Positions 1 through 64,000 of a DNA stretch of 64,000 nt are shown here, one piece after another. The stretch covers positions 1-64,000 of the forward strand of contig NZ_JAUSLW010000030.1 in the NCBI RefSeq assembly GCF_030645195.1. Reading direction: 5' to 3'. The position numbers were made by a program, and so were the translations under genes. Position 1 is the first letter of the stretch, and each line of letters begins with the position of its first letter. Source of the stretch: Phenylobacterium sp. GTDB lineage: Bacteria; Pseudomonadota; Alphaproteobacteria; Caulobacterales; Caulobacteraceae. The notes beneath the pieces are model-generated. The model did not search any database, had not been told where the DNA came from, and saw only the letters and a program-made list of their open reading frames with translations.

Positions 1-2119
1 CCTCGCGGGGCAGGCGCAGCAGGCGCAGACCCTTCTCCAGGTCCATGGCCGCCACCGACCAGCCCTTGGGCAGGCTGGAGCGCTTCGGCTTCTCGCCGTC
101 GCCGAGTTGGACATAGGGGCCGAAGCGGCCGTTCTTCAGCCAGACCGCCTGCATGGTCTTGGGGTTCACCCCCAGCTCGCGGTCGGTGACTTCGGCGGCG
201 TCGCCGTCGCCTTCCGACTGGGCGATGGGTCGGGTGAAGCGGCATTCGGGATAGTTGGAACAGCCGATGAAGGCGCCGAACTTGCCGGTCTTCAGCGACA
301 GCCGCCCGGTGCCGCAGGTGGTGCAGAGGCGCGGATCGGAGCCGTCTTCCTTGGCCGGGAAGATGTGCGGGCCGAGGCTCTCGTTGAGTGCGTCCAGCAC
401 CTGGCTGACGCGCAGCTCGCCGATGTCGTCGGCGGCGGCGTGGAAGTCGGTCCAGAACTCGCGCAGCAGCGCCTTCCAGTCGAGCTTGCCGTCGCTGACC
501 AGGTCGAGCTTCTCTTCCAGGCCGGCGGTGAAATCGTATTCGACGTAGCGGGCGAAGAACTGTTCCAGGAAGGCGGTGACCAGCCGTCCCTTGTCCTCGG
601 GAATGAACCGGTTCTTGTCCATGCGGACGTATTCGCGGTCGCGCAGCACGGTGAGCACCGAGGCGTAGGTGGAGGGCCGGCCGATGCCGAGCTCCTCCAT
701 CTTCTTCACCAGGCTGGCTTCCGAATAGCGCGGCGGCGGCTCGGTGAAGTGCTGGTCGGCGCGGGCCTTGATGACCTTGGCGTCGGCGCCTTCCTTGACC
801 ATCGGCAGGCGGCCGCTCTCCTCGTCGCCCTCGTCGTCGCGGCCTTCCTCATAGACGGCGAGGTAGCCGTCGAAGAGCACCACCTGGCCGGTGGCGCGCA
901 GGCCGGTCTTCCCGTCGGCGCTCTCCAGCTCGATGGTGGTCCGCTCGATGCGGGCGGCCTCCATCTGGGAGGCGATCATCCGCTTCCAGATCAGCTCATA
1001 GAGCCGGCCGAGGTCGCTCTCCAGGCGCAGGGAGCCGGGGTTGCGGGCCAGGCTGGTGGGGCGGATGGCCTCGTGGGCCTCCTGGGCGTTCTTGGCCTTG
1101 GTCTTGTAGATCCGGGCGGCCTCGGGGACGTACTCCTTGCCGTAGAGCCCGCCGATCACGACGCGCGCCTCGTCCAGCGCCTCGGGCGCCGACTGCACGC
1201 CGTCGGTCCGCATATAGGTGATGAGACCCACGGTCTCGCCGCCGATGTCGATGCCTTCGTACAGCTTCTGGGCGGCCTGCATGGTGCGTTGGGTGGAGAA
1301 GCCGAGCTTGCGGGCGGCCTCCTGCTGCAGGGTCGAGGTGGTGAAGGGCGGGGCAGGGGACCTGCGCGCCGGCTTCTTCTCGACGGAGGCGATCTTCAGC
1401 ACCGCGCCGTCCACGGCGGCCTTGGCGGCCATGGCCGTGGCCTCGTCGCCCAGGTCGAACTTGGTCAGCCGCTTGCCGTCATGCTTGACCATGCGGGCCA
1501 GGAAGGGGTCGCTGCCGGCGGTGACGTCGGCCTCGACGGTCCAGTATTCCTGGTTCTTGAAGCGCTCGATCTCGATCTCGCGGTCCACCACCAAGCGCAG
1601 GGACACCGACTGCACCCGTCCGGCCGAACGCGAGCCCGGCAGCTTGCGCCAGAGCACCGGCGAGAGGGTGAAGCCCACCAGATAGTCCAGGGCGCGGCGG
1701 GCGAGATAGGCCTCCACCAGCTCCATGTCGATGTCACGGGGATGCTTCATCGCCTCGGTGACGGCGGACTTGGTGATGGCGTTGAACACCACCCGCTGCA
1801 CCGTGGCGCCCTTGATGGCCTTCTTCTTCTGGAGCACCTCCAGGACGTGCCAGGAAATCGCCTCGCCCTCGCGGTCGGGGTCGGTGGCCAGGATGATCTT
1901 GTCGGCGGACTTGGCGAAGTCGGCGATTTCCGACAGCCGCTTGGCGGACTTGGCGTCCACGTCCCACAGCATGAGGAAATCCTCGTCGGGCTTCACCGAG
2001 CCATCCTTGGCCGGCAAGTCGCGGACGTGGCCGTACGAGGCCAGGACCTTATAGTCCGACCCGAGGTACTTGTTGATGGTTTTGGCCTTGGCCGGGCTCT
2101 CGACGACGACGAGGTTCAT
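1..2119 (-). CDS. topA: DNA topoisomerase I (3' end beyond window)
   Basis: Type IA topoisomerase that relaxes negative supercoils by transient single-strand cleavage. About 706 codons are visible; the gene runs off the left edge, so the ORF track omits it. The N-terminus MNLVVVESPAKAKT and TDPDREGEAISWH form the Toprim domain. GLITYMRTDG carries the catalytic Tyr near residue 300. A C-terminal zinc-finger unit (CTTCGTG...GCSNYPEC) follows near residue 610, and a glycine/lysine-rich repeat begins before the edge. The long + strand ORF 107-2485 is its shadow. The ATG start at 2119 gives the canonical N-terminus. Confidence 0.97.
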   Translation of the reverse strand, partial: MNLVVVESPAKAKTINKYLGSDYKVLASYGHVRDLPAKDGSVKPDEDFLMLWDVDAKSAKRLSEIADFAKSADKIILATDPDREGEAISWHVLEVLQKKKAIKGATVQRVVFNAITKSAVTEAMKHPRDIDMELVEAYLARRALDYLVGFTLSPVLWRKLPGSRSAGRVQSVSLRLVVDREIEIERFKNQEYWTVEADVTAGSDPFLARMVKHDGKRLTKFDLGDEATAMAAKAAVDGAVLKIASVEKKPARRSPAPPFTTSTLQQEAARKLGFSTQRTMQAAQKLYEGIDIGGETVGLITYMRTDGVQSAPEALDEARVVIGGLYGKEYVPEAARIYKTKAKNAQEAHEAIRPTSLARNPGSLRLESDLGRLYELIWKRMIASQMEAARIERTTIELESADGKTGLRATGQVVLFDGYLAVYEEGRDDEGDEESGRLPMVKEGADAKVIKARADQHFTEPPPRYSEASLVKKMEELGIGRPSTYASVLTVLRDREYVRMDKNRFIPEDKGRLVTAFLEQFFARYVEYDFTAGLEEKLDLVSDGKLDWKALLREFWTDFHAAADDIGELRVSQVLDALNESLGPHIFPAKEDGSDPRLCTTCGTGRLSLKTGKFGAFIGCSNYPECRFTRPIAQSEGDGDAAEVTDRELGVNPKTMQAVWLKNGRFGPYVQLGDGEKPKRSSLPKGWSVAAMDLEKGLRLLRLPRE

Positions 2120-2279
2120 GCGATTTTAAGGGCGGTCCAGGGGCGAAGCGCCCGAAATTCAAGGGCCCGGAAGGTGGGGTGTGCGCCTAGCCCATGTCAA
2201 CGGGCCCTGTTCATCTTCAAGCTCTACAATTGGCGGTTGACCTACAACCTTTCCGCGCGTGTTGAGTCGGAATCGGGTA

Positions 2280-2477
2280 ATGTCCTGCTTCAAACATATG
2301 GAACAGTGGAACCCAAAGGGCTCGCCTCAGGCGACCGCGGCCTTCATCGAGGAGGTCTTGAACCAGTTGGCGGAATTGGCCGCCACCCGGGGCTACCGCT
2401 CCTTGGCCACGACCCTGATGATGGCCGCCCTCGACGCCGCTCGCGCCGCCGCCGGACCGCCGGACCCTCCCCACTAG
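2280..2477 (+). CDS. Small hypothetical protein between topA and dprA
   Basis: Short ORF of about 65 codons from ATG 2280; starts at 2259 or 2298 are also possible. I do not recognise a family. The core from EQWNPKG is mostly helical and amphipathic (FIEEVLNQLAELAA, SLATTLMMAALDAARAA). Such a regular pattern is unusual for a random frame. It is divergent from topA, and its stop overlaps the convergent dprA stop by four bases. No strong ribosome-binding site is seen. It could be spurious, but composition and position favour a real small gene. Confidence 0.45.
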   Translation: MSCFKHMEQWNPKGSPQATAAFIEEVLNQLAELAATRGYRSLATTLMMAALDAARAAAGPPDPPH

Positions 2478-3565
2478 GCCCGTGACACCATGCCGCCGGG
2501 CAGCAGTTCGGCGCGGCCGGCCAGGGCGAGCTCCATCAGGGCCGCCAGCACCAGAGGCGCCGGCGCCTTGGCGGCGCGCACGATCTCGTCGCGCGACACC
2601 GGGGTGGGGGAGAGCAGGTCGGCCACCTGTTCGCGCAGGGCGTCGGGGACCTCGGCCGGTCCGCCCGCATAGCGCTCGGGCCCCGGCTCGCGGAAGCCGC
2701 CGAACCCCTCCAAGGCCCGCAGCACATCCTCGGCCCCCTCGCAGATCGCCGCGCCCTGACGGATCAGGTCGTTGGTCCCCTTGGCCCGCGGGTCCAGGGG
2801 CGAGCCGGGCACGGCCAGGACCTCGCGGCCCTGCTCGGCGGCCAGGCGGGCGGTGATCAGCGAGCCGGAGCGGATCTCGGCCTCCACCACCACGACGGCG
2901 CGCGACAACCCGGAGATGATCCGGTTGCGGCGGGGGAAGTCCTTGGCCTGGGCGGTCTGGCGCGGCCGGCTCTCGGAGACCACGCAGCCGGCCTCGACGA
3001 TGCGGGCGTGCAGGTCGCGGTGCTCGGGCGGATAGATGTCGGCGATCCCGCCGCCGAGGACGGCGATGGTCCCGGTGGGCAGCGCGCCCTCGTGGGCCGC
3101 CCCGTCCACCCCGCGCGCCATGCCAGAGACGATGATCTGTCCGGCCGCGCCCAGGTCGGCGGCGAGCCCTCGCGCGAACCTCTGTCCCGCCGCCGAGGCC
3201 ACCCGCGCGCCCACCACCGCCACGCAGGAGCCCTGCAGCAGGTGGAGGTTCCCCCAGGCCCAGAGGATCGGCGGGGGCGGGTCCAGGGCCGCCAGGGGCT
3301 GGGGAAAGTCGGCCTCGCAGGAACAGATCAGCCGCGCGCCCAGGGCCGCGCCCTCCGCCAGCTCATGCTCGACCTCGTCGAGGGTGGGGACGCCCAGGGG
3401 GGATATCCGTCCCCCGCGCCGGGCGAGGTCGGGGAGGGCGGCGAGCGCCAGGGAGGCCTCGCCATAGCGGGCGATCAGTTGGTCAAAGGTGACCGGCCCG
3501 ACGTTCTCGGTGCGCGCCAGCCGCAGCCAGTCGCGACGGGCGGCGTCGGTGAGCGTCCGGGTCAA
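2474..3565 (-). CDS. dprA: DNA processing protein DprA/Smf
   Basis: Single-stranded-DNA-binding RecA loader used in natural transformation and recombination, 363 aa. The Rossmann-like DprA core is visible: VAVVGARVAS, GMARGVDGAAHEGAL, GTIAVLGGG, FPRRNRIISGLS, EAEIRSGSLITA. A C-terminal winged-helix-like DprA domain (PVSRDEIVRAA) follows. I chose a TTG start at 3565: it overlaps the plsY stop (TTGA) and has GAAGGA seven bases upstream. The 37 extra residues in the track ORF are low-complexity plsY shadow. It is probably translationally coupled to plsY. Confidence 0.92.
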   Translation of the reverse strand: MTRTLTDAARRDWLRLARTENVGPVTFDQLIARYGEASLALAALPDLARRGGRISPLGVPTLDEVEHELAEGAALGARLICSCEADFPQPLAALDPPPPILWAWGNLHLLQGSCVAVVGARVASAAGQRFARGLAADLGAAGQIIVSGMARGVDGAAHEGALPTGTIAVLGGGIADIYPPEHRDLHARIVEAGCVVSESRPRQTAQAKDFPRRNRIISGLSRAVVVVEAEIRSGSLITARLAAEQGREVLAVPGSPLDPRAKGTNDLIRQGAAICEGAEDVLRALEGFGGFREPGPERYAGGPAEVPDALREQVADLLSPTPVSRDEIVRAAKAPAPLVLAALMELALAGRAELLPGGMVSRA

Positions 3566-4203
3566 GCGGCGTCCTTCCCCTTGGCCCCGATCTTCGGCTC
3601 CTGGCCCTTGAGCAGGCGGGCGATGTTGTCGGCGTGGCGGATGAAGACAAGCGCCGCCATGAACAGGCCCAGCCACGCGATGGGCAGGGGGCGGTCGAAG
3701 ACGAAGACGTAGATCGGCGCGAGCGCCACGGCCACCAGGGCCGCCAGGGAGGAGAGGCGCAGCAGGAAGGCCACCGCGAGCCAGGTGACCCCCGCCGCCA
3801 GGCCCACCGGCCAGGCCGCCGCCAGCATGACGCCGAAGAAGGTCGAGACCCCCTTGCCGCCCTTGAACTTCAGCCAGACCGGGAACAGGTGCCCCAGGAA
3901 GGCGCTGGCCGCTGCGATGGAGGTCAGGACCGCCTGGGCGTCCTTGGTGTTCTCCCGCGTGGCAAGCCAGGCGATCAGCACCGCCACCGCGCCCTTGCCG
4001 CCGTCGCCGAGCAGGGTGATCAGCGCCAGGTCCTTGCGGCCGGTGCGCAGGACGTTGGTGGCCCCGATATTGCCCGACCCGATGTCGCGCACGTCGCCGG
4101 CTCCGCCGAGGCGGGTGGCGATGACGCCGAAGGGAATGGAGCCCAGCAAGTAGCCCCCGATGACGGTGGCGGCGATCAGCACGGGACTGAGTGACTCGAA
4201 CAT
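3562..4203 (-). CDS. plsY: Glycerol-3-phosphate acyltransferase PlsY
   Basis: Membrane acyltransferase that moves the acyl group from acyl-phosphate to glycerol-3-phosphate, the first step of phospholipid synthesis. It has 213 aa, a typical length, with five to six hydrophobic segments. The three family motifs are present: GSIPFG near residue 21, GSGNIGATNVLR near 43, and GHLFPVWLKFKGGKGV near 104. The ATG at 4203 follows a G-rich ribosome-binding stretch. It overlaps dprA by four bases, an arrangement common in alphaproteobacteria. Confidence 0.96.
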   Translation of the reverse strand: MFESLSPVLIAATVIGGYLLGSIPFGVIATRLGGAGDVRDIGSGNIGATNVLRTGRKDLALITLLGDGGKGAVAVLIAWLATRENTKDAQAVLTSIAAASAFLGHLFPVWLKFKGGKGVSTFFGVMLAAAWPVGLAAGVTWLAVAFLLRLSSLAALVAVALAPIYVFVFDRPLPIAWLGLFMAALVFIRHADNIARLLKGQEPKIGAKGKDAA

Positions 4204-4227
4204 GGCGGTTCCCCCTTGAGAGGAGTC

Positions 4228-4770
4228 CTACCCGCCTCCAGCGGTTTCGTCATCCAGCGCCGCGCGGACGGCGGCGGCCAGGGTGACGACATCCACCGGC
4301 CCGGTGGTGTCGACCTCGATCACCCGGCCCAGGCCGACGGGGCCATCATACTCGGCCAACAGGTCGGCGGGCAGGTCGCGCAGGGTATGGATGGGGTGAC
4401 GATCTCCGATCATGGACCGGGCCGAATAGCGCCGGCTCGCCTCCTGCGGCGGGCAGCGGCAATAGACCTCTACCAGCGCGCCGCCCAGACCCGTAAGCAT
4501 GCGGCGCTCATAGGCGCTCTTGGGACGGAAATTGGCCTCCAGCACCACGGCGGGCGATAGGGCCGCCAGGGTCCAGATCAATTCCATGGCGGCGCTGCCC
4601 AGGGCCTTGGTCCAGACCTCCGGCTCGTCCCTCTGGCCCAGCACGTCGGCCAGCCGTTCCTTGATCACGTCCTTTGAGAGCAGGGGCAGGGCGAGCGCCT
4701 CCGCGAGGGGCCCGGCCAGGGTCGATTTCCCCGCCCCCGGGGCGCCGGAGACCATCACCACCTGGCGCAA
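4228..4770 (-). CDS. P-loop ATPase/kinase of unknown substrate
   Basis: Small soluble P-loop protein, 180 aa, resembling chloramphenicol-phosphotransferase or zeta-type small-molecule kinases. Walker A GAPGAGKST lies at residues 9-17, followed by LLSKDVIKERLA, then VVLEANF as a probable Walker B-like strand, and an Arg-rich lid (SRRYSARSM). The TTG start lies three bases after the arsR stop with GAGG nine bases upstream, so the two genes are almost certainly co-expressed. The substrate cannot be told from sequence. Confidence 0.75.
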   Translation of the reverse strand: MRQVVMVSGAPGAGKSTLAGPLAEALALPLLSKDVIKERLADVLGQRDEPEVWTKALGSAAMELIWTLAALSPAVVLEANFRPKSAYERRMLTGLGGALVEVYCRCPPQEASRRYSARSMIGDRHPIHTLRDLPADLLAEYDGPVGLGRVIEVDTTGPVDVVTLAAAVRAALDDETAGGG

Positions 4771-4773
4771 CGC

Positions 4774-5076
4774 TCAAACCTCGCCCGCCAGGGCCGCGGT
4801 CAGGGCCGCCAGCCGGGCCTCGTTCCGGCGATAGAAGGTCCACTGCTTGATGCGCTTGGGGGTCACCAGGCCCGCCTGGGTGAGGACCCGCATGTGTTCC
4901 GAGAGGGTCGGCTGGCTGACCCCCAGCTTCTCGGCGATCAGCACGCCGCAGACACCATCCTCCTCCAGGTCGCCGTCCACCTGCTCGCGGAAGTGGGCGC
5001 GAGGGTCCTTCAGCCAGGCCAGGATCTGCAGGCGGCGGTCGTTGCCGAGGGCCTTGAAGGCGAGTGCGTTCGTCAT
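4774..5076 (-). CDS. ArsR-family winged-helix regulator
   Basis: DNA-binding repressor-type protein, 100 aa. The ArsR helix-turn-helix reads IAEKLGVSQPTLSEHMRVL (about 47-65), followed by the wing GLVTPKRIKQWTFYRR. Only one cysteine (DGVCGV) is found near the position where metal sensors carry CxC, so arsenic or zinc sensing is not indicated. It is the first gene of a two-gene unit with the P-loop kinase. A perfect GCCAATTGGC palindrome sits directly before its start codon and may be its operator. Confidence 0.88.
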   Translation of the reverse strand: MTNALAFKALGNDRRLQILAWLKDPRAHFREQVDGDLEEDGVCGVLIAEKLGVSQPTLSEHMRVLTQAGLVTPKRIKQWTFYRRNEARLAALTAALAGEV

Positions 5077-5079
5077 ATC

Positions 5080-5089
5080 GCCAATTGGC
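5080..5089. promoter_or_regulatory. Palindrome at arsR start, candidate operator
   Basis: GCCAATTGGC is a perfect 10-base palindrome ending three bases upstream of the arsR start codon. ArsR repressors commonly bind palindromes over their own promoter or start region. No Shine-Dalgarno sequence fits in this gap, so the transcript may be leaderless or the site may also affect translation. This is inference from position only. Confidence 0.4.
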
Positions 5090-5135
5090 TAAGTTGCTGC
5101 GCGGACCCTAGGCGCCGCCGCCGCTTCAGGCAACC

Positions 5136-6428
5136 TCAGGCTTGGTAGACGACTCGTCCATCCACCAGCGTCATGCGGATCTCGCCCTGCAGCCGACGCC
5201 CGTCGAAGGGCGAGTTCTTGGACTTCGACCGCAGCTTGTCGGCGTCGATGACGATGGGGGCGTTGAGGTCGCAGAGCACCAGGTCGGCCGGCGCGCCCTT
5301 GGCGAGCGTCCCGGCGTTCAGGCCCAGCAGTTGGGCGGGCTTGCTGGTCACCGCCCGCATCAGATCGATCAGCGGGATTCGCCCCTCGTGGTGGAAGGCC
5401 AGCAGGGCCGGCAGCAGGGTCTGCAGGCCGATGGCGCCGGGGGTGGCCTCATCATAGGGCAGGCGCTTGTCCTCGGCGGGCGCCGGCGCGTGGGCCGAGA
5501 CCACGATGTCGATCAGGCCGCTGGCCAGGGCCTCGATCACCGCTTGGCGGTCGTCCTCGCCGCGCACCGGCGGGTCGAACTTCATGAAGGTGCGGTAGTC
5601 GCCGATGTCGATCTCGTTGAACGACAGGTGGTTGATGGAGGTGGTGGCCGTGACCGGCAGACCCTTGGCCTTGCCCCGCGCCAGGCTCTCCAGCGCGCAG
5701 GCTGTGGTCACCTGGTCCACCAGGAAGTTCGCCCCGGTCATCTCCACCAGGGCCAGGTCCCGCTCCAGCATGATCTTCTCGGCGAAGGTGGGGGTGCTGG
5801 GCAGGCCCATGCGCCCGGCGAACTCGCCCTCCGTCGCCGCCGCCCCGTGGCTTAGCCAGGGATCGGCCGGCCGGTGGGCCACCAGAACGCCGAAGCTCTT
5901 GGCGTAGGACAGCACCCGCCGCATGACCTTGGAGTCCACGATCGGGCGGTCGGCGTCGGTGACATAGACGCAACCGGCCTCGGCCATCAGACCGATCTCG
6001 GCCATCCGCTCGCCCCGCGCGCCCTTGGTGGCGGCGCCGGCGGGATAGACGTGGACCAGTTCGATGTCGCGGGTCCGGCGCAGGATGAAGTCCACCACCG
6101 AGGCCTCGTCGATGACCGGATCGGTGTCGGGTTGCAGCACGATGGAGGTGACCCCGCCGGCGGCCGCGGCCAGGCCCGCCGACTTGAGCGTCTCCTTGGT
6201 CTCCGAGCCGGGCTCGCCGGTCTTGACCCTCAGGTCCACCAGGCCCGGCGCCAGCATCGCGCCTCTCGCATCTATGACCTCGATGTCGGCCGACAGGGCC
6301 CCCAGGTCGCCGCCATGGGCTACGTCGGCGATCCTGCCGCCCTGCACCAGCAGGGCGCCGGGGCCGTCCCAGCCGCTGGCGGGGTCGACGATGCGGGCGT
6401 TGAGGAAGGCTGTGGGACGCGCGCTCAT
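5136..6428 (-). CDS. pyrC: Dihydroorotase-like PyrC' (probably non-catalytic)
   Basis: Amidohydrolase-fold homologue of class I dihydroorotase, 430 aa. The start at 6428 gives an ATGA overlap with the upstream gene. The fold is intact ([41 protein letters not shown]). The HxHxR metal motif, however, reads R67-V-K69-T-G71. The usual HVS site is DQVT and the usual DHAPH site is SAHAPA. Most metal ligands are therefore lost. Inactive PyrC' proteins of this kind are known to act as structural partners of aspartate transcarbamoylase, and pyrB is in the same operon. An active dihydroorotase should lie elsewhere in the genome. Confidence 0.9.
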
Positions 6429-7006
6429 AGTTCCGGCCGTCCGATCCATTTCTCCGTCACCGGCGCCTTGTAGGCCGCCAGGGCGTCCAGCATCTCGCCG
6501 CTCTCCGACTTGAAGATCAGCATGTCGCGGTGGGGCGCCTTCAGGAAGGCCTCGCCCACCGCGTGGTCCACGAAGGCCCGCAGGTGGTCGAAATAGCCCA
6601 TCACGTTCAGGAACCCCGCCGGCTTGGCGTGGAAGCCGAGCTGGCCCCAGGTCCAGATCTCGAAGATCTCCTCCAGGGTGCCGGCGCCGCCGGGCAGGGC
6701 GACGAAGCCGTCGGCCATCTCGGCCATCCGCGCCTTGCGCTCGTGCATGGAGGGGACGACCTCCAGCCGGGTCAGGCCCTCGTGGGCGATCTCCTTGTCC
6801 ATAAGGGCCTCGGGCATCACCCCGAACACCTCGCCGCCGGCGGAGAGCGCCGCATCGGCCACGGCGCCCATCAGGCCCACCTTGGCGCCGCCATAGACCA
6901 GGGTCAGGCCCCGTCCGGCGACGGCGCTTCCCATGGCCCTGGCCGCGGCCGTATAGGCCGGGTCGCCGCCGGGGCTCGCGCCGCAGAACACGCCCACCGA
7001 GCGCAT
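6425..7006 (-). CDS. LOG/PpnN-type nucleotide 5'-monophosphate nucleosidase
   Basis: Rossmann-fold protein of the TIGR00730/LOG family, 193 aa, which releases the base from nucleoside monophosphates. [11 protein letters not shown] lies near residue 40 and the hallmark [17 protein letters not shown] near 103-119. It lies between pyrB and pyrC' with one-base (TGATG) and four-base (ATGA) overlaps, so all three are translationally coupled. Placement in a pyrimidine operon suggests base or nucleotide salvage rather than hormone synthesis, but substrate preference is not visible. Confidence 0.85.
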
Positions 7007-7983
7007 CAGACGTTGTCCAGCCGGGCGGCCAGGGAGGCCAGGACCGCCATCCGGGCGGCCACCCCCATCTCCACCTGGTCCTGGATCAGGCTGACCGACA
7101 GGTCGTCGGCCACGTCGGAGTCGATCTCGACGCCGCGGTTCATCGGGCCCGGGTGCATGACCCGCACGCCGGGGGCCGCGCAGGCCAGCTTCTCGCGATC
7201 CAGGCCGTAGAAGCGGAAATATTCGCGCTGGGAGGGGGCCATCACCCCGTCCATGCGCTCCAGCTGCAGGCGCAGCATCATGACGACGTCGCAGCCCGCG
7301 ATGCCCTCGCGCATGTTGTGGAAGACCTCGACCTTCCAGCGGTCGACGGCCGCCGGCATCAGGGTCGGCGGGCCCACCAGGCGCACCTCGGCGCCCAGCA
7401 TCTGCAGCAGGCTGACATTGGACCGCGCCACCCGGGAGTGCAGGACGTCGCCGCAGATGGCGACCCGCAGTCCCGCGATCCGGCCGAAGGCGCGGCGCAT
7501 GGAGAGCGCGTCCAGCAGGGCCTGGGTCGGGTGTTCGTGCTGGCCGTCCCCGGCGTTGATCACCGAGCAGGTGACCTTCTGGGAGAGCAGGGAGGCCGCG
7601 CCCGAGGAGCCGTGCCGCACCACCAGCAGGTCCGGTTGCATGGCGTTCAGGGTCACGGCGGTGTCGATCAGAGTCTCGCCCTTGGAGATCGACGAAGAGC
7701 GCGGGCTCATATTGACCACGTCGGCCCCCAGCCGCTTGCCGGCCAGCTCGAAGGAACTCTGGGTCCGCGTCGAATTCTCGAAGAAGAGATTCATCAGCGT
7801 CCGGCCCTTGAGCAGGTCGAGCTTCTTGGAGGTTTGACGGTTGAGCGACACGAAGCCGTCGGCGAGGTCGAGGAGGTTGGCCACCTCCACCTCGTTCAGA
7901 TCGAGCACCGATAGGAAGTGTCGCCGCGGGAACGGGAAGGTTCTTCCGAGAACCTCGTTCAGACCAGGGGGCAGGGATGTCAT
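7006..7983 (-). CDS. pyrB: Aspartate carbamoyltransferase catalytic subunit
   Basis: Condenses carbamoyl phosphate with aspartate in pyrimidine synthesis. It has 325 aa from ATG 7983; a GTG at 8019 would add 12 residues. The carbamoyl-phosphate loop [30 protein letters not shown] and [11 protein letters not shown] are diagnostic. No pyrI regulatory subunit is present, which fits a PyrB-PyrC' complex with the downstream gene. No clear Shine-Dalgarno precedes the ATG, so the start is not certain. Confidence 0.95.
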
Positions 7984-8075
7984 TAAAGGGGGGTGGTAAC
8001 CGAGGCCGCGGTTGACCACAAGGGCGACCCGAAAGCGCGCACAGGTATCAGCAGCGGCGACCCCCGTTCGTCACC

Positions 8076-8753
8076 CTAGGCGGCGCTGCGGGTCCGGGCG
8101 GGGAAGGCGGAGATCGCCAGGAGACCCCAGGCGATCGCGAGTTCGACGATGAGCTTGGTGGTCTGGGCCACCACCAGCGCCTGATTGGCCACGCGCGCCG
8201 CGGCGTCGGGGTGCAGGATTTCGCCCACGCTGCCCAGTCCGCACATGTCCCAGGTGGCGAGGGCGAAGAAGAAGGCGCTGGCGATCCGCCAGTGCGCGCC
8301 ACCGGCGTGGGCGAACGCCTCACCGGTCAGGGCGGCGCGACCGAACGCGATGGCTATCAGGAGCAGGATCAGCACGCCGACCCCGGCGAACATCGCGGTG
8401 TAGGGGCCCGGCAGGGTGGGGATCGTCCAAAGTCCGATCCAGACCAGGGCGCCCAGCGCGAACCATCGCCGGAAAGTCCGTGACCGCTCGCCGATTGCGT
8501 GAAGCGCCGCCCAGGTCACGCAGAAGGCGCCGAGATGGAAGGAGAGCATCCAAACGATGGTCTTGCTCGCACCCCAAATCAGCGCCAGGTCCAGCCCCGC
8601 CCTATCGGCGCTCGAATGACCATGGGCCAGGAAACGATGATAGCCGGGCAGCACCAGCCAGTTGCCAAGGGCGGCGTAGGCCAGAAGGATCAGGCCGGCG
8701 GCCAGCCAGACGGACTTGGGCCGGGCGCGGCCTCCAGCGGCGGCGAGGGTCAT
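8076..8753 (-). CDS. Hypothetical multi-pass membrane protein
   Basis: 225 aa with about six hydrophobic segments (for example WLAAGLILLAYAALGNWLVL and VGVLILLLIAIAFG) and short polar loops. I do not recognise the family. Its ATG overlaps the stop of the upstream marR gene (ATGA), so the two are translationally coupled. It is probably the target that the MarR protein controls. Transport, resistance or sensing are all possible. Confidence 0.75.
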   Translation of the reverse strand: MTLAAAGGRARPKSVWLAAGLILLAYAALGNWLVLPGYHRFLAHGHSSADRAGLDLALIWGASKTIVWMLSFHLGAFCVTWAALHAIGERSRTFRRWFALGALVWIGLWTIPTLPGPYTAMFAGVGVLILLLIAIAFGRAALTGEAFAHAGGAHWRIASAFFFALATWDMCGLGSVGEILHPDAAARVANQALVVAQTTKLIVELAIAWGLLAISAFPARTRSAA

Positions 8754-9289
8754 GAGCGTGTTTCCTCCTTGGTTTCAGCAAGGCGCGCCGAGGCCAGACC
8801 GTCCTCGACCTTGCCGAGGATACGGACCGCCAGGCGGCGCTCGTCGGGAGACAGCGGGGCCGTCAATTCGGCCATGCGTTTGAAGATGTCGGGAACCACG
8901 ACGTCGATCAGCGCCTCGCCCTTGCGGGTCAGGGCGATGGACTTGCGGCGGCGGTCTGTCCCCTCTGCCGCATAGGTCACGAGGCCGTCCCGCATCAGCC
9001 CGTCGATCAGCCCGGTGACCGTTGCGCGGGTCACGCCCACGCGATCGGCGATCTCGGATGGCGCCATGGACGGCCGCTGGACGTCCAGGGCGATCAGCGC
9101 CGCGTATCGGCTGGGCGAGAGGCCGTGAGCGCTGAAAGCCTCGCCGAACGCGCCAAGCATGCGTTTTGCGACGCGCAGGAAGTCCTGGGCGGCCACCAGC
9201 GCCTCGGGGTCGATGTGGCCCAGCGCCTCGCGCCGGCGGCTGAGGACCTCCAAGGCTGGCGTGTCGCGAAGAGTGAGATCTGGGACCAC
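8750..9289 (-). CDS. MarR-family transcriptional regulator
   Basis: Winged-helix repressor of 179 aa. The DNA-binding part reads MAPSEIADRVGVTRATVTGLIDGL, with the wing GTDRRRKSIALTRKG. The track ORF of 328 aa extends through the promoter and operator and cannot be right. I start at GTG 9289, with GAGG eight bases upstream, just after the operator. A sigma-70 promoter and a perfect palindrome directly upstream suggest strong expression with autorepression. The membrane-protein gene follows in the same operon. Confidence 0.88.
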   Translation of the reverse strand: MVPDLTLRDTPALEVLSRRREALGHIDPEALVAAQDFLRVAKRMLGAFGEAFSAHGLSPSRYAALIALDVQRPSMAPSEIADRVGVTRATVTGLIDGLMRDGLVTYAAEGTDRRRKSIALTRKGEALIDVVVPDIFKRMAELTAPLSPDERRLAVRILGKVEDGLASARLAETKEETRS

Positions 9290-9308
9290 CGGTTGCGCCT
9301 CAGAAGTA

Positions 9309-9322
9309 ATTAGGCACCTAAT
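9309..9322. promoter_or_regulatory. MarR-type operator palindrome
   Basis: ATTAGGCACCTAAT is a perfect 14-base palindrome (ATTAGG half-sites). It overlaps the -10 element and the predicted transcription start of marR. MarR proteins often bind TTAGGNNCCTAA-like sites in their own promoters, so autoregulation is the natural reading. Confidence 0.7.
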
Positions 9323-9348
9323 AGTACGGAGGCATATCATCTTGTCAA
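9321..9348 (-). promoter_or_regulatory. Sigma-70 promoter of marR
   Basis: On the minus strand TTGACA (9348-9343) is followed by a 16-base spacer and TACTAT (9326-9321). This is close to the housekeeping consensus and stands out in such GC-rich DNA. The -10 overlaps the operator palindrome, and the leader to GTG 9289 would be about 25 bases. Confidence 0.7.
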
Positions 9349-9505
9349 CGCGGAGCTTGATGGCAAGATATCGCCGCAAGGGCCAAATGTGAGGGGGGTG
9401 ATCAGGTCTCCAATCACCGTGGCCGCGCCCGCTCTGCCACGGGTGGATTGCGGTCGCACGTGGCCCTACGCCCGATCTAAGACCCCGCCCGTTCCGGCCT
9501 TTCCC

Positions 9506-9688
9506 ATGTTCCCGGGGCAGCATTTCTGGTTCTGGGGCTATGCGTTCAGCAAAAAGGCCTGGCAGGCGGAGGGGCGCTATCAGCGCGGCCTGCTCCTGTT
9601 GTTCCGGATCGCGCTTCTGGTCGACTGTTGCGCGGTCACGTTGGTCTTCGCGGTCGAAGTGGCGGCGCAGTTGCACGGTGCGACGTAG
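9506..9688 (+). CDS. Possible small membrane protein
   Basis: 60-codon ORF from ATG 9506 in the otherwise gene-free stretch between marR and ruvX (9323-9778). It has an aromatic N-terminus (GQHFWFWGYAF), a basic patch and one hydrophobic segment (GLLLLFRIALLVDCCAVTLVFAV). It looks more like a real single-pass protein than a random frame. There is no clear ribosome-binding site, and the base composition is slightly less GC-rich than the neighbours. The rest of the stretch shows nothing I can name. Confidence 0.35.
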   Translation: MFPGQHFWFWGYAFSKKAWQAEGRYQRGLLLLFRIALLVDCCAVTLVFAVEVAAQLHGAT

Positions 9689-9778
9689 GTCGGGCATGGT
9701 TGGCGACGGCCGCGATGGGCAGGGGCCGTCCTTCACGGTAGTCCGCTCAGGTCGAATGCAGCCGTGGTCCCCCGCCCC

Positions 9779-10252
9779 CTAAGCCAGCCCCCGCAGCCGC
9801 TCCAGCGCCCCCTGCAGGATCCAGCCGGCGGCCATCTTGTCCACCACCTCGGCGCGGCGGGCGCGATTGATGTCGGCCTCGTCGATCAGGAAGCGGTTGA
9901 TGGCCATGGAGCTCATCCGCTCGTCCCAGAAGGCGATCACCAGCTCGGGGCGCAGGCGCAGCAGGTTGCGGGCGAAGGCGCGGCTGGACTGGGCGCGGGG
10001 CCCTTCCGTGCCGTCCATGTTCACCGGCAGGCCGATGACGATCCCGGCGACCTCGCGGCCGTCCATCAGCTTGAACAACGCCTTGGCGTCGTCGGTGAAC
10101 TTGGTCTTGCGGATCAGCTCCAGGGGGCTGGCCACCATCCGCGTCGGGTCCGACACCGCCACCCCGATGGTCTTCTCCCCGAGGTCGAGCCCCACCAGGG
10201 CGCCGTAGCGTGGCAGCAGGGCTGGGAGTTCGGTGAGATCGACGACGGCCAT
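9779..10252 (-). CDS. ruvX: RuvX/YqgF RNase H-fold nuclease
   Basis: Putative Holliday-junction resolvase and 16S rRNA pre-processing nuclease, 157 aa. LVGLDLGEKTIGVAVSD (about 19-35) has the first catalytic Asp. GIVIGLPVNMDGTEG follows near 70, and WDERMSS near 109 and VVDKMAAGWILQ near 136 carry further acidic residues. It is divergent from gatC with about 110 bases between them. Confidence 0.94.
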   Translation of the reverse strand: MAVVDLTELPALLPRYGALVGLDLGEKTIGVAVSDPTRMVASPLELIRKTKFTDDAKALFKLMDGREVAGIVIGLPVNMDGTEGPRAQSSRAFARNLLRLRPELVIAFWDERMSSMAINRFLIDEADINRARRAEVVDKMAAGWILQGALERLRGLA

Positions 10253-10309
10253 GGGGCTACATAACGGGTGGGGAAGGGCGCGGCGACCGGGAGTTTCGCG
10301 ACGGATCGC

Positions 10310-10339
10310 TTGTCAAAGGCGGGGCCGCACGGCTAACCC
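10310..10339 (+). promoter_or_regulatory. Candidate promoter of gatCA
   Basis: TTGTCA (10310-10315) and GCTAACCC (10332-10339) with a 16-base spacer resemble the Caulobacter housekeeping pattern (TTGAC... GCTANAWC). They sit about 30 bases before the gatC start, which itself has AGGAGG. Assignment is by eye. Confidence 0.45.
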
Positions 10340-10365
10340 CTGGCTCGAAACATCAGGAGGCCCTC

Positions 10366-10653
10366 ATGGCCATCGACGCGGCGACCGTCAGCAAGGTCGC
10401 CAGACTTGCCCGCATCGCCGAGCCGCCGGAACGGCTGGAGCCGCTCGCCCGCGAGCTCAGCGGCATCCTGGCCTGGATCGAGCAGCTGTCCGAGGTGGAC
10501 ACCGACGGCGTGGAGCCCATGACCTCGGCCGTGGCCGTGGCCGCCCCCATGCGCGAAGACGTGGTCACCGAGGGCGGCGACGTCACCAAGATCCTCGCCA
10601 ACGCCCCCAAGACCAAGGACGGCTTCTTCGTCGTGCCCAAGGTGGTCGAGTAA
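10366..10653 (+). CDS. gatC: Glutamyl-tRNA(Gln) amidotransferase subunit C
   Basis: Small subunit (95 aa) of GatCAB, which converts misacylated Glu-tRNA(Gln), and often Asp-tRNA(Asn), to the amide form. Family features: [10 protein letters not shown] near the N-terminus, [22 protein letters not shown] in the middle, and the C-terminal [10 protein letters not shown] strong AGGAGG precedes the ATG. gatA follows after four bases. Confidence 0.96.
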
Positions 10654-10657
10654 ACCC

Positions 10658-12130
10658 ATGTCCCAACTGACCTCGCTCACCCTCAAGGCGGCGCTGGCCG
10701 GCCTCGCCGACAAGTCCTTCTCCTCGGAGGAGCTGACCCAGGCCCATGTCGACGCGGTCGCCGCGGCCAAGCCCCTCAACGCCTTCGTCCTGGAGACCCC
10801 GGAAAAGGCCCTCGACATGGCCCGCGCCGCCGACGCCCGCCGGGCCAGGGGCGAGGCCGGGGCCCTGGAAGGCGCGCCGCTCGGCATCAAGGACCTGTTC
10901 TGCACCGAAGGCGTCCGCTCGACGGCCTGCTCCAACATCCTGGGCAATTTCGTGCCCACCTACGAATCCACCGTCACCGCCAATCTGTGGCGCGACGGGG
11001 CGGTGATGTTGGGCAAGCTCAACATGGATGAGTTCGCCATGGGCTCCTCCAACGAATCCAGCGCGTTCGGGCCGGTGGTTAATCCTTGGCGGGCCGAGGG
11101 TCAGAACGCCAAGCTGACGCCGGGCGGCTCGTCGGGGGGCTCGGCCACCGCGGTGGCCGCCGACCTCTGCCTGGGCGCCACGGCCACCGACACCGGCGGC
11201 TCGATCCGCCAGCCGGCGGCCTTCACCGGCACCGTCGGCATCAAGCCGACCTACGGCCGCTGCTCGCGCTGGGGGGTGGTGGCCTTCGCCTCATCCCTCG
11301 ACCAGGCCGGCCCCATCGCCAAGACGGTGGAGGACGCGGCCATCCTGCTGAAGTCGATGTCGGGCCACGACGCCAAGGACTCCACCAGCCTGGACATCGA
11401 GGTCCCCGATTTCCCGAGCTTCGTGGGCAAGTCGGTGAAGGGCCTGCGGATCGGCATCCCGAAGGAATACCGGGTCGACGGCATGCCCGCCGAGATCGAC
11501 GAACTCTGGGAAAAGGGCATCGCCTGGCTGAAGGACGCCGGCTGCGAGATCGTCGAGGTCAGCCTGCCGCACACCAAGTACGCCCTGCCGGCCTACTACA
11601 TCGTCGCCCCGGCCGAGGCCTCCTCGAACCTCGCCCGCTATGACGGCATGCGCTACGGCCTGCGCGTCGAGGGCGCCAACCTCACCGAGACCTATGTGAA
11701 CACGCGGGCCGCTGGGTTCGGGACCGAGGTCAAGCGCCGCATCCTGATCGGCACCTACGTGCTCTCGGCCGGCTATTACGACGCCTATTACGTCAAGGCG
11801 CTCAAGGTGCGCCGCCGCATCGCCGACGACTTCGACCAGGCCTTCCAGAAGGTCGACGCCCTGCTGACCCCCACAGCCCCCTCGGCGGCCTTCGGGCTCG
11901 GCGAGAACGCCGACGATCCGGTGGCCATGTACCTGAACGACATCTTCACGGTGACGGTGAACCTGGCGGGCCTGCCCGGCATGAGCATCCCCGCCGGCGT
12001 CGATCACAAGGGCCTGCCCCTCGGCCTGCAGCTGATCGGCAAGGCCCTGGACGAGGGGACCCTGTTCTCCCTCGGCGGCGCCCTTGAAAAGGCCGCCGAT
12101 TTCCGCGCCAAGCCCGCCCGCTGGTGGTGA
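10658..12130 (+). CDS. gatA: Glutamyl-tRNA(Gln) amidotransferase subunit A
   Basis: Amidase subunit of GatCAB, 490 aa, which releases ammonia from glutamine. The amidase-signature Ser-cisSer-Lys machinery is visible as [10 protein letters not shown] (Lys), [13 protein letters not shown] (cis-Ser) and [12 protein letters not shown] (nucleophile Ser). Length and order are normal. It ends just before a strong hairpin terminator. gatB is not directly adjacent: a small minus-strand gene separates them. Confidence 0.97.
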
Positions 12131-12137
12131 CAATGAA

Positions 12138-12167
12138 AAGGCCCCCGCCGTCGCCGGCGGGGGCCTT
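12138..12167. terminator. Hairpin terminator after gatA
   Basis: AAGGCCCCCGCCG pairs perfectly with CGGCGGGGGCCTT across a TCGC loop (13-bp stem). It lies between the convergent gatA and the small secreted-protein gene, so it can serve both strands. The poly-T tract is weak on the + strand and better on the minus strand (CTTTTC). Confidence 0.85.
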
Positions 12168-12190
12168 CTGTATTCGACTTCCAGGCGATC

Positions 12191-12505
12191 CTACTTCGAC
12201 AGCTTGTCCAGGTCGGCCTGGACGGCGACCAGCATGTCGTCGGTCAGGGCGCCTTGCGACATCGGCTGGACCTGCTTCAGGCTCATCGACTTGAACTGGT
12301 CATAGGCCTCATGGCTGGTCAGGCCGGGAATGTCCTTGTCGAGGACGGCCTTGGCCGCCGGATTGGACGCCAGGGTTTCGATCGGGGTCGTTTCGACCGA
12401 GAGCGGCCCCGAGGCGGCGGGCGCCTGGGCCAGGGCCGGGGCGGCGGCCATCAGGCCGAACGAGAGCGACAGGCCAACGAGGCCGGCGGCGAGTGATGTC
12501 TTCAT
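12191..12505 (-). CDS. Small secreted hypothetical protein
   Basis: 104 aa with a clear signal peptide (MKTSLAAGLVGLSLSFGLMA...ALAQA, cleavage after AQA near residue 27). The mature part (SNPAAKAVLDKDIPGLTSHE, FKSMSLKQVQP, LDKLSK) is a small acidic helical domain with no cysteines or recognisable catalytic residues. I recall similar conserved hypothetical proteins in Caulobacterales and Sphingomonadales, but no known function. AAGGGAAACACC precedes the ATG. The 629-aa ORF in the track is a gatB shadow fused to this gene. It sits antisense between gatA and gatB. Confidence 0.8.
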   Translation of the reverse strand: MKTSLAAGLVGLSLSFGLMAAAPALAQAPAASGPLSVETTPIETLASNPAAKAVLDKDIPGLTSHEAYDQFKSMSLKQVQPMSQGALTDDMLVAVQADLDKLSK

Positions 12506-12613
12506 GGTGTTTCCCTTCCCCGAGGGGGTGTTTTTGCGCCGCCAGCAAAGCTGCAAAATCGCCGACCGCGCAAGGTGCTTTCGTTGGCGCGCGGCCCGGT
12601 TTAGGAAGGCGGC

Positions 12614-14110
12614 ATGACTGATACCTCCAAAGTGATCGAGGGCCGCACCGGTCCGTGGGAAATGGTCCTGGGGCTTGAGATCCACGCCCAGGTGGCCTCC
12701 AAGGCCAAGCTGTTCTCCGGGGCGGCCGTGGGCTTTGGCGGCGGACCCAACGAGCAGGTCAGCCTGGTGGACGCCGCCATGCCCGGCATGCTGCCGGTGA
12801 TCAATCGCTTCTGCGTCGAGCAGGCGGTCCGCACGGGCCTTGGTCTCAAGGCCCAGATCAACCTGCGCTCCACCTTCGACCGCAAGAACTACTTCTATCC
12901 CGACCTGCCCCAGGGCTATCAGATCAGCCAGTTCAAGGATCCCGTGGTGGGCGAGGGCGAGGTCATCGTCGAGCATGACGACGGCTCCACCTTCACCGTG
13001 CGCATCGAGCGCCTGCACCTGGAGCAGGACGCCGGCAAGTCGCTGCACGACCAGGACCCCAACGCCACCTATGTCGACCTGAACCGCGCCGGCACCGCGC
13101 TCATGGAGATCGTCTCCAAGCCCGACATGCGCTCGGCCGCCGAGGCCGCGGCCTATGTGAAGAAGGTCCGCACCATCCTGGTCTATCTGGGCACCTGCGA
13201 CGGCGACATGGAGAAGGGCAATCTGCGCGCTGACGTGAACGTCTCGGTTTGCCGCCCCGGCGATTACGAGAAGTTCCGCGAGACCGGCAGCTTCAGCCAC
13301 CTTGGCACGCGCTGCGAGATCAAGAACGTCAATTCCTACCGCTACATCCAGCAAGCCATCGAGTACGAGGCGCGGCGCCAGATCGAGATCCTTGAGGACG
13401 GCGGCAAGATCATCCAGGAGACCCGGCTGTTCGATCCCAACAAGATCGAGACCCGCTCCATGCGTTCGAAGGAAGAGGCGCACGACTACCGCTACTTCCC
13501 CGATCCCGACCTGCTGCCCCTGATCCTCGATCCGGCCTGGGTGAAGAAGATTCAGGACTCGCTGCCCGAACTGCCCGACGCCAAGAAGGCCCGGCTGCAG
13601 TCGCAGTACGGCCTGTCGGCCTATGACGCCGGCGTCCTGATCACCGAGCAGGCTCGCGCCGACTTCTTCGAGGAGGCCGCCAAGGGCCGCGACGCCAAGC
13701 TGACCTCCAACTGGGTGACCAACGAACTGGCCGCCCGGCTCACGGCCGCCGGCCAGGACATCGGCGACAGCCCGCTGAAGCCCGCCGACATCGCCGAACT
13801 GGTGACCCTGATCGAGGAGGGCGTCATCTCCTCTAAGATCGCCAAGGATGTCTTCGACCGCATGTGGGCCGGGGAGGGCGGGGCGCGCGCCATCGTCGAG
13901 AAGCAGGGCCTGCAACAGGTCTCCGACACCGGCGCCCTGGAGGCCATGATCGACAAGCTGATCGCCGCCAATCCGGGCCAGGCGGCCGCGGTGAAGGACA
14001 AGCCCCAGGCCATCGGCTGGTTCGTCGGTCAGCTGATGAAGGAGACCGGCGGCAAGGCCAATCCTGGGACCGTCAATCAACTGCTGAAGGCGAAACTTGG
14101 CATCGGCTGA
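12614..14110 (+). CDS. gatB: Aspartyl/glutamyl-tRNA amidotransferase subunit B
   Basis: tRNA-binding kinase subunit of GatCAB, 498 aa. Catalytic-domain motifs: [10 protein letters not shown] near 17, [19 protein letters not shown] near 88-106, [26 protein letters not shown] and [13 protein letters not shown]. The C-terminal YqeY-like tail ([25 protein letters not shown]) binds tRNA. It has its own upstream gap and ends at a perfect terminator hairpin. Confidence 0.97.
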
Positions 14111-14133
14111 CGCCGCTGTGGCGCACCCATGAA

Positions 14134-14165
14134 AAGGGCCCCGGAGTGTGAACTCCGGGGCCCTT
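14134..14165. terminator. Bidirectional terminator gatB / RcnB-like gene
   Basis: AAGGGCCCCGGAGT pairs perfectly with ACTCCGGGGCCCTT over a GTGA loop (14-bp stem) between two convergent genes. A run of four As flanks the left side, giving a short U tract for the minus-strand transcript. Confidence 0.85.
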
Positions 14166-14182
14166 CGAGTCAGGCCTGAGCC

Positions 14183-14605
14183 TCAGTTGTTGCTGATGAC
14201 CTCGAAGATGATCCCGGTGGCGATGGCCGCCAGGACATAGTCGTTGCCGGTTCGATACCAGGCATAGCCGCGCGGCGGTTGGCGCAGGCGGTAGCGCCCG
14301 TAGTCATAGACCGGATAGCCCCGGTAGTAGGCCGGCAAGGCCGCGCCGCGGCGCCACTGGGTGTAGCCGGGGCGATAGTAGGGGTTGCCGTAATAGGCGG
14401 CCGGCGGCGGGCCGTAGTTCCAGCGGCTTCCCGCGTAGTAGCCGTTATAGCGGCCCCGATCCCAGTCGCGGCGGTCGTGACGATAGTCCCGGCGGTCATA
14501 CCGGTCTTCGTAGCGATCGCGATGATAGGACTGCGCCTGGGCGGCGGTGGCCATGGGGCCGGCGACGGCCGCGATGGCGGCCAGGCTCAAGATCAGACGC
14601 TTCAT
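14183..14605 (-). CDS. RcnB-like periplasmic protein (copy 1)
   Basis: Secreted 140-aa protein with signal peptide (MKRLILSLAAIAAVAG...AAQAQS), a linker very rich in Arg, Asp and Tyr (YEDRYDRRDYRHDRRD) and the C-terminal RcnB-type domain (LPAYYRGYPVYDYGRYRL, GYAWYRTGNDYVL). RcnB in E. coli tunes nickel/cobalt efflux, but in Caulobacterales these small proteins are numerous and mostly uncharacterised. ATG 14605 is chosen with AAGGAG at good spacing; GTG 14611 would put that site too close. It is a tandem paralogue of the next gene. Confidence 0.82.
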   Translation of the reverse strand: MKRLILSLAAIAAVAGPMATAAQAQSYHRDRYEDRYDRRDYRHDRRDWDRGRYNGYYAGSRWNYGPPPAAYYGNPYYRPGYTQWRRGAALPAYYRGYPVYDYGRYRLRQPPRGYAWYRTGNDYVLAAIATGIIFEVISNN

Positions 14606-14780
14606 GCCCACGTCTCCTTCACCACGCCCTGACGGGCGGACATCCCTCGTGCGTCACGGTGGCGCCGGCAGGCTGAACCGCGCCTGAACGCCAAGCTGGA
14701 AGGGAACGGGGAGGTCGGAGAGCAGCTCCGCGGGCGGCCCGCCCGATCGGCGAGGGGCCGCCCGCGGAGCCAGGCCGGCG

Positions 14781-15266
14781 TCAGGGGAAGGTGACGATCC
14801 GGAGGACCTCGCCGGTGGAGGTGCTGGCCAGGATGTATTCGTTGCCGACCCGGTACCAGGCGTAGCCGCGCTTGCGAGCCAGGCGGTTGTCGGTGACCAT
14901 GTAGCCGCGGAAGTAGGGCGGCAGCAGCAGACCGGGGCGCCAGACGCTGCGGCCGGGCTCGTACTGCTCGAAATAACCCATGTTGTTCTGACCGGCCGCG
15001 GGCGGCGCATAGTAGCTGGCGCCGGCCGGCGGCGGCGGGCCGTAGGCTTGGCGGTTGTCCTGATAGCCGCCGCCCCGGCGCTCCTCATACGAATAGTAAT
15101 GGTCCTGGCGCGCGCCATAGTCGTAGCAATCGCAGCGTTCCTCGCGCCGTTGGCTGGAATAGCCCGCGTGGGGATCCCAGGACTGCGCCTGGGCGCCGGT
15201 GGCGGACAGGGCGAAACCGCCACAAATCGCCGCCAGGGCGGTCATGCTCAGGATGGTGCTCTTCAC
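14781..15266 (-). CDS. RcnB-like periplasmic protein (copy 2)
   Basis: 161-aa paralogue of the previous gene in the same direction. It has a signal peptide ending ATGAQAQS, a variable Tyr/Gly/Pro-rich linker with a CDCYDYG motif (two cysteines absent from copy 1) and the same C-terminal domain (LPPYFRGYMVTDNRLA, GYAWYRVGNEYILA). The GTG start at 15266 has GGAG eight bases upstream. The two copies are separated by about 175 bases and diverge strongly in the linker, which points to an old duplication. No rcnA-type efflux gene is nearby. Confidence 0.78.
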   Translation of the reverse strand: MKSTILSMTALAAICGGFALSATGAQAQSWDPHAGYSSQRREERCDCYDYGARQDHYYSYEERRGGGYQDNRQAYGPPPPAGASYYAPPAAGQNNMGYFEQYEPGRSVWRPGLLLPPYFRGYMVTDNRLARKRGYAWYRVGNEYILASTSTGEVLRIVTFP

Positions 15267-15615
15267 TCAGGTCTCTCCAGCCGCCAGGTCGACTCTCTTC
15301 GACCGCAGCCAAGAGATGTGTCTCAAGACCTACTCAATCCAAGCTTGGCCGTCTGCCACCCTCGCGCGTGACGGGAGCGGCTGGTCGCCCTTGGCGTTAA
15401 CGGGTGTGGCGGGAAGGGGGAACCCATTTTGGGTTTACATTCGGCGTGGAGATTTCCGGGCAGTAACGCCGGCGAATGCTGTTTCCACCTGCGGCTGAAC
15501 ACCGCAGTCCTTGAGTTTAACCATATGTTCAGTGGCTATCGACTTCTCTGATCCCACGATGGTCGGTGATGCGCCCCAGAACGGGGCCTGCCGGCCAGAA
15601 GAGGGAACGAAAATC
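15267..15615. other. Intergenic region, divergent promoters
   Basis: About 350 bases without a convincing gene between the divergent RcnB-like gene and the Sel1-like gene. It contains the hairpin-capable AACCCATTTTGGGTT (15421-15435, 6-bp stem) and the palindrome CCAAGCTTGG (15339-15348). It is less GC-rich than the genes, as expected for promoter DNA. No promoter can be assigned with confidence. Confidence 0.5.
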
Positions 15616-15885
15616 ATGCTTACGAGCGTGGAATCGGAGGGCGGCCTTCCGCTGCCAGGCGCCGATGCCTCCGGGGACGAACTGTTCCGCATGGGTCTGC
15701 TGTACTCGACGGGGCAGGGCGGCGCGCCGCTGGACTATGTCTCGGCTCACATGCTGTTCAACCTGGCCGCCATGCGCGGCTCGATGGAAGCCAAGATCTA
15801 CCGCAAGGAACTCAGCCAGGAGATGGCCTCCGACGAGGTGGCCGAGGCCCAGCGCCAGGCGCGCGAATGGCTCGCCCACGGCTGA
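15616..15885 (+). CDS. Small Sel1-like repeat protein
   Basis: 89-aa cytoplasmic protein. Residues about 17-55 (ELFRMGLLYSTGQGGAPLDY then AHMLFNLAAMRGS) match one Sel1-type helical repeat pair, and a second helix ends SDEVAEAQRQAREWLA. Sel1 repeats mediate protein-protein contact. The start at 15616 has GAGGG about ten bases upstream; the longer track start runs through promoter-like DNA. It has no signal peptide and no obvious partner nearby. The hairpin at 15896 ends the unit. Confidence 0.75.
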   Translation: MLTSVESEGGLPLPGADASGDELFRMGLLYSTGQGGAPLDYVSAHMLFNLAAMRGSMEAKIYRKELSQEMASDEVAEAQRQAREWLAHG

Positions 15886-15895
15886 GGCGTCGATG

Positions 15896-15919
15896 CGATG
15901 CTGGCGACCGCCAGCATCG
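15896..15919. terminator. Bidirectional terminator Sel1-like gene / hfsD
   Basis: CGATGCTGGCG and CGCCAGCATCG are perfect inverted copies separated by two bases (about 9-10 bp can pair with a small loop). They lie in the 40-base gap between the convergent Sel1-like gene and hfsD. Confidence 0.75.
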
Positions 15920-15927
15920 GGCTTGGG

Positions 15928-16716
15928 CTACTGACCGACTTGGGCGCCCAGGGCGTAGCTGAATCCGAACTGGATCGGCGACAGGTCGCGGAAGTACTGC
16001 TGAACGAACAGGGCCGCGTTGGCCACGCCGCTGCGCGGCACATAGACGATGTCGAACCGGCGCAGGGGCACGAGGTCCGCGGCCGGATTCTTCAGGCCCT
16101 TCCCCAATTTCACCGTCCGCATCATGCCGCGCCCGTCCGGGCCGCGCCGCAAGATGATGACCTTGTCACGGTCGGCGCTTGGCTTGAAGTCGCCGGCCTG
16201 GATGACGGCGCGCAGGGCGTCGGTGTCGCCCACCATGTCGTAGATGCCGGGATTGCCCACCTCGCCGCCCACGAACACCTTCAGCGGCGCGGCTTTCGGG
16301 GTCACGTCGACCGCCGGCCGCAGCAACTGGCTGGCATAGGCCTCCGACAGCGCGCCCTGCAGCTCAGGTCCCGTTCGGTCGGCCGCCATCACCCCGCCGA
16401 TCAGGGGCAGGGAGATGCGGCCGTCGGGCTGCACCGTCACCGTCTTGTTGAGTTCCGGCGCCGAGGGCAGGCTGACCTCGATCTCGTCGCCCGGATAGAA
16501 CCGATAGGGCGGCTCGTAGTCGCTCCAGGTCGCATAGGGAATGTCGCCGAAAGTCCCCTGACCCTCGCGCTGCGCCCTCGCGCCGCGGGGCTCTGGCTCG
16601 TCGATGCGGCCCAGCAGATCCATCCGCGGCAGGCGCGGCAGGTGAGGGGCGCAGCCGCTGGCCACGAGGCTCGCACAGGCCAGCAGGACGGACGCGAATT
16701 TCAGGCTGGGACGCAT
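15928..16716 (-). CDS. hfsD: Holdfast polysaccharide export lipoprotein HfsD
   Basis: Wza-type outer-membrane exporter for holdfast polysaccharide, 262 aa. Lipoprotein signal MRPSLKFASVLLACASLVASGC gives an acylated Cys near residue 22. The polysaccharide-export domain starts at YRFYPGDEIEVSLPSAPELN (near 72), followed by VQPDGRISLPLIGGV, and then a SLBB-like repeat (VFVGGEVGNPGIYDM). The start at 16716 gives this signal peptide; the 535-aa track ORF is an extension into hfsA shadow. It is divergent from hfsA. Confidence 0.93.
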   Translation of the reverse strand: MRPSLKFASVLLACASLVASGCAPHLPRLPRMDLLGRIDEPEPRGARAQREGQGTFGDIPYATWSDYEPPYRFYPGDEIEVSLPSAPELNKTVTVQPDGRISLPLIGGVMAADRTGPELQGALSEAYASQLLRPAVDVTPKAAPLKVFVGGEVGNPGIYDMVGDTDALRAVIQAGDFKPSADRDKVIILRRGPDGRGMMRTVKLGKGLKNPAADLVPLRRFDIVYVPRSGVANAALFVQQYFRDLSPIQFGFSYALGAQVGQ

Positions 16717-16727
16717 GACCGCAAACC

Positions 16728-16755
16728 TTAACGAGAATGGGTAATGGAACGTTAA
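16728..16755. promoter_or_regulatory. Inverted repeat in the hfsD/hfsA divergent promoter
   Basis: TTAACG (16728-16733) and CGTTAA (16750-16755) form an inverted repeat with a 16-base spacer, centre to centre about two helical turns, in the 87-base gap between hfsD and hfsA. The TTAA cores recall CtrA half-sites, but the spacing is not the classic TTAA-N7-TTAA. It could be a shared operator. Confidence 0.4.
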
Positions 16756-16803
16756 TCGTCCCCCGCCACGTTCCCTCCGTAGGGCTAGAACAGTCGGAAT
16801 CGC

Positions 16804-18306
16804 ATGGCCGCGCCAGGGGCTTGGACAATCAGACCGCACGATCAAGCGTCGCGCCCCGACTGGGCCGCGCGACCGCGCTACGCCGTGTCGGACTTCGCGA
16901 CCCTTCTGTGGCGCGAACGCTACCTCATGGTGGCGGTGTTTTCGATCATCTTCGTCCTCGGGGCCGCGGCGGCCTTCACCATGAAGACCACCTATCCCGC
17001 CTATTCCAGCGTCCTGGTTCGGTTGGGCCAGGAATATGTCTATGAGCCGCGCTCCGGCGACGCCGGCCGCGGCGCGGTGCCGGACTCCGACCAGGTGATT
17101 CAGTCGGAGACCGAGATCCTCGGCTCGGGCCAACTCAAGCAGCGGGTGATCGACAAGCTGGGCCTGGCGCGGATCTATCCGACCCTGGCGGCCAAGTACG
17201 CCGGAGCCGACGCCACCGAGAAGAAGCTGATCCTGGGCCAGGCCATCCGCAACCTGGACTCCTCCACCAAGATCGAGACCGCCCCGGACACCCCGATCAT
17301 CCGCATCAGCTTCACCCACGAGAACCCCGAGACCGCGGCCCTGGTGCTCAACACCCTGCTGGAGGAGTACCTGATCTACCGCCGCGCGGTGCTGACCGAC
17401 CCCACCTCTCCGGCGCTCGGCCGGCAGCGCGAGGCCTTCGAGGCCCGGCTGCAACAGGCCGACGCGGCCTATGAGGACTTCCTGAACAACAATCGCATCG
17501 GCGATTTCGTGGCCGAGAAGACCTCCCTGGGCCAACTGCAGCAGCAGATCGAGCAGCAGAAATACCAGACCGACACCCAGCTCCAGGATCGCATGGGCCG
17601 GCTGGCCATGCTGGAATCCCAGATGGGCCAGGTCTCGCAGGAGGTGGGTCTCTATCGCGACATCTCCAGCGCCGCCAACGACAAGCTGATGACCCTGAAG
17701 CTGCAGCGGGAGGACCTGCTGTCACGCTACAAGAACGACGCCCGGCCCGTGCAGGAGCTCGACGCCCAGATCGCCCAGCTGGAGGCCGGTATCTCCAGTG
17801 GCCGCACCCAGGGCGAAGGCGCCCGGCGGATCGGCGTCAATCCGGTCTATCAGACGATCCAGACCGACAAGATCCAGCTCACGGCCGAGGTGGCGGCGCT
17901 GAAGCAGTCCCAGGTGACTCTGGCCAATCAGGTCGCCCAGCTCACCGAGCGCCGGATGCGCCTGGCCGAGCTGGAGCCGAAGTTCCAGGCCCTGTCCCTG
18001 GACCGCGACGTCCTGCAGGCCAGCGTCCGCGACTTCACGGTCAAGGAACAGCAGAGCCGGGCCGCCAGCGAGATCGCCTCGACCACCAACGACAACATCC
18101 GCATTGTCAGCCGGGCCACGCCCCCCACGAAGGGCAAGAGCCTGAAGAAGCCGGTGATCGTGCTGGCCTTCCTGTTCGCCGCCTTCACCGCCCTGTGCGC
18201 GGGCCTGCTGCGCATGTTCCTGCGGCCGGGCCTGCCCACGGCGCAGTCGGCCTCCCGCACCCTTGACTTGCCGGTGCTGGCCACCGCGCCGATGAAGGTC
18301 CGGTGA
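16804..18306 (+). CDS. hfsA: Holdfast chain-length/co-polymerase HfsA
   Basis: Wzz/Wzc-type polysaccharide co-polymerase of the inner membrane, 500 aa. Transmembrane helix 1 lies near residues 40-60 (VAVFSIIFVLGAAAAF). A Wzz domain (YPAYSSVLVRLGQEYVYEPR) follows, with a long periplasmic coiled coil rich in Gln, Glu and Leu (QLQQQIEQQKYQTDTQLQDR and on). The second helix (VIVLAFLFAAFTALCAGLL) is near 455. There is no kinase domain: that part is the separate HfsB. It should control polymer length and connect HfsC to HfsD. Confidence 0.93.
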   Translation: MAAPGAWTIRPHDQASRPDWAARPRYAVSDFATLLWRERYLMVAVFSIIFVLGAAAAFTMKTTYPAYSSVLVRLGQEYVYEPRSGDAGRGAVPDSDQVIQSETEILGSGQLKQRVIDKLGLARIYPTLAAKYAGADATEKKLILGQAIRNLDSSTKIETAPDTPIIRISFTHENPETAALVLNTLLEEYLIYRRAVLTDPTSPALGRQREAFEARLQQADAAYEDFLNNNRIGDFVAEKTSLGQLQQQIEQQKYQTDTQLQDRMGRLAMLESQMGQVSQEVGLYRDISSAANDKLMTLKLQREDLLSRYKNDARPVQELDAQIAQLEAGISSGRTQGEGARRIGVNPVYQTIQTDKIQLTAEVAALKQSQVTLANQVAQLTERRMRLAELEPKFQALSLDRDVLQASVRDFTVKEQQSRAASEIASTTNDNIRIVSRATPPTKGKSLKKPVIVLAFLFAAFTALCAGLLRMFLRPGLPTAQSASRTLDLPVLATAPMKVR

Positions 18307-18308
18307 CC

Positions 18309-18340
18309 GGGGGTGGCGAACGGCCGCCGTTCGCTCCCCC
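18309..18340 (+). other. Stable hairpin between hfsA and hfsB
   Basis: GCGAACGG/CCGTTCGC (8 bp, CCG loop) is extended by GGGGG/CCCCC with a G-T pair and one bulge, beginning two bases after the hfsA stop. No T-run follows. In the 81-base hfsA-hfsB gap it could be a partial terminator, an mRNA-stability element or a processing site setting the HfsA:HfsB ratio. Confidence 0.65.
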
Positions 18341-18387
18341 TGAACTTGCGATAGTTTGAACAGCTTGCGCGCGTATCGATTCGAGGG

Positions 18388-19089
18388 ATGGTGGACCTGA
18401 ACGCCGAGATGGCCGACCTGTGGGCGTCGTTGGGCGCGCCGGCCGCCGGCCGCGCGCGTATCGTCCAAGTCGTGGCCGCGCGCCGGGGCGAGGGCGCCTC
18501 CACGGTGGCGCGGGAACTCGCCTTCTTCGCGGCCAAGCGCGCGGGCCGATCCGTCTGGCTGGTGGACCTCGACCTGCTGGCCTCGCCACAGCACGCGGCC
18601 ATCGGCGCAGAGAGCGACCGCTACGGCGCGCTGGGCGAACCCGCCGCAGCCAGTCCCGACGGCTCCATCTTCTTCACCGTCCAGCCCGCGTCCCACGGCC
18701 CCGACGGCCAGCCCTGGCCCGACGCCCGCTATCTCTGCGCCCATCGGGTGGGGGCGGCCCGCTGGTGGGTCACCCGCTTCCGCCGCGAGGGGCTGAAGGG
18801 CCGCCAGAGCGTCCATATCCTGCCCACCGGCGACTACTGGACGGCGCTGCGCAAGTACGCCGACCTGATCATCGTCGACTGCCCGTCGCCGGAAAGGTCC
18901 CAGGCCGCCCTGACCGTCGCCCCCTTCATGGACCAGACGGTCCTGGTGGTGGCGGCCGACGAGGCCGACGTGCGGGCCCCGGCCCAACTGCGCGACGCCA
19001 TCACCGGCGCCGGCGGGACGGTGACCGGCATTTTCTTCAACCGCGCCACGGTGACCCAGCCGGGGTTCCTGAAGGCCATCCTCCCATGA
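18388..19089 (+). CDS. hfsB: Holdfast protein HfsB, BY-kinase-like domain
   Basis: 233-aa cytoplasmic protein matching the kinase half of Wzc/CpsD proteins. The P-loop region reads ARRGEGASTVARELA (about 31-45): the invariant Walker A Lys is Ala (GEGAST for GEGKST). Walker A' is present as VWLVDLDLL near 56, and LIIVDCPSPE near 160 is the Walker B region. There is no Tyr-rich C-terminal tail. It is therefore probably a structural or nucleotide-sensing partner of HfsA rather than an active kinase. It overlaps hfsC by ATGA. Confidence 0.85.
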   Translation: MVDLNAEMADLWASLGAPAAGRARIVQVVAARRGEGASTVARELAFFAAKRAGRSVWLVDLDLLASPQHAAIGAESDRYGALGEPAAASPDGSIFFTVQPASHGPDGQPWPDARYLCAHRVGAARWWVTRFRREGLKGRQSVHILPTGDYWTALRKYADLIIVDCPSPERSQAALTVAPFMDQTVLVVAADEADVRAPAQLRDAITGAGGTVTGIFFNRATVTQPGFLKAILP

Positions 19090-20354
19090 CCGCCGACGCC
19101 GCCTGGTCCGGCGCCGACGTCTCGGGGCGGCGGCAGATCAGCATCTGGGACCTGGCGATCTTCGCCGCCAGCGTCTCGATCCTGCTGATCTTCAGCGAAG
19201 GCTGGGTCTTCCCCCTGCGGGGCGACGCCAACAACACCGCCTTCGACAAGCTGATCCCGCTGGGCTACCTGCCGGCCTATGCGGCGGCGGCGCTGCTGAT
19301 GGCCCTGACCCCGATCAGCGTCTTGCGGGCCGTGATCCGCCAGCCCTTCCTGATCATCCTGATGCTGATCGTGGGGCTGTCGATCTTCTGGTCCACAGCG
19401 CCGGACATCACGGTGCGCCGGGTCGTAGCGGTCTACGCCACCACCCTGGGCGGGGTCGTCCTGGCCGCCCGCTATCGATGGGCGGAGCTGGCGGAGATCG
19501 TCGCCACGGCCTTCGCTGTCCTGGTGACCATCTCCTTCATCATGCCCCTGGCGGTCCCCTCCATCGGGGTGATGCACGAGCTGTTCCCCGGCGCCTGGCG
19601 GGGAGTCTGGGCCGACAAGAACGCCATGGGGGGCATCATGTCCCTGGGCTTCGCCGTCCTGGCGGCGGCGGCCATGCTCAATCCGCAGCGCGCCAAGATC
19701 TGGTGGCCCTTCGCGGCCCTGGCCGTCCTGCTGGTGATCATGTCCACCTCCAAGACCTCGCTGGTCACGGTGATGATGGCCCTGGGCGGCCTGATGTTCG
19801 TCGGCCTGGCCCGGCGCAGTCCCGCCGCCGGTGTGGCCACCAGCTGGCTCGCCGTCCTGGGGATCGTGATGGTGGCCAGCGTGGCGATCTTCGCCGCCGA
19901 CCTGTTCTTCGACCTGCTGGGCAAGGACGCCACCCTCACCGGGCGGACCGAGATCTGGGACGCCGCCCTCCGTCAGATCGAGAAGCGGCCCTGGACCGGC
20001 TACGGCTATAGCGCCGTCTGGGACGACACCAGCCGCTGGGGCCCGCTGCCCAAGATCGTCCAGGAGGCCGGCTGGAAGCCGCACCACTCCCACAACACCT
20101 GGATCGAGCAGTGGCTGGGCCTGGGGGTCTTCGGCCTGGCCGCCTGGGGCCTGTGCTTCCTGCAGACCATGGTGCTCGCCGTCGTCTCGGTGTTCCGGGA
20201 CAAGGGCGCCTACCTGGCCCTGCCGTTCCTGCTGGTCTACGGCGTGACTTCGCTCACCGAGAGCGTGGCGGTGAACTACAACGACTTCCGCTGGGTGATC
20301 TTCGTGGCCCTGGCGGTGAAGCTCTGCTGGCCCGACCGCGAGGTCAGGACCTAG
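19086..20354 (+). CDS. hfsC: Holdfast polymerase HfsC (Wzy/O-antigen ligase-like)
   Basis: Inner-membrane Wzy-type polymerase, 422 aa, with about ten hydrophobic segments and the Wzy_C/O-antigen ligase signature: FWSTAPDITVRR (about 99-110), then a periplasmic loop with GRTEIWDAALRQIEKRPWTG and HHSHNTWIEQWLGLGVFG. ATG 19086 overlaps the hfsB stop. The stop codon overlaps that of the convergent hfsH (CTAG). The 644-aa track ORF is an hfsB shadow joined to it. Confidence 0.92.
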   Translation: MTADAAWSGADVSGRRQISIWDLAIFAASVSILLIFSEGWVFPLRGDANNTAFDKLIPLGYLPAYAAAALLMALTPISVLRAVIRQPFLIILMLIVGLSIFWSTAPDITVRRVVAVYATTLGGVVLAARYRWAELAEIVATAFAVLVTISFIMPLAVPSIGVMHELFPGAWRGVWADKNAMGGIMSLGFAVLAAAAMLNPQRAKIWWPFAALAVLLVIMSTSKTSLVTVMMALGGLMFVGLARRSPAAGVATSWLAVLGIVMVASVAIFAADLFFDLLGKDATLTGRTEIWDAALRQIEKRPWTGYGYSAVWDDTSRWGPLPKIVQEAGWKPHHSHNTWIEQWLGLGVFGLAAWGLCFLQTMVLAVVSVFRDKGAYLALPFLLVYGVTSLTESVAVNYNDFRWVIFVALAVKLCWPDREVRT

Positions 20355-21115
20355 AGGCCCAAGCGCCGCGCGCCCTCGCGCACCGTCACCACCTCGAAGC
20401 CGTCGGCCACCGCCTGGTCGATCAGCCGGGCCAGGACCTCGGGCGTGCAGCCCCAGGGGGAGGGGTCTGGACGGACGTCGTGGGTGTAGAGGATCAGCCA
20501 GGCGGTCCTGGCCTTGGCCTCGTCCAGCCAGCGGCGCGCGACGATCTCGCCATCGGGCCCCTCGATGCCGACGGCCGGCGTCTGGTTCAGGTCGCAGCCC
20601 TTCTCGATCAGGCCGTGATGCAGGGCGCGCAGGGTGGAGAACCGCCTGGCGAGCGCCTGCTTGGGGCCGCCGGCGACGTCGCCATAGGGATAGGCGAAGC
20701 TCACCCGGTCCTCGACGCCCCATTCGGCCATCGCCTGGGCGTTGCGCTCCACGTCGGCCAGGGCCCCGGGGCCGGTGGCCTGGCCGCAGTCGAGATGGGA
20801 ATAGGTGTGGCAGGCGATCTCGTGGCCCGCCTTGGCCAGGCGGCGATAGTCCACCGGCTCGGCGCAGACCCCCATGGGGGCCTCGGTCCCGGCCAGGCCG
20901 GCGGAGACATAGTAGGTCCCGGCCAGGCCGCGGGTCTCCAGCAGGGCGGCCCCGGCCACCGCGGCGGTCAGGGGGGCGTCGTCGAAGGTGAAGGAGACCA
21001 TCGGCCGCTCCGGCCCCCTGGCCAGGGGGCGGCGATGGACCAGGCGCACCAGACGACGGCGCAGCTTGCCCTTGAGCGAACGGTCGGCGGAGTAGGCCTC
21101 TGCATAGGTCGCCAT
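20351..21115 (-). CDS. hfsH: Holdfast polysaccharide deacetylase HfsH
   Basis: NodB-family carbohydrate deacetylase, 254 aa, which removes N-acetyl groups from holdfast N-acetylglucosamine and thereby affects adhesion and anchoring. VSFTFDDAP (near 40-48) holds the Asp pair, CHTYSHLDCG the HxxxH metal site and FAYPYGD the third motif. There is no signal peptide, consistent with a cytoplasmic or membrane-associated enzyme. ATG 21115 shares one base with the hfsG stop (TGATG). The longer track ORF begins in hfsG shadow. Confidence 0.92.
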   Translation of the reverse strand: MATYAEAYSADRSLKGKLRRRLVRLVHRRPLARGPERPMVSFTFDDAPLTAAVAGAALLETRGLAGTYYVSAGLAGTEAPMGVCAEPVDYRRLAKAGHEIACHTYSHLDCGQATGPGALADVERNAQAMAEWGVEDRVSFAYPYGDVAGGPKQALARRFSTLRALHHGLIEKGCDLNQTPAVGIEGPDGEIVARRWLDEAKARTAWLILYTHDVRPDPSPWGCTPEVLARLIDQAVADGFEVVTVREGARRLGL

Positions 21116-22041
21116 CACACGGCCTCGGCGTAGAGGGCGGCGCGGTAGAGGCGCAGGGCGAAGGCGCGGGTTTTCAGCGGCGGCCCCTCTGTCAGCGCAT
21201 AGGCCTTCAGCATCGGCCGCCACAGGCTGCGCAGCGGCGCGCGCTTCAGCACGCGGGCGACCTTGTAGCTGGGATAGTGGCTGATGACGGCGTGATGGGT
21301 CGCCACGATTCGCGCGAAGTTGCCGGTGGACTGCTCGTACTTGTCGGCAAGCGTCCTGGCGGTGTCGAGGCCCAGGTGGGTGGCGGTGTTCTCCACGTGC
21401 AGTATCGGCCAGCAGCGGGCCACCCGCATGCCCCATTCCACGTCCTCCCAGCCCCAGCCGGCGAAGCCTTCGTCAAAGGACTCGGCGGCGAAGACGTCGG
21501 CGCGGACCAGCAGGTTGGAGGTGAAGATTTTCTCCGGGGTCAGGGCGCGCTCGGTCGCGGGCAGGCAATCGGAGTGGCCGGCCATGGCCCGGTGCAGGGC
21601 GTGGTCGGCCCGCGCAGGCGCCTGGTCTAGGGAGAAGCCGCCGAAGGCCACCGCCGGGTTTTCCCGGGCGATCAGGTCCAGCCAGGCGGCGATGAAGGTG
21701 GGCGAGTCCGGCAGCATGTCGCTGTCGAGGAACAGGAAGTGCCCGGCCCTGGCGTGGGCCACCAGCCGGTTGCGGCCCTTGGAGCGGCCCTCATTGGCCG
21801 CCAGCCGGGCGAAGCGGGCGGGCAGGGGGAGGGCGGCGATGGCGGCCTCGACGCGGGCGGCGAGAGCCGGGTCGCGCGAGCCGTCGTCCAGGATCACCAC
21901 CTCGGCGTCGCCGGTCTCGCGCGCCAGAGCCGCCAGCAGCGGGGTGGGATCATCGCCCTTGAAGGGGATCAGGATGGAGAGGGCCGGGCGGCCCCTGGGC
22001 CACAGGGGATTGTCGAACAGGATCTCGGCTTGCGCGGTCAT
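21115..22041 (-). CDS. hfsG: Holdfast glycosyltransferase HfsG (GT2)
   Basis: Family 2 glycosyltransferase, 308 aa, adding N-acetylglucosamine to the lipid-linked primer. LSILIPFKGDDP near 22, VVILDDGSRD near 48, the metal-binding FLFLDSDMLPD near 103 and the ED-box region GWGWEDVEWGMRV near 194-206 are all present. It overlaps hfsF by four bases and hfsH by one base. Confidence 0.92.
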   Translation of the reverse strand: MTAQAEILFDNPLWPRGRPALSILIPFKGDDPTPLLAALARETGDAEVVILDDGSRDPALAARVEAAIAALPLPARFARLAANEGRSKGRNRLVAHARAGHFLFLDSDMLPDSPTFIAAWLDLIARENPAVAFGGFSLDQAPARADHALHRAMAGHSDCLPATERALTPEKIFTSNLLVRADVFAAESFDEGFAGWGWEDVEWGMRVARCWPILHVENTATHLGLDTARTLADKYEQSTGNFARIVATHHAVISHYPSYKVARVLKRAPLRSLWRPMLKAYALTEGPPLKTRAFALRLYRAALYAEAV

Positions 22042-23483
22042 GTGGCGCTCCGGGCGCGGAAGGTGCGGAGGGCCTCGCGGCCGCGGCTGCGCAGGGCGCC
22101 GGCGTCCACCAGGGCTACCACCAGGCCATAGACCACTGCGCCGGCCAGGGCCTTGAGGGCCAGTTCCGGCAGGCCGCCCAGGGCCGGGATGCGGCTGACC
22201 GCCAGGGCCATCAGCAGACTGGCGCCCAGGGCCTGGCCCAGGGTCAGCCAGGGGATCGGCAGAATGAGCGTTCGCCGTCCTAGCAGGGCGGAGGCGGCTA
22301 GGCCCAGCGCGTAGCTGGCCGGGGTCGCCCAGAGGGCGCCGTCCAGGCCGAAACGGGGGATCAGGATCAGGTTGAGGACCACATTGGCGCCAGCTGGCAC
22401 GATCATGGCCACCAGCAGGAAGCCGGTCTTCCGTCCCAGGGTGAAGGCCTGGTGGAAGTAGTAGGTGGTCAGGCCCGCCAGCAGGCCGCTGAGCGCGATC
22501 CAGGGGGTGACGTGGGCGGCTCCAGGACTGAGGTTCTGCCCGATCATCAGTTGCGACAGGGGAGCGGCCACCAGGGCCAGGCCCGCGGCGGCGGGGACGG
22601 TGAGCAGGATCATCAACTGGGCCTGCTCGCGGGCGGCCTGGGCCAGGGCGCCGCGGCCGCCGCGCTCCAGGGCCATGATCAGGGCCGGGCCGCCGGCGGC
22701 GCCCAGCCAGATGAAGACCACGTCCAGGGTGCGGTTGGCCAGGCTATAGCCCGCGTGATAGACGCCCACCGCCGCCTGATCGAGGAAGGCGGCCAGCAGG
22801 AACCGGTCGGTGGTGGCCAGCACCAGGGCCAGGATCAGGGATAGGGCCACCGGCGCGCCATAGGCGGCGTGCTCGCGGGCCCGATCAGCGGCGAAGGCGC
22901 CGGGCCTGGCGCGGGCGAACTCGCCGGGCAGGAACCACAGGGTGCACAGGGCCGCGGCCAGGCCGTAGCCCATCATCGGCGCGGCCCCGCCAAAGCCCAT
23001 CCAGGCCAGGCCGGCGCCGAGCAGGAAGCCGCCGAGGGTCTGGGCGATGTCGAGGCTGGCGGCCCCGCCCACCTCGCCCGCCGCGCGGCGGCGCTCCTGG
23101 GCCAGCTTGGCGAAGGTGCGGAAGGGCACAGCGGCGAGACCCGCCAGCACCGCCATCCGAAGGCCCGGGGTCATGGGCCACAGGACGGTCAGTCCCGCCA
23201 CCACCGGCACCAGGGCGATCAGCAGCAGCCAGGTGCGGTAGACGGTGGCGGCGTGGTCGGCCCCGCCGTTGCGGTCGGCCTCCCGGGCCCAGAACCGCGC
23301 CATCGCCGCCTCGTTCCAGGTGAAGACGGCGGTGTGGGTCAGGGTCATGACCGAGAAGCCCAGGGCGTAGTCGCCGAACTGGGCCGGGGTCATCAGGCGG
23401 GTGAAGGCCACGATGGTGAGCAGGCCCACGACACCCTGCACGATATTGACGGGCAGATAGCCGACCACCCCTCGCCAGAACAT
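22038..23483 (-). CDS. hfsF: Holdfast lipid-linked repeat flippase HfsF
   Basis: Wzx/MATE-like flippase, 481 aa from ATG 23483, with about 12-14 hydrophobic helices. It begins with the typical first segment (FWRGVVGYLPVNIVQGVVGL, then FTRLMTPAQFGDYAL). It should move the undecaprenyl-linked holdfast unit across the inner membrane. GAGG lies ten bases before the chosen ATG. A TTG at 23549 would add 22 residues and is less likely. The 4-base overlap with hfsG indicates coupling. Confidence 0.9.
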   Translation of the reverse strand: MFWRGVVGYLPVNIVQGVVGLLTIVAFTRLMTPAQFGDYALGFSVMTLTHTAVFTWNEAAMARFWAREADRNGGADHAATVYRTWLLLIALVPVVAGLTVLWPMTPGLRMAVLAGLAAVPFRTFAKLAQERRRAAGEVGGAASLDIAQTLGGFLLGAGLAWMGFGGAAPMMGYGLAAALCTLWFLPGEFARARPGAFAADRAREHAAYGAPVALSLILALVLATTDRFLLAAFLDQAAVGVYHAGYSLANRTLDVVFIWLGAAGGPALIMALERGGRGALAQAAREQAQLMILLTVPAAAGLALVAAPLSQLMIGQNLSPGAAHVTPWIALSGLLAGLTTYYFHQAFTLGRKTGFLLVAMIVPAGANVVLNLILIPRFGLDGALWATPASYALGLAASALLGRRTLILPIPWLTLGQALGASLLMALAVSRIPALGGLPELALKALAGAVVYGLVVALVDAGALRSRGREALRTFRARSAT

Positions 23484-23579
23484 CGCCGCACGCCTCTTTG
23501 TAACTCCGGCGATCAGGCCGCCGAGATTGAGGCTCAGCTTGCCCCACAAGGCGGTTTCAAACGGTTAAGGCCACGGGCC

Positions 23580-25124
23580 TCAGCGGATGTTCTCGCGGTC
23601 GCCCAGTAGGCAGGGCAGGGTCATGGCGATGATGTAGAGGTCGAGCAGGAAGGACTGCCGCTCGATGTACTCCACGTCCAGGGCGACCCGGCGCTTCACC
23701 AGCTCCGGGGTGTCCACCGGACCCCGCGAGCCGTGGATGGCGGCCCAGCCGGTCATGCCGGGTTTCATGCGGTGGCGATGGGCGTATTCAGCCACCAGGC
23801 GGGCGGATTCCACGTCGCCGGTCATCATGCCCACCGGGTGAGGCCGGGGCCCCACCAGGGACATCTCACCGGCCAGCACGTTGAAGATCTGCGGCAGCTC
23901 GTCCAGCGAGGTCTTGCGGATGAAGCGGCCGACCCGGGTGACGCGGTCATCGTCGGCCTGGGTCTGGCGCACCTTGGTCTGGGGCGTGGCCTGGACGCGC
24001 ATGGAGCGGAACTTCCAGACCACGATCTCCTCGTTGTTGAAGCCGTGGCGACGCTGGCGGAACAGGGCGGGGCCGGGACTGTCGAGCTTGATGGCGAAGG
24101 CCACCAGGGCCATGACCGGGGCGGCGACCACCAGGGCCAAGGAGCCGACCACAAGGTCTTGAATACGTTTGACGATCACCCGCCGGTCGTCCAGCGGCGC
24201 GCCGGAGATGTGGGCCAGGGGGACGTCGGCGATGCGGCTGATGGCGGCGGCCTCGTGGGCGGCGTCCTCGCCGTCCAGCAGCAGGCTGACCTCGTTGGGC
24301 AGGACCCGCAGCCGCTCGATCACCTGGCCGACCCGGGCGCGGGCCTGGGAGGGCACCGTGATCACGATGCGGTCGACATAGGGCATGATGCGGTGGGCGA
24401 CGAGGGCGTTGGTGTCGCCCAGCACGGGGACGCCGCGGATGCCGGCCGGGCTGCGGGCGGCGCGGTCGTCGAACACCCCCAGGATATTGGCCTCCCGGCT
24501 CAGCAGGGTGGCGACGATCAGGCGCTCGGCCGCGCCGGTGGCGCCGACCACGACGATGTTGGGGGTCAGCCGGCCGCTGGCCCGCCAGCGCCGGACGCAG
24601 AGCCACCAGACGATGTGCAGGCCGTAGGTGGCCGCGAAGGCCAGCGGGCCCCAGATGGCCATGGCCTGGCCGAGCGCCGCCAGCGGCACGAAGGGGATGA
24701 GGGCGACGAAGGCCGCGCCCGCGCCGACGGCGAAGGCCCCGCTCAGGCGGGCGAGATGGTAGGCCAGGCCCTCGCGGCGGCCAAATCCGTAGGCGCGGAA
24801 CACCGAGAGGGCGAGGAGAACCGCCAGCGCCCCGGCGCAGGTCACCGATAGGGCCGCGGCGCCGATCGCCCCCAGGCTATGGGCCGCCAGGCCGGCGAGG
24901 ATCAGCACGACCGCGTCGCCGCCCTGGAACATGCGGGCCACCACCCGGCCCTGCAGGCGGGCGCGGGTCGGGATCAGGGCCTTGGGACGGAACGGACCGC
25001 GGCGGTCGGCGGACACCTCCGACTCAGGCGGCGGCAGGTCGGGCGCTTCGGCGCGGCGATCGGCTTCAGCCTCGACCTCGGCCTTGGGGCGGGCCTTGCG
25101 CTGGAACTGGACGATCGAAGACAT
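23580..25124 (-). CDS. hfsE: Holdfast initiating phosphoglycosyltransferase HfsE
   Basis: WbaP/WcaJ-type sugar-1-phosphate transferase, 514 aa, which starts holdfast synthesis on undecaprenyl phosphate. It has an N-terminal polar tail, four hydrophobic helices, a central Rossmann-like CoA_binding_3 domain (NIVVVGATGAAERLI) and the C-terminal PGT core: VIVKRIQDLVVGSLALVVAAP (reentrant helix), FRQRRHGFN, WKFRSMRV, RTSLDELPQ-like KTSLDELPQIFNVLAGEMSLVGPRPHP and YAHRHRMKPGMTGWA. ATG 25124 was chosen; GTG 25142 is also possible. It is first in the hfsEFGH unit. Confidence 0.93.
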   Translation of the reverse strand: MSSIVQFQRKARPKAEVEAEADRRAEAPDLPPPESEVSADRRGPFRPKALIPTRARLQGRVVARMFQGGDAVVLILAGLAAHSLGAIGAAALSVTCAGALAVLLALSVFRAYGFGRREGLAYHLARLSGAFAVGAGAAFVALIPFVPLAALGQAMAIWGPLAFAATYGLHIVWWLCVRRWRASGRLTPNIVVVGATGAAERLIVATLLSREANILGVFDDRAARSPAGIRGVPVLGDTNALVAHRIMPYVDRIVITVPSQARARVGQVIERLRVLPNEVSLLLDGEDAAHEAAAISRIADVPLAHISGAPLDDRRVIVKRIQDLVVGSLALVVAAPVMALVAFAIKLDSPGPALFRQRRHGFNNEEIVVWKFRSMRVQATPQTKVRQTQADDDRVTRVGRFIRKTSLDELPQIFNVLAGEMSLVGPRPHPVGMMTGDVESARLVAEYAHRHRMKPGMTGWAAIHGSRGPVDTPELVKRRVALDVEYIERQSFLLDLYIIAMTLPCLLGDRENIR

Positions 25125-25299
25125 GGAACGGGGGCCACGCACACGGAATTGGGTCGCTGCAATGTGACGCAGGGGTCTGATCGTCGGGTTAACGGCGCAG
25201 CGTGTTCGTTGAACGCCAAGGGATTTGAGGGGCCCGCGCCGAAAGCGTGCGACTCGATTGCCAGCCGCATTCGAAACCGCTATCCGTCCCGGCCTTGAT

Positions 25300-25389
25300 G
25301 GTGACGTGGCCGAGTGGCTGAAGGCAACGGTTTGCTAAATCGTCATACGTGAAAGCGTATCCAGGGTTCGAATCCCTGCGTCACCGCCA
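25300..25389 (+). tRNA. tRNA-Ser (anticodon GCU)
   Basis: Acceptor stem GGTGACG pairs with CGTCACC, followed by discriminator G and an encoded CCA. The anticodon loop is TTTGCTAAA (GCT, reading AGC/AGU). A long variable arm (CGTCATACGTGAAAGCGTATC) marks class II serine tRNA, and the T loop is GGGTTCGAATCCC. It is 90 bases including CCA, in the gap between hfsE and the peptide-binding lipoprotein gene. Confidence 0.97.
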
Positions 25390-25401
25390 AGACCTTTCCC
25401 C

Positions 25402-27021
25402 TCATTTCTTCACGCACAGCCACCGCGCGCGGTGGAAGTTGCCGACATTGTCGACCCAGCCGGTGACCTTGGGGCTGACCAGGTTGCGGTTCACCACGAA
25501 GTAGACAGGGATCATGGCCTCGTCGGCCAGCATCAGCTGTTCGGCGCGCTGCAGGATATCCGCGCGCTCTCGCGCGTCCGGCTCGTTGTCGGCTTGATTG
25601 AGCAGGGCGTCATAGGCCGGGTTCTTGTAGTCGCCGTAGTTCTGGCCGCCGGTGTCGGACTTCATCAGGCCCAGGAAGGTCACCGGATCGTTGAAGTCGG
25701 CGAACCAGCTCATGGCGCCGACCCCGAAGTCGCGGTTGCGATAGGCGGCGAAGGCGATCTGGCCTTCGTTCTGCACGATCTTGGCGTCCACCCCGATGCT
25801 GGCCCAGTCGGCCTGGACGGCGCTGGCCAGCAGGATGGTGTCGGGGCTGTTGCCGATCTTCAATTCGAAGCTCAGGGGGTGGCCCGGCCCATAGCCCGCC
25901 TGCGCCAGCAGCCGCTTGGCTTCGGCCTGGCGCTCGGCGAGCGGCTTGTGGGCCCACACCGTCTGCGGGCCCTGGGCGTAGCCCGCCGTGCCCGGCGGCA
26001 CGAAGGCGTAGGCCGGCAACTGCCCCGCCCGCAGCAGCTTGGCGGTGATGAACTCGCGGTCGACGGCCTCCGATAGGGCGCGGCGCACGCGGATGTCGCG
26101 GAAGGCCGCGATCTCCCGGGTGTTGAAGGAGAGATAGGCGGTGGCCAGCGAGTTCTTGGCCCGCACATAGGCAGGCATGGTCTGCCGCAGGCGCCCGATC
26201 CGGTTGGACTGGAACGAGGTGTTCACGTCCAGCTCGCCGCGTTGGATGCGCCGCTCAGCCATCACCGAGTCCGGGGTCGGGAAATAGTCGATGCGGTCCA
26301 CGCAGACATTGGCCACGTCGTAGAAGTTGGGGTTCTTCACCACCTCGATGTGGTCGCCCAACTTCCAGCTCATCAGCTTGAAGGGGCCGTTGGAGACATA
26401 GCGGCCGGGCTTGACCCAGGCGTCGCCCCACGTCTCCACGGCGTGCTTGGGCACCGGGAAGAAGCTCTGGTGCTTCAGCAGTTCCGGCAGGTAGGGGGCG
26501 GGGTGCTCCAGGGTCAGTTCCAGGGTGCGGGGGTCGATGGCGCGCGCGCCCAGGGCGACCAGGGGAGCCTTGCCCTCGTTCACCGCCTGGCCGTTCTTCA
26601 GCAGGTAGACGAGGTAGGCATAGATCGAGGCGGTCTTCGGATCGAGGATGCGGCGATAGGCGAACACGAAGTCGTCTGCGGTCACCGCGACCCCGTCCGA
26701 CCACTTGGCGTCGCGCAGGTGGAAGGTCCAGACCAGGCCGTCGGGGCTGGTCTCCCAGGAGGTGGCCATGGCCGGGATCGGCGCGCCATCCGGGGCGTCG
26801 GTGGTCAGGCCGAAGATCAGGTCGGCGATGATGGTGAACTCGTCTACCAGGTTGCTGGTCTGCGGATCCAGCGTGCCGGCCTCCTGGTTGCTGCCATAGG
26901 CCAGGCAGACCTCGCCAGCGGGGCAGGGCGGGCGGCTGACCCTGGCCTGGCAGGCGCTGAGCAGCAGAACCGCCGCGCCGAGGGCGGCCATCAGGACGGG
27001 GTGGAGACTCGTGGGGTTCAT
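25402..27021 (-). CDS. Peptide/nickel-type ABC substrate-binding lipoprotein
   Basis: OppA/DppA-family (SBP_bac_5) protein, 539 aa. Lipoprotein signal LMAALGAAVLLLSAC near residue 21. The family pattern is clear: YGSNQEAGTLDPQTSNLVDE, VTADDFVFAYRRILDPKTAS, NGPFKLMSWKLGDHIEVVKN and DVNTSFQSNRI. It should bind oligopeptides in the periplasm. No permease or ATPase genes are adjacent, so it is an orphan component. ATG 27021 gives the signal sequence; the longer track start reads through the divergent promoter. Confidence 0.9.
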   Translation of the reverse strand: MNPTSLHPVLMAALGAAVLLLSACQARVSRPPCPAGEVCLAYGSNQEAGTLDPQTSNLVDEFTIIADLIFGLTTDAPDGAPIPAMATSWETSPDGLVWTFHLRDAKWSDGVAVTADDFVFAYRRILDPKTASIYAYLVYLLKNGQAVNEGKAPLVALGARAIDPRTLELTLEHPAPYLPELLKHQSFFPVPKHAVETWGDAWVKPGRYVSNGPFKLMSWKLGDHIEVVKNPNFYDVANVCVDRIDYFPTPDSVMAERRIQRGELDVNTSFQSNRIGRLRQTMPAYVRAKNSLATAYLSFNTREIAAFRDIRVRRALSEAVDREFITAKLLRAGQLPAYAFVPPGTAGYAQGPQTVWAHKPLAERQAEAKRLLAQAGYGPGHPLSFELKIGNSPDTILLASAVQADWASIGVDAKIVQNEGQIAFAAYRNRDFGVGAMSWFADFNDPVTFLGLMKSDTGGQNYGDYKNPAYDALLNQADNEPDARERADILQRAEQLMLADEAMIPVYFVVNRNLVSPKVTGWVDNVGNFHRARWLCVKK

Positions 27022-27139
27022 GCCTAGTCGTCCCATCGCGCGACCGGCCTGTCGAGGGCGGGGCGAAAAACCGCGTGCGTCCCCGGCTGTGCGCGCTATG
27101 CCGGTCGCGCCATGCCGCCAGAGCATGCGGGAGGGGATG

Positions 27140-28003
27140 ATGAGCTATTCCGAAAAGCCGTTCCGGTTCGACGGCGCCGACGGCGTCTCCATCGCCGGGT
27201 TCCGCTGGGCCGACGACCGCGTGGCGCCGCGCGCCATCCTGCAGATCGCCCACGGCATGGGCGAGCACGCCCGGCGATACCCCGAGCCCCTGATCCCGAT
27301 CATGGCCGACGGCTTCGTCCTCTATGCCGACGACCATCGCGGCCATGGCTATACCGCGCCCTCCAAGGAAGCCCTGGGCGACTTCGGCGAGAACGGCGCC
27401 GAGCTGGTGGTGGAGGATATCGCCCGTCTGACCGACCTGGCGCGAGCCGAGAATCCCGGCCTGCCGCTAATCCTCCTGGGCCACAGCCTTGGGTCCTTCT
27501 TCGCCCAGGCCTACGCCTTCGACCATGCCGACAAGATCGACGGCCTGGTGCTGTCGGGCACGGCGGCCTTCGGCGACCGCACGGGGCCGGCCAAGAAGCT
27601 GGACGAGATGAACGCCGACGGGCCCACGCCGCGCACCCCCTATGACTGGCTCTCCCGCGACGAGGCCGAGGTGGACAAGTACATCGCCGACCCCCTGTGC
27701 GGCTTCTCCCGCCAGCCCAGCGCCGCGGCGAGCTTCGCCCGGGTCAGCGCCCGCCTGCGCGACGAGGTGGAGATCGCCAAGATCCCCAAGGACCTGCCCC
27801 TCTACATCTTCGTGGGCGACCAGGACCCCATCAACCGCGAGCTGGCGCTGCTGCATCCGCTGGTGAACCGCTACAAGGCTGCGGGCCTCACTCGGATGGA
27901 GGTGAAAGTCTACGAGGGCGGCCGCCACGAGATGCTGAACGAAACCAACCGCGACGAGGTGGTGGCCGATCTGCTGGCCTGGCTGCGGAAGACGGTGGAA
28001 TAG
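27140..28003 (+). CDS. Monoacylglycerol-lipase-like alpha/beta hydrolase
   Basis: Serine hydrolase of the lysophospholipase/monoacylglycerol lipase family, 287 aa. The oxyanion strand HGMGEHARRY lies near 44, DHRGHG near 71, and the nucleophile elbow GHSLGSFF near 113-120. The acidic residue is in VGDQDPIN and the catalytic His in GGRHEMLNE near 263. There is no signal peptide. GGAGG precedes ATG 27140. It is convergent with the sigma-factor gene. Confidence 0.9.
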   Translation: MSYSEKPFRFDGADGVSIAGFRWADDRVAPRAILQIAHGMGEHARRYPEPLIPIMADGFVLYADDHRGHGYTAPSKEALGDFGENGAELVVEDIARLTDLARAENPGLPLILLGHSLGSFFAQAYAFDHADKIDGLVLSGTAAFGDRTGPAKKLDEMNADGPTPRTPYDWLSRDEAEVDKYIADPLCGFSRQPSAAASFARVSARLRDEVEIAKIPKDLPLYIFVGDQDPINRELALLHPLVNRYKAAGLTRMEVKVYEGGRHEMLNETNRDEVVADLLAWLRKTVE

Positions 28004-28011
28004 AGGGGCCG

Positions 28012-28548
28012 CTAAGCCCCGCTGGCGATCCCCAGGGTCTCGTCGGCCATGACGTCGGAGGCGTCGTCGGCGTCCATGATCTTCAGCAGCCGGATCCGGG
28101 CGCGGTTCACCCGGCTCTTGATGGTGCCAACCGCGCAGCCGCAGATGCTGGCGGCCTCTTCGTAGGAAAGCCCCGCCGCCCCCACCAGGATCAGGGCCTC
28201 GCGATGCTCATCGGGCAGCAACTTCAGGGCGTCCTGCATGGCGTGCATGGCCACGCTCCACTCCTGGGTCGGGGCCGACCTGAGCGTTCCGGCATACTCG
28301 CCCTGTTCGTCGCGCACCTCGCGGCGGCGGCGGATGACCTGGGTGTAGTAGGTGTTGCGCAGGATCGTGAACAGCCAGGCTCGCAGGTTGGTGCCGTCCT
28401 CGAACTTGTCGCGGTTGGTCCAGGCCTTGATCAGGGTGTCCTGGACCAGGTCGTCGGCGTCGGATCCATTGTGGCTCAAGGACCAGGCGAAGGCTCGCAG
28501 CGCAGGGATCATGCGCACGACGTCGTCGCGCCAGGTGTCGCCGGACAT
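28012..28548 (-). CDS. ECF sigma factor, EcfG/ECF15-like
   Basis: RNA polymerase sigma factor with regions 2 and 4 only, 178 aa. Region 2: DADDLVQDTLIKAW (about 30-43) and LRAWLFTILRNTYY. Region 4: LKLLPDEHREALILVGAAGLSYEEAASICGCAVGTIKSRVNRAR. This pattern fits the alphaproteobacterial EcfG/SigT-SigU general-stress group. No phyR or nepR gene is in the window, so it may be a secondary, EcfG-controlled paralogue. A matching GGAAC-N16-CGTT promoter lies upstream, which suggests auto- or cross-regulation by an EcfG-type sigma. Confidence 0.9.
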   Translation of the reverse strand: MSGDTWRDDVVRMIPALRAFAWSLSHNGSDADDLVQDTLIKAWTNRDKFEDGTNLRAWLFTILRNTYYTQVIRRRREVRDEQGEYAGTLRSAPTQEWSVAMHAMQDALKLLPDEHREALILVGAAGLSYEEAASICGCAVGTIKSRVNRARIRLLKIMDADDASDVMADETLGIASGA

Positions 28549-28617
28549 GGGTTTCCTCGATCCGCCCCGCCGTCAGTTGGGAAGACGGTGTTCACCGCCG
28601 CGCCCCGTTGGTCACTC

Positions 28618-28642
28618 AACGCGCGCAGACTCCATCTGTTCC
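28618..28642 (-). promoter_or_regulatory. EcfG-type promoter of the sigma factor gene
   Basis: On the minus strand GGAAC (28642-28638), 16 bases, then CGTT (28621-28618): an exact match to the alphaproteobacterial EcfG general-stress consensus GGAAC-N16/17-CGTT. The leader to ATG 28548 would be about 60 bases. Confidence 0.75.
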
Positions 28643-28675
28643 GCCTTGCGGTTGAGCGCGCGGCCCCCAATCTAG

Positions 28676-28701
28676 GGAACGAAGAACGACCTTCGGTCGT
28701 T
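28676..28701 (+). promoter_or_regulatory. EcfG-type promoter of the egtB-egtD gene
   Basis: GGAAC (28676-28680), 17 bases, then CGTT (28698-28701), again an exact consensus match. It is divergent from the sigma-gene promoter with 33 bases between the two -35 elements. The leader to ATG 28778 is about 70 bases. A perfect inverted repeat AACGACC-TTC-GGTCGTT overlaps the spacer and -10. Confidence 0.75.
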
Positions 28702-28777
28702 GACGGAAACCTGGGGGCAGGCTTCCTCGTGGTTCGCACCGCGACATCTCACACGCGTTCAGTTCGAAGGAGTATCC

Positions 28778-31000
28778 ATGGCGCCCTCCGATGACGCAGG
28801 TCCGTTGCCCGCCCCGCTCCGCGGCGTCCTTGACCAGTCGGTGGGGCGGTATCACCGTGTCCGCCAGGCCACCGAGGATCTCGTGCGGTTCCTGTCCAGC
28901 GAGGACATGGCCGCCCAGTCGATGCCTGACGCCAGCCCCGCCAAGTGGCACCTGGCTCATACCAGCTGGTTCTTCGAGACCTTCATGCTCGCGCCGAACC
29001 TGCCGGGCTACCGCCTCTTCGATCCCCGCTACGCCTACCTGTTCAATTCCTATTACGAGGCCCTGGGCCCGCGGCAGCCGCGGCCCGAGCGCGGCCTGCT
29101 GACCCGGCCCTCCCGCGACGAGGTCCTGGCCTACCGAGCCCACGTGGACGAAGCGATGCACGACCTGCTGTCCTCCGGGACGCCGGGCCTGGCCGAGCTG
29201 TTGGACCTGGGCCTGGCCCATGAGGAGCAGCACCAGGAACTGATCCTGATGGACATCCTGCACCTCTTCGCCCAGTCGCCCCTGAAGCCCGCCTATTCCC
29301 CCACCACCGCCCTGCCGGTGAGCGGCGATCCGGGGCCGGCCGGGACAGTGGACTTCGATGGCGGTCTGGTGGAGATCGGCCATGGCGGCGGGGGCTTCGC
29401 CTTCGACAACGAGGGGCCGCGCCACCAGGTCTTCCTCCAGCCCTTCAAGCTGGCCGACCGGCTGGTGACCAATGGCGAGTGGCTGGCCTTCATGGCCGAC
29501 GGCGGCTACGTCCGCCCGGAACTTTGGCTGGCCGAGGGCTGGGCCCAGGTCCAGGCCCAGGTCTGGCGCGCGCCGCTCTACTGGCAGGAGGCCGCCCACG
29601 GCTGGCTGGCCATGACCCTGCAGGGCCTGCGCGCCGTCGCGCCCCATGCCCCGGTCACCCACATCAGCTTCTACGAGGCCGACGCCTATGCGACCTGGGC
29701 CGGCGCCCGCCTGCCCACCGAGGCCGAATGGGAGCACGCCGCGGCGGGCCTGCCCATCGCCGGCAACTTCATGGGCTCGGGCCAGCTCGGCCCGGCCGCC
29801 ACCCAGGCCGGGGAGGGGCTGCGCCAGATGTTCGGCGACGTCTGGGAATGGACCCGCAGCGCCTATTCCCCCTATCCGGGCTTCCATCCGGCCGCCGGCG
29901 CGGTGGGGGAGTACAACGGCAAGTTCATGATCGGCCAGATGGTGCTGCGCGGCGGCGGCTGCGCCACACCGGAGCACCATGTGCGGGCGACCTACCGCAA
30001 CTTCTTCCACCCGCAGCAACGCTGGATGTTCTCGGGCCTGCGCCTGGCCTGGGACCGCCCCCCGAAGCAGGCCCTGGCCGAGGATGGCAGCTTCGCCGCC
30101 GACGTACTGGCGGGGCTGGCCAAGCCGCGGAAGTCGATCCCGGCCAAATACTTCTACGACGCCGAGGGCTCACGGCTGTTCGAGGAGATCTGCGACCTGC
30201 CGGAATACTATCCCACCCGCACCGAGGCCGCCCTGCTGCGCGCCAAGGCCGGCGAGATGGCCGCGGCGATCCCGGCCGGCGCGGCCCTGGTGGAGTTCGG
30301 CAGCGGGGCCAGCACCAAGACCCGTCTCCTGCTGGACGCCGCGCCGCAGTTGGCGGCCTACGTCCCCATCGACATCAGCAAGGCCGCCCTGGACGCCGCG
30401 GCGCAGGCTATCGGTCGCGACTATCCCGATCTGGTGGTGGCGCCCCTGGTGGACGACTTCACCACCGCCCTCAGCCTGCCGCCCGAGGTGTCGGGCATGA
30501 CCAGCGTCGGCTTCTTCCCCGGTTCCACCATCGGCAATTTCCGCCCCGACGAGGCGATCGCCTTCCTGGCCGGGGCGCGCCGCCTGCTGGGCCATGGCGC
30601 GGCCTTCCTGGTGGGGATGGACATCGTCAAGGACGAGGCGACCCTGGTGGCGGCCTATGACGACGCCCGGGGCGTCACGGCGGCCTTCAACCTCAACCTG
30701 CTGACCCGCATCAACCGCGAGCTCGACGGCGACTTCGACCTGGACGCCTTCCAGCACCGCGCGGTGTGGAACGCCCAGGAGAGCCGGATGGAGATGCACC
30801 TGGTGAGCACGCGCGCCCAGAGCGTCTCGGTGGCGGGGCGCAGCTTCGCCTTCGCGGCCGGGGAGACCCTGCACACCGAGAACTCCTACAAGTTCACGGT
30901 CGATGGCTTCGGAAAGCTGGCGGCGGCGGCGGGGTGGCGGCTGGAGCAGCGCTGGGAAAGCGCGGCGCCGAGCTTCGCCATGGTGCTGCTGAGGGCCTAG
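28778..31000 (+). CDS. egtB-egtD: EgtB-EgtD fusion: sulfoxide synthase + histidine methyltransferase
   Basis: Single 740-aa polypeptide. Residues 1-426 are EgtB-like: a DinB_2 domain with iron ligands H61 (WHLAHTSWFFE) and H148/H152 (HEEQHQE), then an FGE-sulfatase domain (NGEWLAF, ISFYEADAYATWAGARLPTE, GDVWEWT, FSGLRLA). Residues about 435-740 are EgtD-like SAM-dependent histidine N-methyltransferase: PAKYFYDAEGSRLFEEI, the SAM loop VEFGSGASTKTRLLLD and GFFPGSTIGNF. Together they cover both core steps to the ergothioneine sulfoxide; no egtA, egtC or egtE is adjacent. AAGGAG precedes ATG 28778. An EcfG-type promoter suggests stress control. Confidence 0.9.
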   Translation: MAPSDDAGPLPAPLRGVLDQSVGRYHRVRQATEDLVRFLSSEDMAAQSMPDASPAKWHLAHTSWFFETFMLAPNLPGYRLFDPRYAYLFNSYYEALGPRQPRPERGLLTRPSRDEVLAYRAHVDEAMHDLLSSGTPGLAELLDLGLAHEEQHQELILMDILHLFAQSPLKPAYSPTTALPVSGDPGPAGTVDFDGGLVEIGHGGGGFAFDNEGPRHQVFLQPFKLADRLVTNGEWLAFMADGGYVRPELWLAEGWAQVQAQVWRAPLYWQEAAHGWLAMTLQGLRAVAPHAPVTHISFYEADAYATWAGARLPTEAEWEHAAAGLPIAGNFMGSGQLGPAATQAGEGLRQMFGDVWEWTRSAYSPYPGFHPAAGAVGEYNGKFMIGQMVLRGGGCATPEHHVRATYRNFFHPQQRWMFSGLRLAWDRPPKQALAEDGSFAADVLAGLAKPRKSIPAKYFYDAEGSRLFEEICDLPEYYPTRTEAALLRAKAGEMAAAIPAGAALVEFGSGASTKTRLLLDAAPQLAAYVPIDISKAALDAAAQAIGRDYPDLVVAPLVDDFTTALSLPPEVSGMTSVGFFPGSTIGNFRPDEAIAFLAGARRLLGHGAAFLVGMDIVKDEATLVAAYDDARGVTAAFNLNLLTRINRELDGDFDLDAFQHRAVWNAQESRMEMHLVSTRAQSVSVAGRSFAFAAGETLHTENSYKFTVDGFGKLAAAAGWRLEQRWESAAPSFAMVLLRA

Positions 31001-31049
31001 CGCGGCCGGAAGGCCGACGAGGCCATCCATTCCTGATGCTCGTGAAGAA

Positions 31050-31075
31050 ACGGCTCCGAGGGAGGTCGGAGCCGT
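31050..31075. terminator. Bidirectional terminator egtB-egtD / KGG protein
   Basis: ACGGCTCCGA and TCGGAGCCGT form a perfect 10-bp stem with a GGGAGG loop, in the 100-base gap between two convergent genes. A run of As before it gives some U tract for the minus-strand transcript. Confidence 0.8.
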
Positions 31076-31103
31076 GCCTTGTCTCAGTCGAGGGTCGGGA
31101 CGA

Positions 31104-31319
31104 TCAGCCTTCCAGCGGGCCGCGGGTGCGACCGCCGCCGCGGGAAGATTCGCCGCCCTTGCGCCCGGCCGAGGCCGCGAGGTCGCGGTCCTTGGCGAAG
31201 CTGCGTTTCTCCCCCGGCACGCTGGCGCCGCCCTTGCGGGCGATCTCACGCCGGCGCTCGGGGTTCATGGCGGCGAATCCGCGACGGGACTTCGGCTTGG
31301 CGTTGGGATCGAGGTCCAT
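31104..31319 (-). CDS. KGG-repeat stress protein (YciG/GsiB-like)
   Basis: 71-aa highly basic hydrophilic protein with KGG repeats: RRGFAAMNPERRREIARKGG, then KDRDLAASAGRKGGESS. Proteins with these repeats are induced by general stress in many bacteria and behave as small disordered, hydrophilin-like proteins. AGGAG precedes the ATG. I see no GGAAC-N16/17-CGTT site upstream, so sigma control is not proven, but the position beside the ECF sigma/egt locus fits a stress island. Confidence 0.85.
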   Translation of the reverse strand: MDLDPNAKPKSRRGFAAMNPERRREIARKGGASVPGEKRSFAKDRDLAASAGRKGGESSRGGGRTRGPLEG

Positions 31320-31434
31320 GGGGCTACTCCTGATGATGCGTGCGTGCCGGGGAGGCGGTTGGGGGCCGCTTCACGTACGGTTACGCTCAGGCAAACCCTC
31401 AAGATGCAGGAGAGGTTGCGCGAAAAGTTGCGTC

Positions 31435-32681
31435 TTATTCGCGGCGCAGGGCCTCGATGGGGTCCAGCCGGGCCGCTCGCCAGGACGGATAGGCCCCGAA
31501 CACCAGGCCCACCAGGCTGGAGAAGCCCAGGGCCACGGGCCCGGCCCAGACGGGGATTGCGGCCGGCCAGGACCCGATCCTGGCGATGGCGATCGCCCCC
31601 AGGACGCCGATCAAGAGACCCAGGAGCCCCCCCACCAACGATAGCGTGATCGACTCCAGGGCGAACTGGATGAGGATGTCGGAGCGCCTGGCGCCGACCG
31701 CCATGCGCAGGCCGATCTCGCGGGTCCGCTCGGTCACCGCCACCAGCATTATGTTCATGATCCCCACGCCCCCCACCACCAGGGAGACCCCGGCCACGGC
31801 GGCCAGTAGGACGGTGAAGGTGCCGATGGCCGCCTGGGACGCCGCCAGGATCGAGGCCATGTTCTGGGTGGAGAAGTCGTCGTCGTCCCCCTGGCGGATG
31901 CGGTGGGTCTCCCGCAGCAGGTTGGTGGTGTCCTCCTGCACCCGGTCCAGGACCTCGGCGTCGGCGGCCTTCACATAGATTGTCTGGACGGTGTCGCCCC
32001 GGGCGCGGCGGCCGACGATGCGCGAGCGCACCGCCTCGAGCGGGCCCAGCAGCACGTCGTCCTGGTCCTGGCCGAAACTGGACTGGCCCTTGGGCGCCAG
32101 GACCCCGATCACCTCGAAGGGGACGCTGCGCACCCGCACACGCTTGCCGATGGGGTCGTCGTCGCCCCAGAGCTGGGTGGCGACGGTGGGGCCGATCACC
32201 ACAACCTTCTTGCCCTGGCGGGCCTCGCGGTCGTCGAACATCCGGCCCTGGGCGATCTCCAGATCGCGGGCGATGAGATAGGGCGGGGTGACGCCCTCGA
32301 TGCGGCTGTTCCAGTTGGCGCCGTCGGCGGTGAGCTGGGCCTGGCCGCGGACCACGGGGGCCACGGCGGCGACACCCTCCACCTGCTTGCCGATGGCCTC
32401 GGCGTCGGCGTCGGTGAGGGTCTGGCCCGAGCCCGCCGCCCCGCGCACCAGGCCGCCGCCAGGGCCCATGGCGCCGCCGCGGGCCGCTCCGGGGCTGACG
32501 ATGATCAGGTTGGAGCCGAGGCCGGCGATGGTGCTGGTGACCCTCTGCTGGGCCCCAAGGCCGATGGAGGTCATCATCACGACGGCCGCGACCCCGATCA
32601 CCACCCCCAGCGAGGTGAGGACCGAGCGCATGGGGTGGGCGACGATGGCGCCGGTGGCGAAGCGCAGGAGTTCGATGAACT

Positions 32682-32685
<4 letters not shown>
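31435..32685 (-). CDS. MacB-like ABC transporter permease
   Basis: FtsX/MacB-type inner-membrane permease, 416 aa. It has one N-terminal helix ([25 protein letters not shown]), a large periplasmic MacB_PCD domain (about 50-270), and a C-terminal FtsX domain with three helices ([26 protein letters not shown]). The ATPase is a separate overlapping gene (ATGA), unlike E. coli MacB where both are fused. With the upstream adaptor it forms a tripartite exporter; the outer-membrane channel is not in the window. Confidence 0.93.
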
Positions 32686-33365
<680 letters not shown>

Positions 33366-33375
33366 CGGCCGCGCT

Positions 33376-34962
33376 TCACGTCCGGGGCCGGCCGGAGCCG
33401 CCGGCGGCTCCGGGGGCGCCGCCGGCGAAGGGCGAGGCGGCCTTGACCTTGGGCTTGGGCCCGCCGCCGGTGATCACCTGGTCGCCGGCCTTCAGGGACG
33501 GACTGCGGATCTCTGTGAAGGAGCCGTCGGTGACCCCCACCCGCACGGGGACGGGGACCGGCTTATCGTCGCGCAGCACATAGACCACGCCCCCGGTCAT
33601 GCCGCCCGCGCCGCGGCCCTGGGCCATCGTGGCGCGCAGGACGGCGAGCTTCTGCTTCTGATCGGGGCGCAGCAGGGGTTCCAGCCTGGCCATGGCCGCC
33701 TCGGTGTTCTTGCGCATGGTCTCGCGCATGGCGCTGCGGTCGCCGCCGGCGCTGGCGAAGGCCGCGGCGGTCTTGGTGCGCAGGTCCGCCTCGATGGGCG
33801 CCCAGGCCTTCTGTTGGGCGGCGTCCAGGTCCAGCTGCTGGACCAGACGGGCCGCGCCCATGCCGCCGCGCTGACCGCCGCCACCCTGGGCCCGCTGGCC
33901 GCCGCCGAAGCCTCCGCCCATGCCGGGCGGGCCGAAGCCCCCGGCGGGGCGGGCGGCCTGGGCGTTGGCGCTGGCCGGCTGCCAGCGCAGGGCCGCGGCC
34001 GGGACCTTCATGACGCCGGCCTTCTGTTCGATGACGATGTCGGCGTTGGCGGTCATGCCGGGCAGGAGATTGCCCCTGGGATTGTCGGCCTCGGCCATCA
34101 CCGTATAGGCCACCACGTTCTGGTCGGTGACCGGCTGCTTGCGGACCTGGGTGACGATGCCGGTGAAGTTGTCATCCGGGAAGGCGTCGACGGTGAACTT
34201 GACGGCCTGACCCTCCTTGACCTGGCCGATGTCGGCCTCGTCGACGGAGATCTTTACCTGCACCTTGGACAGGTCCTGGGCGATGCGGAACAGCACCGGG
34301 GCCGACAGGCTGGCGGCCACGGTCTGGCCGGGCTCGATCTGGCGGTCGACGATCACCCCGTCGATGGGGGCCACGACCATCGTGCGCGACAGGTCCACCC
34401 GCGTGCTGCGCAGGGCCGCCTGGCTCTGGCCGACCCGGGCGCGGGTGGCCTCGACGCTGGCCGCGGCGGCGCGGTAGGTGGCCTGGGACTGGTCGAGGAC
34501 CGAGGGGGCGTAGAACCCTTTCTCCACCAGGATCTTCTTGCGATTGTAGTCGGCCTGGGCGTTGGCGGCCTGGGCCTGGGCCTGGCGCACCGCCGCGGCG
34601 CCGGCGGCGATGTCGGCCTGACCCTGGGCGACGCGGGATTCGTAGGTCTGGGGATCGAGGATGGCCAGCGTCTGGCCGGCCTTCACCTCGTCGTTGAAGT
34701 CCACCAGCACCTGGCGGATCTGGCCGGAGATCTGCGAGCCCACCTCCACCGTCACCAGAGCCTCCAGCGTGCCCGAGGCCGAGACCGAGCGGGTGATGGC
34801 GCCCTGGTCCACCGCCGCGGTGCGGTAGGGGTCCTTGGGTTCGTCCTTCTTGAGCACCCGGCAGCCGACCACGGTCAGCAGCGCCAGGAGCAGCACCGCC
34901 AGTCCGATCATGACCGGGCGAGGCAGCCGCATCCTGGAGGGTCGGGTCGGGTTCGGGCTCAA
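33376..34962 (-). CDS. MacA-like periplasmic adaptor with Spy-like insertion
   Basis: HlyD/RND-type membrane-fusion protein, 528 aa. N-terminal membrane anchor (MIGLAVLLLALLTVVGC), lipoyl half (VGSQISGQIRQVLVDFNDEVKAGQTLAILD), a helical hairpin (about 105-190), then a beta-barrel (VQVKISVDEADIGQV, FTGIVTQVR). Unusual part: residues about 335-455 form a Gly-rich linker plus an Ala/Gln-rich helical block with DxxQ-type repeats (LDLDAAQQ, LLRPDQKQK) like Spy/CpxP chaperones. The membrane-proximal domain then resumes (VYVLRDDKPVPVPVRVG). It is first of the three exporter genes. Confidence 0.9.
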   Translation of the reverse strand: MSPNPTRPSRMRLPRPVMIGLAVLLLALLTVVGCRVLKKDEPKDPYRTAAVDQGAITRSVSASGTLEALVTVEVGSQISGQIRQVLVDFNDEVKAGQTLAILDPQTYESRVAQGQADIAAGAAAVRQAQAQAANAQADYNRKKILVEKGFYAPSVLDQSQATYRAAAASVEATRARVGQSQAALRSTRVDLSRTMVVAPIDGVIVDRQIEPGQTVAASLSAPVLFRIAQDLSKVQVKISVDEADIGQVKEGQAVKFTVDAFPDDNFTGIVTQVRKQPVTDQNVVAYTVMAEADNPRGNLLPGMTANADIVIEQKAGVMKVPAAALRWQPASANAQAARPAGGFGPPGMGGGFGGGQRAQGGGGQRGGMGAARLVQQLDLDAAQQKAWAPIEADLRTKTAAAFASAGGDRSAMRETMRKNTEAAMARLEPLLRPDQKQKLAVLRATMAQGRGAGGMTGGVVYVLRDDKPVPVPVRVGVTDGSFTEIRSPSLKAGDQVITGGGPKPKVKAASPFAGGAPGAAGGSGRPRT

Positions 34963-35101
34963 GAGGTGTCTCCACGACGCAGGGGCCGGCAGGTTAGGAA
35001 AGTCCGGCTGAACCGGGGATGACCTGCTTTGTCCAAGATCAGACAGGCGTTACGCGACAATTTCAGCCCGGTTCCAAGTCTTGCGGCCTGGCAACAAAGA
35101 C

Positions 35102-36457
35102 CTAGAGCGGAAGTTGCACCCGCGCGGTCAGGCCGCCCCCGGCGCGGTTGACCATCACCACGTCGCCGCCGTGGCCGCGCGCTACCGAACGGACCACCGC
35201 CAGGCCCAGGCCGATGCCGCCCGTCTGGCGGCTGCGGGAGGGTTCGCGGCGGTAGAAGGGCTCGAACACCCGCTCGGCGTCCTCCGGGGGAATGCCCGGA
35301 CCGTCGTCCTCGATCTCGACGATGGCGCTGGCGGCCTCGCGGTAGACCCGCGCCCGGGCGCGACCGCCGAATTTCACGGCGTTCTCCAGCAGGTTGGTGA
35401 ACAGGCGGCGCAGGGCTACGGGGTCGCCCTCGATCACCACCTTGTCGCCGCGCTCAACCTCGGTGTCGAAGCCGGTCTCGGCCATCTCGTCGCAGACGCT
35501 CTCCAGCAGGGAGGAGAGCTCCAGGGGCGTGCGGTCGGCTGGCCGGCTGGCGTCGCGCACGAAGGTCAGGGCCGCGGCGATCATCTCCTCCATCTGGTCG
35601 ATGTCGGCGGCCATCTTGGCGCGGGTCTCCTCCGGCGCGTTCTCGATGCGGAAGCGCAGGCGGGTCAGCGGCGTGCGCAGGTCGTGGGCGATGGCGCCGA
35701 CCATCGCGGTCCTATCCTCGACGTAGCGCCGCAGCCGGTCCTGCATGTCGTTGAAGGCGCGCACGGCGACATTGATCTCCGCCGTCCCCTTCAGGGAGAC
35801 CGGCAGGCGGGCGCCGCGCGGGTCGCGGCCCAGCCGCTCGGCGGCGTCGGCGAACATCTGGAACGGCTGGGCGAGCCTGCGCGCGAAGATGTAGGCCACC
35901 GGCGCCAGGGCGAGGCCCGAGAGCAACAGCCACAGCACGATGCGGCGCTGCCAGGGATCCAGGCCCAGGCCAGGGGTCGGACGCACCATGTCCCATCGCC
36001 CGTCGGGACGCTGCACCGCCACGTCGAAGGGGGCGATCAGGAAATGCTCCTCGCGCTCGCCCCCGGCCCGGGCCATGCGGTCGCGGATGATGCGGAAGAC
36101 CCGGCGGTCGGAGACCGGCAGGCGGGACGGCGCGGAGATCACCACCCGGTCCGACGTGACCCCGAACTCCCGGGCCAGCTCCGCGCGGATCTGCGGCACC
36201 GTGCGTCCCTCCATGGCCGGGGAGGGCGGTTTGGCGACGATCTTCAGCTCCAGCGGCCGCCGCTCGGTGAAGGCCGGCGCGTTCCCGCGGAAGGTCTGCA
36301 CCACCTCGCTCAGCCGATAGAAGTCCGGCGCCGGCGGCGGCAGGTTGAAGATCATGAACAGGCTGATGGCCTGGGAGGCCACCAGGCTGATGCCGATCAG
36401 GGTCAGCAGCCGGGCGAACAGCGACGCGGTCGGCCGCCCCGACCACGCGCTCGTCAT
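35102..36457 (-). CDS. Sensor histidine kinase (EnvZ-like)
   Basis: Membrane sensor kinase, 451 aa. TM1 is near 18-38 (LIGISLVASQAISLFMIF), followed by a periplasmic domain of about 130 residues, TM2 near 180 (IVLWLLLSGLALAPVAYIF) and HAMP. HisKA has the phosphorylated His in VGAIAHDLRTPLTRLR. HATPase_c shows the N-box NLLENAVKFGG and G-boxes EDDGPGIPPED and GGIGLGLAVVR. It overlaps its regulator gene by four bases. It is 139 bases upstream of the exporter genes on the same strand, a likely target. Confidence 0.94.
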   Translation of the reverse strand: MTSAWSGRPTASLFARLLTLIGISLVASQAISLFMIFNLPPPAPDFYRLSEVVQTFRGNAPAFTERRPLELKIVAKPPSPAMEGRTVPQIRAELAREFGVTSDRVVISAPSRLPVSDRRVFRIIRDRMARAGGEREEHFLIAPFDVAVQRPDGRWDMVRPTPGLGLDPWQRRIVLWLLLSGLALAPVAYIFARRLAQPFQMFADAAERLGRDPRGARLPVSLKGTAEINVAVRAFNDMQDRLRRYVEDRTAMVGAIAHDLRTPLTRLRFRIENAPEETRAKMAADIDQMEEMIAAALTFVRDASRPADRTPLELSSLLESVCDEMAETGFDTEVERGDKVVIEGDPVALRRLFTNLLENAVKFGGRARARVYREAASAIVEIEDDGPGIPPEDAERVFEPFYRREPSRSRQTGGIGLGLAVVRSVARGHGGDVVMVNRAGGGLTARVQLPL

Positions 36458-37194
36458 GTCCGCTTCACCTTGGCGGTGAACATGTAGCCCTCGTTGCGGA
36501 TGGTGCGGATCAGGTCCTGGCCGCCGCCGCCGTCGTCCAGCTTGCGGCGCAGGCGGCTGATCTGGACGTCGATGGCCCGGTCGAAGGCGTCGGAGTCGGG
36601 GCCGCGGGCGAAGTCCAGCAGTTGGTCTCGGGTCAGGACCCGCTGGGGCCGCTCGACGAAGGCGCGCAGCAGGGAGAACTCGCCCGAGGACAGGTTCACC
36701 ACCACGCCCGGCGGCGAGCGTAGCTCGCGCCGCACCAGATCCAGCCGCCAGCCGGCGAACTCGCAGCCGGCCCCGCCGCCGTTCGATCCGCCCCGTTGCT
36801 CGGCCCGCCGCAGCACGGCGCGGACCCGGGCCAGCAGCTCACGCGGATTGCAGGGCTTGGCCAGGTAGTCGTCGGCGCCCAGCTCCAGGCCGACGATCCG
36901 GTCGGTATCCTCGCCCATGGCCGAGAGCATGATGATCGGCGGGCCTTCGCCGCTCAGCCGGCGGGCGATGGACAGGCCGTCCTCGCCGGGCAGCATGACA
37001 TCCAGCACGATCAGGTCGACGGGCCCCCGCTCCAGGGCCTGCTCCATCTCGCGCGCGTCGCAGGCGGTGTCGACGAGATAGCCGTGCTTGCCCAGGAAGT
37101 CGGAGACGACGTCGAGAATACCGGGGTCGTCGTCGACCATCAGGATGCGGGCGGTCGCGGGGACCTGGTCTGTACTGGGTTCCATTCGCGCCAT
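36454..37194 (-). CDS. OmpR-family response regulator
   Basis: 246-aa two-component regulator. Receiver: ILMVDDDPGILD with the acidic pair, the phospho-acceptor Asp in LIVLDVMLPGEDG near 60, and Lys in YLAKPCNPRELLA. C-terminal winged helix: VNLSSGEFSLLRAFVERPQRVLTRDQLLD and FDRAIDVQISRLRRKLDD. ATG 37194 has GGAGGG at correct spacing. It is paired with the downstream kinase (ATGA). Confidence 0.95.
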   Translation of the reverse strand: MARMEPSTDQVPATARILMVDDDPGILDVVSDFLGKHGYLVDTACDAREMEQALERGPVDLIVLDVMLPGEDGLSIARRLSGEGPPIIMLSAMGEDTDRIVGLELGADDYLAKPCNPRELLARVRAVLRRAEQRGGSNGGGAGCEFAGWRLDLVRRELRSPPGVVVNLSSGEFSLLRAFVERPQRVLTRDQLLDFARGPDSDAFDRAIDVQISRLRRKLDDGGGGQDLIRTIRNEGYMFTAKVKRT

Positions 37195-37218
37195 TTTCAG
37201 CCCTCCGCGTAACGCACA

Positions 37219-37236
37219 GATTTCACGACTGAAATC
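37219..37236. promoter_or_regulatory. Inverted repeat upstream of the response regulator
   Basis: GATTTCA-CGAC-TGAAATC is a perfect 7-bp inverted repeat in the 43-base gap between the MBL hydrolase stop and the regulator start. It is AT-rich against its surroundings. It could be an autoregulatory operator or a weak intercistronic terminator; no T-run follows. Confidence 0.45.
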
Positions 37237-37237
37237 G

Positions 37238-37909
37238 CTAATCCCCGGCCAGCACGTCGTCGGCGACGAAGGGGTTGGTCCGCCGTTCGATCCCGAACTT
37301 CGACATTGGACCGTGGCCGGAGACGAAGGCCACGTCGTCGCCGAGCGGCCACAGCTTGCCGGTGATGGAGTCGATCAGCTGCTGGTGGTTGCCGCGCGGG
37401 AAGTCGCTGCGCCCCACCGAACCCTGGAACAGCACGTCCCCCACCTGGGCGAAACGGGCCTCGCGATGGAAGAAGACCACGTGGCCTGGGGTGTGGCCCG
37501 GGCAGTGATAGACCTCGAACTGCGTCTCGCCGAGGGTGACCAGGTCGCCGTCCGCCAGCCAGCGGTCGGGCGTGAAGCTGCGGGCCTCGGGCATGCCCCA
37601 CTTGGCGCCGCTGGCCTCCATCTGGTCGATCCAGAAGGCGTCGTCGGGATGGGGTCCCTCGATGGGGACGCCGGTGGCGGCCTTCAGGGCCGCCGTGCCG
37701 CCGGCATGGTCCAGGTGGCCGTGGGTGATCCAGATCTTTTCGAGCGTCAGGTCGTGGGCCTTCAGGGCGTCGAGCAGGCGCGGGACCTCGCCGCCCGGAT
37801 CGATGATGGCCGCCTTCCTGGTCTTCACGCACCAGACGATGGTGCAGTTCTGCGCCAGGGGTGTGACCGGCGCGATGATGGCGCGGATGGGCGGGGACGT
37901 CTCGGACAT
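37238..37909 (-). CDS. MBL-fold metallohydrolase (glyoxalase II-like)
   Basis: 223-aa hydrolase. The metal motif THGHLDHAGG (HxHxDH) lies near 82-91, the third His in YHCPGHTPGHVVF near 141, the bridging Asp in VGDVLFQGSVGRSDFP, and the last His in FVSGHGP. This is the glyoxalase II/YcbL subgroup, which cleaves thioesters such as S-lactoylglutathione. It is 43 bases upstream of the response regulator and may share its transcript. Confidence 0.88.
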   Translation of the reverse strand: MSETSPPIRAIIAPVTPLAQNCTIVWCVKTRKAAIIDPGGEVPRLLDALKAHDLTLEKIWITHGHLDHAGGTAALKAATGVPIEGPHPDDAFWIDQMEASGAKWGMPEARSFTPDRWLADGDLVTLGETQFEVYHCPGHTPGHVVFFHREARFAQVGDVLFQGSVGRSDFPRGNHQQLIDSITGKLWPLGDDVAFVSGHGPMSKFGIERRTNPFVADDVLAGD

Positions 37910-37943
37910 GTCCCTAGCATCGGCGCAAGCCGCCCATAAGAAA

Positions 37944-37968
37944 AGGCCCGGGATGTGATCCCGGGCCT
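37944..37968 (-). terminator. Rho-independent terminator after APC permease
   Basis: On the minus strand an 11-bp stem AGGCCCGGGAT/ATCCCGGGCCT with a three-base loop is followed by TTTTCTTAT. This classic structure lies right after the permease stop and before the MBL hydrolase gene. Confidence 0.88.
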
Positions 37969-37984
37969 CGCCTTGGACTTGGGC

Positions 37985-39526
37985 TTAGTGCGAGCCGGGC
38001 GGCGGCGCGCCAGGCATCGGCGGAACCGATTCCGGCGGCGCGTCGGGCGACAGCTCGGGCACCTCGACGATGCCGCGGGCCATGTGGCTGTTGCGGAAGC
38101 CGTAGAGGAAATAGACCACCAGGCCGATGGCCGCCCAGATCACGAACAGCAGCTGGGTTTCCCTCGACAGGCTGAAGAACAGATAGATGCAGCCCGCCGC
38201 GGCCAGGGGCGCGACGATCATCACCGCCGGCGTGCGGAAGGGCCGCTTGCGGTTGGGATCGGTCTTGCGCAGCACCATCACCGCGATGGCCACCATGGCG
38301 AAGGCGAACAGGGTGCCGGAGTTGGAGATGTCGGCCAGCACGCCCACCGGGAAGAAGGCCGCGAAGGCCGAGACGCAGACGCCCGTGATGATGGTGATCA
38401 CGTGCGGGGTGTGGAACTTCGGATGGACCTTGGACAGCACCGCCGGCAGCAGGCCGTCACGGCTCATGACGAAGAAGATCCGGGTCTGGCCGAACATCAT
38501 CATCAGGATGACCGAGGGCAGGGCCAGGCCGGCGGCCAGGCCGAGCAGGTTGCCGATCTGGGGCCAGCCGATCTTGCGCAGGGTCCAGGCGAGCGCCTCC
38601 TTGGAGCAGACGACATGGTCGCCGGCGAGCGCGCCGCAGGCGGCGGTCATCTCTTGGCTGCCGGGCCGCAGGCCCAGGCCCGCGGAGTCCATCACCGGCT
38701 GGGCGCCGACCGTGCCGATTACGCCCGAGGCCACCAGGATGTAGAAGATGGTGCAGACCCCCAGCGAGCCGATCAGGCCGATGGGCATGTTCCTCTGGGG
38801 ATTCTTGGTCTCCTCGGCCGCGGTGGAGACCGCGTCGAAGCCCACATAGGCGAAGAAGATCGAGGCCGCCGCCGCCGAGATCCCGGCCATGCCGAGGGGG
38901 GCGAAGGGTTCGAAGTTCTCCATCTTCATCACCGGCAGGGCCAGGACGCAGAAGAGGGTCAGGGCCGCGACCTTGATGGCCACCAGGATCGCGTTGACGG
39001 TGGCCGATTCCCGGGTGCCGATCACCAGCAGCCAGGTCACCAGCAGGGCGATGCCTGCCGCCGGCAGGTTGACGATCCCGCCGTCCATCGGCCCCAGGAC
39101 CAGGGCGTTGGGAATGTCGATGCTGAAGGCGTTCTCGATCAGGCCGACCACATAGCCGGACCAGCCCACCGAGACCGCGCCAGCGGCGACGGCGTATTCC
39201 AGGATCAGGGCCCAGCCCACCATCCAGGCCACCATCTCGCCCATGACGGCGTAGCTGTAGGTGTAGGCCGAGCCCGAGACCGGCACCATGGCCGACATCT
39301 CGGAGTAACAGAGCGCGGCGACCGCGCAGACGAAGCCCGCGATGACGAACGCGGCGATCATGCCGGGGCCCGCCTTCTGGGCGGCCTCGGCGGTTAGGAC
39401 GAAGATCCCGGTGCCGATGATGGCGCCGATCCCCAGCATGGTCAGCTGGAACGCCCCCAGGGATCGGTGAAGTGATTTCTTTTCAGCGGTCGCGAGGATC
39501 GCGTCGAGCGGCTTTACACGCCACAT
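37985..39526 (-). CDS. APC-family amino acid permease
   Basis: Cationic-amino-acid-transporter-like secondary carrier, 513 aa, with 12 or more hydrophobic helices. Helix 1 has the APC signature MLGIGAIIGTGIFVLTA near 31-47. FIAGF-like and CYSEMSAMVPVSGSAYTYSY follow, then FFAYVGFDAVSTAAEETKNPQRNMP near 246. ATG 39526 has GGGAGGG before it; the longer track ORF runs into the divergent promoter. It ends at a strong terminator. Confidence 0.92.
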   Translation of the reverse strand: MWRVKPLDAILATAEKKSLHRSLGAFQLTMLGIGAIIGTGIFVLTAEAAQKAGPGMIAAFVIAGFVCAVAALCYSEMSAMVPVSGSAYTYSYAVMGEMVAWMVGWALILEYAVAAGAVSVGWSGYVVGLIENAFSIDIPNALVLGPMDGGIVNLPAAGIALLVTWLLVIGTRESATVNAILVAIKVAALTLFCVLALPVMKMENFEPFAPLGMAGISAAAASIFFAYVGFDAVSTAAEETKNPQRNMPIGLIGSLGVCTIFYILVASGVIGTVGAQPVMDSAGLGLRPGSQEMTAACGALAGDHVVCSKEALAWTLRKIGWPQIGNLLGLAAGLALPSVILMMMFGQTRIFFVMSRDGLLPAVLSKVHPKFHTPHVITIITGVCVSAFAAFFPVGVLADISNSGTLFAFAMVAIAVMVLRKTDPNRKRPFRTPAVMIVAPLAAAGCIYLFFSLSRETQLLFVIWAAIGLVVYFLYGFRNSHMARGIVEVPELSPDAPPESVPPMPGAPPPGSH

Positions 39527-39651
39527 ATTCCCTCCCAGTCGCGGCGGTCCCCCCGCCGCGCGAATTAAGCTTGCCGGACCGTGCGGTCTGCTCACCCAGC
39601 GGTCAAGCGGCAAGGCTTGGCGCGGCCCCTGGGCGCGGATAGACCCCCTCC

Positions 39652-42087
39652 ATGCTGCCTGTTGAGGAAATCGTGCCTGACTTGCAGGCGGCCCTGGTCG
39701 AAAAGACCTCCGCCGTCCTGGTGGCGCCGCCGGGCGCCGGCAAGACCACCCTGGTCCCCCTGCGCCTGCTGGACGCCCCTTGGCTGGCCGGGGGCAAGAT
39801 CATCATGCTTGAGCCCCGCCGCCTGGCCGCCCGGGCCGCGGCCGAGCGCATGGCCAAGACCCTGGGCCAGCGGGTGGGGGACACTGTCGGCTACCGGGTT
39901 CGGATGCAGTCCCGCGTTTCGGCAAGGACCCGCATCGAGGTGGTCACCGAAGGAGTCTTCAGCCGGATGATTCTCGGCGACCCGACCCTGGAGGGGGTCG
40001 GCCTGGTGATCTTCGACGAATTCCACGAGCGCAGCCTGGACGCCGACCTGGGCCTGGCGCTGGCCCGCGACGCTCAAGGCCTGCTGCGGGACGACCTGCG
40101 CCTGCTGGTGATGTCGGCCACTCTGGACGGGGCCGCGGTCGCCCGGCTGCTGGCCGCCCCCGTCATCGAGAGCCAGGGCCGGGCCTATCCTGTCGACACC
40201 CGCTATCTCGGCCGTGACGACCGCCTGCGGCTGGAGGACCGCGTCGTCCGCGCTGTCGAGCGGGCGCTCGCCGAGGAGACCGGAAGCATCCTGGTCTTCC
40301 TGCCGGGGCAGGGGGAGATCCGCCGCGCCGCCGACTTGCTGGCAGAGCGCGTCCGCCGGCCCGACGTGCTGATCGCGCCCCTCTATGGCGCCCTCGACCC
40401 CGCCGACCAGGACCGCGCCATCTCGCCGCCGCCGCCCGGCGTGCGCAAGGTGGTGCTGGCCACCTCGATCGCCGAGACCAGCCTGACCATCGAGGGCGTG
40501 CGGGTCGTGATCGATTCCGGCGTCGCCCGTGTGCCCCGCTACGATCCGGCCAGCGGCCTGACCCGCCTGGCCACCGTCCGGGTCAGCCGCGCCGCCGCCG
40601 ACCAGCGCCGAGGGCGGGCCGGCCGCACCGAGTCAGGCGTCGCCTACCGCCTGTGGGACGAGGCCGAGACCCGGGCGCTTCCGGCCTATGCCGATCCGGA
40701 GATCCTCGACGCCGACCTCTCGGGCCTGGCCCTGGACCTCGCCCGCTGGGGCGCGAAGGACGTGGGCGCGATGGCCTTCCTCGACGCCCCGCCCGCCGCG
40801 GCCTTCGCAGAGGCCCGCACCCTGCTGCGTCGGCTCGAGGCGCTCACTGACGATGGGGTCCTCACCCCGCACGGCGAGGCGCTGAGCGAGGTGCCCCTGC
40901 CGCCGCGCCTGGCCCACATGGTGCTGAAGGCCGCGGCCACCGGCCAGGCGTCCCGCGCCGCCCGCATCGCCGCCCTGGTCACCGAGCGCGGCCTAGGGGG
41001 CCGCGACGCCGACCTGCGCCACCGGCTGGAGGCCTTCGAGCGGGACCGCTCCCCCCGGGCCCGCGACGCCAGGGCGCTGGCCGACCGCTGGGCGGGGATG
41101 GCGGGCAAGGCCGGGAAGGGGGAGCCCCTGGACGACGGCCTGCTGCTGGCCTTCGCCTATCCCGAGCGCATCGCCAAGGCGCGCGGGCCGACCGGCGAGT
41201 TCCAGCTGGTCAGCGGCCGGGGCGCCTTTCTCGAGCCCACAGACGCCTTGGCCAGGGAGAAGTGGCTGGCCATCGCCGAACTGGGGGGCGGCGACCGCCG
41301 CGACCGCATCCTGCTGGCCGCGCCCCTGGACGAGGCCGACCTGCTGGCCGCCTTCCAGGGCCAACTCGTCGTCGAGAGCCGGCTGGAGGAGAGCGGGGCG
41401 GGCCGCCTGCGCGCCAAGCAGATCACCCGCCTCGGCCGCCTGACCCTGCGCGAACAGATCGACGAGAACCCCGATCCCGCCCTCATCGCCCAGGCCCTGG
41501 CCGATCGCCTGCGCAGCGAAGGGCTGGGCGCGCTGAGATGGGGCCCTGCCGCGGAGGCGCTGCGCGCCCGCGTCGGCTTCCTGCGCGCCGCCGGGGGCGA
41601 CTGGCCCGACCTCTCCGACGCCGCGCTCATAGAGACCCTGGACGACTGGCTGGTCCCCCTGCTGTCGGGCGTCCGGTCCCTGGCCGCCCTGAAGCCCGAC
41701 GCCCTCGACGCCGCCCTGCGCACCCTGATCCCCTGGGACCAGCAACGCCGCCTGGACGCCGCCGCGCCCCTGCGCTGGGCGGCGCCCACCGGCAACGCCT
41801 TCGCCATCGACTACGCCGCCGAGGGTGGACCCCGCGTCGACGTCCGGGTCCAGGAGGTGTTTGGCCTCAAGGAACACCCCACCGTCGCCGGCGGCGTGCC
41901 CCTGACCCTCTCCCTGCTGTCGCCGGGCCATCGCCCGGTCCAGACCACCAAGGACCTGCCGGGCTTCTGGGCCGGCTCCTGGAAGGATGTCCGCTCCGAC
42001 ATGCGCGGCCGCTACCCCAAGCACGTCTGGCCCGAGGACCCGGCCAACGCCGCCCCCACGGCGCGCGCCAAGCCGCGGGGGACCTGA
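39652..42087 (+). CDS. hrpB: ATP-dependent helicase HrpB
   Basis: DExH-box helicase of the HrpB family, 811 aa. Walker A VAPPGAGKTTLVPL near 25-38, DEFHERSLDADLGL near 122, SATLD near 160, helicase C domain with ATSIAETSLTIEGV and QRRGRAGRTESGVAYRLW, and a long HrpB-specific C-terminus ending near KHVWPEDPANA. HrpB is linked to RNA processing, but its exact substrate is unclear. Confidence 0.95.
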   Translation: MLPVEEIVPDLQAALVEKTSAVLVAPPGAGKTTLVPLRLLDAPWLAGGKIIMLEPRRLAARAAAERMAKTLGQRVGDTVGYRVRMQSRVSARTRIEVVTEGVFSRMILGDPTLEGVGLVIFDEFHERSLDADLGLALARDAQGLLRDDLRLLVMSATLDGAAVARLLAAPVIESQGRAYPVDTRYLGRDDRLRLEDRVVRAVERALAEETGSILVFLPGQGEIRRAADLLAERVRRPDVLIAPLYGALDPADQDRAISPPPPGVRKVVLATSIAETSLTIEGVRVVIDSGVARVPRYDPASGLTRLATVRVSRAAADQRRGRAGRTESGVAYRLWDEAETRALPAYADPEILDADLSGLALDLARWGAKDVGAMAFLDAPPAAAFAEARTLLRRLEALTDDGVLTPHGEALSEVPLPPRLAHMVLKAAATGQASRAARIAALVTERGLGGRDADLRHRLEAFERDRSPRARDARALADRWAGMAGKAGKGEPLDDGLLLAFAYPERIAKARGPTGEFQLVSGRGAFLEPTDALAREKWLAIAELGGGDRRDRILLAAPLDEADLLAAFQGQLVVESRLEESGAGRLRAKQITRLGRLTLREQIDENPDPALIAQALADRLRSEGLGALRWGPAAEALRARVGFLRAAGGDWPDLSDAALIETLDDWLVPLLSGVRSLAALKPDALDAALRTLIPWDQQRRLDAAAPLRWAAPTGNAFAIDYAAEGGPRVDVRVQEVFGLKEHPTVAGGVPLTLSLLSPGHRPVQTTKDLPGFWAGSWKDVRSDMRGRYPKHVWPEDPANAAPTARAKPRGT

Positions 42088-42098
42088 CGCCGGGCGAC

Positions 42099-42890
42099 CT
42101 ATGCCGTCGCCGCGTAGATCATGATCCCCGTCGCCACCGACAGGTTGAGGCTGTCGGCGCGGCCGCGCATGGGGATCTTGACGTTGACGTCGCAGAGGGC
42201 GGCCATTTCCGGCGTCAGGCCCTGCTGCTCGTTGCCCATGAACACCAGGGCGGGCTTGGCGTAGGTGGCCTCGTGGTGGGCGACGGTGGCGGTCAGCAGG
42301 GTGCCGATCACCGAGCCCGGCCAGGCCTGACGCCAGGCGGCGAAGGCCTCCTCGCTGGCCCGCACGATGGGCACGGCGAAGATCGAGCCCATGGTGGCGC
42401 GCACCGCCTCCACCGAGAACGGATCGCAGCATTCTCCCACCAGGATCACCGCCCCGCAGCCGGCGGCGTCGGCGGTGCGCACGATGGTCCCCAGGTTACC
42501 GGGGTCCCGGACCCGGTACAGGGCGACGAAGCAGGAGGAGGACTGGGGGCTCAGGTCCTCCAGGGCGGTGAAGACCTGGCGAAAGACGCCCACCACCGCC
42601 TGGGGGTTGTCGCGGCGCGAGACCTTGGCGAGGATTTCCGGGGTGACCTCGATCACCTCGCCGCCGCCGGCCTTGGTGGCGCTCATCGCCTGGCGGAGCA
42701 GGGGGTGGCCGCCGGCCTCCCGGCCGTACATCAGGATGGCCGGGGCGTGGCCGGTCTCCACCGCCTCGGTGACGATCTTCAGCCCCTCGGCGACGAACAG
42801 GCCGGTCTCGTCGCGTTCCTTGCGCAGGTGCAGGGCGCGGACCGCCTTGACCGTGGGATTGGTCAGCGAGGTGACGGTGCGGTCGCTCAC
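42099..42890 (-). CDS. TrmH/SpoU-family RNA 2'-O-methyltransferase
   Basis: SPOUT methyltransferase, 263 aa. The N-terminal substrate-binding part starts TVTSLTNPTVKAVRALHLRK. The C-terminal knot has RVRDPGNLGTIVRTADAAG near 125, VFMGNEQQGLTPEM near 210 and IPMRGRADSLNLSVATGIMIY near 235, the three TrmH motifs. The GTG start overlaps the upstream methyltransferase stop (GTGA). The target nucleotide, in rRNA or tRNA, cannot be told. Confidence 0.9.
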   Translation of the reverse strand: MSDRTVTSLTNPTVKAVRALHLRKERDETGLFVAEGLKIVTEAVETGHAPAILMYGREAGGHPLLRQAMSATKAGGGEVIEVTPEILAKVSRRDNPQAVVGVFRQVFTALEDLSPQSSSCFVALYRVRDPGNLGTIVRTADAAGCGAVILVGECCDPFSVEAVRATMGSIFAVPIVRASEEAFAAWRQAWPGSVIGTLLTATVAHHEATYAKPALVFMGNEQQGLTPEMAALCDVNVKIPMRGRADSLNLSVATGIMIYAATA

Positions 42891-43789
42891 GGGGCCCACC
42901 GGGCGTAGAAGGACATGCCGATCTGGCGCGAGCCGTCCTGCTGCACCAGGGCCAACTCCCCCCATTCGATGCGGCCGCCGCGGTCCTTCAGCCGGTCGGC
43001 CAGCAGCCCGGCCAGGGCCGCGCCGGAGATGCGCTCGGCATAGGCGTTGAGCAGCAGGAATTCCGCCTTATCCGAAAGAAGTTCGGCGCATAGGGCCGAA
43101 AGCTCAGGCAGGTTCTCAAACAACTTCCAGACCTCGCCGTCCGGCCCGCGACCGTACTTCGGCGGATCGAGGATGATGCCTTCGTACTTTGAGCCCCGCC
43201 GCACCTCCCGCTGCACATAACGGCGGGCGTCCTCGCAGATCCAGCGGATGGGCTTGTCGGCCAGCCCCGAGGCCTCGGCGTTCTCGCGGGCCCAGCCGAT
43301 GGCCTTCTTCGAGGCGTCCACATGGGTCACCGCCGCCCCGGCCGCGGCGCAGACCAGGCTGGCGACCCCGGTGTAGCCGAACAGGTTCAGCACCCGGGGC
43401 TGGCCCTGGGCGGCGCGTACCTTCTCGTCCAGCCAGGCCCAGTTTGCGGCCTGTTCGGGGAAGAAGGCCAGGTGGCGGAAGGCCGTGAAGCGGGCCTTGA
43501 ACTTCACGTCCTGCCAGGCCAGCGGCCAGGTGTCCTTGGGCTGCTCGCGGAACCGCCAGCGGCCGGCGTCCTCCTCGTCGCTGGGATCGAACACCGCGTC
43601 GGCGTTGGCCCAGACGTCCTCGCCCAGGGACGGCGCCCACAGGCACTGGGGTTCGGGGCGGACCACCGAATAGCGGCCGTAGCGCTCCAGCTTGCGCCCA
43701 TTGCCAGAGTCCAGCAGGGCGTAGTCGGCCCAGCCGGTGGTGCGCATGACGCCGGGGGCCTCGGCGACGGTAGGGGCGGGTTTGGTCAT
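42887..43789 (-). CDS. Class I SAM-dependent RNA methyltransferase (RlmI/RlmL-like)
   Basis: 300-aa Rossmann-fold methyltransferase. VLNLFGYTGVASLVCAAAGA (near 133) is the SAM loop, THVDASKKAIGWARENAE motif II, and ILDPPKYGRG (near 206) the LDPPxF-type catalytic motif of the RlmI/RsmB-like 23S rRNA methyltransferases. The PUA domain of full-length RlmI is missing. The chosen ATG 43789 fits the family; the longer track ORF is tetR shadow. It is coupled to the SPOUT gene, suggesting an rRNA-modification pair. Confidence 0.87.
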   Translation of the reverse strand: MTKPAPTVAEAPGVMRTTGWADYALLDSGNGRKLERYGRYSVVRPEPQCLWAPSLGEDVWANADAVFDPSDEEDAGRWRFREQPKDTWPLAWQDVKFKARFTAFRHLAFFPEQAANWAWLDEKVRAAQGQPRVLNLFGYTGVASLVCAAAGAAVTHVDASKKAIGWARENAEASGLADKPIRWICEDARRYVQREVRRGSKYEGIILDPPKYGRGPDGEVWKLFENLPELSALCAELLSDKAEFLLLNAYAERISGAALAGLLADRLKDRGGRIEWGELALVQQDGSRQIGMSFYARWAP

Positions 43790-43948
43790 GTCCTTGGCCT
43801 TACCCGGTCCGGCGCGCAGCCGTCCAGTCAACCGGCGGCGGAGCGGAATGGCGCGGGGCGCCGTGATGTCGCATTGTTTCAGGTCTGACTTGCGCGGGCT
43901 GGGCTTTTGGTTTCCGCTGCAAGCAGTTCGGTTGACGGAAGGATTCCC

Positions 43949-44581
43949 GTGACGACCACGGCAGTGACCACACGGCGTTCGGCGCGCAAGCCCAAGGGTG
44001 ACGGCCACCTGCGGCGCGAAGAAATCCTCACGGCCGCCGAGCGAATCTTCGTGGCGGAGGGCTATGAGGGCGCCACCATCCGCAAGATCGCCGACGAGGT
44101 CGGCGTCTCCTCCACCGCCCTCTACATGCACTTCCCCGACAAGGGCGGCATCCTGCTGGAGATCTGCGAGCGGACCATCATCCAGCTGCTGGAGCGCAAC
44201 GCCGCCATCGCCGCCAAGCCGCTGGACGCCGCCACCCGGGTCAAGCAGATGCTGGACTCCTACATGCGTTGGGGTTTCGAGCACCCGAACGCCTATCTGC
44301 TTGTGTTCGCCGGCGTTCATCCCGTATCGCCCATCTGGCATGACGGTACGGCGGACATGAGCGCGCGATGCTACGACATCTTCAGCGGCGCGGTGCGCGA
44401 GATCGCGGCCGAGGGCCGCCTGCGGACCGGCACGGCCGACAGCGCCGCCCAGGCCCTCTGGGCGGCCTGCCATGGCGTGGTGGCCCTGCTGACCAGCCGC
44501 CCGAACTTCGATTGGGCGCCGACCGAGGAGCTGATCGAGGTCACTTTGGACGGGCTGATGAACGGTCTCGTCGTCGACTGA
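43949..44581 (+). CDS. TetR-family transcriptional regulator
   Basis: 210-aa repressor-type regulator. The helix-turn-helix reads ILTAAERIFVAEGYEGATIRKIADEVGVSSTALYMHFPDKGGI near 29-71. The C-terminal ligand-binding domain contains a TetR_C-type segment (LWAACHGVVALLTSRPNFDW). The GTG start has GGAAGGA upstream. Its stop overlaps the reading frame of the BtuF-like gene, so it leads the uptake operon and probably controls it. Confidence 0.9.
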   Translation: MTTTAVTTRRSARKPKGDGHLRREEILTAAERIFVAEGYEGATIRKIADEVGVSSTALYMHFPDKGGILLEICERTIIQLLERNAAIAAKPLDAATRVKQMLDSYMRWGFEHPNAYLLVFAGVHPVSPIWHDGTADMSARCYDIFSGAVREIAAEGRLRTGTADSAAQALWAACHGVVALLTSRPNFDWAPTEELIEVTLDGLMNGLVVD

Positions 44582-45369
44582 TCGTCGCAGCGTTGATCGG
44601 CTTGGCCCTGGCGGGCCAAGCCCGGGCCGCGCCTCGGGTTCTTTCGCTGGACCAGTGCGCCGACCAGTTCGTCCTCGCCCTCAGCCCCCGGGAAGCCATC
44701 GTTGGTCTCTCCACGCGGGCCGACGATCCGGACTCCCGCCTGCGCGCCCTGGCCAAGGGCCTCCCCCTGCGCCGCACCACCCTGGAATCGGCCCTGGCCG
44801 TGCGGCCCGAGCTCGTCGTCCGCTACTGGGGCGGCGATCCGCGGTTCGTGGCCCAGCTTCAGCAGCGCGGCGCCCGGGTGGTGACCATTGAGGACGCCTC
44901 GGACTTTGACGGGGTGCGGGCCAATGTCCGCCGCGTCGCCGCCGCCCTGGACCGCCGACCCCAGGGCGAGGCGGTGATCGCCCGCATGGACGCCCGACTG
45001 GCCCGCTCGAACCGCGCCTGGCGCGGGGCCACGGCCCTCTATATCACCCCGGGCGGCTTCACCGGCGGGCAGGGAACCTTGGTGCATCAGATCCTGATAT
45101 CCGCCGGCCTCGCCCCGACGTCGCCAGGCCCCGGCTATCAACCCGTCTCCCTGGAGCAACTGGCCCTGAAGCCGCCTCGGGCGGTGGTGCTGGGCTTCTT
45201 CGACAGCTTCATGCTGGCCAACAACCACTGGGGCATGGGCCGTCATCCGGTGATGCAGCGCCTGGCCGCGCACCGCACGGTGGCCAGCCTGCCCGGCGCC
45301 ATGCTCGGCTGTCCCGATCCCTCCGCCGCCGAGGCCGTGGAGATCCTGGCCGCCAGGGCGCCGCGATGA
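44578..45369 (+). CDS. btuF: BtuF-like ABC substrate-binding protein
   Basis: Periplasmic binding protein of the cobalamin/iron-chelate class, about 263 aa. It has a hydrophobic signal (LIVAALIGLALAGQARA) and the typical start of the mature protein, RVLSLDQCADQFVLALSPRE, with SALAVRPELVVRYWGG later. No ATG, GTG or TTG exists in frame between the tetR region and this signal, except a TTG at 44593 that would leave a very short signal. I place the start at CTG 44578, which overlaps the tetR stop (CTGA); the true start is uncertain. The ligand could be cobalamin, heme or a siderophore. Confidence 0.8.
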   Translation: MIVAALIGLALAGQARAAPRVLSLDQCADQFVLALSPREAIVGLSTRADDPDSRLRALAKGLPLRRTTLESALAVRPELVVRYWGGDPRFVAQLQQRGARVVTIEDASDFDGVRANVRRVAAALDRRPQGEAVIARMDARLARSNRAWRGATALYITPGGFTGGQGTLVHQILISAGLAPTSPGPGYQPVSLEQLALKPPRAVVLGFFDSFMLANNHWGMGRHPVMQRLAAHRTVASLPGAMLGCPDPSAAEAVEILAARAPR

Positions 45370-46352
45370 GCAGCCTCAGGCTCAACCTCCTGCTGGTCCT
45401 GATCCTGTTTGGCCTCGTGGCCCTGGGCCTGTTGCTGGGGGAGACTCCGCTGAGCGCCGCCCAGTACGCCCAGGCCTTCGCCGACCCCGCCTCGGCGCCC
45501 GGCGAGATCCTCTGGACCATCCGCGCGCCCCGCGCCGTGGCCGCCGCCGTGGTGGGCGGGGCGCTCGGCCTCGCCGGGGCGGTGATGCAGGGACTGCTGC
45601 GCAATCCCCTGGCCGATCCCGGGGTGCTGGGAGTCTCGGCGGGCGCCGGCCTTGGCGCGGCGCTGGCCATCGCGCTCGGCCTGGCCGCCACGCCGGGCGG
45701 CACGGAGGTCGCGGCCCTGATGGCGGCGCTCGCCACCGGCCTGATGCTGACGGCGCTCGCCGCCCGATTCCGCGAGCCCGAGACCCTGATCCTGTTCGGC
45801 GTGGCCCTGTCGGCCTTCGCCGGGGCCCTGACCGCCCTGATCTTCAACCTGTCGCCCTCGCCGGTCACCACGGCGGAGATTCTGTCCTGGCTGATGGGCT
45901 CGGTGGCCAATCGCGGCTGGAACGACATCGCCCGCGAGATCCTCCCGATGGCCGCCGGCGCGGGCCTCTGCGTCTACGCCGCCCGCGGCCTGGTGATGCT
46001 GACCCTGGGGGAGGAGACCGCCGCGCTGTCGGGCCTGCCCATGGGTCGCCTGCGCGCCGCCGCCGTGGCGGGCGCAGCCCTGCTGACCGGGGCCGCCGTG
46101 GCGATGGCCGGGATCATTGGCTTCGTGGGCCTGGCCGCGCCGCACCTGGTGCGGGCCGGGGCGGGCGCCGATCCGGGCAGGACCCTGACCCCCTCGGCCC
46201 TGGCGGGCGCCGGCCTGCTGGTGGCCGCCGATGTCGCCGCGCGGATGATCCCCACCGACCAGGAACTGAAGCTGGGGGTGGTCACCGCCCTGTTCGGCGC
46301 GCCGCTCTTCGCCCTGATCGCCTGGCGCGCGGCCCGGAGCTGGCGCGCATGA
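45366..46352 (+). CDS. btuC: BtuC/FecCD-type ABC permease
   Basis: Inner-membrane permease, 328 aa, with about ten helices. FecCD family signatures: IRAPRAVAAAVVGGALGLAGAVMQGLLRNPLADPGVLGVSAGAGLGA near 50-95, LSGLPMGRLRAAAVAGAALLTGAAVAMAGIIGFVGLAAPHLVR near 220-260. ATG 45366 overlaps the btuF stop (ATGA). It is part of the TetR-led uptake operon. Confidence 0.94.
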   Translation: MSSLRLNLLLVLILFGLVALGLLLGETPLSAAQYAQAFADPASAPGEILWTIRAPRAVAAAVVGGALGLAGAVMQGLLRNPLADPGVLGVSAGAGLGAALAIALGLAATPGGTEVAALMAALATGLMLTALAARFREPETLILFGVALSAFAGALTALIFNLSPSPVTTAEILSWLMGSVANRGWNDIAREILPMAAGAGLCVYAARGLVMLTLGEETAALSGLPMGRLRAAAVAGAALLTGAAVAMAGIIGFVGLAAPHLVRAGAGADPGRTLTPSALAGAGLLVAADVAARMIPTDQELKLGVVTALFGAPLFALIAWRAARSWRA

Positions 46353-47110
46353 TCGCGGCCCTGTCCCTGCACGAGGCCACCGTTCGGCGCGGCGAGGTCG
46401 AGGTTCTGTCATGCGCCAGCTTCCAGGTCCTGCCTGGCGAGGTCGTGGGGGTCGTAGGCCCGAACGGCGCGGGCAAGACCACCCTGCTGCGCGCGGCGCT
46501 CGGCCTGGCCAGGCTCTCCTCGGGCCGCGCCGAACTGGCCGGACGCGACATCTCCAGCCTGGATGAGGCGGGCCGCGCGGCCCTGGTGGGTTACCTGCCC
46601 CAGGAGCGGCGCGTCGGCTGGAGCCTGCCGGCCTGGCGGATCGCCAGCCTGGGGGCGGCCAGCAAACCGCCAACCCTGGCCCGGGCCGCCGCCCTAAGGG
46701 CCCTGGAACGGGTTGGGCTCTCCAATCTCGCGGAGCGCGGTGTGCTCGATCTCTCCGGTGGCGAACGGGCGCGGGTGCTGCTGGCCCGTCTCCTGGTCAC
46801 CGCCGCCCCGCTGCTGGTGGCCGACGAGCCGGCCGCGGGGCTCGACCCCGACGCCCAGCTCCTGGCCCTGGAGCTGTTCCGCGAGGAGGCCGCCCGCGGC
46901 GCCGCCGTGGTCCTGACCCTGCACGACCTCGGCCTGGCGGCCCGGACCTGCGACCGGCTGGTGGTGGTGGGCTCCGGCCGCATCGTCGCCGATGGCGCGC
47001 CGGCCGATGCGCTCACGCCGCCGGTCCTGCGCCAGGTGTTCGGCCTGGAGGGCGCCCTGGAGGCCACCTCCGCCGGCCTGACCCTGGCGGCGCGCAGAGC
47101 GCGGCCGTGA
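46349..47110 (+). CDS. btuD: BtuD/FecE-type ABC ATPase
   Basis: ATPase of the uptake system, 253 aa. Walker A VGPNGAGKTTLLRA near 36, signature LSGGERARVLLARLL near 133, Walker B LLVADEPAAGLDPDAQ near 153, and switch His in LTLHDLGLAA. These fit the FecE/BtuD group. It overlaps both neighbours by four bases. Confidence 0.94.
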   Translation: MIAALSLHEATVRRGEVEVLSCASFQVLPGEVVGVVGPNGAGKTTLLRAALGLARLSSGRAELAGRDISSLDEAGRAALVGYLPQERRVGWSLPAWRIASLGAASKPPTLARAAALRALERVGLSNLAERGVLDLSGGERARVLLARLLVTAAPLLVADEPAAGLDPDAQLLALELFREEAARGAAVVLTLHDLGLAARTCDRLVVVGSGRIVADGAPADALTPPVLRQVFGLEGALEATSAGLTLAARRARP

Positions 47111-47619
47111 AGCTGCTGGGCCTGCCTGGACGCGAGCCGGCGACCCTGGGTCAGATGCAGGCTCTGCTGGCCCGCCTGGAGGTGGGCCAGACGGAGACGG
47201 AAGTCCGCCGGCACGGCTTTTGGCACACCGACTGGACCGACCCCGACGTGCTTCCAGAGGCTGACGCTGTCTGCCTGCTCTCGGCCGACCTGGTCATAGC
47301 CAAGTCCATCGGAACCCTGATCACCATGCTGGCGGCGGCCCGACACGACTTTTCGCCCACCGCCTGCGTCTTCGTCGCCACGCCTCTGAACCGCCTGATC
47401 GCCGAGGACCGCATCCCGCTGCTGGAGGCGCACTGCGACGCCATCCCCACCCTGTTCATCCAGCAGGCGGAGGACTTCAACGGCGCCTACGCGCCGCTCG
47501 CGGAGATCGTGGCGCGGCGCCCGCGCTGCACGGCGGTGGAAATCCCGGGCGGCGATCACCTCTATGAGGACCTGGACCTGATCGCGCCGCTGATCGAGGC
47601 CTGGGTCAACGAGGCCTGA
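47107..47619 (+). CDS. Small alpha/beta hydrolase-like protein
   Basis: 170-aa protein at the end of the uptake operon; GTG 47107 overlaps the btuD stop. It has a compact hydrolase look: strand DAVCLLSADL followed by the nucleophile-elbow-like AKSIGTLIT (KSxG, near 64), VFVATPLNRL, PTLFIQQAEDFNG (possible acid) and the C-terminal PGGDHLYEDLDL (possible catalytic His). This resembles short GKSxG hydrolases of the YdeN/RBBP9 type. It may process the imported ligand, but this is inference from position. Confidence 0.7.
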   Translation: MKLLGLPGREPATLGQMQALLARLEVGQTETEVRRHGFWHTDWTDPDVLPEADAVCLLSADLVIAKSIGTLITMLAAARHDFSPTACVFVATPLNRLIAEDRIPLLEAHCDAIPTLFIQQAEDFNGAYAPLAEIVARRPRCTAVEIPGGDHLYEDLDLIAPLIEAWVNEA

Positions 47620-47622
47620 GCG

Positions 47623-47700
47623 TCAGTACGGCGTACCGTCCTTGCGCACGAAGCGGCCGTCGGCGTTGGCGCTCATCATGTCGATGTCGATCTTGGGCAT
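47623..47700 (-). CDS. Possible 25-aa mini-ORF after slt
   Basis: ATG 47700 to TGA gives a 25-codon ORF (MPKIDIDMM... FVRKDGTPY) in the gap between slt and the convergent hydrolase. The frame stays open upstream into the end of slt in the +1 frame (RAEAFEIG before the Met). The amino-acid make-up looks protein-like rather than random. It may be a microprotein, the relic of a longer gene, or a frame-shifted tail of Slt. Too short to judge alone. Confidence 0.3.
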   Translation of the reverse strand: MPKIDIDMMSANADGRFVRKDGTPY

Positions 47701-47722
47701 GCCGATCTCGAAGGCCTCGGCT

Positions 47723-49876
47723 CTAGTTGGGGATGGGCGCCATCCCGCCGCTGGCCTGGGTCGGAATGGCGTTCTGGGACTGGACGATGCCGCCCGAGGG
47801 CACGTAGCCCGTGCCGTAGCCGCCGCGCTTCAGGTCCGCCGACAGGGTGATCGGCGCCGTGCCGCCGTTCAGCCGGGCGCGGTAGACCTGCATTCCCTCC
47901 ATCACCCGCATGACGTAGTTGCGGGTCTCGGAGAATGGGATGCACTCGATGAAGTCGATGGGATCGGTGGCCGCCCCGCGCGGGTCGCCGCAGAAGGTCG
48001 ACCATTGAATGGGGCGTCCGGGGCCGGCGTTATAGGCCGCGATGGCCATGGGGTAGGAGCCTGAGAAGGTCCCCACCATCTGGCCCAGATAGCTGGAGCC
48101 CAGGCGCATGTTGTATTCCGGATCGTCCAGCATGCCCGGCGAATAGCTGGCGCCCATGCGACGGGCCACCACCGAGGCGGTTCCCGGCATCAGCTGCATC
48201 ATGCCCCGCGCCCCGGCGCCGGAGCGGATCGTCGGATCGAAGCCACTCTCCTGGCGAGTGATGCCCAGGACCAGGGCCGGCTCGGGCGCGCCGGGCACGT
48301 CGGGCGCCGAGCGCACGGGATAGCCGCGCTCGGGCAGGATGAAGCCGCGCTGGGCGGCGGCGCGGACCACCTTCATGCCGGTGTCGATGTCGCCATAGCC
48401 GCGGGCCAGGTCCACCAACAGGGCCTCCTCCTCGGCGGTGGGCAGGATGTCGTCCAGGGTCAGGACGAAGGTCTTGAACAGGTCCTTGTTTCCGATCTCG
48501 TAGAGCAGCCGGGCGGCGCGCACGGTCTCGCGGCCCTCGAAACGGTTGCGGTCGGCCTGGGTGATGATCGGGTCGCGGCCCAGGGTCAGCTTGCCATAGC
48601 CGATCTTCTCGCCGGCCAGCTGGCCGTAGAAGGTCGTGTTGAACCTAGCCGCACCGCCATAATAACCCTGGGCGCGATCCTGCTGTCCGCGGTCCTGGGC
48701 CGCCCGACCGCGCCAGTAGAGGGCGCGGGCCCGTGTGATGGGCGAGGAGCCGATCTTCTCGATGGCGGCGAAGTGGCGGTCGGCGTCCTCGGGGCGCTTG
48801 AGCCGGGTGAGCGCGATCCAGCCGGCGTAGAATTCAGCCTCGGTGGCGTCCGTGCCTTGGGTCAGGCCGGTGTTGGCGGCGGCGGTGTAGGCGCCCAGGG
48901 AGTCGCCGTTGCGCAGGGCGGAGATCACCAGCTGATAACGCTCGTCCCAGATGCGCTCGCCCATCTCGGTGAAGGGGATGTCGGTGGGGAAGCTCTTCAC
49001 CAGCCCCAGCGCGATCTGGTCCATGCCCCGGCGGCGCATATAGGCGGCGCGCTCGAAGGCCAGGCCCGGCGAATTGCTGACACTGGCGGGAAGAGCGTTC
49101 ACCAGGGCGTTGGCGCTGGGGGAATTCTGGCGCAGGGCCATGCGCGCCTGGGCGAGCTGGGCCTGGTCGGCCGGCAGCAGGGGGATCATGTCCCGCGCGG
49201 CGGGCCCCTGGCTGCCGAACAGGATGACGTCGGCGCGGCGGACGTGGTCGTCTACCGTCAGTACGTCGCCGAAGCGGGCCAGCATCGAGCGCTGCGGATC
49301 GGCCTCGAACAGCCGGTCGCGCCAGAAGTGGCGGATCAGGCTGGCGGCCTCCTTGGACCTGCCGGTGGCGCGATAGGCCGAGGCCAGAGCGATGGCGCCC
49401 TCGGCGGTCACCGGCTCGGCGCCGCCCAACCAGTCGATGATCCGCTGCGGGCTCTGGCCGGAGGTCTCCAGCAGCTTCTCGGCCGCCATCTGGCGGCGCC
49501 CGGACCGCGGCCAGCCGGCCAGGTCGCGGCGGGCCTGGTCGATCTCGAAGAAGCTCAGGGAATCGGCGGCGGAATCGGCCAGCGCCCAGGTGGCGATCTT
49601 CTTGGCGATCGGATCGTTGATCATGGCGATCGCCGACCGGGCGCCGGTGACGTCGGCGCGCTTGGCCGACTCCAGGGCGCTGCGCAGGGCCGCGCCGTCG
49701 GTGTCCGACAGGGAGCCGCGATAGGCGATCGGCTGGGTCTGGGTCAGCTCGATCGGGGGCGGAGGGCCTTCATAGGGACGGGGACCGTTGACCGGCGGCT
49801 GTTGCGCCTCGGCGACACCCGACAGCAGAACGGCGGCGGCGGCGGTGAGGAATGCCTTACGGGCCTGTGACGGCAA
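47723..49876 (-). CDS. slt: Soluble lytic murein transglycosylase
   Basis: Periplasmic peptidoglycan-cleaving enzyme, 717 aa. The signal peptide AFLTAAAAVLLSGVAEAQ comes first, then a long helical superhelix domain (about 60-520, TPR-like with ARALYWRGRAAQDRGQQD). The SLT lysozyme-fold domain has the catalytic Glu in GITRQESGFDPTIRSGAGARGMMQLMP near 540, MRLGSSYLGQMV and AIAAYNAGPGR. TTG 49876 is the only usable start and has GGAG about nine bases upstream. Confidence 0.93.
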   Translation of the reverse strand: MPSQARKAFLTAAAAVLLSGVAEAQQPPVNGPRPYEGPPPPIELTQTQPIAYRGSLSDTDGAALRSALESAKRADVTGARSAIAMINDPIAKKIATWALADSAADSLSFFEIDQARRDLAGWPRSGRRQMAAEKLLETSGQSPQRIIDWLGGAEPVTAEGAIALASAYRATGRSKEAASLIRHFWRDRLFEADPQRSMLARFGDVLTVDDHVRRADVILFGSQGPAARDMIPLLPADQAQLAQARMALRQNSPSANALVNALPASVSNSPGLAFERAAYMRRRGMDQIALGLVKSFPTDIPFTEMGERIWDERYQLVISALRNGDSLGAYTAAANTGLTQGTDATEAEFYAGWIALTRLKRPEDADRHFAAIEKIGSSPITRARALYWRGRAAQDRGQQDRAQGYYGGAARFNTTFYGQLAGEKIGYGKLTLGRDPIITQADRNRFEGRETVRAARLLYEIGNKDLFKTFVLTLDDILPTAEEEALLVDLARGYGDIDTGMKVVRAAAQRGFILPERGYPVRSAPDVPGAPEPALVLGITRQESGFDPTIRSGAGARGMMQLMPGTASVVARRMGASYSPGMLDDPEYNMRLGSSYLGQMVGTFSGSYPMAIAAYNAGPGRPIQWSTFCGDPRGAATDPIDFIECIPFSETRNYVMRVMEGMQVYRARLNGGTAPITLSADLKRGGYGTGYVPSGGIVQSQNAIPTQASGGMAPIPN

Positions 49877-49916
49877 AACGAATTACTCCGGGTCGTGCGA
49901 AATACGGAACGAGTTG

Positions 49917-49971
49917 GTTGCGGCTTAGGGCCTGGCCGCCATATTGTCCGGCCAAATCTTGAGGCCGCAAC
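49917..49971. promoter_or_regulatory. Nested inverted repeats between slt and dapA
   Basis: Outer arms GTTGCGGC (49917-49924) and GCCGCAAC (49964-49971) enclose inner arms TGGCCG (49933-49938) and CGGCCA (49949-49954). In RNA this makes an 8-bp stem, an internal loop and a 6-bp stem, ending about 33 bases before the dapA ATG. It could be a leader structure or a divergent operator; it matches no riboswitch I know. Confidence 0.45.
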
Positions 49972-50004
49972 AACTGGCCTCGCTTTCACGGCTTTTTGCA
50001 GACC

Positions 50005-50889
50005 ATGTCCGAACCTTTGTTCAAGGGCGTCATGCCGGCCCTCGTGACGCCGTTCCGCGACGGCGCGGTCGATGAGCAGGCGTTTGTCGCCCTCGTCGAG
50101 CGCCAGATCGCGGGAGGCGTCCACGGCCTGGTGCCCGTCGGCACCACAGGCGAAACCGCCACGCTCAGCCACGACGAACACCGTCGGGTTGTGGAACTGT
50201 GCGTCGCCACCGCCGCGGGGCGTGTGCCGGTGATCGCCGGGGCGGGCTCCAATTCCACCGCCGAGGCCATCGAGCTGGTGCGCCACGCCAAGACCGTCGG
50301 GGCCGACGGCGCCCTGGTGGTGACCCCCTACTACAACCGCCCCAGCCAGGAGGGCCTCTACGCCCACTATGCGGCGATCAACGAGGCGGTGCAGCTTCCG
50401 GTCCTGGTCTACAACGTTCCGGGCCGCACCAGCGTCGACATCTCCGACGTCACCCTGGGCCGGCTGTCGAAGCTGCCCAATATCGTCGGCGTCAAGGACG
50501 CCACCGGCGACATGACCCGGGCCACCATGCAGCGCCTGCTCTGCGGCCTGGACTGGGTGATGCTGTCGGGGGACGACCTGACGGCGCTGGGCTACATGGC
50601 CCACGGCGGCCACGGCTGCATCTCGGTGACCTCCAATGTCGCGCCCGACCTCTGTGCGGCCTTCTACAACGCCGCCCTCGGCGAGGACTGGAAGACCGCC
50701 CTCTACTGGCAGGACCGGCTGATCGGCCTGCACAAGGCGCTGTTCGCCGACGCCTCGCCATCGCCCACCAAGTTCGCCCTGGGCCATCTCGGGCTCTGCG
50801 AAGCCCATGTGCGCCTGCCCATCGCCCCGTGCTCGGAAACCGCCCGCCACGAGGTCCTGGCCGCCTTGCGGGACACCGGCCTGATCTGA
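50005..50889 (+). CDS. dapA: 4-hydroxy-tetrahydrodipicolinate synthase
   Basis: First committed enzyme of lysine/diaminopimelate synthesis, condensing pyruvate with aspartate semialdehyde. It has 294 aa from ATG 50005; a TTG three codons upstream is less likely. GTTGETATL near 44, [18 protein letters not shown] near 101, YNVPGRT with the catalytic Tyr near 133 and VGVKDATGD with the Schiff-base Lys near 161. It is coupled to smpB (TGATG). Confidence 0.96.
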
Positions 50890-51344
50890 TGGCCGGCAAG
50901 CTCATCGCCGAGAACCGCCGCGCGCGGTACGATTACTTCCTGGAGGAGACCTTCGAGGCCGGACTGATGCTGACCGGCAGCGAAGTGAAATCCCTGCGCC
51001 AGGGCCGGGCCAATATCGCGGAGTCCTACGCCGCGGTGGAGGGCAAGGACATCGTGCTGATCAACGCCGACATCCCGCCCTACGGCCAGGCCAATCGCTT
51101 CAACCATGAGCCGCGCCGGCACCGGAAACTGCTGCTGCACAAGAAGCAGATCGACAAGCTGATCGGCGCCGTCCAGCGCGAGGGCCGGACCCTCGTCCCC
51201 ACCAAGCTCTATTGGAACGAGAAGGGTCTGGCCAAGCTGGAGATCGCGCTCGCCAAGGGCAAGCAGACCCACGACAAGCGGCAGGCCACCGCCGACCGCG
51301 ACTGGCAGCGCGACAAAGCCCGCCTGATGCGCGACCGGGGCTGA
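50889..51344 (+). CDS. smpB: SsrA-binding protein SmpB
   Basis: tmRNA partner in trans-translation, 151 aa, normal length. [31 protein letters not shown] near 9-40 and [27 protein letters not shown] near 58-84 are characteristic. The basic C-terminal tail ([23 protein letters not shown]) mimics the missing codon in the ribosome. ATG overlaps the dapA stop by one base, and its own stop overlaps the next ATG. Confidence 0.96.
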
Positions 51345-52093
51345 TGATCGAGGCGTCGCAGGTCGAGGCCATCGAGCGCGCCACCCTGGCCGCCGTGGCG
51401 CCCGAAGAGGTTCTGGAGATCGAGGGCTGGCTGCTGGGCCTGGACCCCGGCTCCATCCGCCGCGCCGCCAGCGCCGTGCCCCTGCGCCACGACCTTTCCG
51501 CCGACCTGGAGGTCTTCGACCGCATCGAGGCCGCCTATGCCGGTCGCGGCCTGACCCCGGCCTTCCGGATCGCCGACGGCCCTGGCCTGGAGGCCGTCCG
51601 CGTCCAGCTGACCCGCCGCGGCTATGTTTCCGAACAGCCGACCCTGGTGAAGACCGCGCCGCTCGCCGCGGTCGCCGCCGTCACCGACCATCCCCCCGCC
51701 GAGGTGGCCGAGCGGCCCGACGAGGCCTGGGCGGCGGTGTTTCTGGGGGAGGGGTTCGATCCCGTCGACGGCTCCTATCGGGTCAAGGCGCTGAGCCGCT
51801 CGGCCGGCGCCCGGTTCGGCATGGTGCGGGATGGCGAGCGCACAGTCGCGGTGGGGTGCGGAACCCTGGGCCACGGCTGGGCCAGCTTCCACGGCATGCG
51901 CACCGACCTTGGCCGCCGCGGCGAGGGCCTGGCGGGCCGGGTGCTGGCGGGCCTGGCGGCCGAGGCCCTGACGCGCGGCGTCGACCACGCCTTCCTGCAG
52001 GTGGAGGAGAAGAACGCCCCGGCGAGGTCGCTCTACCGCCGCGCCGGCTTCCAGCAGGCCTGGCGCTACTTCTACTGGAGCAGGCCGGGCTAG
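51344..52093 (+). CDS. GNAT-family acetyltransferase
   Basis: 249-aa GNAT protein, larger than a single GNAT domain. The first half is a divergent GNAT-like lobe. The second carries the acetyl-CoA loop RTDLGRRGEGLAGRVLAGL near 187-205 and the family C-terminus FLQVEEKNAPARSLYRRAGFQQAWRYFYW. The substrate is unknown. ATG overlaps the smpB stop (TGATG), making a dapA-smpB-GNAT operon. Confidence 0.86.
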   Translation: MIEASQVEAIERATLAAVAPEEVLEIEGWLLGLDPGSIRRAASAVPLRHDLSADLEVFDRIEAAYAGRGLTPAFRIADGPGLEAVRVQLTRRGYVSEQPTLVKTAPLAAVAAVTDHPPAEVAERPDEAWAAVFLGEGFDPVDGSYRVKALSRSAGARFGMVRDGERTVAVGCGTLGHGWASFHGMRTDLGRRGEGLAGRVLAGLAAEALTRGVDHAFLQVEEKNAPARSLYRRAGFQQAWRYFYWSRPG

Positions 52094-52501
52094 CTACGCG
52101 CCGTAATTTCCCGGGATCTGTTTCACCCCGTCGCCGATCCCATGCCAGTCGGGCTTGGACGCCGTGTTCATGTGCAGGACGGGCCTGATCCCGGGATCAT
52201 CGTCCAGGGCGGAGGCCGCGATCGGGAAGACCTCGTGTCCGCCCAGGGGCTCGCCAAGCGACGATCCGCAGACCCCACAGAAGCAGCGCTTGTGGGTCCA
52301 GGGCGCGGGCGGTTCATAGGTGCTGATCTGGTCGGCGCCGGTGAGCAGCCGGAAGTCGGCGGCCTTCACCATCACCACCGCCGATGACAGGCCTGAGGCC
52401 TTTCGGCAGCGGTCGCAGTGGCAATAGGTCAGGTGCAGGGGCGTTCCGGTGATCTCGAAGGTCACCGCGCCGCAGAGGCAGCTTCCCTTGATCGGCGTCA
52501 T
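52094..52501 (-). CDS. GFA/CENP-V-fold zinc protein
   Basis: 135-aa protein of the glutathione-dependent formaldehyde-activating enzyme (Gfa/CENP-V) family. Zinc cysteines occur in GSCLCGAV near 7, YCHCDRCRKASG near 26-37 and CFCGVCGSSLG near 72. Many such proteins are not true formaldehyde enzymes. It lies 11 bases after the uracil-DNA glycosylase gene on the same strand and probably shares its transcript. Confidence 0.87.
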   Translation of the reverse strand: MTPIKGSCLCGAVTFEITGTPLHLTYCHCDRCRKASGLSSAVVMVKAADFRLLTGADQISTYEPPAPWTHKRCFCGVCGSSLGEPLGGHEVFPIAASALDDDPGIRPVLHMNTASKPDWHGIGDGVKQIPGNYGA

Positions 52502-52512
52502 GACAGCCCTCC

Positions 52513-53160
52513 CTAGCTTTCTATCAACGCCCTGGCGCGCCGGAACACCGCCTCGAACATCTCGCCCGTCAGCCTGCCCGTATTCGTGTTGAGCCGCGAG
52601 CAATGGTAGCTGTTGAGGATCACATAGGGCCCGGCCTGGAACTCCGTCCCGTGGCCGGGCGGCCCGGCGGAGGCCTTCAGGCCGATGGCCTTGAGCACAT
52701 TGCGCCGCGACACGTCGCCAAGGGTGATGATGACCTTGAGCCGGGGCAGGGCGCCCAGGCGCGCGCTGAGGAAGGGCCGGCAGGTCGCCTCCTCGCTGGT
52801 CTCGGGCTTGTTGCCCGGCGGGGCGCAGCGGACGGCGTTGGTGATCATGCAGTCTGTCAGCTCCAGCCCGTCGTCGGGCCGCGCCTCATAGGTCCCGCGG
52901 GCGAAGCCGGTCTTCAGCAGGGTCTCGTAGAGCATTATCCCGGCGCCATCGCCGGTGAAGGGTCGCCCCGTGCGGTTGGCGCCGGTGCGGCCGGGCGCCA
53001 GGCCCGCCACGAGCAGGCGCGCGTTCGAATCGCCGAAAGAGGGCGCCGGCCCGTTCCACCAGTCGGGATGGTCGGCGCGGTTGGCCGCCCGATAGGCCAC
53101 CAGGCGCGGACAGAGCGGGCAGTCCCGTGGCGGCTCGGCCACGGCGGTCGTGATCGGCAT
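52513..53160 (-). CDS. Family 5 (UdgB-type) uracil-DNA glycosylase
   Basis: 215-aa iron-sulfur uracil-DNA glycosylase. LLVAGLAPGRTGANRTGRPFTGDGAG near 49-74 is the family motif A region. Cluster cysteines are CPLCPRL near 15-18, NAVRCAPPGNKP near 111 and EEATC near 127. The C-terminal motif NSYHCSR stands where HPS-type sequences occur. It removes uracil, and in UdgB relatives also hypoxanthine. The start codon shares one base with the NYN gene stop. Confidence 0.88.
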   Translation of the reverse strand: MPITTAVAEPPRDCPLCPRLVAYRAANRADHPDWWNGPAPSFGDSNARLLVAGLAPGRTGANRTGRPFTGDGAGIMLYETLLKTGFARGTYEARPDDGLELTDCMITNAVRCAPPGNKPETSEEATCRPFLSARLGALPRLKVIITLGDVSRRNVLKAIGLKASAGPPGHGTEFQAGPYVILNSYHCSRLNTNTGRLTGEMFEAVFRRARALIES

Positions 53161-53753
53161 CAGGCCTCGGCGTCCGCCTCGCGGTCGGCCCCGGTGCGGC
53201 TTTCCTGGATGAAGCGGGGCAGGCGCGAGGGCCGGCCGATGATGTCGGCCAGGTCGGCCAGGTCGATGAAGCAGTCGGCCTGACGGCGCAGGTCGTCGCT
53301 GGCCATCGGCGGCTGGGACTTCACGGTGGAGACCACGGTCACCCGCGCGCCCTTGCGCTGGACCGCCTCCACCAGGCAGCGGAAGTCGCCGTCGCCGGAG
53401 AACAGCAGCAGGTGGTCGGCGTGGGCGGCCATTTCCAGCATGTCGACGGCGATCTCGACGTCCATGTCGCCGCGCCAGCGCTTGCGCCCCTGGGCGTCGG
53501 TGTATTCCCGGGCCGGCTTCGTCACCAGGCGGAAGCCGTTATAGTCCAGCCAGTCCACCAGGGGACGGATCGGCGAATACTCCTGATCCTCCACCAGGGC
53601 GGTGTAGTAGTAGGCGCGCACCAGGATTCCGCGCTTGCGGAACTCTTCCAGCAGCTTGCGATAGTCGATATCGAAGCCGAGCCCCTTGGCGGCCGAATAC
53701 AGGTTCGCGCCGTCGATGAAGAGCGCCAGCCTGTCCGTGGGATAAAATGTCAT
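53160..53753 (-). CDS. NYN-domain (LabA/DUF88) putative RNase
   Basis: 197-aa PIN-like NYN protein. The acidic active site is visible as LALFIDGANLYSAAKG near 8, KRWRGDMDVEIAVDMLEMA near 98 and LLLFSGDGDFRCLVEAVQRKG near 120. Proteins of this family are metal-dependent nucleases or RNA-binding regulators. It is coupled to the uracil-DNA glycosylase gene (TGATG) and divergent from folK. Confidence 0.88.
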   Translation of the reverse strand: MTFYPTDRLALFIDGANLYSAAKGLGFDIDYRKLLEEFRKRGILVRAYYYTALVEDQEYSPIRPLVDWLDYNGFRLVTKPAREYTDAQGRKRWRGDMDVEIAVDMLEMAAHADHLLLFSGDGDFRCLVEAVQRKGARVTVVSTVKSQPPMASDDLRRQADCFIDLADLADIIGRPSRLPRFIQESRTGADREADAEA

Positions 53754-53788
53754 TGGGATCGGAAATCCAAATAGGGGGCGGGAGGCGC

Positions 53789-54322
53789 ATGGACCTGGAC
53801 GGGACCGTCATCGTCGCGCTGGGCGGTAATATGGCCGGCGACTATGGTTCGTCCGAAGCTCTTCTGGAGGCGGCGCTCGCTCGTTTCGCCCAGGCGGGAT
53901 TGCCTGTGGTTGCCCGGTCATCCTGGTGGAGCTCTGCCGCCTGGCCTGACCCGACCGTCAACGAGTATCGCAACGGCGTCGCGCTTGTCGAGACGAAGCT
54001 TAGCCCGCTGGAAGCTCTGCATACCCTTTTTTCAATCGAGGCGACCTTCGGTCGCGTGCGGAGCGAGAAAAACGCGCCCCGGACCCTCGATCTGGACCTC
54101 ATCGCCCATGGCCGAGCTGTATTGGCGCAGCAGGAACTGACCCTGCCGCACCCCCGCGCCCACGAGCGGCTGTTCGTCATGGGGCCGCTGGCGGAGATCG
54201 TCCCGGACTGGCGCCATCCGACCCTGGGGGCGACAGCGCGCGAGCTGGCCGCTCGGGCCACCGTCGGCCTGGACGCGCGGCCGGTTCAGGCCGCCGCGGC
54301 GCGCCTGCGGCCCATGGCCTGA
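53789..54322 (+). CDS. folK: HPPK (6-hydroxymethyl-dihydropterin pyrophosphokinase)
   Basis: Folate-pathway kinase, 177 aa. VALGGNMAG near 9 (usual ALGSN), NGVALVETKLSPLEALHTLFSIEATFGRVRSEKNAPRTLDLDLI near 61-104 with the Mg-binding DLDL motif, and LTLPHPRAHERLFVMGPLAEI near 116. GGGAGG precedes the ATG. The 3' end overlaps the convergent DUF998 gene by 37 bases. Confidence 0.94.
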   Translation: MDLDGTVIVALGGNMAGDYGSSEALLEAALARFAQAGLPVVARSSWWSSAAWPDPTVNEYRNGVALVETKLSPLEALHTLFSIEATFGRVRSEKNAPRTLDLDLIAHGRAVLAQQELTLPHPRAHERLFVMGPLAEIVPDWRHPTLGATARELAARATVGLDARPVQAAAARLRPMA

Positions 54323-54897
54323 TCCAGGCAGAGGGCGGCCACCGCGATCCATGGGATGCTGCTGAGGGCGTAGGCTCGCTGCCACAGGCCGACGTCGGCG
54401 CGGTGAACCAGGCCGCCAACCCCCATCATGATGGCGAACAGGGCCCCCGAGGCCAACAGGATCAGCAGCAGGAAGGTCTTCAGGCCGGTCATCTGGGCCC
54501 GGCCGGTCAGGGCCAGGAAGACCAGCAGGGGCGCGACCTGGATGGCCATGCCCAGGCCAAAGCCGCCGTGCCTCTCGTCGGGCATGGGGAACATTCCGCC
54601 CATGATCATCGAGGCGCCCCAGAGGCTGATGCTCAGCCCCGCGAGGCTCGAGAAGATCCAGCCCTTGGACAGGGCCCGCAACACCAGGGCGAATCCCAGG
54701 CCGGCGAGGATCGCGCAGACCCCGGCCGAGATGATTCCGTAGTTGAAGATCTCCGGCCGCGCCGCCGAGGCCGAGCCCAGTTCGCTGGCGTACTGGGTGA
54801 CGTGGCTATAGCCGGGATAGAAGAGGGATCCGACGATCACGGCGCCGAGATAGAGAACCGGCGCGGCGATGCCGAGCCGCAAGAGCCACCTGTCCAT
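54286..54897 (-). CDS. DUF998-like membrane protein
   Basis: 203-aa protein with about six transmembrane helices. VLYLGAVIVGSLFYPGYSHVTQYASELGS near 15-43 is typical of the DUF998 family, followed by GMFPMPDERHGGFG in a loop. The function is unknown. Its last 12 codons lie antisense to the end of folK. Confidence 0.8.
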   Translation of the reverse strand: MDRWLLRLGIAAPVLYLGAVIVGSLFYPGYSHVTQYASELGSASAARPEIFNYGIISAGVCAILAGLGFALVLRALSKGWIFSSLAGLSISLWGASMIMGGMFPMPDERHGGFGLGMAIQVAPLLVFLALTGRAQMTGLKTFLLLILLASGALFAIMMGVGGLVHRADVGLWQRAYALSSIPWIAVAALCLDQAMGRRRAAAA

Positions 54898-54987
54898 ATG
54901 ACCGCTCCAAGCTTGACTATTGGGGGTCAGCTTGGCCGCCTGCGACCATTCACGTCAAGTCGGGGCCCGATTGCCGCCGTTGCGGCG

Positions 54988-55016
54988 TTGCACAATGAGC
55001 TCAAACCCTCTATTTT
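54988..55016 (+). promoter_or_regulatory. Candidate promoter of rpoZ
   Basis: TTGCAC (54988-54993), 17-base spacer, TATTTT (55011-55016), about 30 bases before the rpoZ ATG. The -10 is AT-rich in an otherwise GC-rich stretch. Assigned by eye. Confidence 0.5.
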
Positions 55017-55046
55017 GTTCGGTTCTACCCCCGACTTGAGGATTCC

Positions 55047-55406
55047 ATGGCCCGCGTCACCGTCGAAGATTGCATCGAACGAGTTCCGAACCGCTTCAGC
55101 CTCGTGCTGCTGGCGGCCCACCGGGCCCGCGCCATTTCGGCCGGCTCGGCCATCCTGGTCGATCGCGACAACGACAAGAATCCGGTCGTCTCCCTGCGGG
55201 AGATCGCCGATGACGTGGTGGACGCCGAGGAGCTGCGCGAGACCCTGATCGGGACCCTGCAGCGCGTCGACGAGCGCTCCGAAGCCGAGGAAGAGGCCGA
55301 AACCCTCGCCCTGCTGGCCGATCCGACCCACATGCAGATGAGCGAACTGGAACTGGTCCGCGCCCTGCAGAGCGACCGTGACGGCGGTCAGGAGGAGCGG
55401 TACTGA
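55047..55406 (+). CDS. rpoZ: RNA polymerase omega subunit
   Basis: 119 aa. [31 protein letters not shown] is the conserved omega N-terminus that binds the beta' subunit. A longer acidic C-terminal tail is common in alphaproteobacteria. GAGG lies five bases before the ATG. It is followed 95 bases later by the ppGpp synthase/hydrolase gene, a widespread pair, since omega forms part of a ppGpp site on polymerase. Confidence 0.96.
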
Positions 55407-55501
55407 GCCCGGAAGGCGCAGAACCCCTCACGCTTACGGCGGCGCCTGACCCCGCCGTCGACCAGAAGATTGCGCCGCCGAGTCCGACTCGGCCCCTGCG
55501 C

Positions 55502-57670
55502 ATGCTCCGCCAATATGAGCTGATCGAGAAGGTCCGCTCCTACGATCCGACCGCCGACGAGGCGATCCTGAACCGCGCCTATGTCTATGCCATGCGCATG
55601 CATGGCTCGCAGAAGCGCGCCTCCGGCGACCCCTATTTCGCCCACCCCATCGAGGTGGCGGGCATCCTCACCGACTACCGGCTGGACACCGCGACCATCG
55701 TCACGGCCCTGCTGCACGACGTGATCGAGGACACCCCGGTCAGCGCCCAGGACATCACCGACCTGTTCGGCTCGGAGATCAGCGAGCTGGTGGAGGGGGT
55801 GACCAAGCTCACCAAGCTGGAGCTCAACAGCGAGCACACCAAGCAGGCCGAGAACCTGCGCAAGTTCATCCTGGCCATCTCCAAGGACGTCCGCGTCCTG
55901 ATGGTCAAGCTGGCCGACCGCCTGCACAACATGCGGACGCTGCACTACATCAAGAGCCCGGCCAAGCGCGAGCGGATCGCCCGCGAGACCCTGGACATCT
56001 ACGCCCCGCTCGCCCGCTCCATCGGCTGTCACCGCATCTGCTCGGAGCTGGAGGAGCTGGCCTTCGAGCACCTGAACCCGGTGGCCCGCGACGCCATCGG
56101 CCGCCGGCTGGAGGCCTTGCGTATCGAGCAGGGCGGCGCCGTGGCGGTGGTCTCGGGCGAGATCGCCTCGAAGCTGGAGAACGGCGGCCTTTCGGCCCGG
56201 GTCTTCGGCCGCGAGAAGAACCCCTATTCGATCTGGCGCAAGCTGCAGCGCAAGTCGATCGGCTTCTCCCAGCTCTCCGACATCTACGCCTTCCGGGTGA
56301 TCGTCGATTCCGAAGAGGACTGCTACCGCGCGCTTGGCGTCATCCACCGCGCCTGGCCCAGCGTGCCCGAGCGGTTCAAGGACTTCATCTCGACGCCCAA
56401 GCGCAACAACTACCGCTCGATCCACACCACGGTGGTGGGCCCCAAGGGCATGCGCATCGAGATGCAGATCCGCACCGAGGCCATGGACCGGGTGGCCGAG
56501 GAGGGCGTGGCCGCCCACTGGCGCTACAAGGACAAGTCCTACGGCTTCGACGCCGAGGCCCAGGCCGACGCCGGGGGCCGCGACCCGCTGCTCAACCTGC
56601 GCCATCTGGTCCAGGTGCTGGAGCACGGCGGGGACGTCGAGGAGCTGGTGGAGCACGCCAAGCTTGAGATGTATCTCGACCAGGCCTTCGTCTTCACGCC
56701 GAAGGGCAAGCTGGTCAGCCTGCCCAGGGGCGCGATGCCTCTGGACTTCGCCTATGCCGTCCACACCGACGTCGGCGACACCTGCATCGGGGTGAAGATC
56801 AACGGCGAACTCAAGCCCTTACGGACGACTCTTCAGAATGGGGATGTGGTCGAGGTCATCCGTGGCGCCAAGCCCGTGGTGCCCCCCGACTGGCGCTCCC
56901 TGACCGTCACCGGCCGCGCCCGCTCAGCCATCCGCCGCCACATCCGCCAGACCGAGAAGGAAGAGTTCACGAGGCTCGGCCGCGCCACGGTGGACCAGAC
57001 CTTCGAGCGCGCCGGCAAGGCCCGCAAGGACGTCTCCCTGAAGCCCGCCCTGGAACGCTTCGCCGTGGCGGGCGAGGACGACCTGTTCGAGATCGTCGGC
57101 CGCGGTCGCATCTCCCCGACCCAGGTGCTGGACGTGATCTTCCCGGGCCTCAAGGCCTCCGACCGCGAGGCGGCCACCGCCGTGCGACGGATCGAGGGTG
57201 GCAAGGCGGCCAGGCTCTATGTCCGTGGCGGCGGCCTGACCCCTGGGGTCTCCCTGCACTTCGGCCAATGCTGCACCCCAGTGCCCGGCGACCGCATCGT
57301 CGGCATCATCGAGCCCGACGGCGGCGGCCTGACGGTCCACACCATCGATTGCGCCAAGCTGGCGGAATACGAGGACAAGGAAGAGCTCTGGCGCGACCTG
57401 CAATGGACGCCGGAGGCCGAGCGCAACACCGTCACCCTGTCGCGCCTGACCGCCACCATCCGCAACGCGCCGGGCGTCCTGGGCCAGGCCTGCACGGTGA
57501 TCGGCGAGGCCGGCGGCAATATCGTCAACCTGCGCATGCACCGCCGCCACGCCGACTTCTTCGACGTCGACTTCGATGTCGAGGTGAAGGACGCCCGCCA
57601 CCTCACCCACATCGGCGCCGCCCTGCGCGCCAACCCGTCCATCGAGACGGTGGAGCGGGCGAAGGGGTGA
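55502..57670 (+). CDS. spoT: Bifunctional (p)ppGpp synthase/hydrolase
   Basis: RelA/SpoT-homologue controlling the stringent response, 722 aa. HD hydrolase domain intact: HPIEVAGIL, LLHDVIEDTPV near 77, ADRLHNMRTL. Synthetase domain: YRALGVIHRAWPSVPERFKDFI, NNYRSIHTTVVG, EMQIRT near 320. TGS: FTPKGKLVSLPRGAMPLDFAY near 400. C-terminal zinc/helical region with CCTPVPGD near 590 and an ACT domain near 650. ATG 55502 lacks a clear ribosome-binding site; the frame is open back to the rpoZ stop. Confidence 0.96.
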   Translation: MLRQYELIEKVRSYDPTADEAILNRAYVYAMRMHGSQKRASGDPYFAHPIEVAGILTDYRLDTATIVTALLHDVIEDTPVSAQDITDLFGSEISELVEGVTKLTKLELNSEHTKQAENLRKFILAISKDVRVLMVKLADRLHNMRTLHYIKSPAKRERIARETLDIYAPLARSIGCHRICSELEELAFEHLNPVARDAIGRRLEALRIEQGGAVAVVSGEIASKLENGGLSARVFGREKNPYSIWRKLQRKSIGFSQLSDIYAFRVIVDSEEDCYRALGVIHRAWPSVPERFKDFISTPKRNNYRSIHTTVVGPKGMRIEMQIRTEAMDRVAEEGVAAHWRYKDKSYGFDAEAQADAGGRDPLLNLRHLVQVLEHGGDVEELVEHAKLEMYLDQAFVFTPKGKLVSLPRGAMPLDFAYAVHTDVGDTCIGVKINGELKPLRTTLQNGDVVEVIRGAKPVVPPDWRSLTVTGRARSAIRRHIRQTEKEEFTRLGRATVDQTFERAGKARKDVSLKPALERFAVAGEDDLFEIVGRGRISPTQVLDVIFPGLKASDREAATAVRRIEGGKAARLYVRGGGLTPGVSLHFGQCCTPVPGDRIVGIIEPDGGGLTVHTIDCAKLAEYEDKEELWRDLQWTPEAERNTVTLSRLTATIRNAPGVLGQACTVIGEAGGNIVNLRMHRRHADFFDVDFDVEVKDARHLTHIGAALRANPSIETVERAKG

Positions 57671-57689
57671 GCCCATCGCCGGCTGGGGC

Positions 57690-58391
57690 TCAGGTCGCGG
57701 CCCGCGCGGCGTTCGCCATGGCCTTGGCCGCAGCCTGCTCCTGGGCGATGGCGTCGCGAGTCTCGTCGATCAGGCGTCTGGCGATGGGATCGGTCTGAAT
57801 CGCCAGCCAGTAGGCCGCCAGCTTCGGGAGGTTTCCCAGGGGATCTGGGGTTCCGAACAGTCCGGGAATCCACTCGCAGGCCAGGACCAATTGCGGGGTG
57901 ATGGCCCCGTCGGCCTGGGTGAGGCTGGCGCCCACCGCATAGCCGTCGGTCCCGATGTATTCCTCCAGGAACCCCAGGGCCTCGGCCACCTTGTCCGTGG
58001 CCGCGCGTATGGCGAGGGGGTCCCAGTGCTTGCGCGAACGGGCCGAGAAACTGAACAGCGGGACCATGGCCATGACCACGTAGAAGTCGCAGATGCGGGA
58101 GAGCAGCCGCATCCGGGCCCGCCCCCAGGCATCGGCCGGCTGGGTGGCCGGGCTGGGATAGGCCTCCTCCAGGTACTCGCAGATCACCTCGGACTCAGGC
58201 AGGGCGCGGCCGTCGTCCAGCACCAGGGCCGGGACCCGGCCGACGGGATTGATGGTCAGGTAGTCGCCCTTGGACTCCGCCGAGGAATGGAAGCCCGGAG
58301 GCTCGATGATCTCCACCTCCAGGCCCTTGGCGTAGATCATCAGCCGCACCCGGGTGGGGAAGGGCGAGGAATAGGTCTGGAATAGTTTCAC
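57690..58391 (-). CDS. Glutathione S-transferase-like protein
   Basis: 233-aa GST-fold protein. The N-terminal thioredoxin-like domain reads KLFQTYSSPFPTRVRLMIYAKGL, then INPVGRVPALVLDDGRALPESEVICEYLEE with the cis-Pro and Glu/Ser motif. A C-terminal helical domain follows (FLEEYIGTDGYAVGASLTQADGAITPQL). The GTG start overlaps the dioxygenase stop (GTGA), so the two are coupled. It may detoxify or isomerise a product of that pathway. Confidence 0.87.
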   Translation of the reverse strand: MKLFQTYSSPFPTRVRLMIYAKGLEVEIIEPPGFHSSAESKGDYLTINPVGRVPALVLDDGRALPESEVICEYLEEAYPSPATQPADAWGRARMRLLSRICDFYVVMAMVPLFSFSARSRKHWDPLAIRAATDKVAEALGFLEEYIGTDGYAVGASLTQADGAITPQLVLACEWIPGLFGTPDPLGNLPKLAAYWLAIQTDPIARRLIDETRDAIAQEQAAAKAMANAARAAT

Positions 58392-59266
58392 CGCGCGTGG
58401 GCCAGGCGGCCGGCGCCGGCCTTGGCCTCGACGCCCGGCCAGGCGTCCACCGTCACCCGCCGCATGTGCCGGCGCTGGCCGGGATAGTCGTTCAGCGCAT
58501 AGTGCCAGACCGAGCGGTTGTCCCAGAAGGCCACCGAGCCCGGGGACCAGGCGAAGCGGGTGGTGAAGCGCTCGCCCCGGCAATGGTCGAACAGGAAGTC
58601 CAGCAGGGCCTTGGACTCCCGGGTGCTCCAGCCCTCGATCTTCATCGTGAAGGCCGGGTTCACATAGAGCGCCTTCCGGCCGGTCTCGGGATGGACGAGG
58701 ACCACGGGGTGGATGAACTCGCCGGTCGCCCCCTCGGCCTCGGCCACATTCATGGAGGAGCGCTTCTGGGCCGAGTGGCCGCCGGCGGAGTATTCCCGTC
58801 CCGCCGAATGGACCGCGTTCAGGGTCTCCAGGGTGGCCCGCAGGCCGGGCGTCAGCGCCTCGAAGGCCGCCGCTTGGCTGGCGAACAGGGTGTCGCCGCC
58901 ATAGTCGGGCAGTTCCACGCCATAGAGGATGGAGCCGATGGAGGGGTGCTCCAGGAAGCTCATGTCGGAGTGCCAGCCACCGCCGAAGTTCACCCTGTCC
59001 TGCGGCTCCTTGATGATCTCCATCACCTCGGGGTGGTCGGTCATGCCGGCGACATAGGGATGGATGTTCAGCGGGCCGAACCGGCGGCCGAAGGCCAGCT
59101 GCCGCTCCGGCGTCAGGGCCTGGTCGCGGAAGAAGATCACCTGGTGCTCGACGAAGGCCTGGCGGATCTCGGCGATGGTCTCGTCGCTGAAGTCCTGGGA
59201 CAGGTCGACCCCGGAAATCTCGGCGCCCAGGGCGCCGGCGGTGCGGCGGATGCGCAGGTTCGGCAT
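58388..59266 (-). CDS. TauD/TfdA-family Fe(II)/2-oxoglutarate dioxygenase
   Basis: 292-aa dioxygenase. VIFFRDQALTPERQLAFGRRFG near 44-65 is characteristic. Iron ligands are GWHSDMSF (HxD near 98) and VWHYALNDYPGQRRHMRRV near 252-270 with the distal His and the 2-oxoglutarate Arg. The start at 59266 follows GGAGGACC; the longer ORF is an upstream extension. The substrate could be taurine, an alkyl sulfate or an aryloxy acid; no sulfonate transporter is adjacent. Confidence 0.89.
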   Translation of the reverse strand: MPNLRIRRTAGALGAEISGVDLSQDFSDETIAEIRQAFVEHQVIFFRDQALTPERQLAFGRRFGPLNIHPYVAGMTDHPEVMEIIKEPQDRVNFGGGWHSDMSFLEHPSIGSILYGVELPDYGGDTLFASQAAAFEALTPGLRATLETLNAVHSAGREYSAGGHSAQKRSSMNVAEAEGATGEFIHPVVLVHPETGRKALYVNPAFTMKIEGWSTRESKALLDFLFDHCRGERFTTRFAWSPGSVAFWDNRSVWHYALNDYPGQRRHMRRVTVDAWPGVEAKAGAGRLAHAR

Positions 59267-59458
59267 GGCTATGGTCCTCCCGGGCGCCTGACCGGCGCCT
59301 CTCGCGAGGGATTTCGTCACGTCCGCGCCTGCCGTTCAATCCCCGGCGCCCGCAGTTTTTCTGCCGCGAGGGGGGAGGGCGGCTGGGGCGCCCGCCTAGC
59401 TTTTCCACCCGTCGACGCCTAAGTCGGCCCCACGGCCTCGCTTCCAAGGACGATCCCC

Positions 59459-60355
59459 ATGACCTCCACCGCCCTGACCTGGCGTTCGGCCCTGCTGGCC
59501 CTGGCCGTGGTGGCGGTGTGGGGCACCAATTTCGTGGTCATCAAGGTGGCGCTGGCCCACCTGCCGCCGCTGACCTTCGCCACCCTGCGCTTCACCTTCG
59601 CCCTGATGCCGGCGGTGTTCTTCCTCAAGCGGCCAGCCGTGCCGTGGCGCAACCTGGCGGCCTATGGGGTGCTGATCGGCCTGGGCCAGTTCGGCATGCT
59701 CTACCTGGCCATGCAGCACGACATCTCGCCGGGCCTGGCCTCCCTGGTGGTGCAGGTCCAGGTCTTCTTCACCATCGGCCTGTCCATGTGGCTGACGGGC
59801 GAGCGGGTGAAGCGGTTCCAGGTGGCGGCCCTGCTGCTGGCCACCGCCGGCCTGGCGGTGATCCTGTGGCACACCGATGGCGCCACCACGCCGCTGGGCC
59901 TGGGCCTGGTCCTGATCGCCGCGGCGAGCTGGGCCGGGGGCAACCTGGTGCAGCGCTCGACCCCGGGGGTCAATTCCCTGGCCTATGTGGTCTGGGCGAG
60001 CCTGTTCTCCATCCCGCCGCTCTTAATCCTCTCCCTGGTGTTCGAGGGCGCGCCGCGGATGATCCAGGGCGTCGCGCACGCCGACGCCGCAACCTGGGCC
60101 GCGGTGCTCTGGCAGTCGGTGGGAAACACCCTGTTCGGCTACGCCGCCTGGGGCTGGCTGCTGGCCCGCTATCCGGCGGCCACCATCTCGCCGCTCGCCT
60201 TCTTCGTGCCGGTGTTCGGGATGGCGGCCTCCGCGGCGCTGCTGGGGGAGCCGATGCAGGGCTGGAAGCTGGCGGCGGCGGGCCTGGTGCTGGGCGGCCT
60301 GGCGCTCAACATGTTCTGGCCGATGCTGCGCCGGTCGGCCCTTCAGACCTCGTAG
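59459..60355 (+). CDS. EamA-family (DMT) exporter
   Basis: 298-aa drug/metabolite transporter with ten helices in two EamA repeats. The first has AVVAVWGTNFVVIKVAL near 15 and PLTFATLRFTFALMP; the second FGYAAWGWLLARYPAATISPLAFFVPVFGMAASAALLGEPM near 225-265. RhaT/YdcZ-type relatives export amino acids or metabolites. AAGGA precedes the ATG. It overlaps the convergent GNAT gene by 13 bases. Confidence 0.92.
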   Translation: MTSTALTWRSALLALAVVAVWGTNFVVIKVALAHLPPLTFATLRFTFALMPAVFFLKRPAVPWRNLAAYGVLIGLGQFGMLYLAMQHDISPGLASLVVQVQVFFTIGLSMWLTGERVKRFQVAALLLATAGLAVILWHTDGATTPLGLGLVLIAAASWAGGNLVQRSTPGVNSLAYVVWASLFSIPPLLILSLVFEGAPRMIQGVAHADAATWAAVLWQSVGNTLFGYAAWGWLLARYPAATISPLAFFVPVFGMAASAALLGEPMQGWKLAAAGLVLGGLALNMFWPMLRRSALQTS

Positions 60356-60867
60356 GCGTACATCCGGTAGGGGACCTCCACGCCCTGGGGCTTGGAGAAC
60401 TTCATGGTGTCCTCGACGAAGTGGAAGCCCAGCCGCTTCAGCACCGCGCCCGAGGCCGGGTTCTCCGCATTGTGCCCGGCGACGATGCGCTTCAGCCCCA
60501 CGGTACCGATGGCGAAGTCCATCAGGGCGGCGGCGGCCTCGCCGGCGTAGCCTTGCCCCCAATAGGGCTCGTCGAACCAGTAGCCGATCTCGCCATAGGT
60601 CCCGGAGATGTCGTCGATGTCGGCCGTTCCGATCATCACCCCGTCCAGCAGGACGGCGAAACGGTAGGCGGTTCCCTGCGCCCATTCCTTTCCGTGCAGG
60701 TCGGCCCATGCGAACATGGCCTCTTCCGTCGCGGGCCACGGCGCCAGCCGCAGCATGCGGGTGACGTTCCAGTTGGACTGGATCTGGGCCATGCGCGGGG
60801 CATCGGCCGGCTCGGTGGGGCGCAGGATCAGGCGCGGTGTCGTCAGCCGGATGTCGCGGCTCAGCAT
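60343..60867 (-). CDS. RimJ/RimL-type GNAT acetyltransferase
   Basis: 174-aa acetyltransferase of the Acetyltransf_3 class. IRLTTPRLILRPTEPADAPRM at the start, GEIGYWFDEPYWGQGYAGEAAAALMDFA near 91-118 (acetyl-CoA loop) and NAENPASGAVLKRLGFHFVE near 135. Relatives modify ribosomal protein N-termini or small molecules. The target is unknown. Confidence 0.9.
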   Translation of the reverse strand: MLSRDIRLTTPRLILRPTEPADAPRMAQIQSNWNVTRMLRLAPWPATEEAMFAWADLHGKEWAQGTAYRFAVLLDGVMIGTADIDDISGTYGEIGYWFDEPYWGQGYAGEAAAALMDFAIGTVGLKRIVAGHNAENPASGAVLKRLGFHFVEDTMKFSKPQGVEVPYRMYAYEV

Positions 60868-60944
60868 GGATTGCGTCTCTCCTCACACCATCCCAGATGA
60901 CAGCCTGACGTGGTTTCGCTAAGCCGCGTCAAGGAGGCGCTCTC

Positions 60945-61529
60945 ATGAACACCGAACAGGTCCTGGAAGAATTCCGCGCGTCGGGCGCCCTGCGCGAGGG
61001 CCACTTCGTGCTCTCCAGCGGGCTGCACTCGGGGACCTTCCTGCAGAAGAACCTGGTGTTTCAGTACCCCGAGCGCACCGAGCGGCTGTGCAAGGCCCTG
61101 GCGGCCAAGATCATCGCCGAGGTCGGTCCGGTCGATCTGTGCATTTCTCCGGCGGTGGGTGGCATCATTCCGGGCTACGAGACCGCGCGGCACCTGGGCG
61201 TGCCGTCCATGTATGTCGAGCGTGAGGGCGGGTCCTTCAAACTTCGCCGCGCCTTCTCCATTCCGCCGGGGGCGCGGATCGCCATGGTGGAGGACATCGT
61301 CTCCACGGGCCTGTCCTCACGGGAATGCGTCGACGCCATCAAGGCGGCCGGCGGCAATGTGGTGGTGGCCGCGGCTATCGTCGACCGCTCCGGCGGCAAG
61401 GCCGATCCCGGCGCGCCCTTCGTGGCGCTCGCCCGCCTGAACGTTCCGGCCTATCCCGCCGATCAGCTGCCGCCGGAACTGGCTGCGATCCCGGTGGAAG
61501 ACCCGGGCAGCCGGAGACTGCACGGATGA
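60945..61529 (+). CDS. pyrE: Orotate phosphoribosyltransferase
   Basis: Fifth step of UMP synthesis, 194 aa. [23 protein letters not shown] near 20 binds orotate, and the PRPP motif is [15 protein letters not shown] near 110-125. AAGGAGG precedes the ATG. The stop overlaps pdxJ (ATGA). Confidence 0.96.
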
Positions 61530-62284
61530 GCCGCCTTCGCCTGGGGGTGAACATCGACCACGTGGCCACCATCCGGAACGCCCGGGGCGCCACCTATCCC
61601 GATCCCGTCCGCGCCGCCGAGATGGCCATGGCCGCCGGCGCCGACGGCATCACCGCCCACCTGCGGGAGGATCGCCGGCATATCTCAGACGCAGACATGG
61701 ACGCCCTGGCCGCCATCACCCGCCGGCGCGGCATCCCGCTGAACTTCGAGATGGCGGTGACCGCCGAGATGGAGTCCATCTGCCTGGCCCATGTCCCCCA
61801 CGCCGCCTGCCTGGTGCCCGAGCGCCGGGAAGAGGTGACCACCGAGGGCGGCCTTGACGTGGTCAAGGGCCACAACGCCATCGCCCCCACCGTGCGCCGC
61901 TTCGTCGAGGCCGGGATCCGGGTCTCCTGTTTCGTGGACGCAGACCTGGACCAGGTGGCCGCCGCCAAGTCCGTCGGCGCCCAGGTGGTGGAGCTGACCA
62001 CCGGCCCCTATTGCGACGCGATCCGCGACCGCTCACCCGAGGCGCCGCGCCTGCTGGAGAAGCTGCGCGCCACCGCCGCCGAGGCCCACCGCATCGGCCT
62101 GGAGGTCCATGCCGGCCACGGGATGGACTATGAGAGCGTCAAGCCGGTGGCGGCGATCGGCGAGGTGATGGAGCTCAACATCGGCCACTTCCTGATCGGG
62201 GAGGCGATCTTCGTGGGCCTGACCCCGGCCATCCAGCGCATGCGGGCCCTGATGGACGAAGCCCGCGCCGAGCGCGCGGCATGA
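61526..62284 (+). CDS. pdxJ: Pyridoxine 5'-phosphate synthase
   Basis: Last ring-closing enzyme of DXP-dependent vitamin B6 synthesis, 252 aa. [24 protein letters not shown] near 4, [16 protein letters not shown] near 38 with the catalytic Glu/His region, [22 protein letters not shown] near 95, and [10 protein letters not shown] near 194. ATG 61526 overlaps pyrE, and its stop overlaps acpS. Confidence 0.97.
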
Positions 62285-62679
62285 TCCTGGGGATCGGCTC
62301 GGACCTGTCGGACATCCGCCGGGTCCACGCGACCCTGGAGCGGTTCGGGGAGCGCTTCACCCACCGCATCTTCACCGAGATCGAGCGCACCCGCTCCGAG
62401 CGCAAGCCGGACAAGGCGTCGAGCTACGCCAAGCGCTTCGCCGCCAAGGAGGCCTGCGCCAAGGCGCTGGGCACCGGCATGCGCGCCGGGGTCTTCTGGC
62501 GCGACATGGGGGTGGTGAACATGCGTTCGGGCCAACCCACCATGGCGCTCACCAACGGCGCCCTGGCCCGGCTGGAGAAGATGGTCCCCGAGGGCCACAA
62601 GCCGGTGATCCATCTGTCGCTCACCGACGACCACCCCTACGCCCAGGCCTTCGTGATCATCGAGGCCGTGCCGGAATAA
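62281..62679 (+). CDS. acpS: Holo-ACP synthase
   Basis: Transfers 4'-phosphopantetheine from CoA to acyl carrier protein, 132 aa. [14 protein letters not shown] has the Mg-binding Asp near 8, and [17 protein letters not shown] near 51-67 the second metal ligand. ATG overlaps the pdxJ stop (ATGA). The pdxJ-acpS-lepB order is typical of alphaproteobacteria. Confidence 0.96.
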
Positions 62680-62738
62680 GCCGTCCCGTCTGGGGCGAGG
62701 GCGGGTGAGACGCGCGCGGTTCGTGCTAGGATTGCGTC

Positions 62739-63878
62739 ATGTCGGGGGCCTCCGCAAAAACGCACGACCGGCGCCGCCTGCGCTTTTCGCTGGCGCTGGT
62801 GACCCTGGTCCTGGCGCTCGCCTGGCCCCAGGCGCGGCGGCCGGCCGAGCGCCTGCCGGCCGGGCGCACGGTGCAGCAGGCCGTCGCCGCCACCGAGGCG
62901 CCGGACCTCTCGAGGGCGATCATCGCCCTGGGGCGCGGCTTCGACGGGCGGGTCGGCATCGCCGTGCGCGACGTCGACGAGGGCTGGACGGCCTCCTTCG
63001 ACGGCGACAGCAAGTTCCCCCAGCAAAGCGTCTCCAAGCTCTGGGTGGCCCTGGCGGCCCTGGACGCGGTGGACCGGGGCAGGATGGCGCTCGCCGACAC
63101 CTTGGTGGTCCGCAAGGACGACCTCAGCATCTTCCACCAGCCCCTGCGCAAGCACGTCGGCGAGAACGGCTATCCGGTCACGGTGCGTGAGCTGATCCGT
63201 GGGGCCATCGCCCAGAGCGACAACGCCGCCAACGACATGCTGGTGGCCCATGTCGGCGGCCAGACCGCCGTCCAGGCGATCCTCGACGGCCATCGCCTCA
63301 AGGGGGTCTGGGCCAGCCCGCCGGAGAAGGTGATGCAGGCCCAGATCGCCGGCCTGGACTGGAAGCCGGAATACTCCTTCGACCGCACCTTCTGGACCGA
63401 GCGCGACACCCTGTCGCCCGAGGCCCGCTCGGTGAACCTGGATGCGTACCTGCAGGACCCCTATGACGCCGCCACCCCCGTCGGACTGGTGACCGCCCTG
63501 GCCCGCCTGCAGCGCGGGGAACTGCTGGCGCCGGCCTCCACGGACCTGCTGCTGGACATCATGCGCGGGACCGAGACCGGCGCCAGCCGGCTGCCGGCCG
63601 GTCTCGCGCCGGGCTGGCGGCTGGCTCACAAGACCGGGACCGGCCAGGTGATGGGGCCGGTGGCCACCGGCTTCAACGATGTGGGGATCATGACCGCCCC
63701 GGACGGTCACAGCTATGCGGTGGCGGTGATGATCGCCCAGACCCGTCGCCCGACGCCCGAGCGCCAGGACCTGATGGCCGCCGTGGCCCGGGCCGTGATC
63801 GCCCATCACGACCGCCACACCGCCGCCCAAACCGGCGTCTATGGTCAAGCTCCAGGCGATGCGACCCATTCGCCTTGA
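62739..63878 (+). CDS. Class A beta-lactamase-like serine hydrolase
   Basis: 379-aa protein with an N-terminal membrane anchor or uncleaved signal (RFSLALVTLVLALAWP). Penicillin-recognising fold: SxxK as QQSVSKLW near 96, SDN as AQSDNAAND near 157, and KTG as HKTGTGQ near 303. The omega-loop region (EARSVNLDAYLQDPYDAATP) does not align with the usual ExxLN-D spacing: the Glu is shifted by one, so deacylation may differ. The protein is longer than typical class A enzymes (about 290). It could act on cell-wall peptides or beta-lactams. It sits between acpS and the expected lepB. Confidence 0.82.
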   Translation: MSGASAKTHDRRRLRFSLALVTLVLALAWPQARRPAERLPAGRTVQQAVAATEAPDLSRAIIALGRGFDGRVGIAVRDVDEGWTASFDGDSKFPQQSVSKLWVALAALDAVDRGRMALADTLVVRKDDLSIFHQPLRKHVGENGYPVTVRELIRGAIAQSDNAANDMLVAHVGGQTAVQAILDGHRLKGVWASPPEKVMQAQIAGLDWKPEYSFDRTFWTERDTLSPEARSVNLDAYLQDPYDAATPVGLVTALARLQRGELLAPASTDLLLDIMRGTETGASRLPAGLAPGWRLAHKTGTGQVMGPVATGFNDVGIMTAPDGHSYAVAVMIAQTRRPTPERQDLMAAVARAVIAHHDRHTAAQTGVYGQAPGDATHSP

Positions 63879-63975
63879 TGAAGAGTTCACGGGCGCGACT
63901 CTTGCCGCTGGGCTATGCAGCGGTTAGCTACAGCCTCTCCATGCCCCGGCGCGCCGGTTGTTTTCGGAACTCACT

Positions 63976-64000
63976 ATGACTGACGACGTGCACAGCGCGG
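63976..64000 (+). CDS. Start of next gene (lepB expected), truncated
   Basis: Only ATG and about eight codons (MTDDVHSA) are visible before the window ends. In alphaproteobacteria acpS is usually followed by lepB (signal peptidase I), rnc and era, so lepB is the likely identity by synteny. The sequence alone does not show this. Confidence 0.35.

Follow-up and report, generated by a model that had tools for sequence, protein, structure and literature searches.

Two EcfG-type promoters stand back to back between a sigma factor gene and a fused egtB-egtD gene in a Phenylobacterium genome, within the 64-kb window (the whole stretch of DNA that was analyzed, 64,000 nucleotides). In our judgment it is quite likely that both are real promoters and that they carry a cascade from the canonical EcfG to a second ecfG gene and to egtBD, with ergothioneine as the output. 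Since the gene pair and its promoters recur in many related genomes, ergothioneine is very probably made here within the general stress response. A link between that response and ergothioneine is already known elsewhere, from two sphingomonads; new are the ecfG2/egtBD module with its conserved divergent layout, how widely it is spread, and the occurrence of a second NepR next to the sigma gene in several relatives (not in this genome). The features concerned are:

28012..28548, minus strand: ecfG2-like sigma gene, a second EcfG (ECF15) paralogue of 178 aa, assigned from Pfam, structure and tree
28618..28642, minus strand: EcfG-type promoter, sigma side; exact GGAAC-N16-CGTT, predicted transcription start at about 28611, 5' UTR of about 60 nt
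28676..28701, plus strand: EcfG-type promoter, egtBD side; exact GGAAC-N17-CGTT, predicted transcription start at about 28708, 5' UTR of about 70 nt
28778..31000, plus strand: egtB-egtD fusion; EgtB sulfoxide synthase at about residues 24-424, EgtD histidine N-alpha-methyltransferase at residues 439-737
31104..31319, minus strand: gene for a KGG-motif protein (Pfam KGG), convergent neighbor of egtBD

The promoter pair and its conservation

A motif scan of the 64-kb window returned two exact matches to GGAAC-N16/17-CGTT, both in the sigma/egtBD gap and separated by 33 bases (28643-28675); an earlier sequence-only reading of this DNA had reported the same two sites at the same spacing, correct to the base. 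Each site lies about 70 bp 5' of a well-formed gene start. The sigma gene begins with an ATG at 28548 (minus strand) that has GAGGAAA upstream as its ribosome-binding site, and egtB begins with an ATG at 28778 (plus strand), served by the ribosome-binding site GAAGGAG at 28766-28772. We also considered an in-frame TTG at 28700 as the egtB start and rejected it for a transcript from the EcfG-type promoter, because the codon lies inside the -10 element and so cannot start egtB on that transcript. No terminator or known RNA was found in the gap. Together, the spacer and -10 element of the egt promoter (28685-28701) make up a perfect inverted repeat, AACGACC-TTC-GGTCGTT, which we considered as a possible operator. 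Its counterpart in the closest relative, G132, differs in sequence but is likewise perfect (AACGCC-GTTC-GGCGTT), and by eye we saw none in the other relatives.

Taken alone, two matches per 64 kb are unremarkable, as shuffled versions of the window held a mean of 0.55 exact matches and at least two appeared in 10 of 100 shuffles. Genome-wide, the exact motif occurred 39 times versus 35 for the reversed pattern, which is no enrichment, and we rejected the genome-wide count as evidence for want of any excess. These figures favor the view that both sites match a short, degenerate consensus by chance, a view to which we nevertheless give almost no credence, since the conservation of the motif in orthologous gaps, described below, is decisive that the pair is not chance. 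Among the 39 genomic matches there were only two divergent pairs within 100 bp, one in the sigma/egtBD gap and the other in the phyR / nepR-ecfG gap on contig C137, a place where one would look for EcfG promoters; chance alone would give about 0.03 close pairs genome-wide, whatever their orientation.

Our family sample comprised 149 genomes, with a sigma orthologue in 44 and EgtBD in 115, and the sigma gene and egtB are divergent in 37 genomes belonging to 11 genus codes, which made up the gap set. The sequence-only reading had proposed a search for the same divergent pair in related genomes, and that search found it: the exact motif is present on the sigma side of 35 of the 37 gaps, on the egt side of 23 (the other 14 lack an exact match there), and on both sides of 21. 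Dinucleotide shuffles of the 37 gaps gave expectations of 0.09 for the sigma side, 0.14 for the egt side and 0.013 for both, and the reversed pattern occurred in no gap on the sigma side and in one on the egt side. GGAAC-N16-CGTT was, moreover, the most widespread 5-N16-4 pattern on the sigma strand (33/37 gaps), and for the sigma side conservation across orthologous gaps already refutes chance. Because related genomes do not give independent counts, genus counts are the safer measure; these put the motif on the sigma side in 10 of 11 genera and on the egt side in 5 of 11. The arrangement was also found in Phenylobacterium sp. Root1290 and Caulobacter sp. S45.

The motif also accompanies egtB genes that have no sigma neighbor. 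Within the family sample it faced egtB in 19 of 58 such cases and pointed the opposite way in 3 of 58, with none for the reversed pattern. In genus g22 the motif is at 8/10 and 7/7 egtB genes (15/17 together), and the sigma factors checked there, in one or two genomes, do not include the second-EcfG lineage. The egt-side motif is absent from genera g14 (0/12) and g21 (0/9). Of 56 egtB upstream regions from other families of the class, 13 had the motif, and the reversed controls gave 0 and 1.

Two variant layouts were seen along the way. In seven relatives, a single near-palindrome of 27-30 bp, GGAA[C/A]...CGTTCC, can be read from either strand as an EcfG-type promoter or near-promoter (exact both ways in L108, L109 and L111, near in L043, L060, L062 and L110), and in these genomes the sigma gene and egtB would share one site. 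In family f33 (L298, L305 and L313), the region upstream of egtB has EcfG motifs in both orientations; the one that points away from egtB faces an apparent acyl-CoA dehydrogenase gene (L298, L313) or thiolase gene (L305).

The KGG gene at the far end of egtBD had been taken as support for a stress theme. Every one of the 21 relatives tested has it next to egtBD, even those that lack the sigma gene, and its product reaches 100% identity over matched residues. However, an EcfG motif was found within 350 bp upstream of the KGG gene in none of the 21 relatives, nor in the window, and on these promoter grounds we discarded it as support. The gene is linked to egtBD, and its membership in the regulon would be hypothetical.

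The sigma factor and the enzyme

The sequence-only reading had called the sigma factor EcfG-like and the divergent gene product an EgtB-EgtD enzyme, and both assignments were borne out. The sigma protein has the Pfam domains Sigma70_r2, Sigma70_r4_2 and PhyR_sigma2. Its best solved structure is 5uxx, a Bartonella EcfG-type sigma (E 7e-50; next ECF 6e-22), and its nearest relatives outside the family are nearly all canonical EcfGs encoded beside nepR/phyR. Identity to canonical EcfGs is 45-56%. In a tree built with L056 and two long outgroup sequences left out, the sigma protein and its orthologues formed one branch (bootstrap 98, SH-aLRT 56) and the canonical Caulobacteraceae EcfGs a separate one (96/94), so the tree rejects it as an orthologue of canonical SigT/EcfG. 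The only NepR above the Pfam cut-off in the genome is on contig C137; with none beside the sigma gene, we conclude that the latter is a paralogue and not a copy of the canonical EcfG. It is thus EcfG-like as a non-canonical, second EcfG. Region 4.2, the helix that reads the -35 element, is nearly identical between the canonical and the second EcfG (CAVGT[IV]KSRV[NS]RAR).

Several relatives have further partner-switch genes at this locus. Genera g4, g9, g10, g11 and g19 have a second NepR-like ORF that is convergent with the sigma orthologue (seen in L054, L055, L057, L058, L060, L061, L062 and L207), and Caulobacter sp. S45 (L207) has, in addition, a PhyR gene near that orthologue. Together these suggest that a more complete partner switch once stood at this locus.

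The genome's canonical general-stress locus, phyR / nepR-ecfG, is on contig C137, and its divergent promoters match the same consensus as the two sites in the sigma/egtBD gap. Of the 39 exact motifs in the genome, 9 fall within 10 kb at this locus (L040, 6764-16541), a cluster that may help to find more stress genes and a GsrN-like small RNA.

For the enzyme, both domains scored above curated cut-offs: the EgtB part matched TIGR03440 at 579 bits (cut-off 360) and the EgtD part TIGR03438 at 406 bits (cut-off 291). SenA (selenoneine synthase) and OvoA were rejected at 349 bits (cut-off 420) and 83 bits (cut-off 400), respectively. The closest structures, 6o6l for EgtB and 4pim for EgtD, fit as well, with the metal-binding His motifs conserved in the former and the active-site motifs FYDA, GSTIGN and TE.S.KF aligning to the latter. 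A search with an EgtE model, in a genome that is 92% complete, gave a best match of 31.6 bits (cut-off 400); the model also fires in 14 of 14 control genomes and may not cover alphaproteobacterial lyases.

Precedents in other Alphaproteobacteria

Control of egtB and egtD by the general stress response was reported in 2020, as a first, for Sphingopyxis granuli (SGRAN_4050/4049; PMC7083833). Table 1 of an earlier transcriptome study of Sphingomonas melonis gives #0598, a 'TIGR03440 family protein', at log2 -4.0 and #0597, a 'probable methyltransferase', at log2 -3.9, both among the top positively EcfG-regulated genes (PMC6599016). We identify #0598 as EgtB because TIGR03440 is the EgtB model, the same one that the fusion protein matches, and from its adjacency we infer that #0597 is EgtD. 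As far as that table and the text searched go, the S. melonis study contained the link between the general stress response and ergothioneine without naming it (PMC6599016). The present locus resembles both sphingomonads in having egtB and egtD under the same sigma class, shown there by ecfG-mutant transcriptomes and read here from sequence; it differs in that their egtB and egtD are separate genes with no sigma neighbor described, whereas here they are fused beside a sigma gene. In Methylobacterium aquaticum 22A, where egtBD is needed for ergothioneine and for heat and UV resistance (PMC4621440), the two alphaproteobacterial genes are likewise together, but in tandem rather than as one fused ORF.

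Paired EcfG-type sigma factors have precedents as well. In Caulobacter crescentus, sigU depends strongly on SigT and carries a SigT motif (PMC3073932); in S. granuli, ecfG1 is under EcfG2 control (PMC7083833); in R. etli, two EcfGs prefer their own promoters and the second has a largely separate regulon (PMC3892343); and in M. extorquens some EcfGs bind NepR and others do not (PMC4814048). Like SigT/SigU of C. crescentus and EcfG1/EcfG2 of S. granuli and R. etli, the genome described here has two EcfG-type sigmas with the same -35/-10 consensus, the second of them behind an EcfG-type promoter and without an adjoining nepR. Unlike in those pairs, the second sigma forms a separate Caulobacteraceae branch among the sequences compared, a set to which SigU did not belong, and its gene is held in a divergent pair with egtB(D). 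A search of the open-access literature turned up no account in which egtB is paired with an ecfG paralogue.

Control of the two genes

The prediction that a thiol antioxidant is made within the general stress response is supported by the conserved promoters and by EcfG-dependent egtB/egtD in two other alphaproteobacteria. In the cascade that we favor, stress would act through the PhyR-NepR partner switch to free the canonical EcfG encoded on contig C137, which would transcribe the second ecfG gene and egtBD from the two promoters of the gap. The second EcfG would then probably contribute to transcription from both promoters, including that of its own gene, thereby amplifying or prolonging the response. 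EgtBD would make hercynine and its sulfoxide conjugate, making ergothioneine a general-stress product. Transcription from the gap in this organism, the sigma that reads each promoter, the positive loop and completion to ergothioneine are what we infer, the loop because a consensus common to both sigmas does not tell which of them reads it. We count in favor of the cascade that egtB keeps the motif where the second sigma is missing, and the near-identical region 4.2 in favor of the second EcfG reading the same promoters, although by the R. etli precedent the positive loop could be wired otherwise. The sigU precedent and the shared consensus at phyR and nepR-ecfG also speak for the cascade; the 14 gaps and the genera g14 and g21 lacking an exact egt-side motif, and the EgtE search that stayed below its cut-off, weigh against it.

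Alternatively, both promoters might be read mainly by the second EcfG, in which case the locus would be a stress module that is partly separate and has an input of its own. We hold this to be unlikely, while noting that several observations lean toward it. In genus g1, 12 of 14 genomes that have the sigma gene carry the egt motif, versus 0 of 4 that lack the gene (Fisher 0.005), a contrast that is a hint only, as the four sigma-less genomes may share a single loss event. The second NepR convergent to the sigma gene in five genera and the PhyR gene near it in Caulobacter sp. S45 would suit a module with its own input, and EcfG1 and EcfG2 of R. etli differ in promoter preference. Against these stand genus g22, where 15 of 17 egtB genes have the motif and the sigmas (checked in one or two genomes) do not include the second-EcfG lineage, and the occurrence of the same consensus at phyR and nepR-ecfG. 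The egt-side site could also be active but minor, with egtBD transcribed mainly from an unrecognized housekeeping promoter and stress control small. Several genera do keep egtBD without the egt-side motif, and some bacteria produce ergothioneine constitutively. A simple scan of the gap, however, found no sigma-70-like promoter, which is a weak point given that alphaproteobacterial promoters deviate, and egtB in S. melonis is strongly EcfG-dependent, with the tabulated log2 of -4.0. We therefore consider a mainly housekeeping egtBD improbable.

A more speculative extension, which we think doubtful, is that a second partner-switch module (the sigma, a NepR of its own and in places PhyR) co-evolved with ergothioneine synthesis and survives at this locus as a remnant, and that the Phenylobacterium lineage lost the NepR, leaving the second sigma as an unrestrained latch. 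If so, the second sigma, once transcribed, would hold ergothioneine synthesis and part of the stress regulon on.

The conserved promoter arrangement connects a low-molecular-weight thiol with the general stress response of Alphaproteobacteria, and it suggests that control of egtB as known from two sphingomonads is widespread. Because one short gap reports on both a second EcfG and a defined metabolic output, it is a place to probe the role of second EcfGs, for which relatives with and without the sigma gene, or with and without its NepR, offer natural comparisons.
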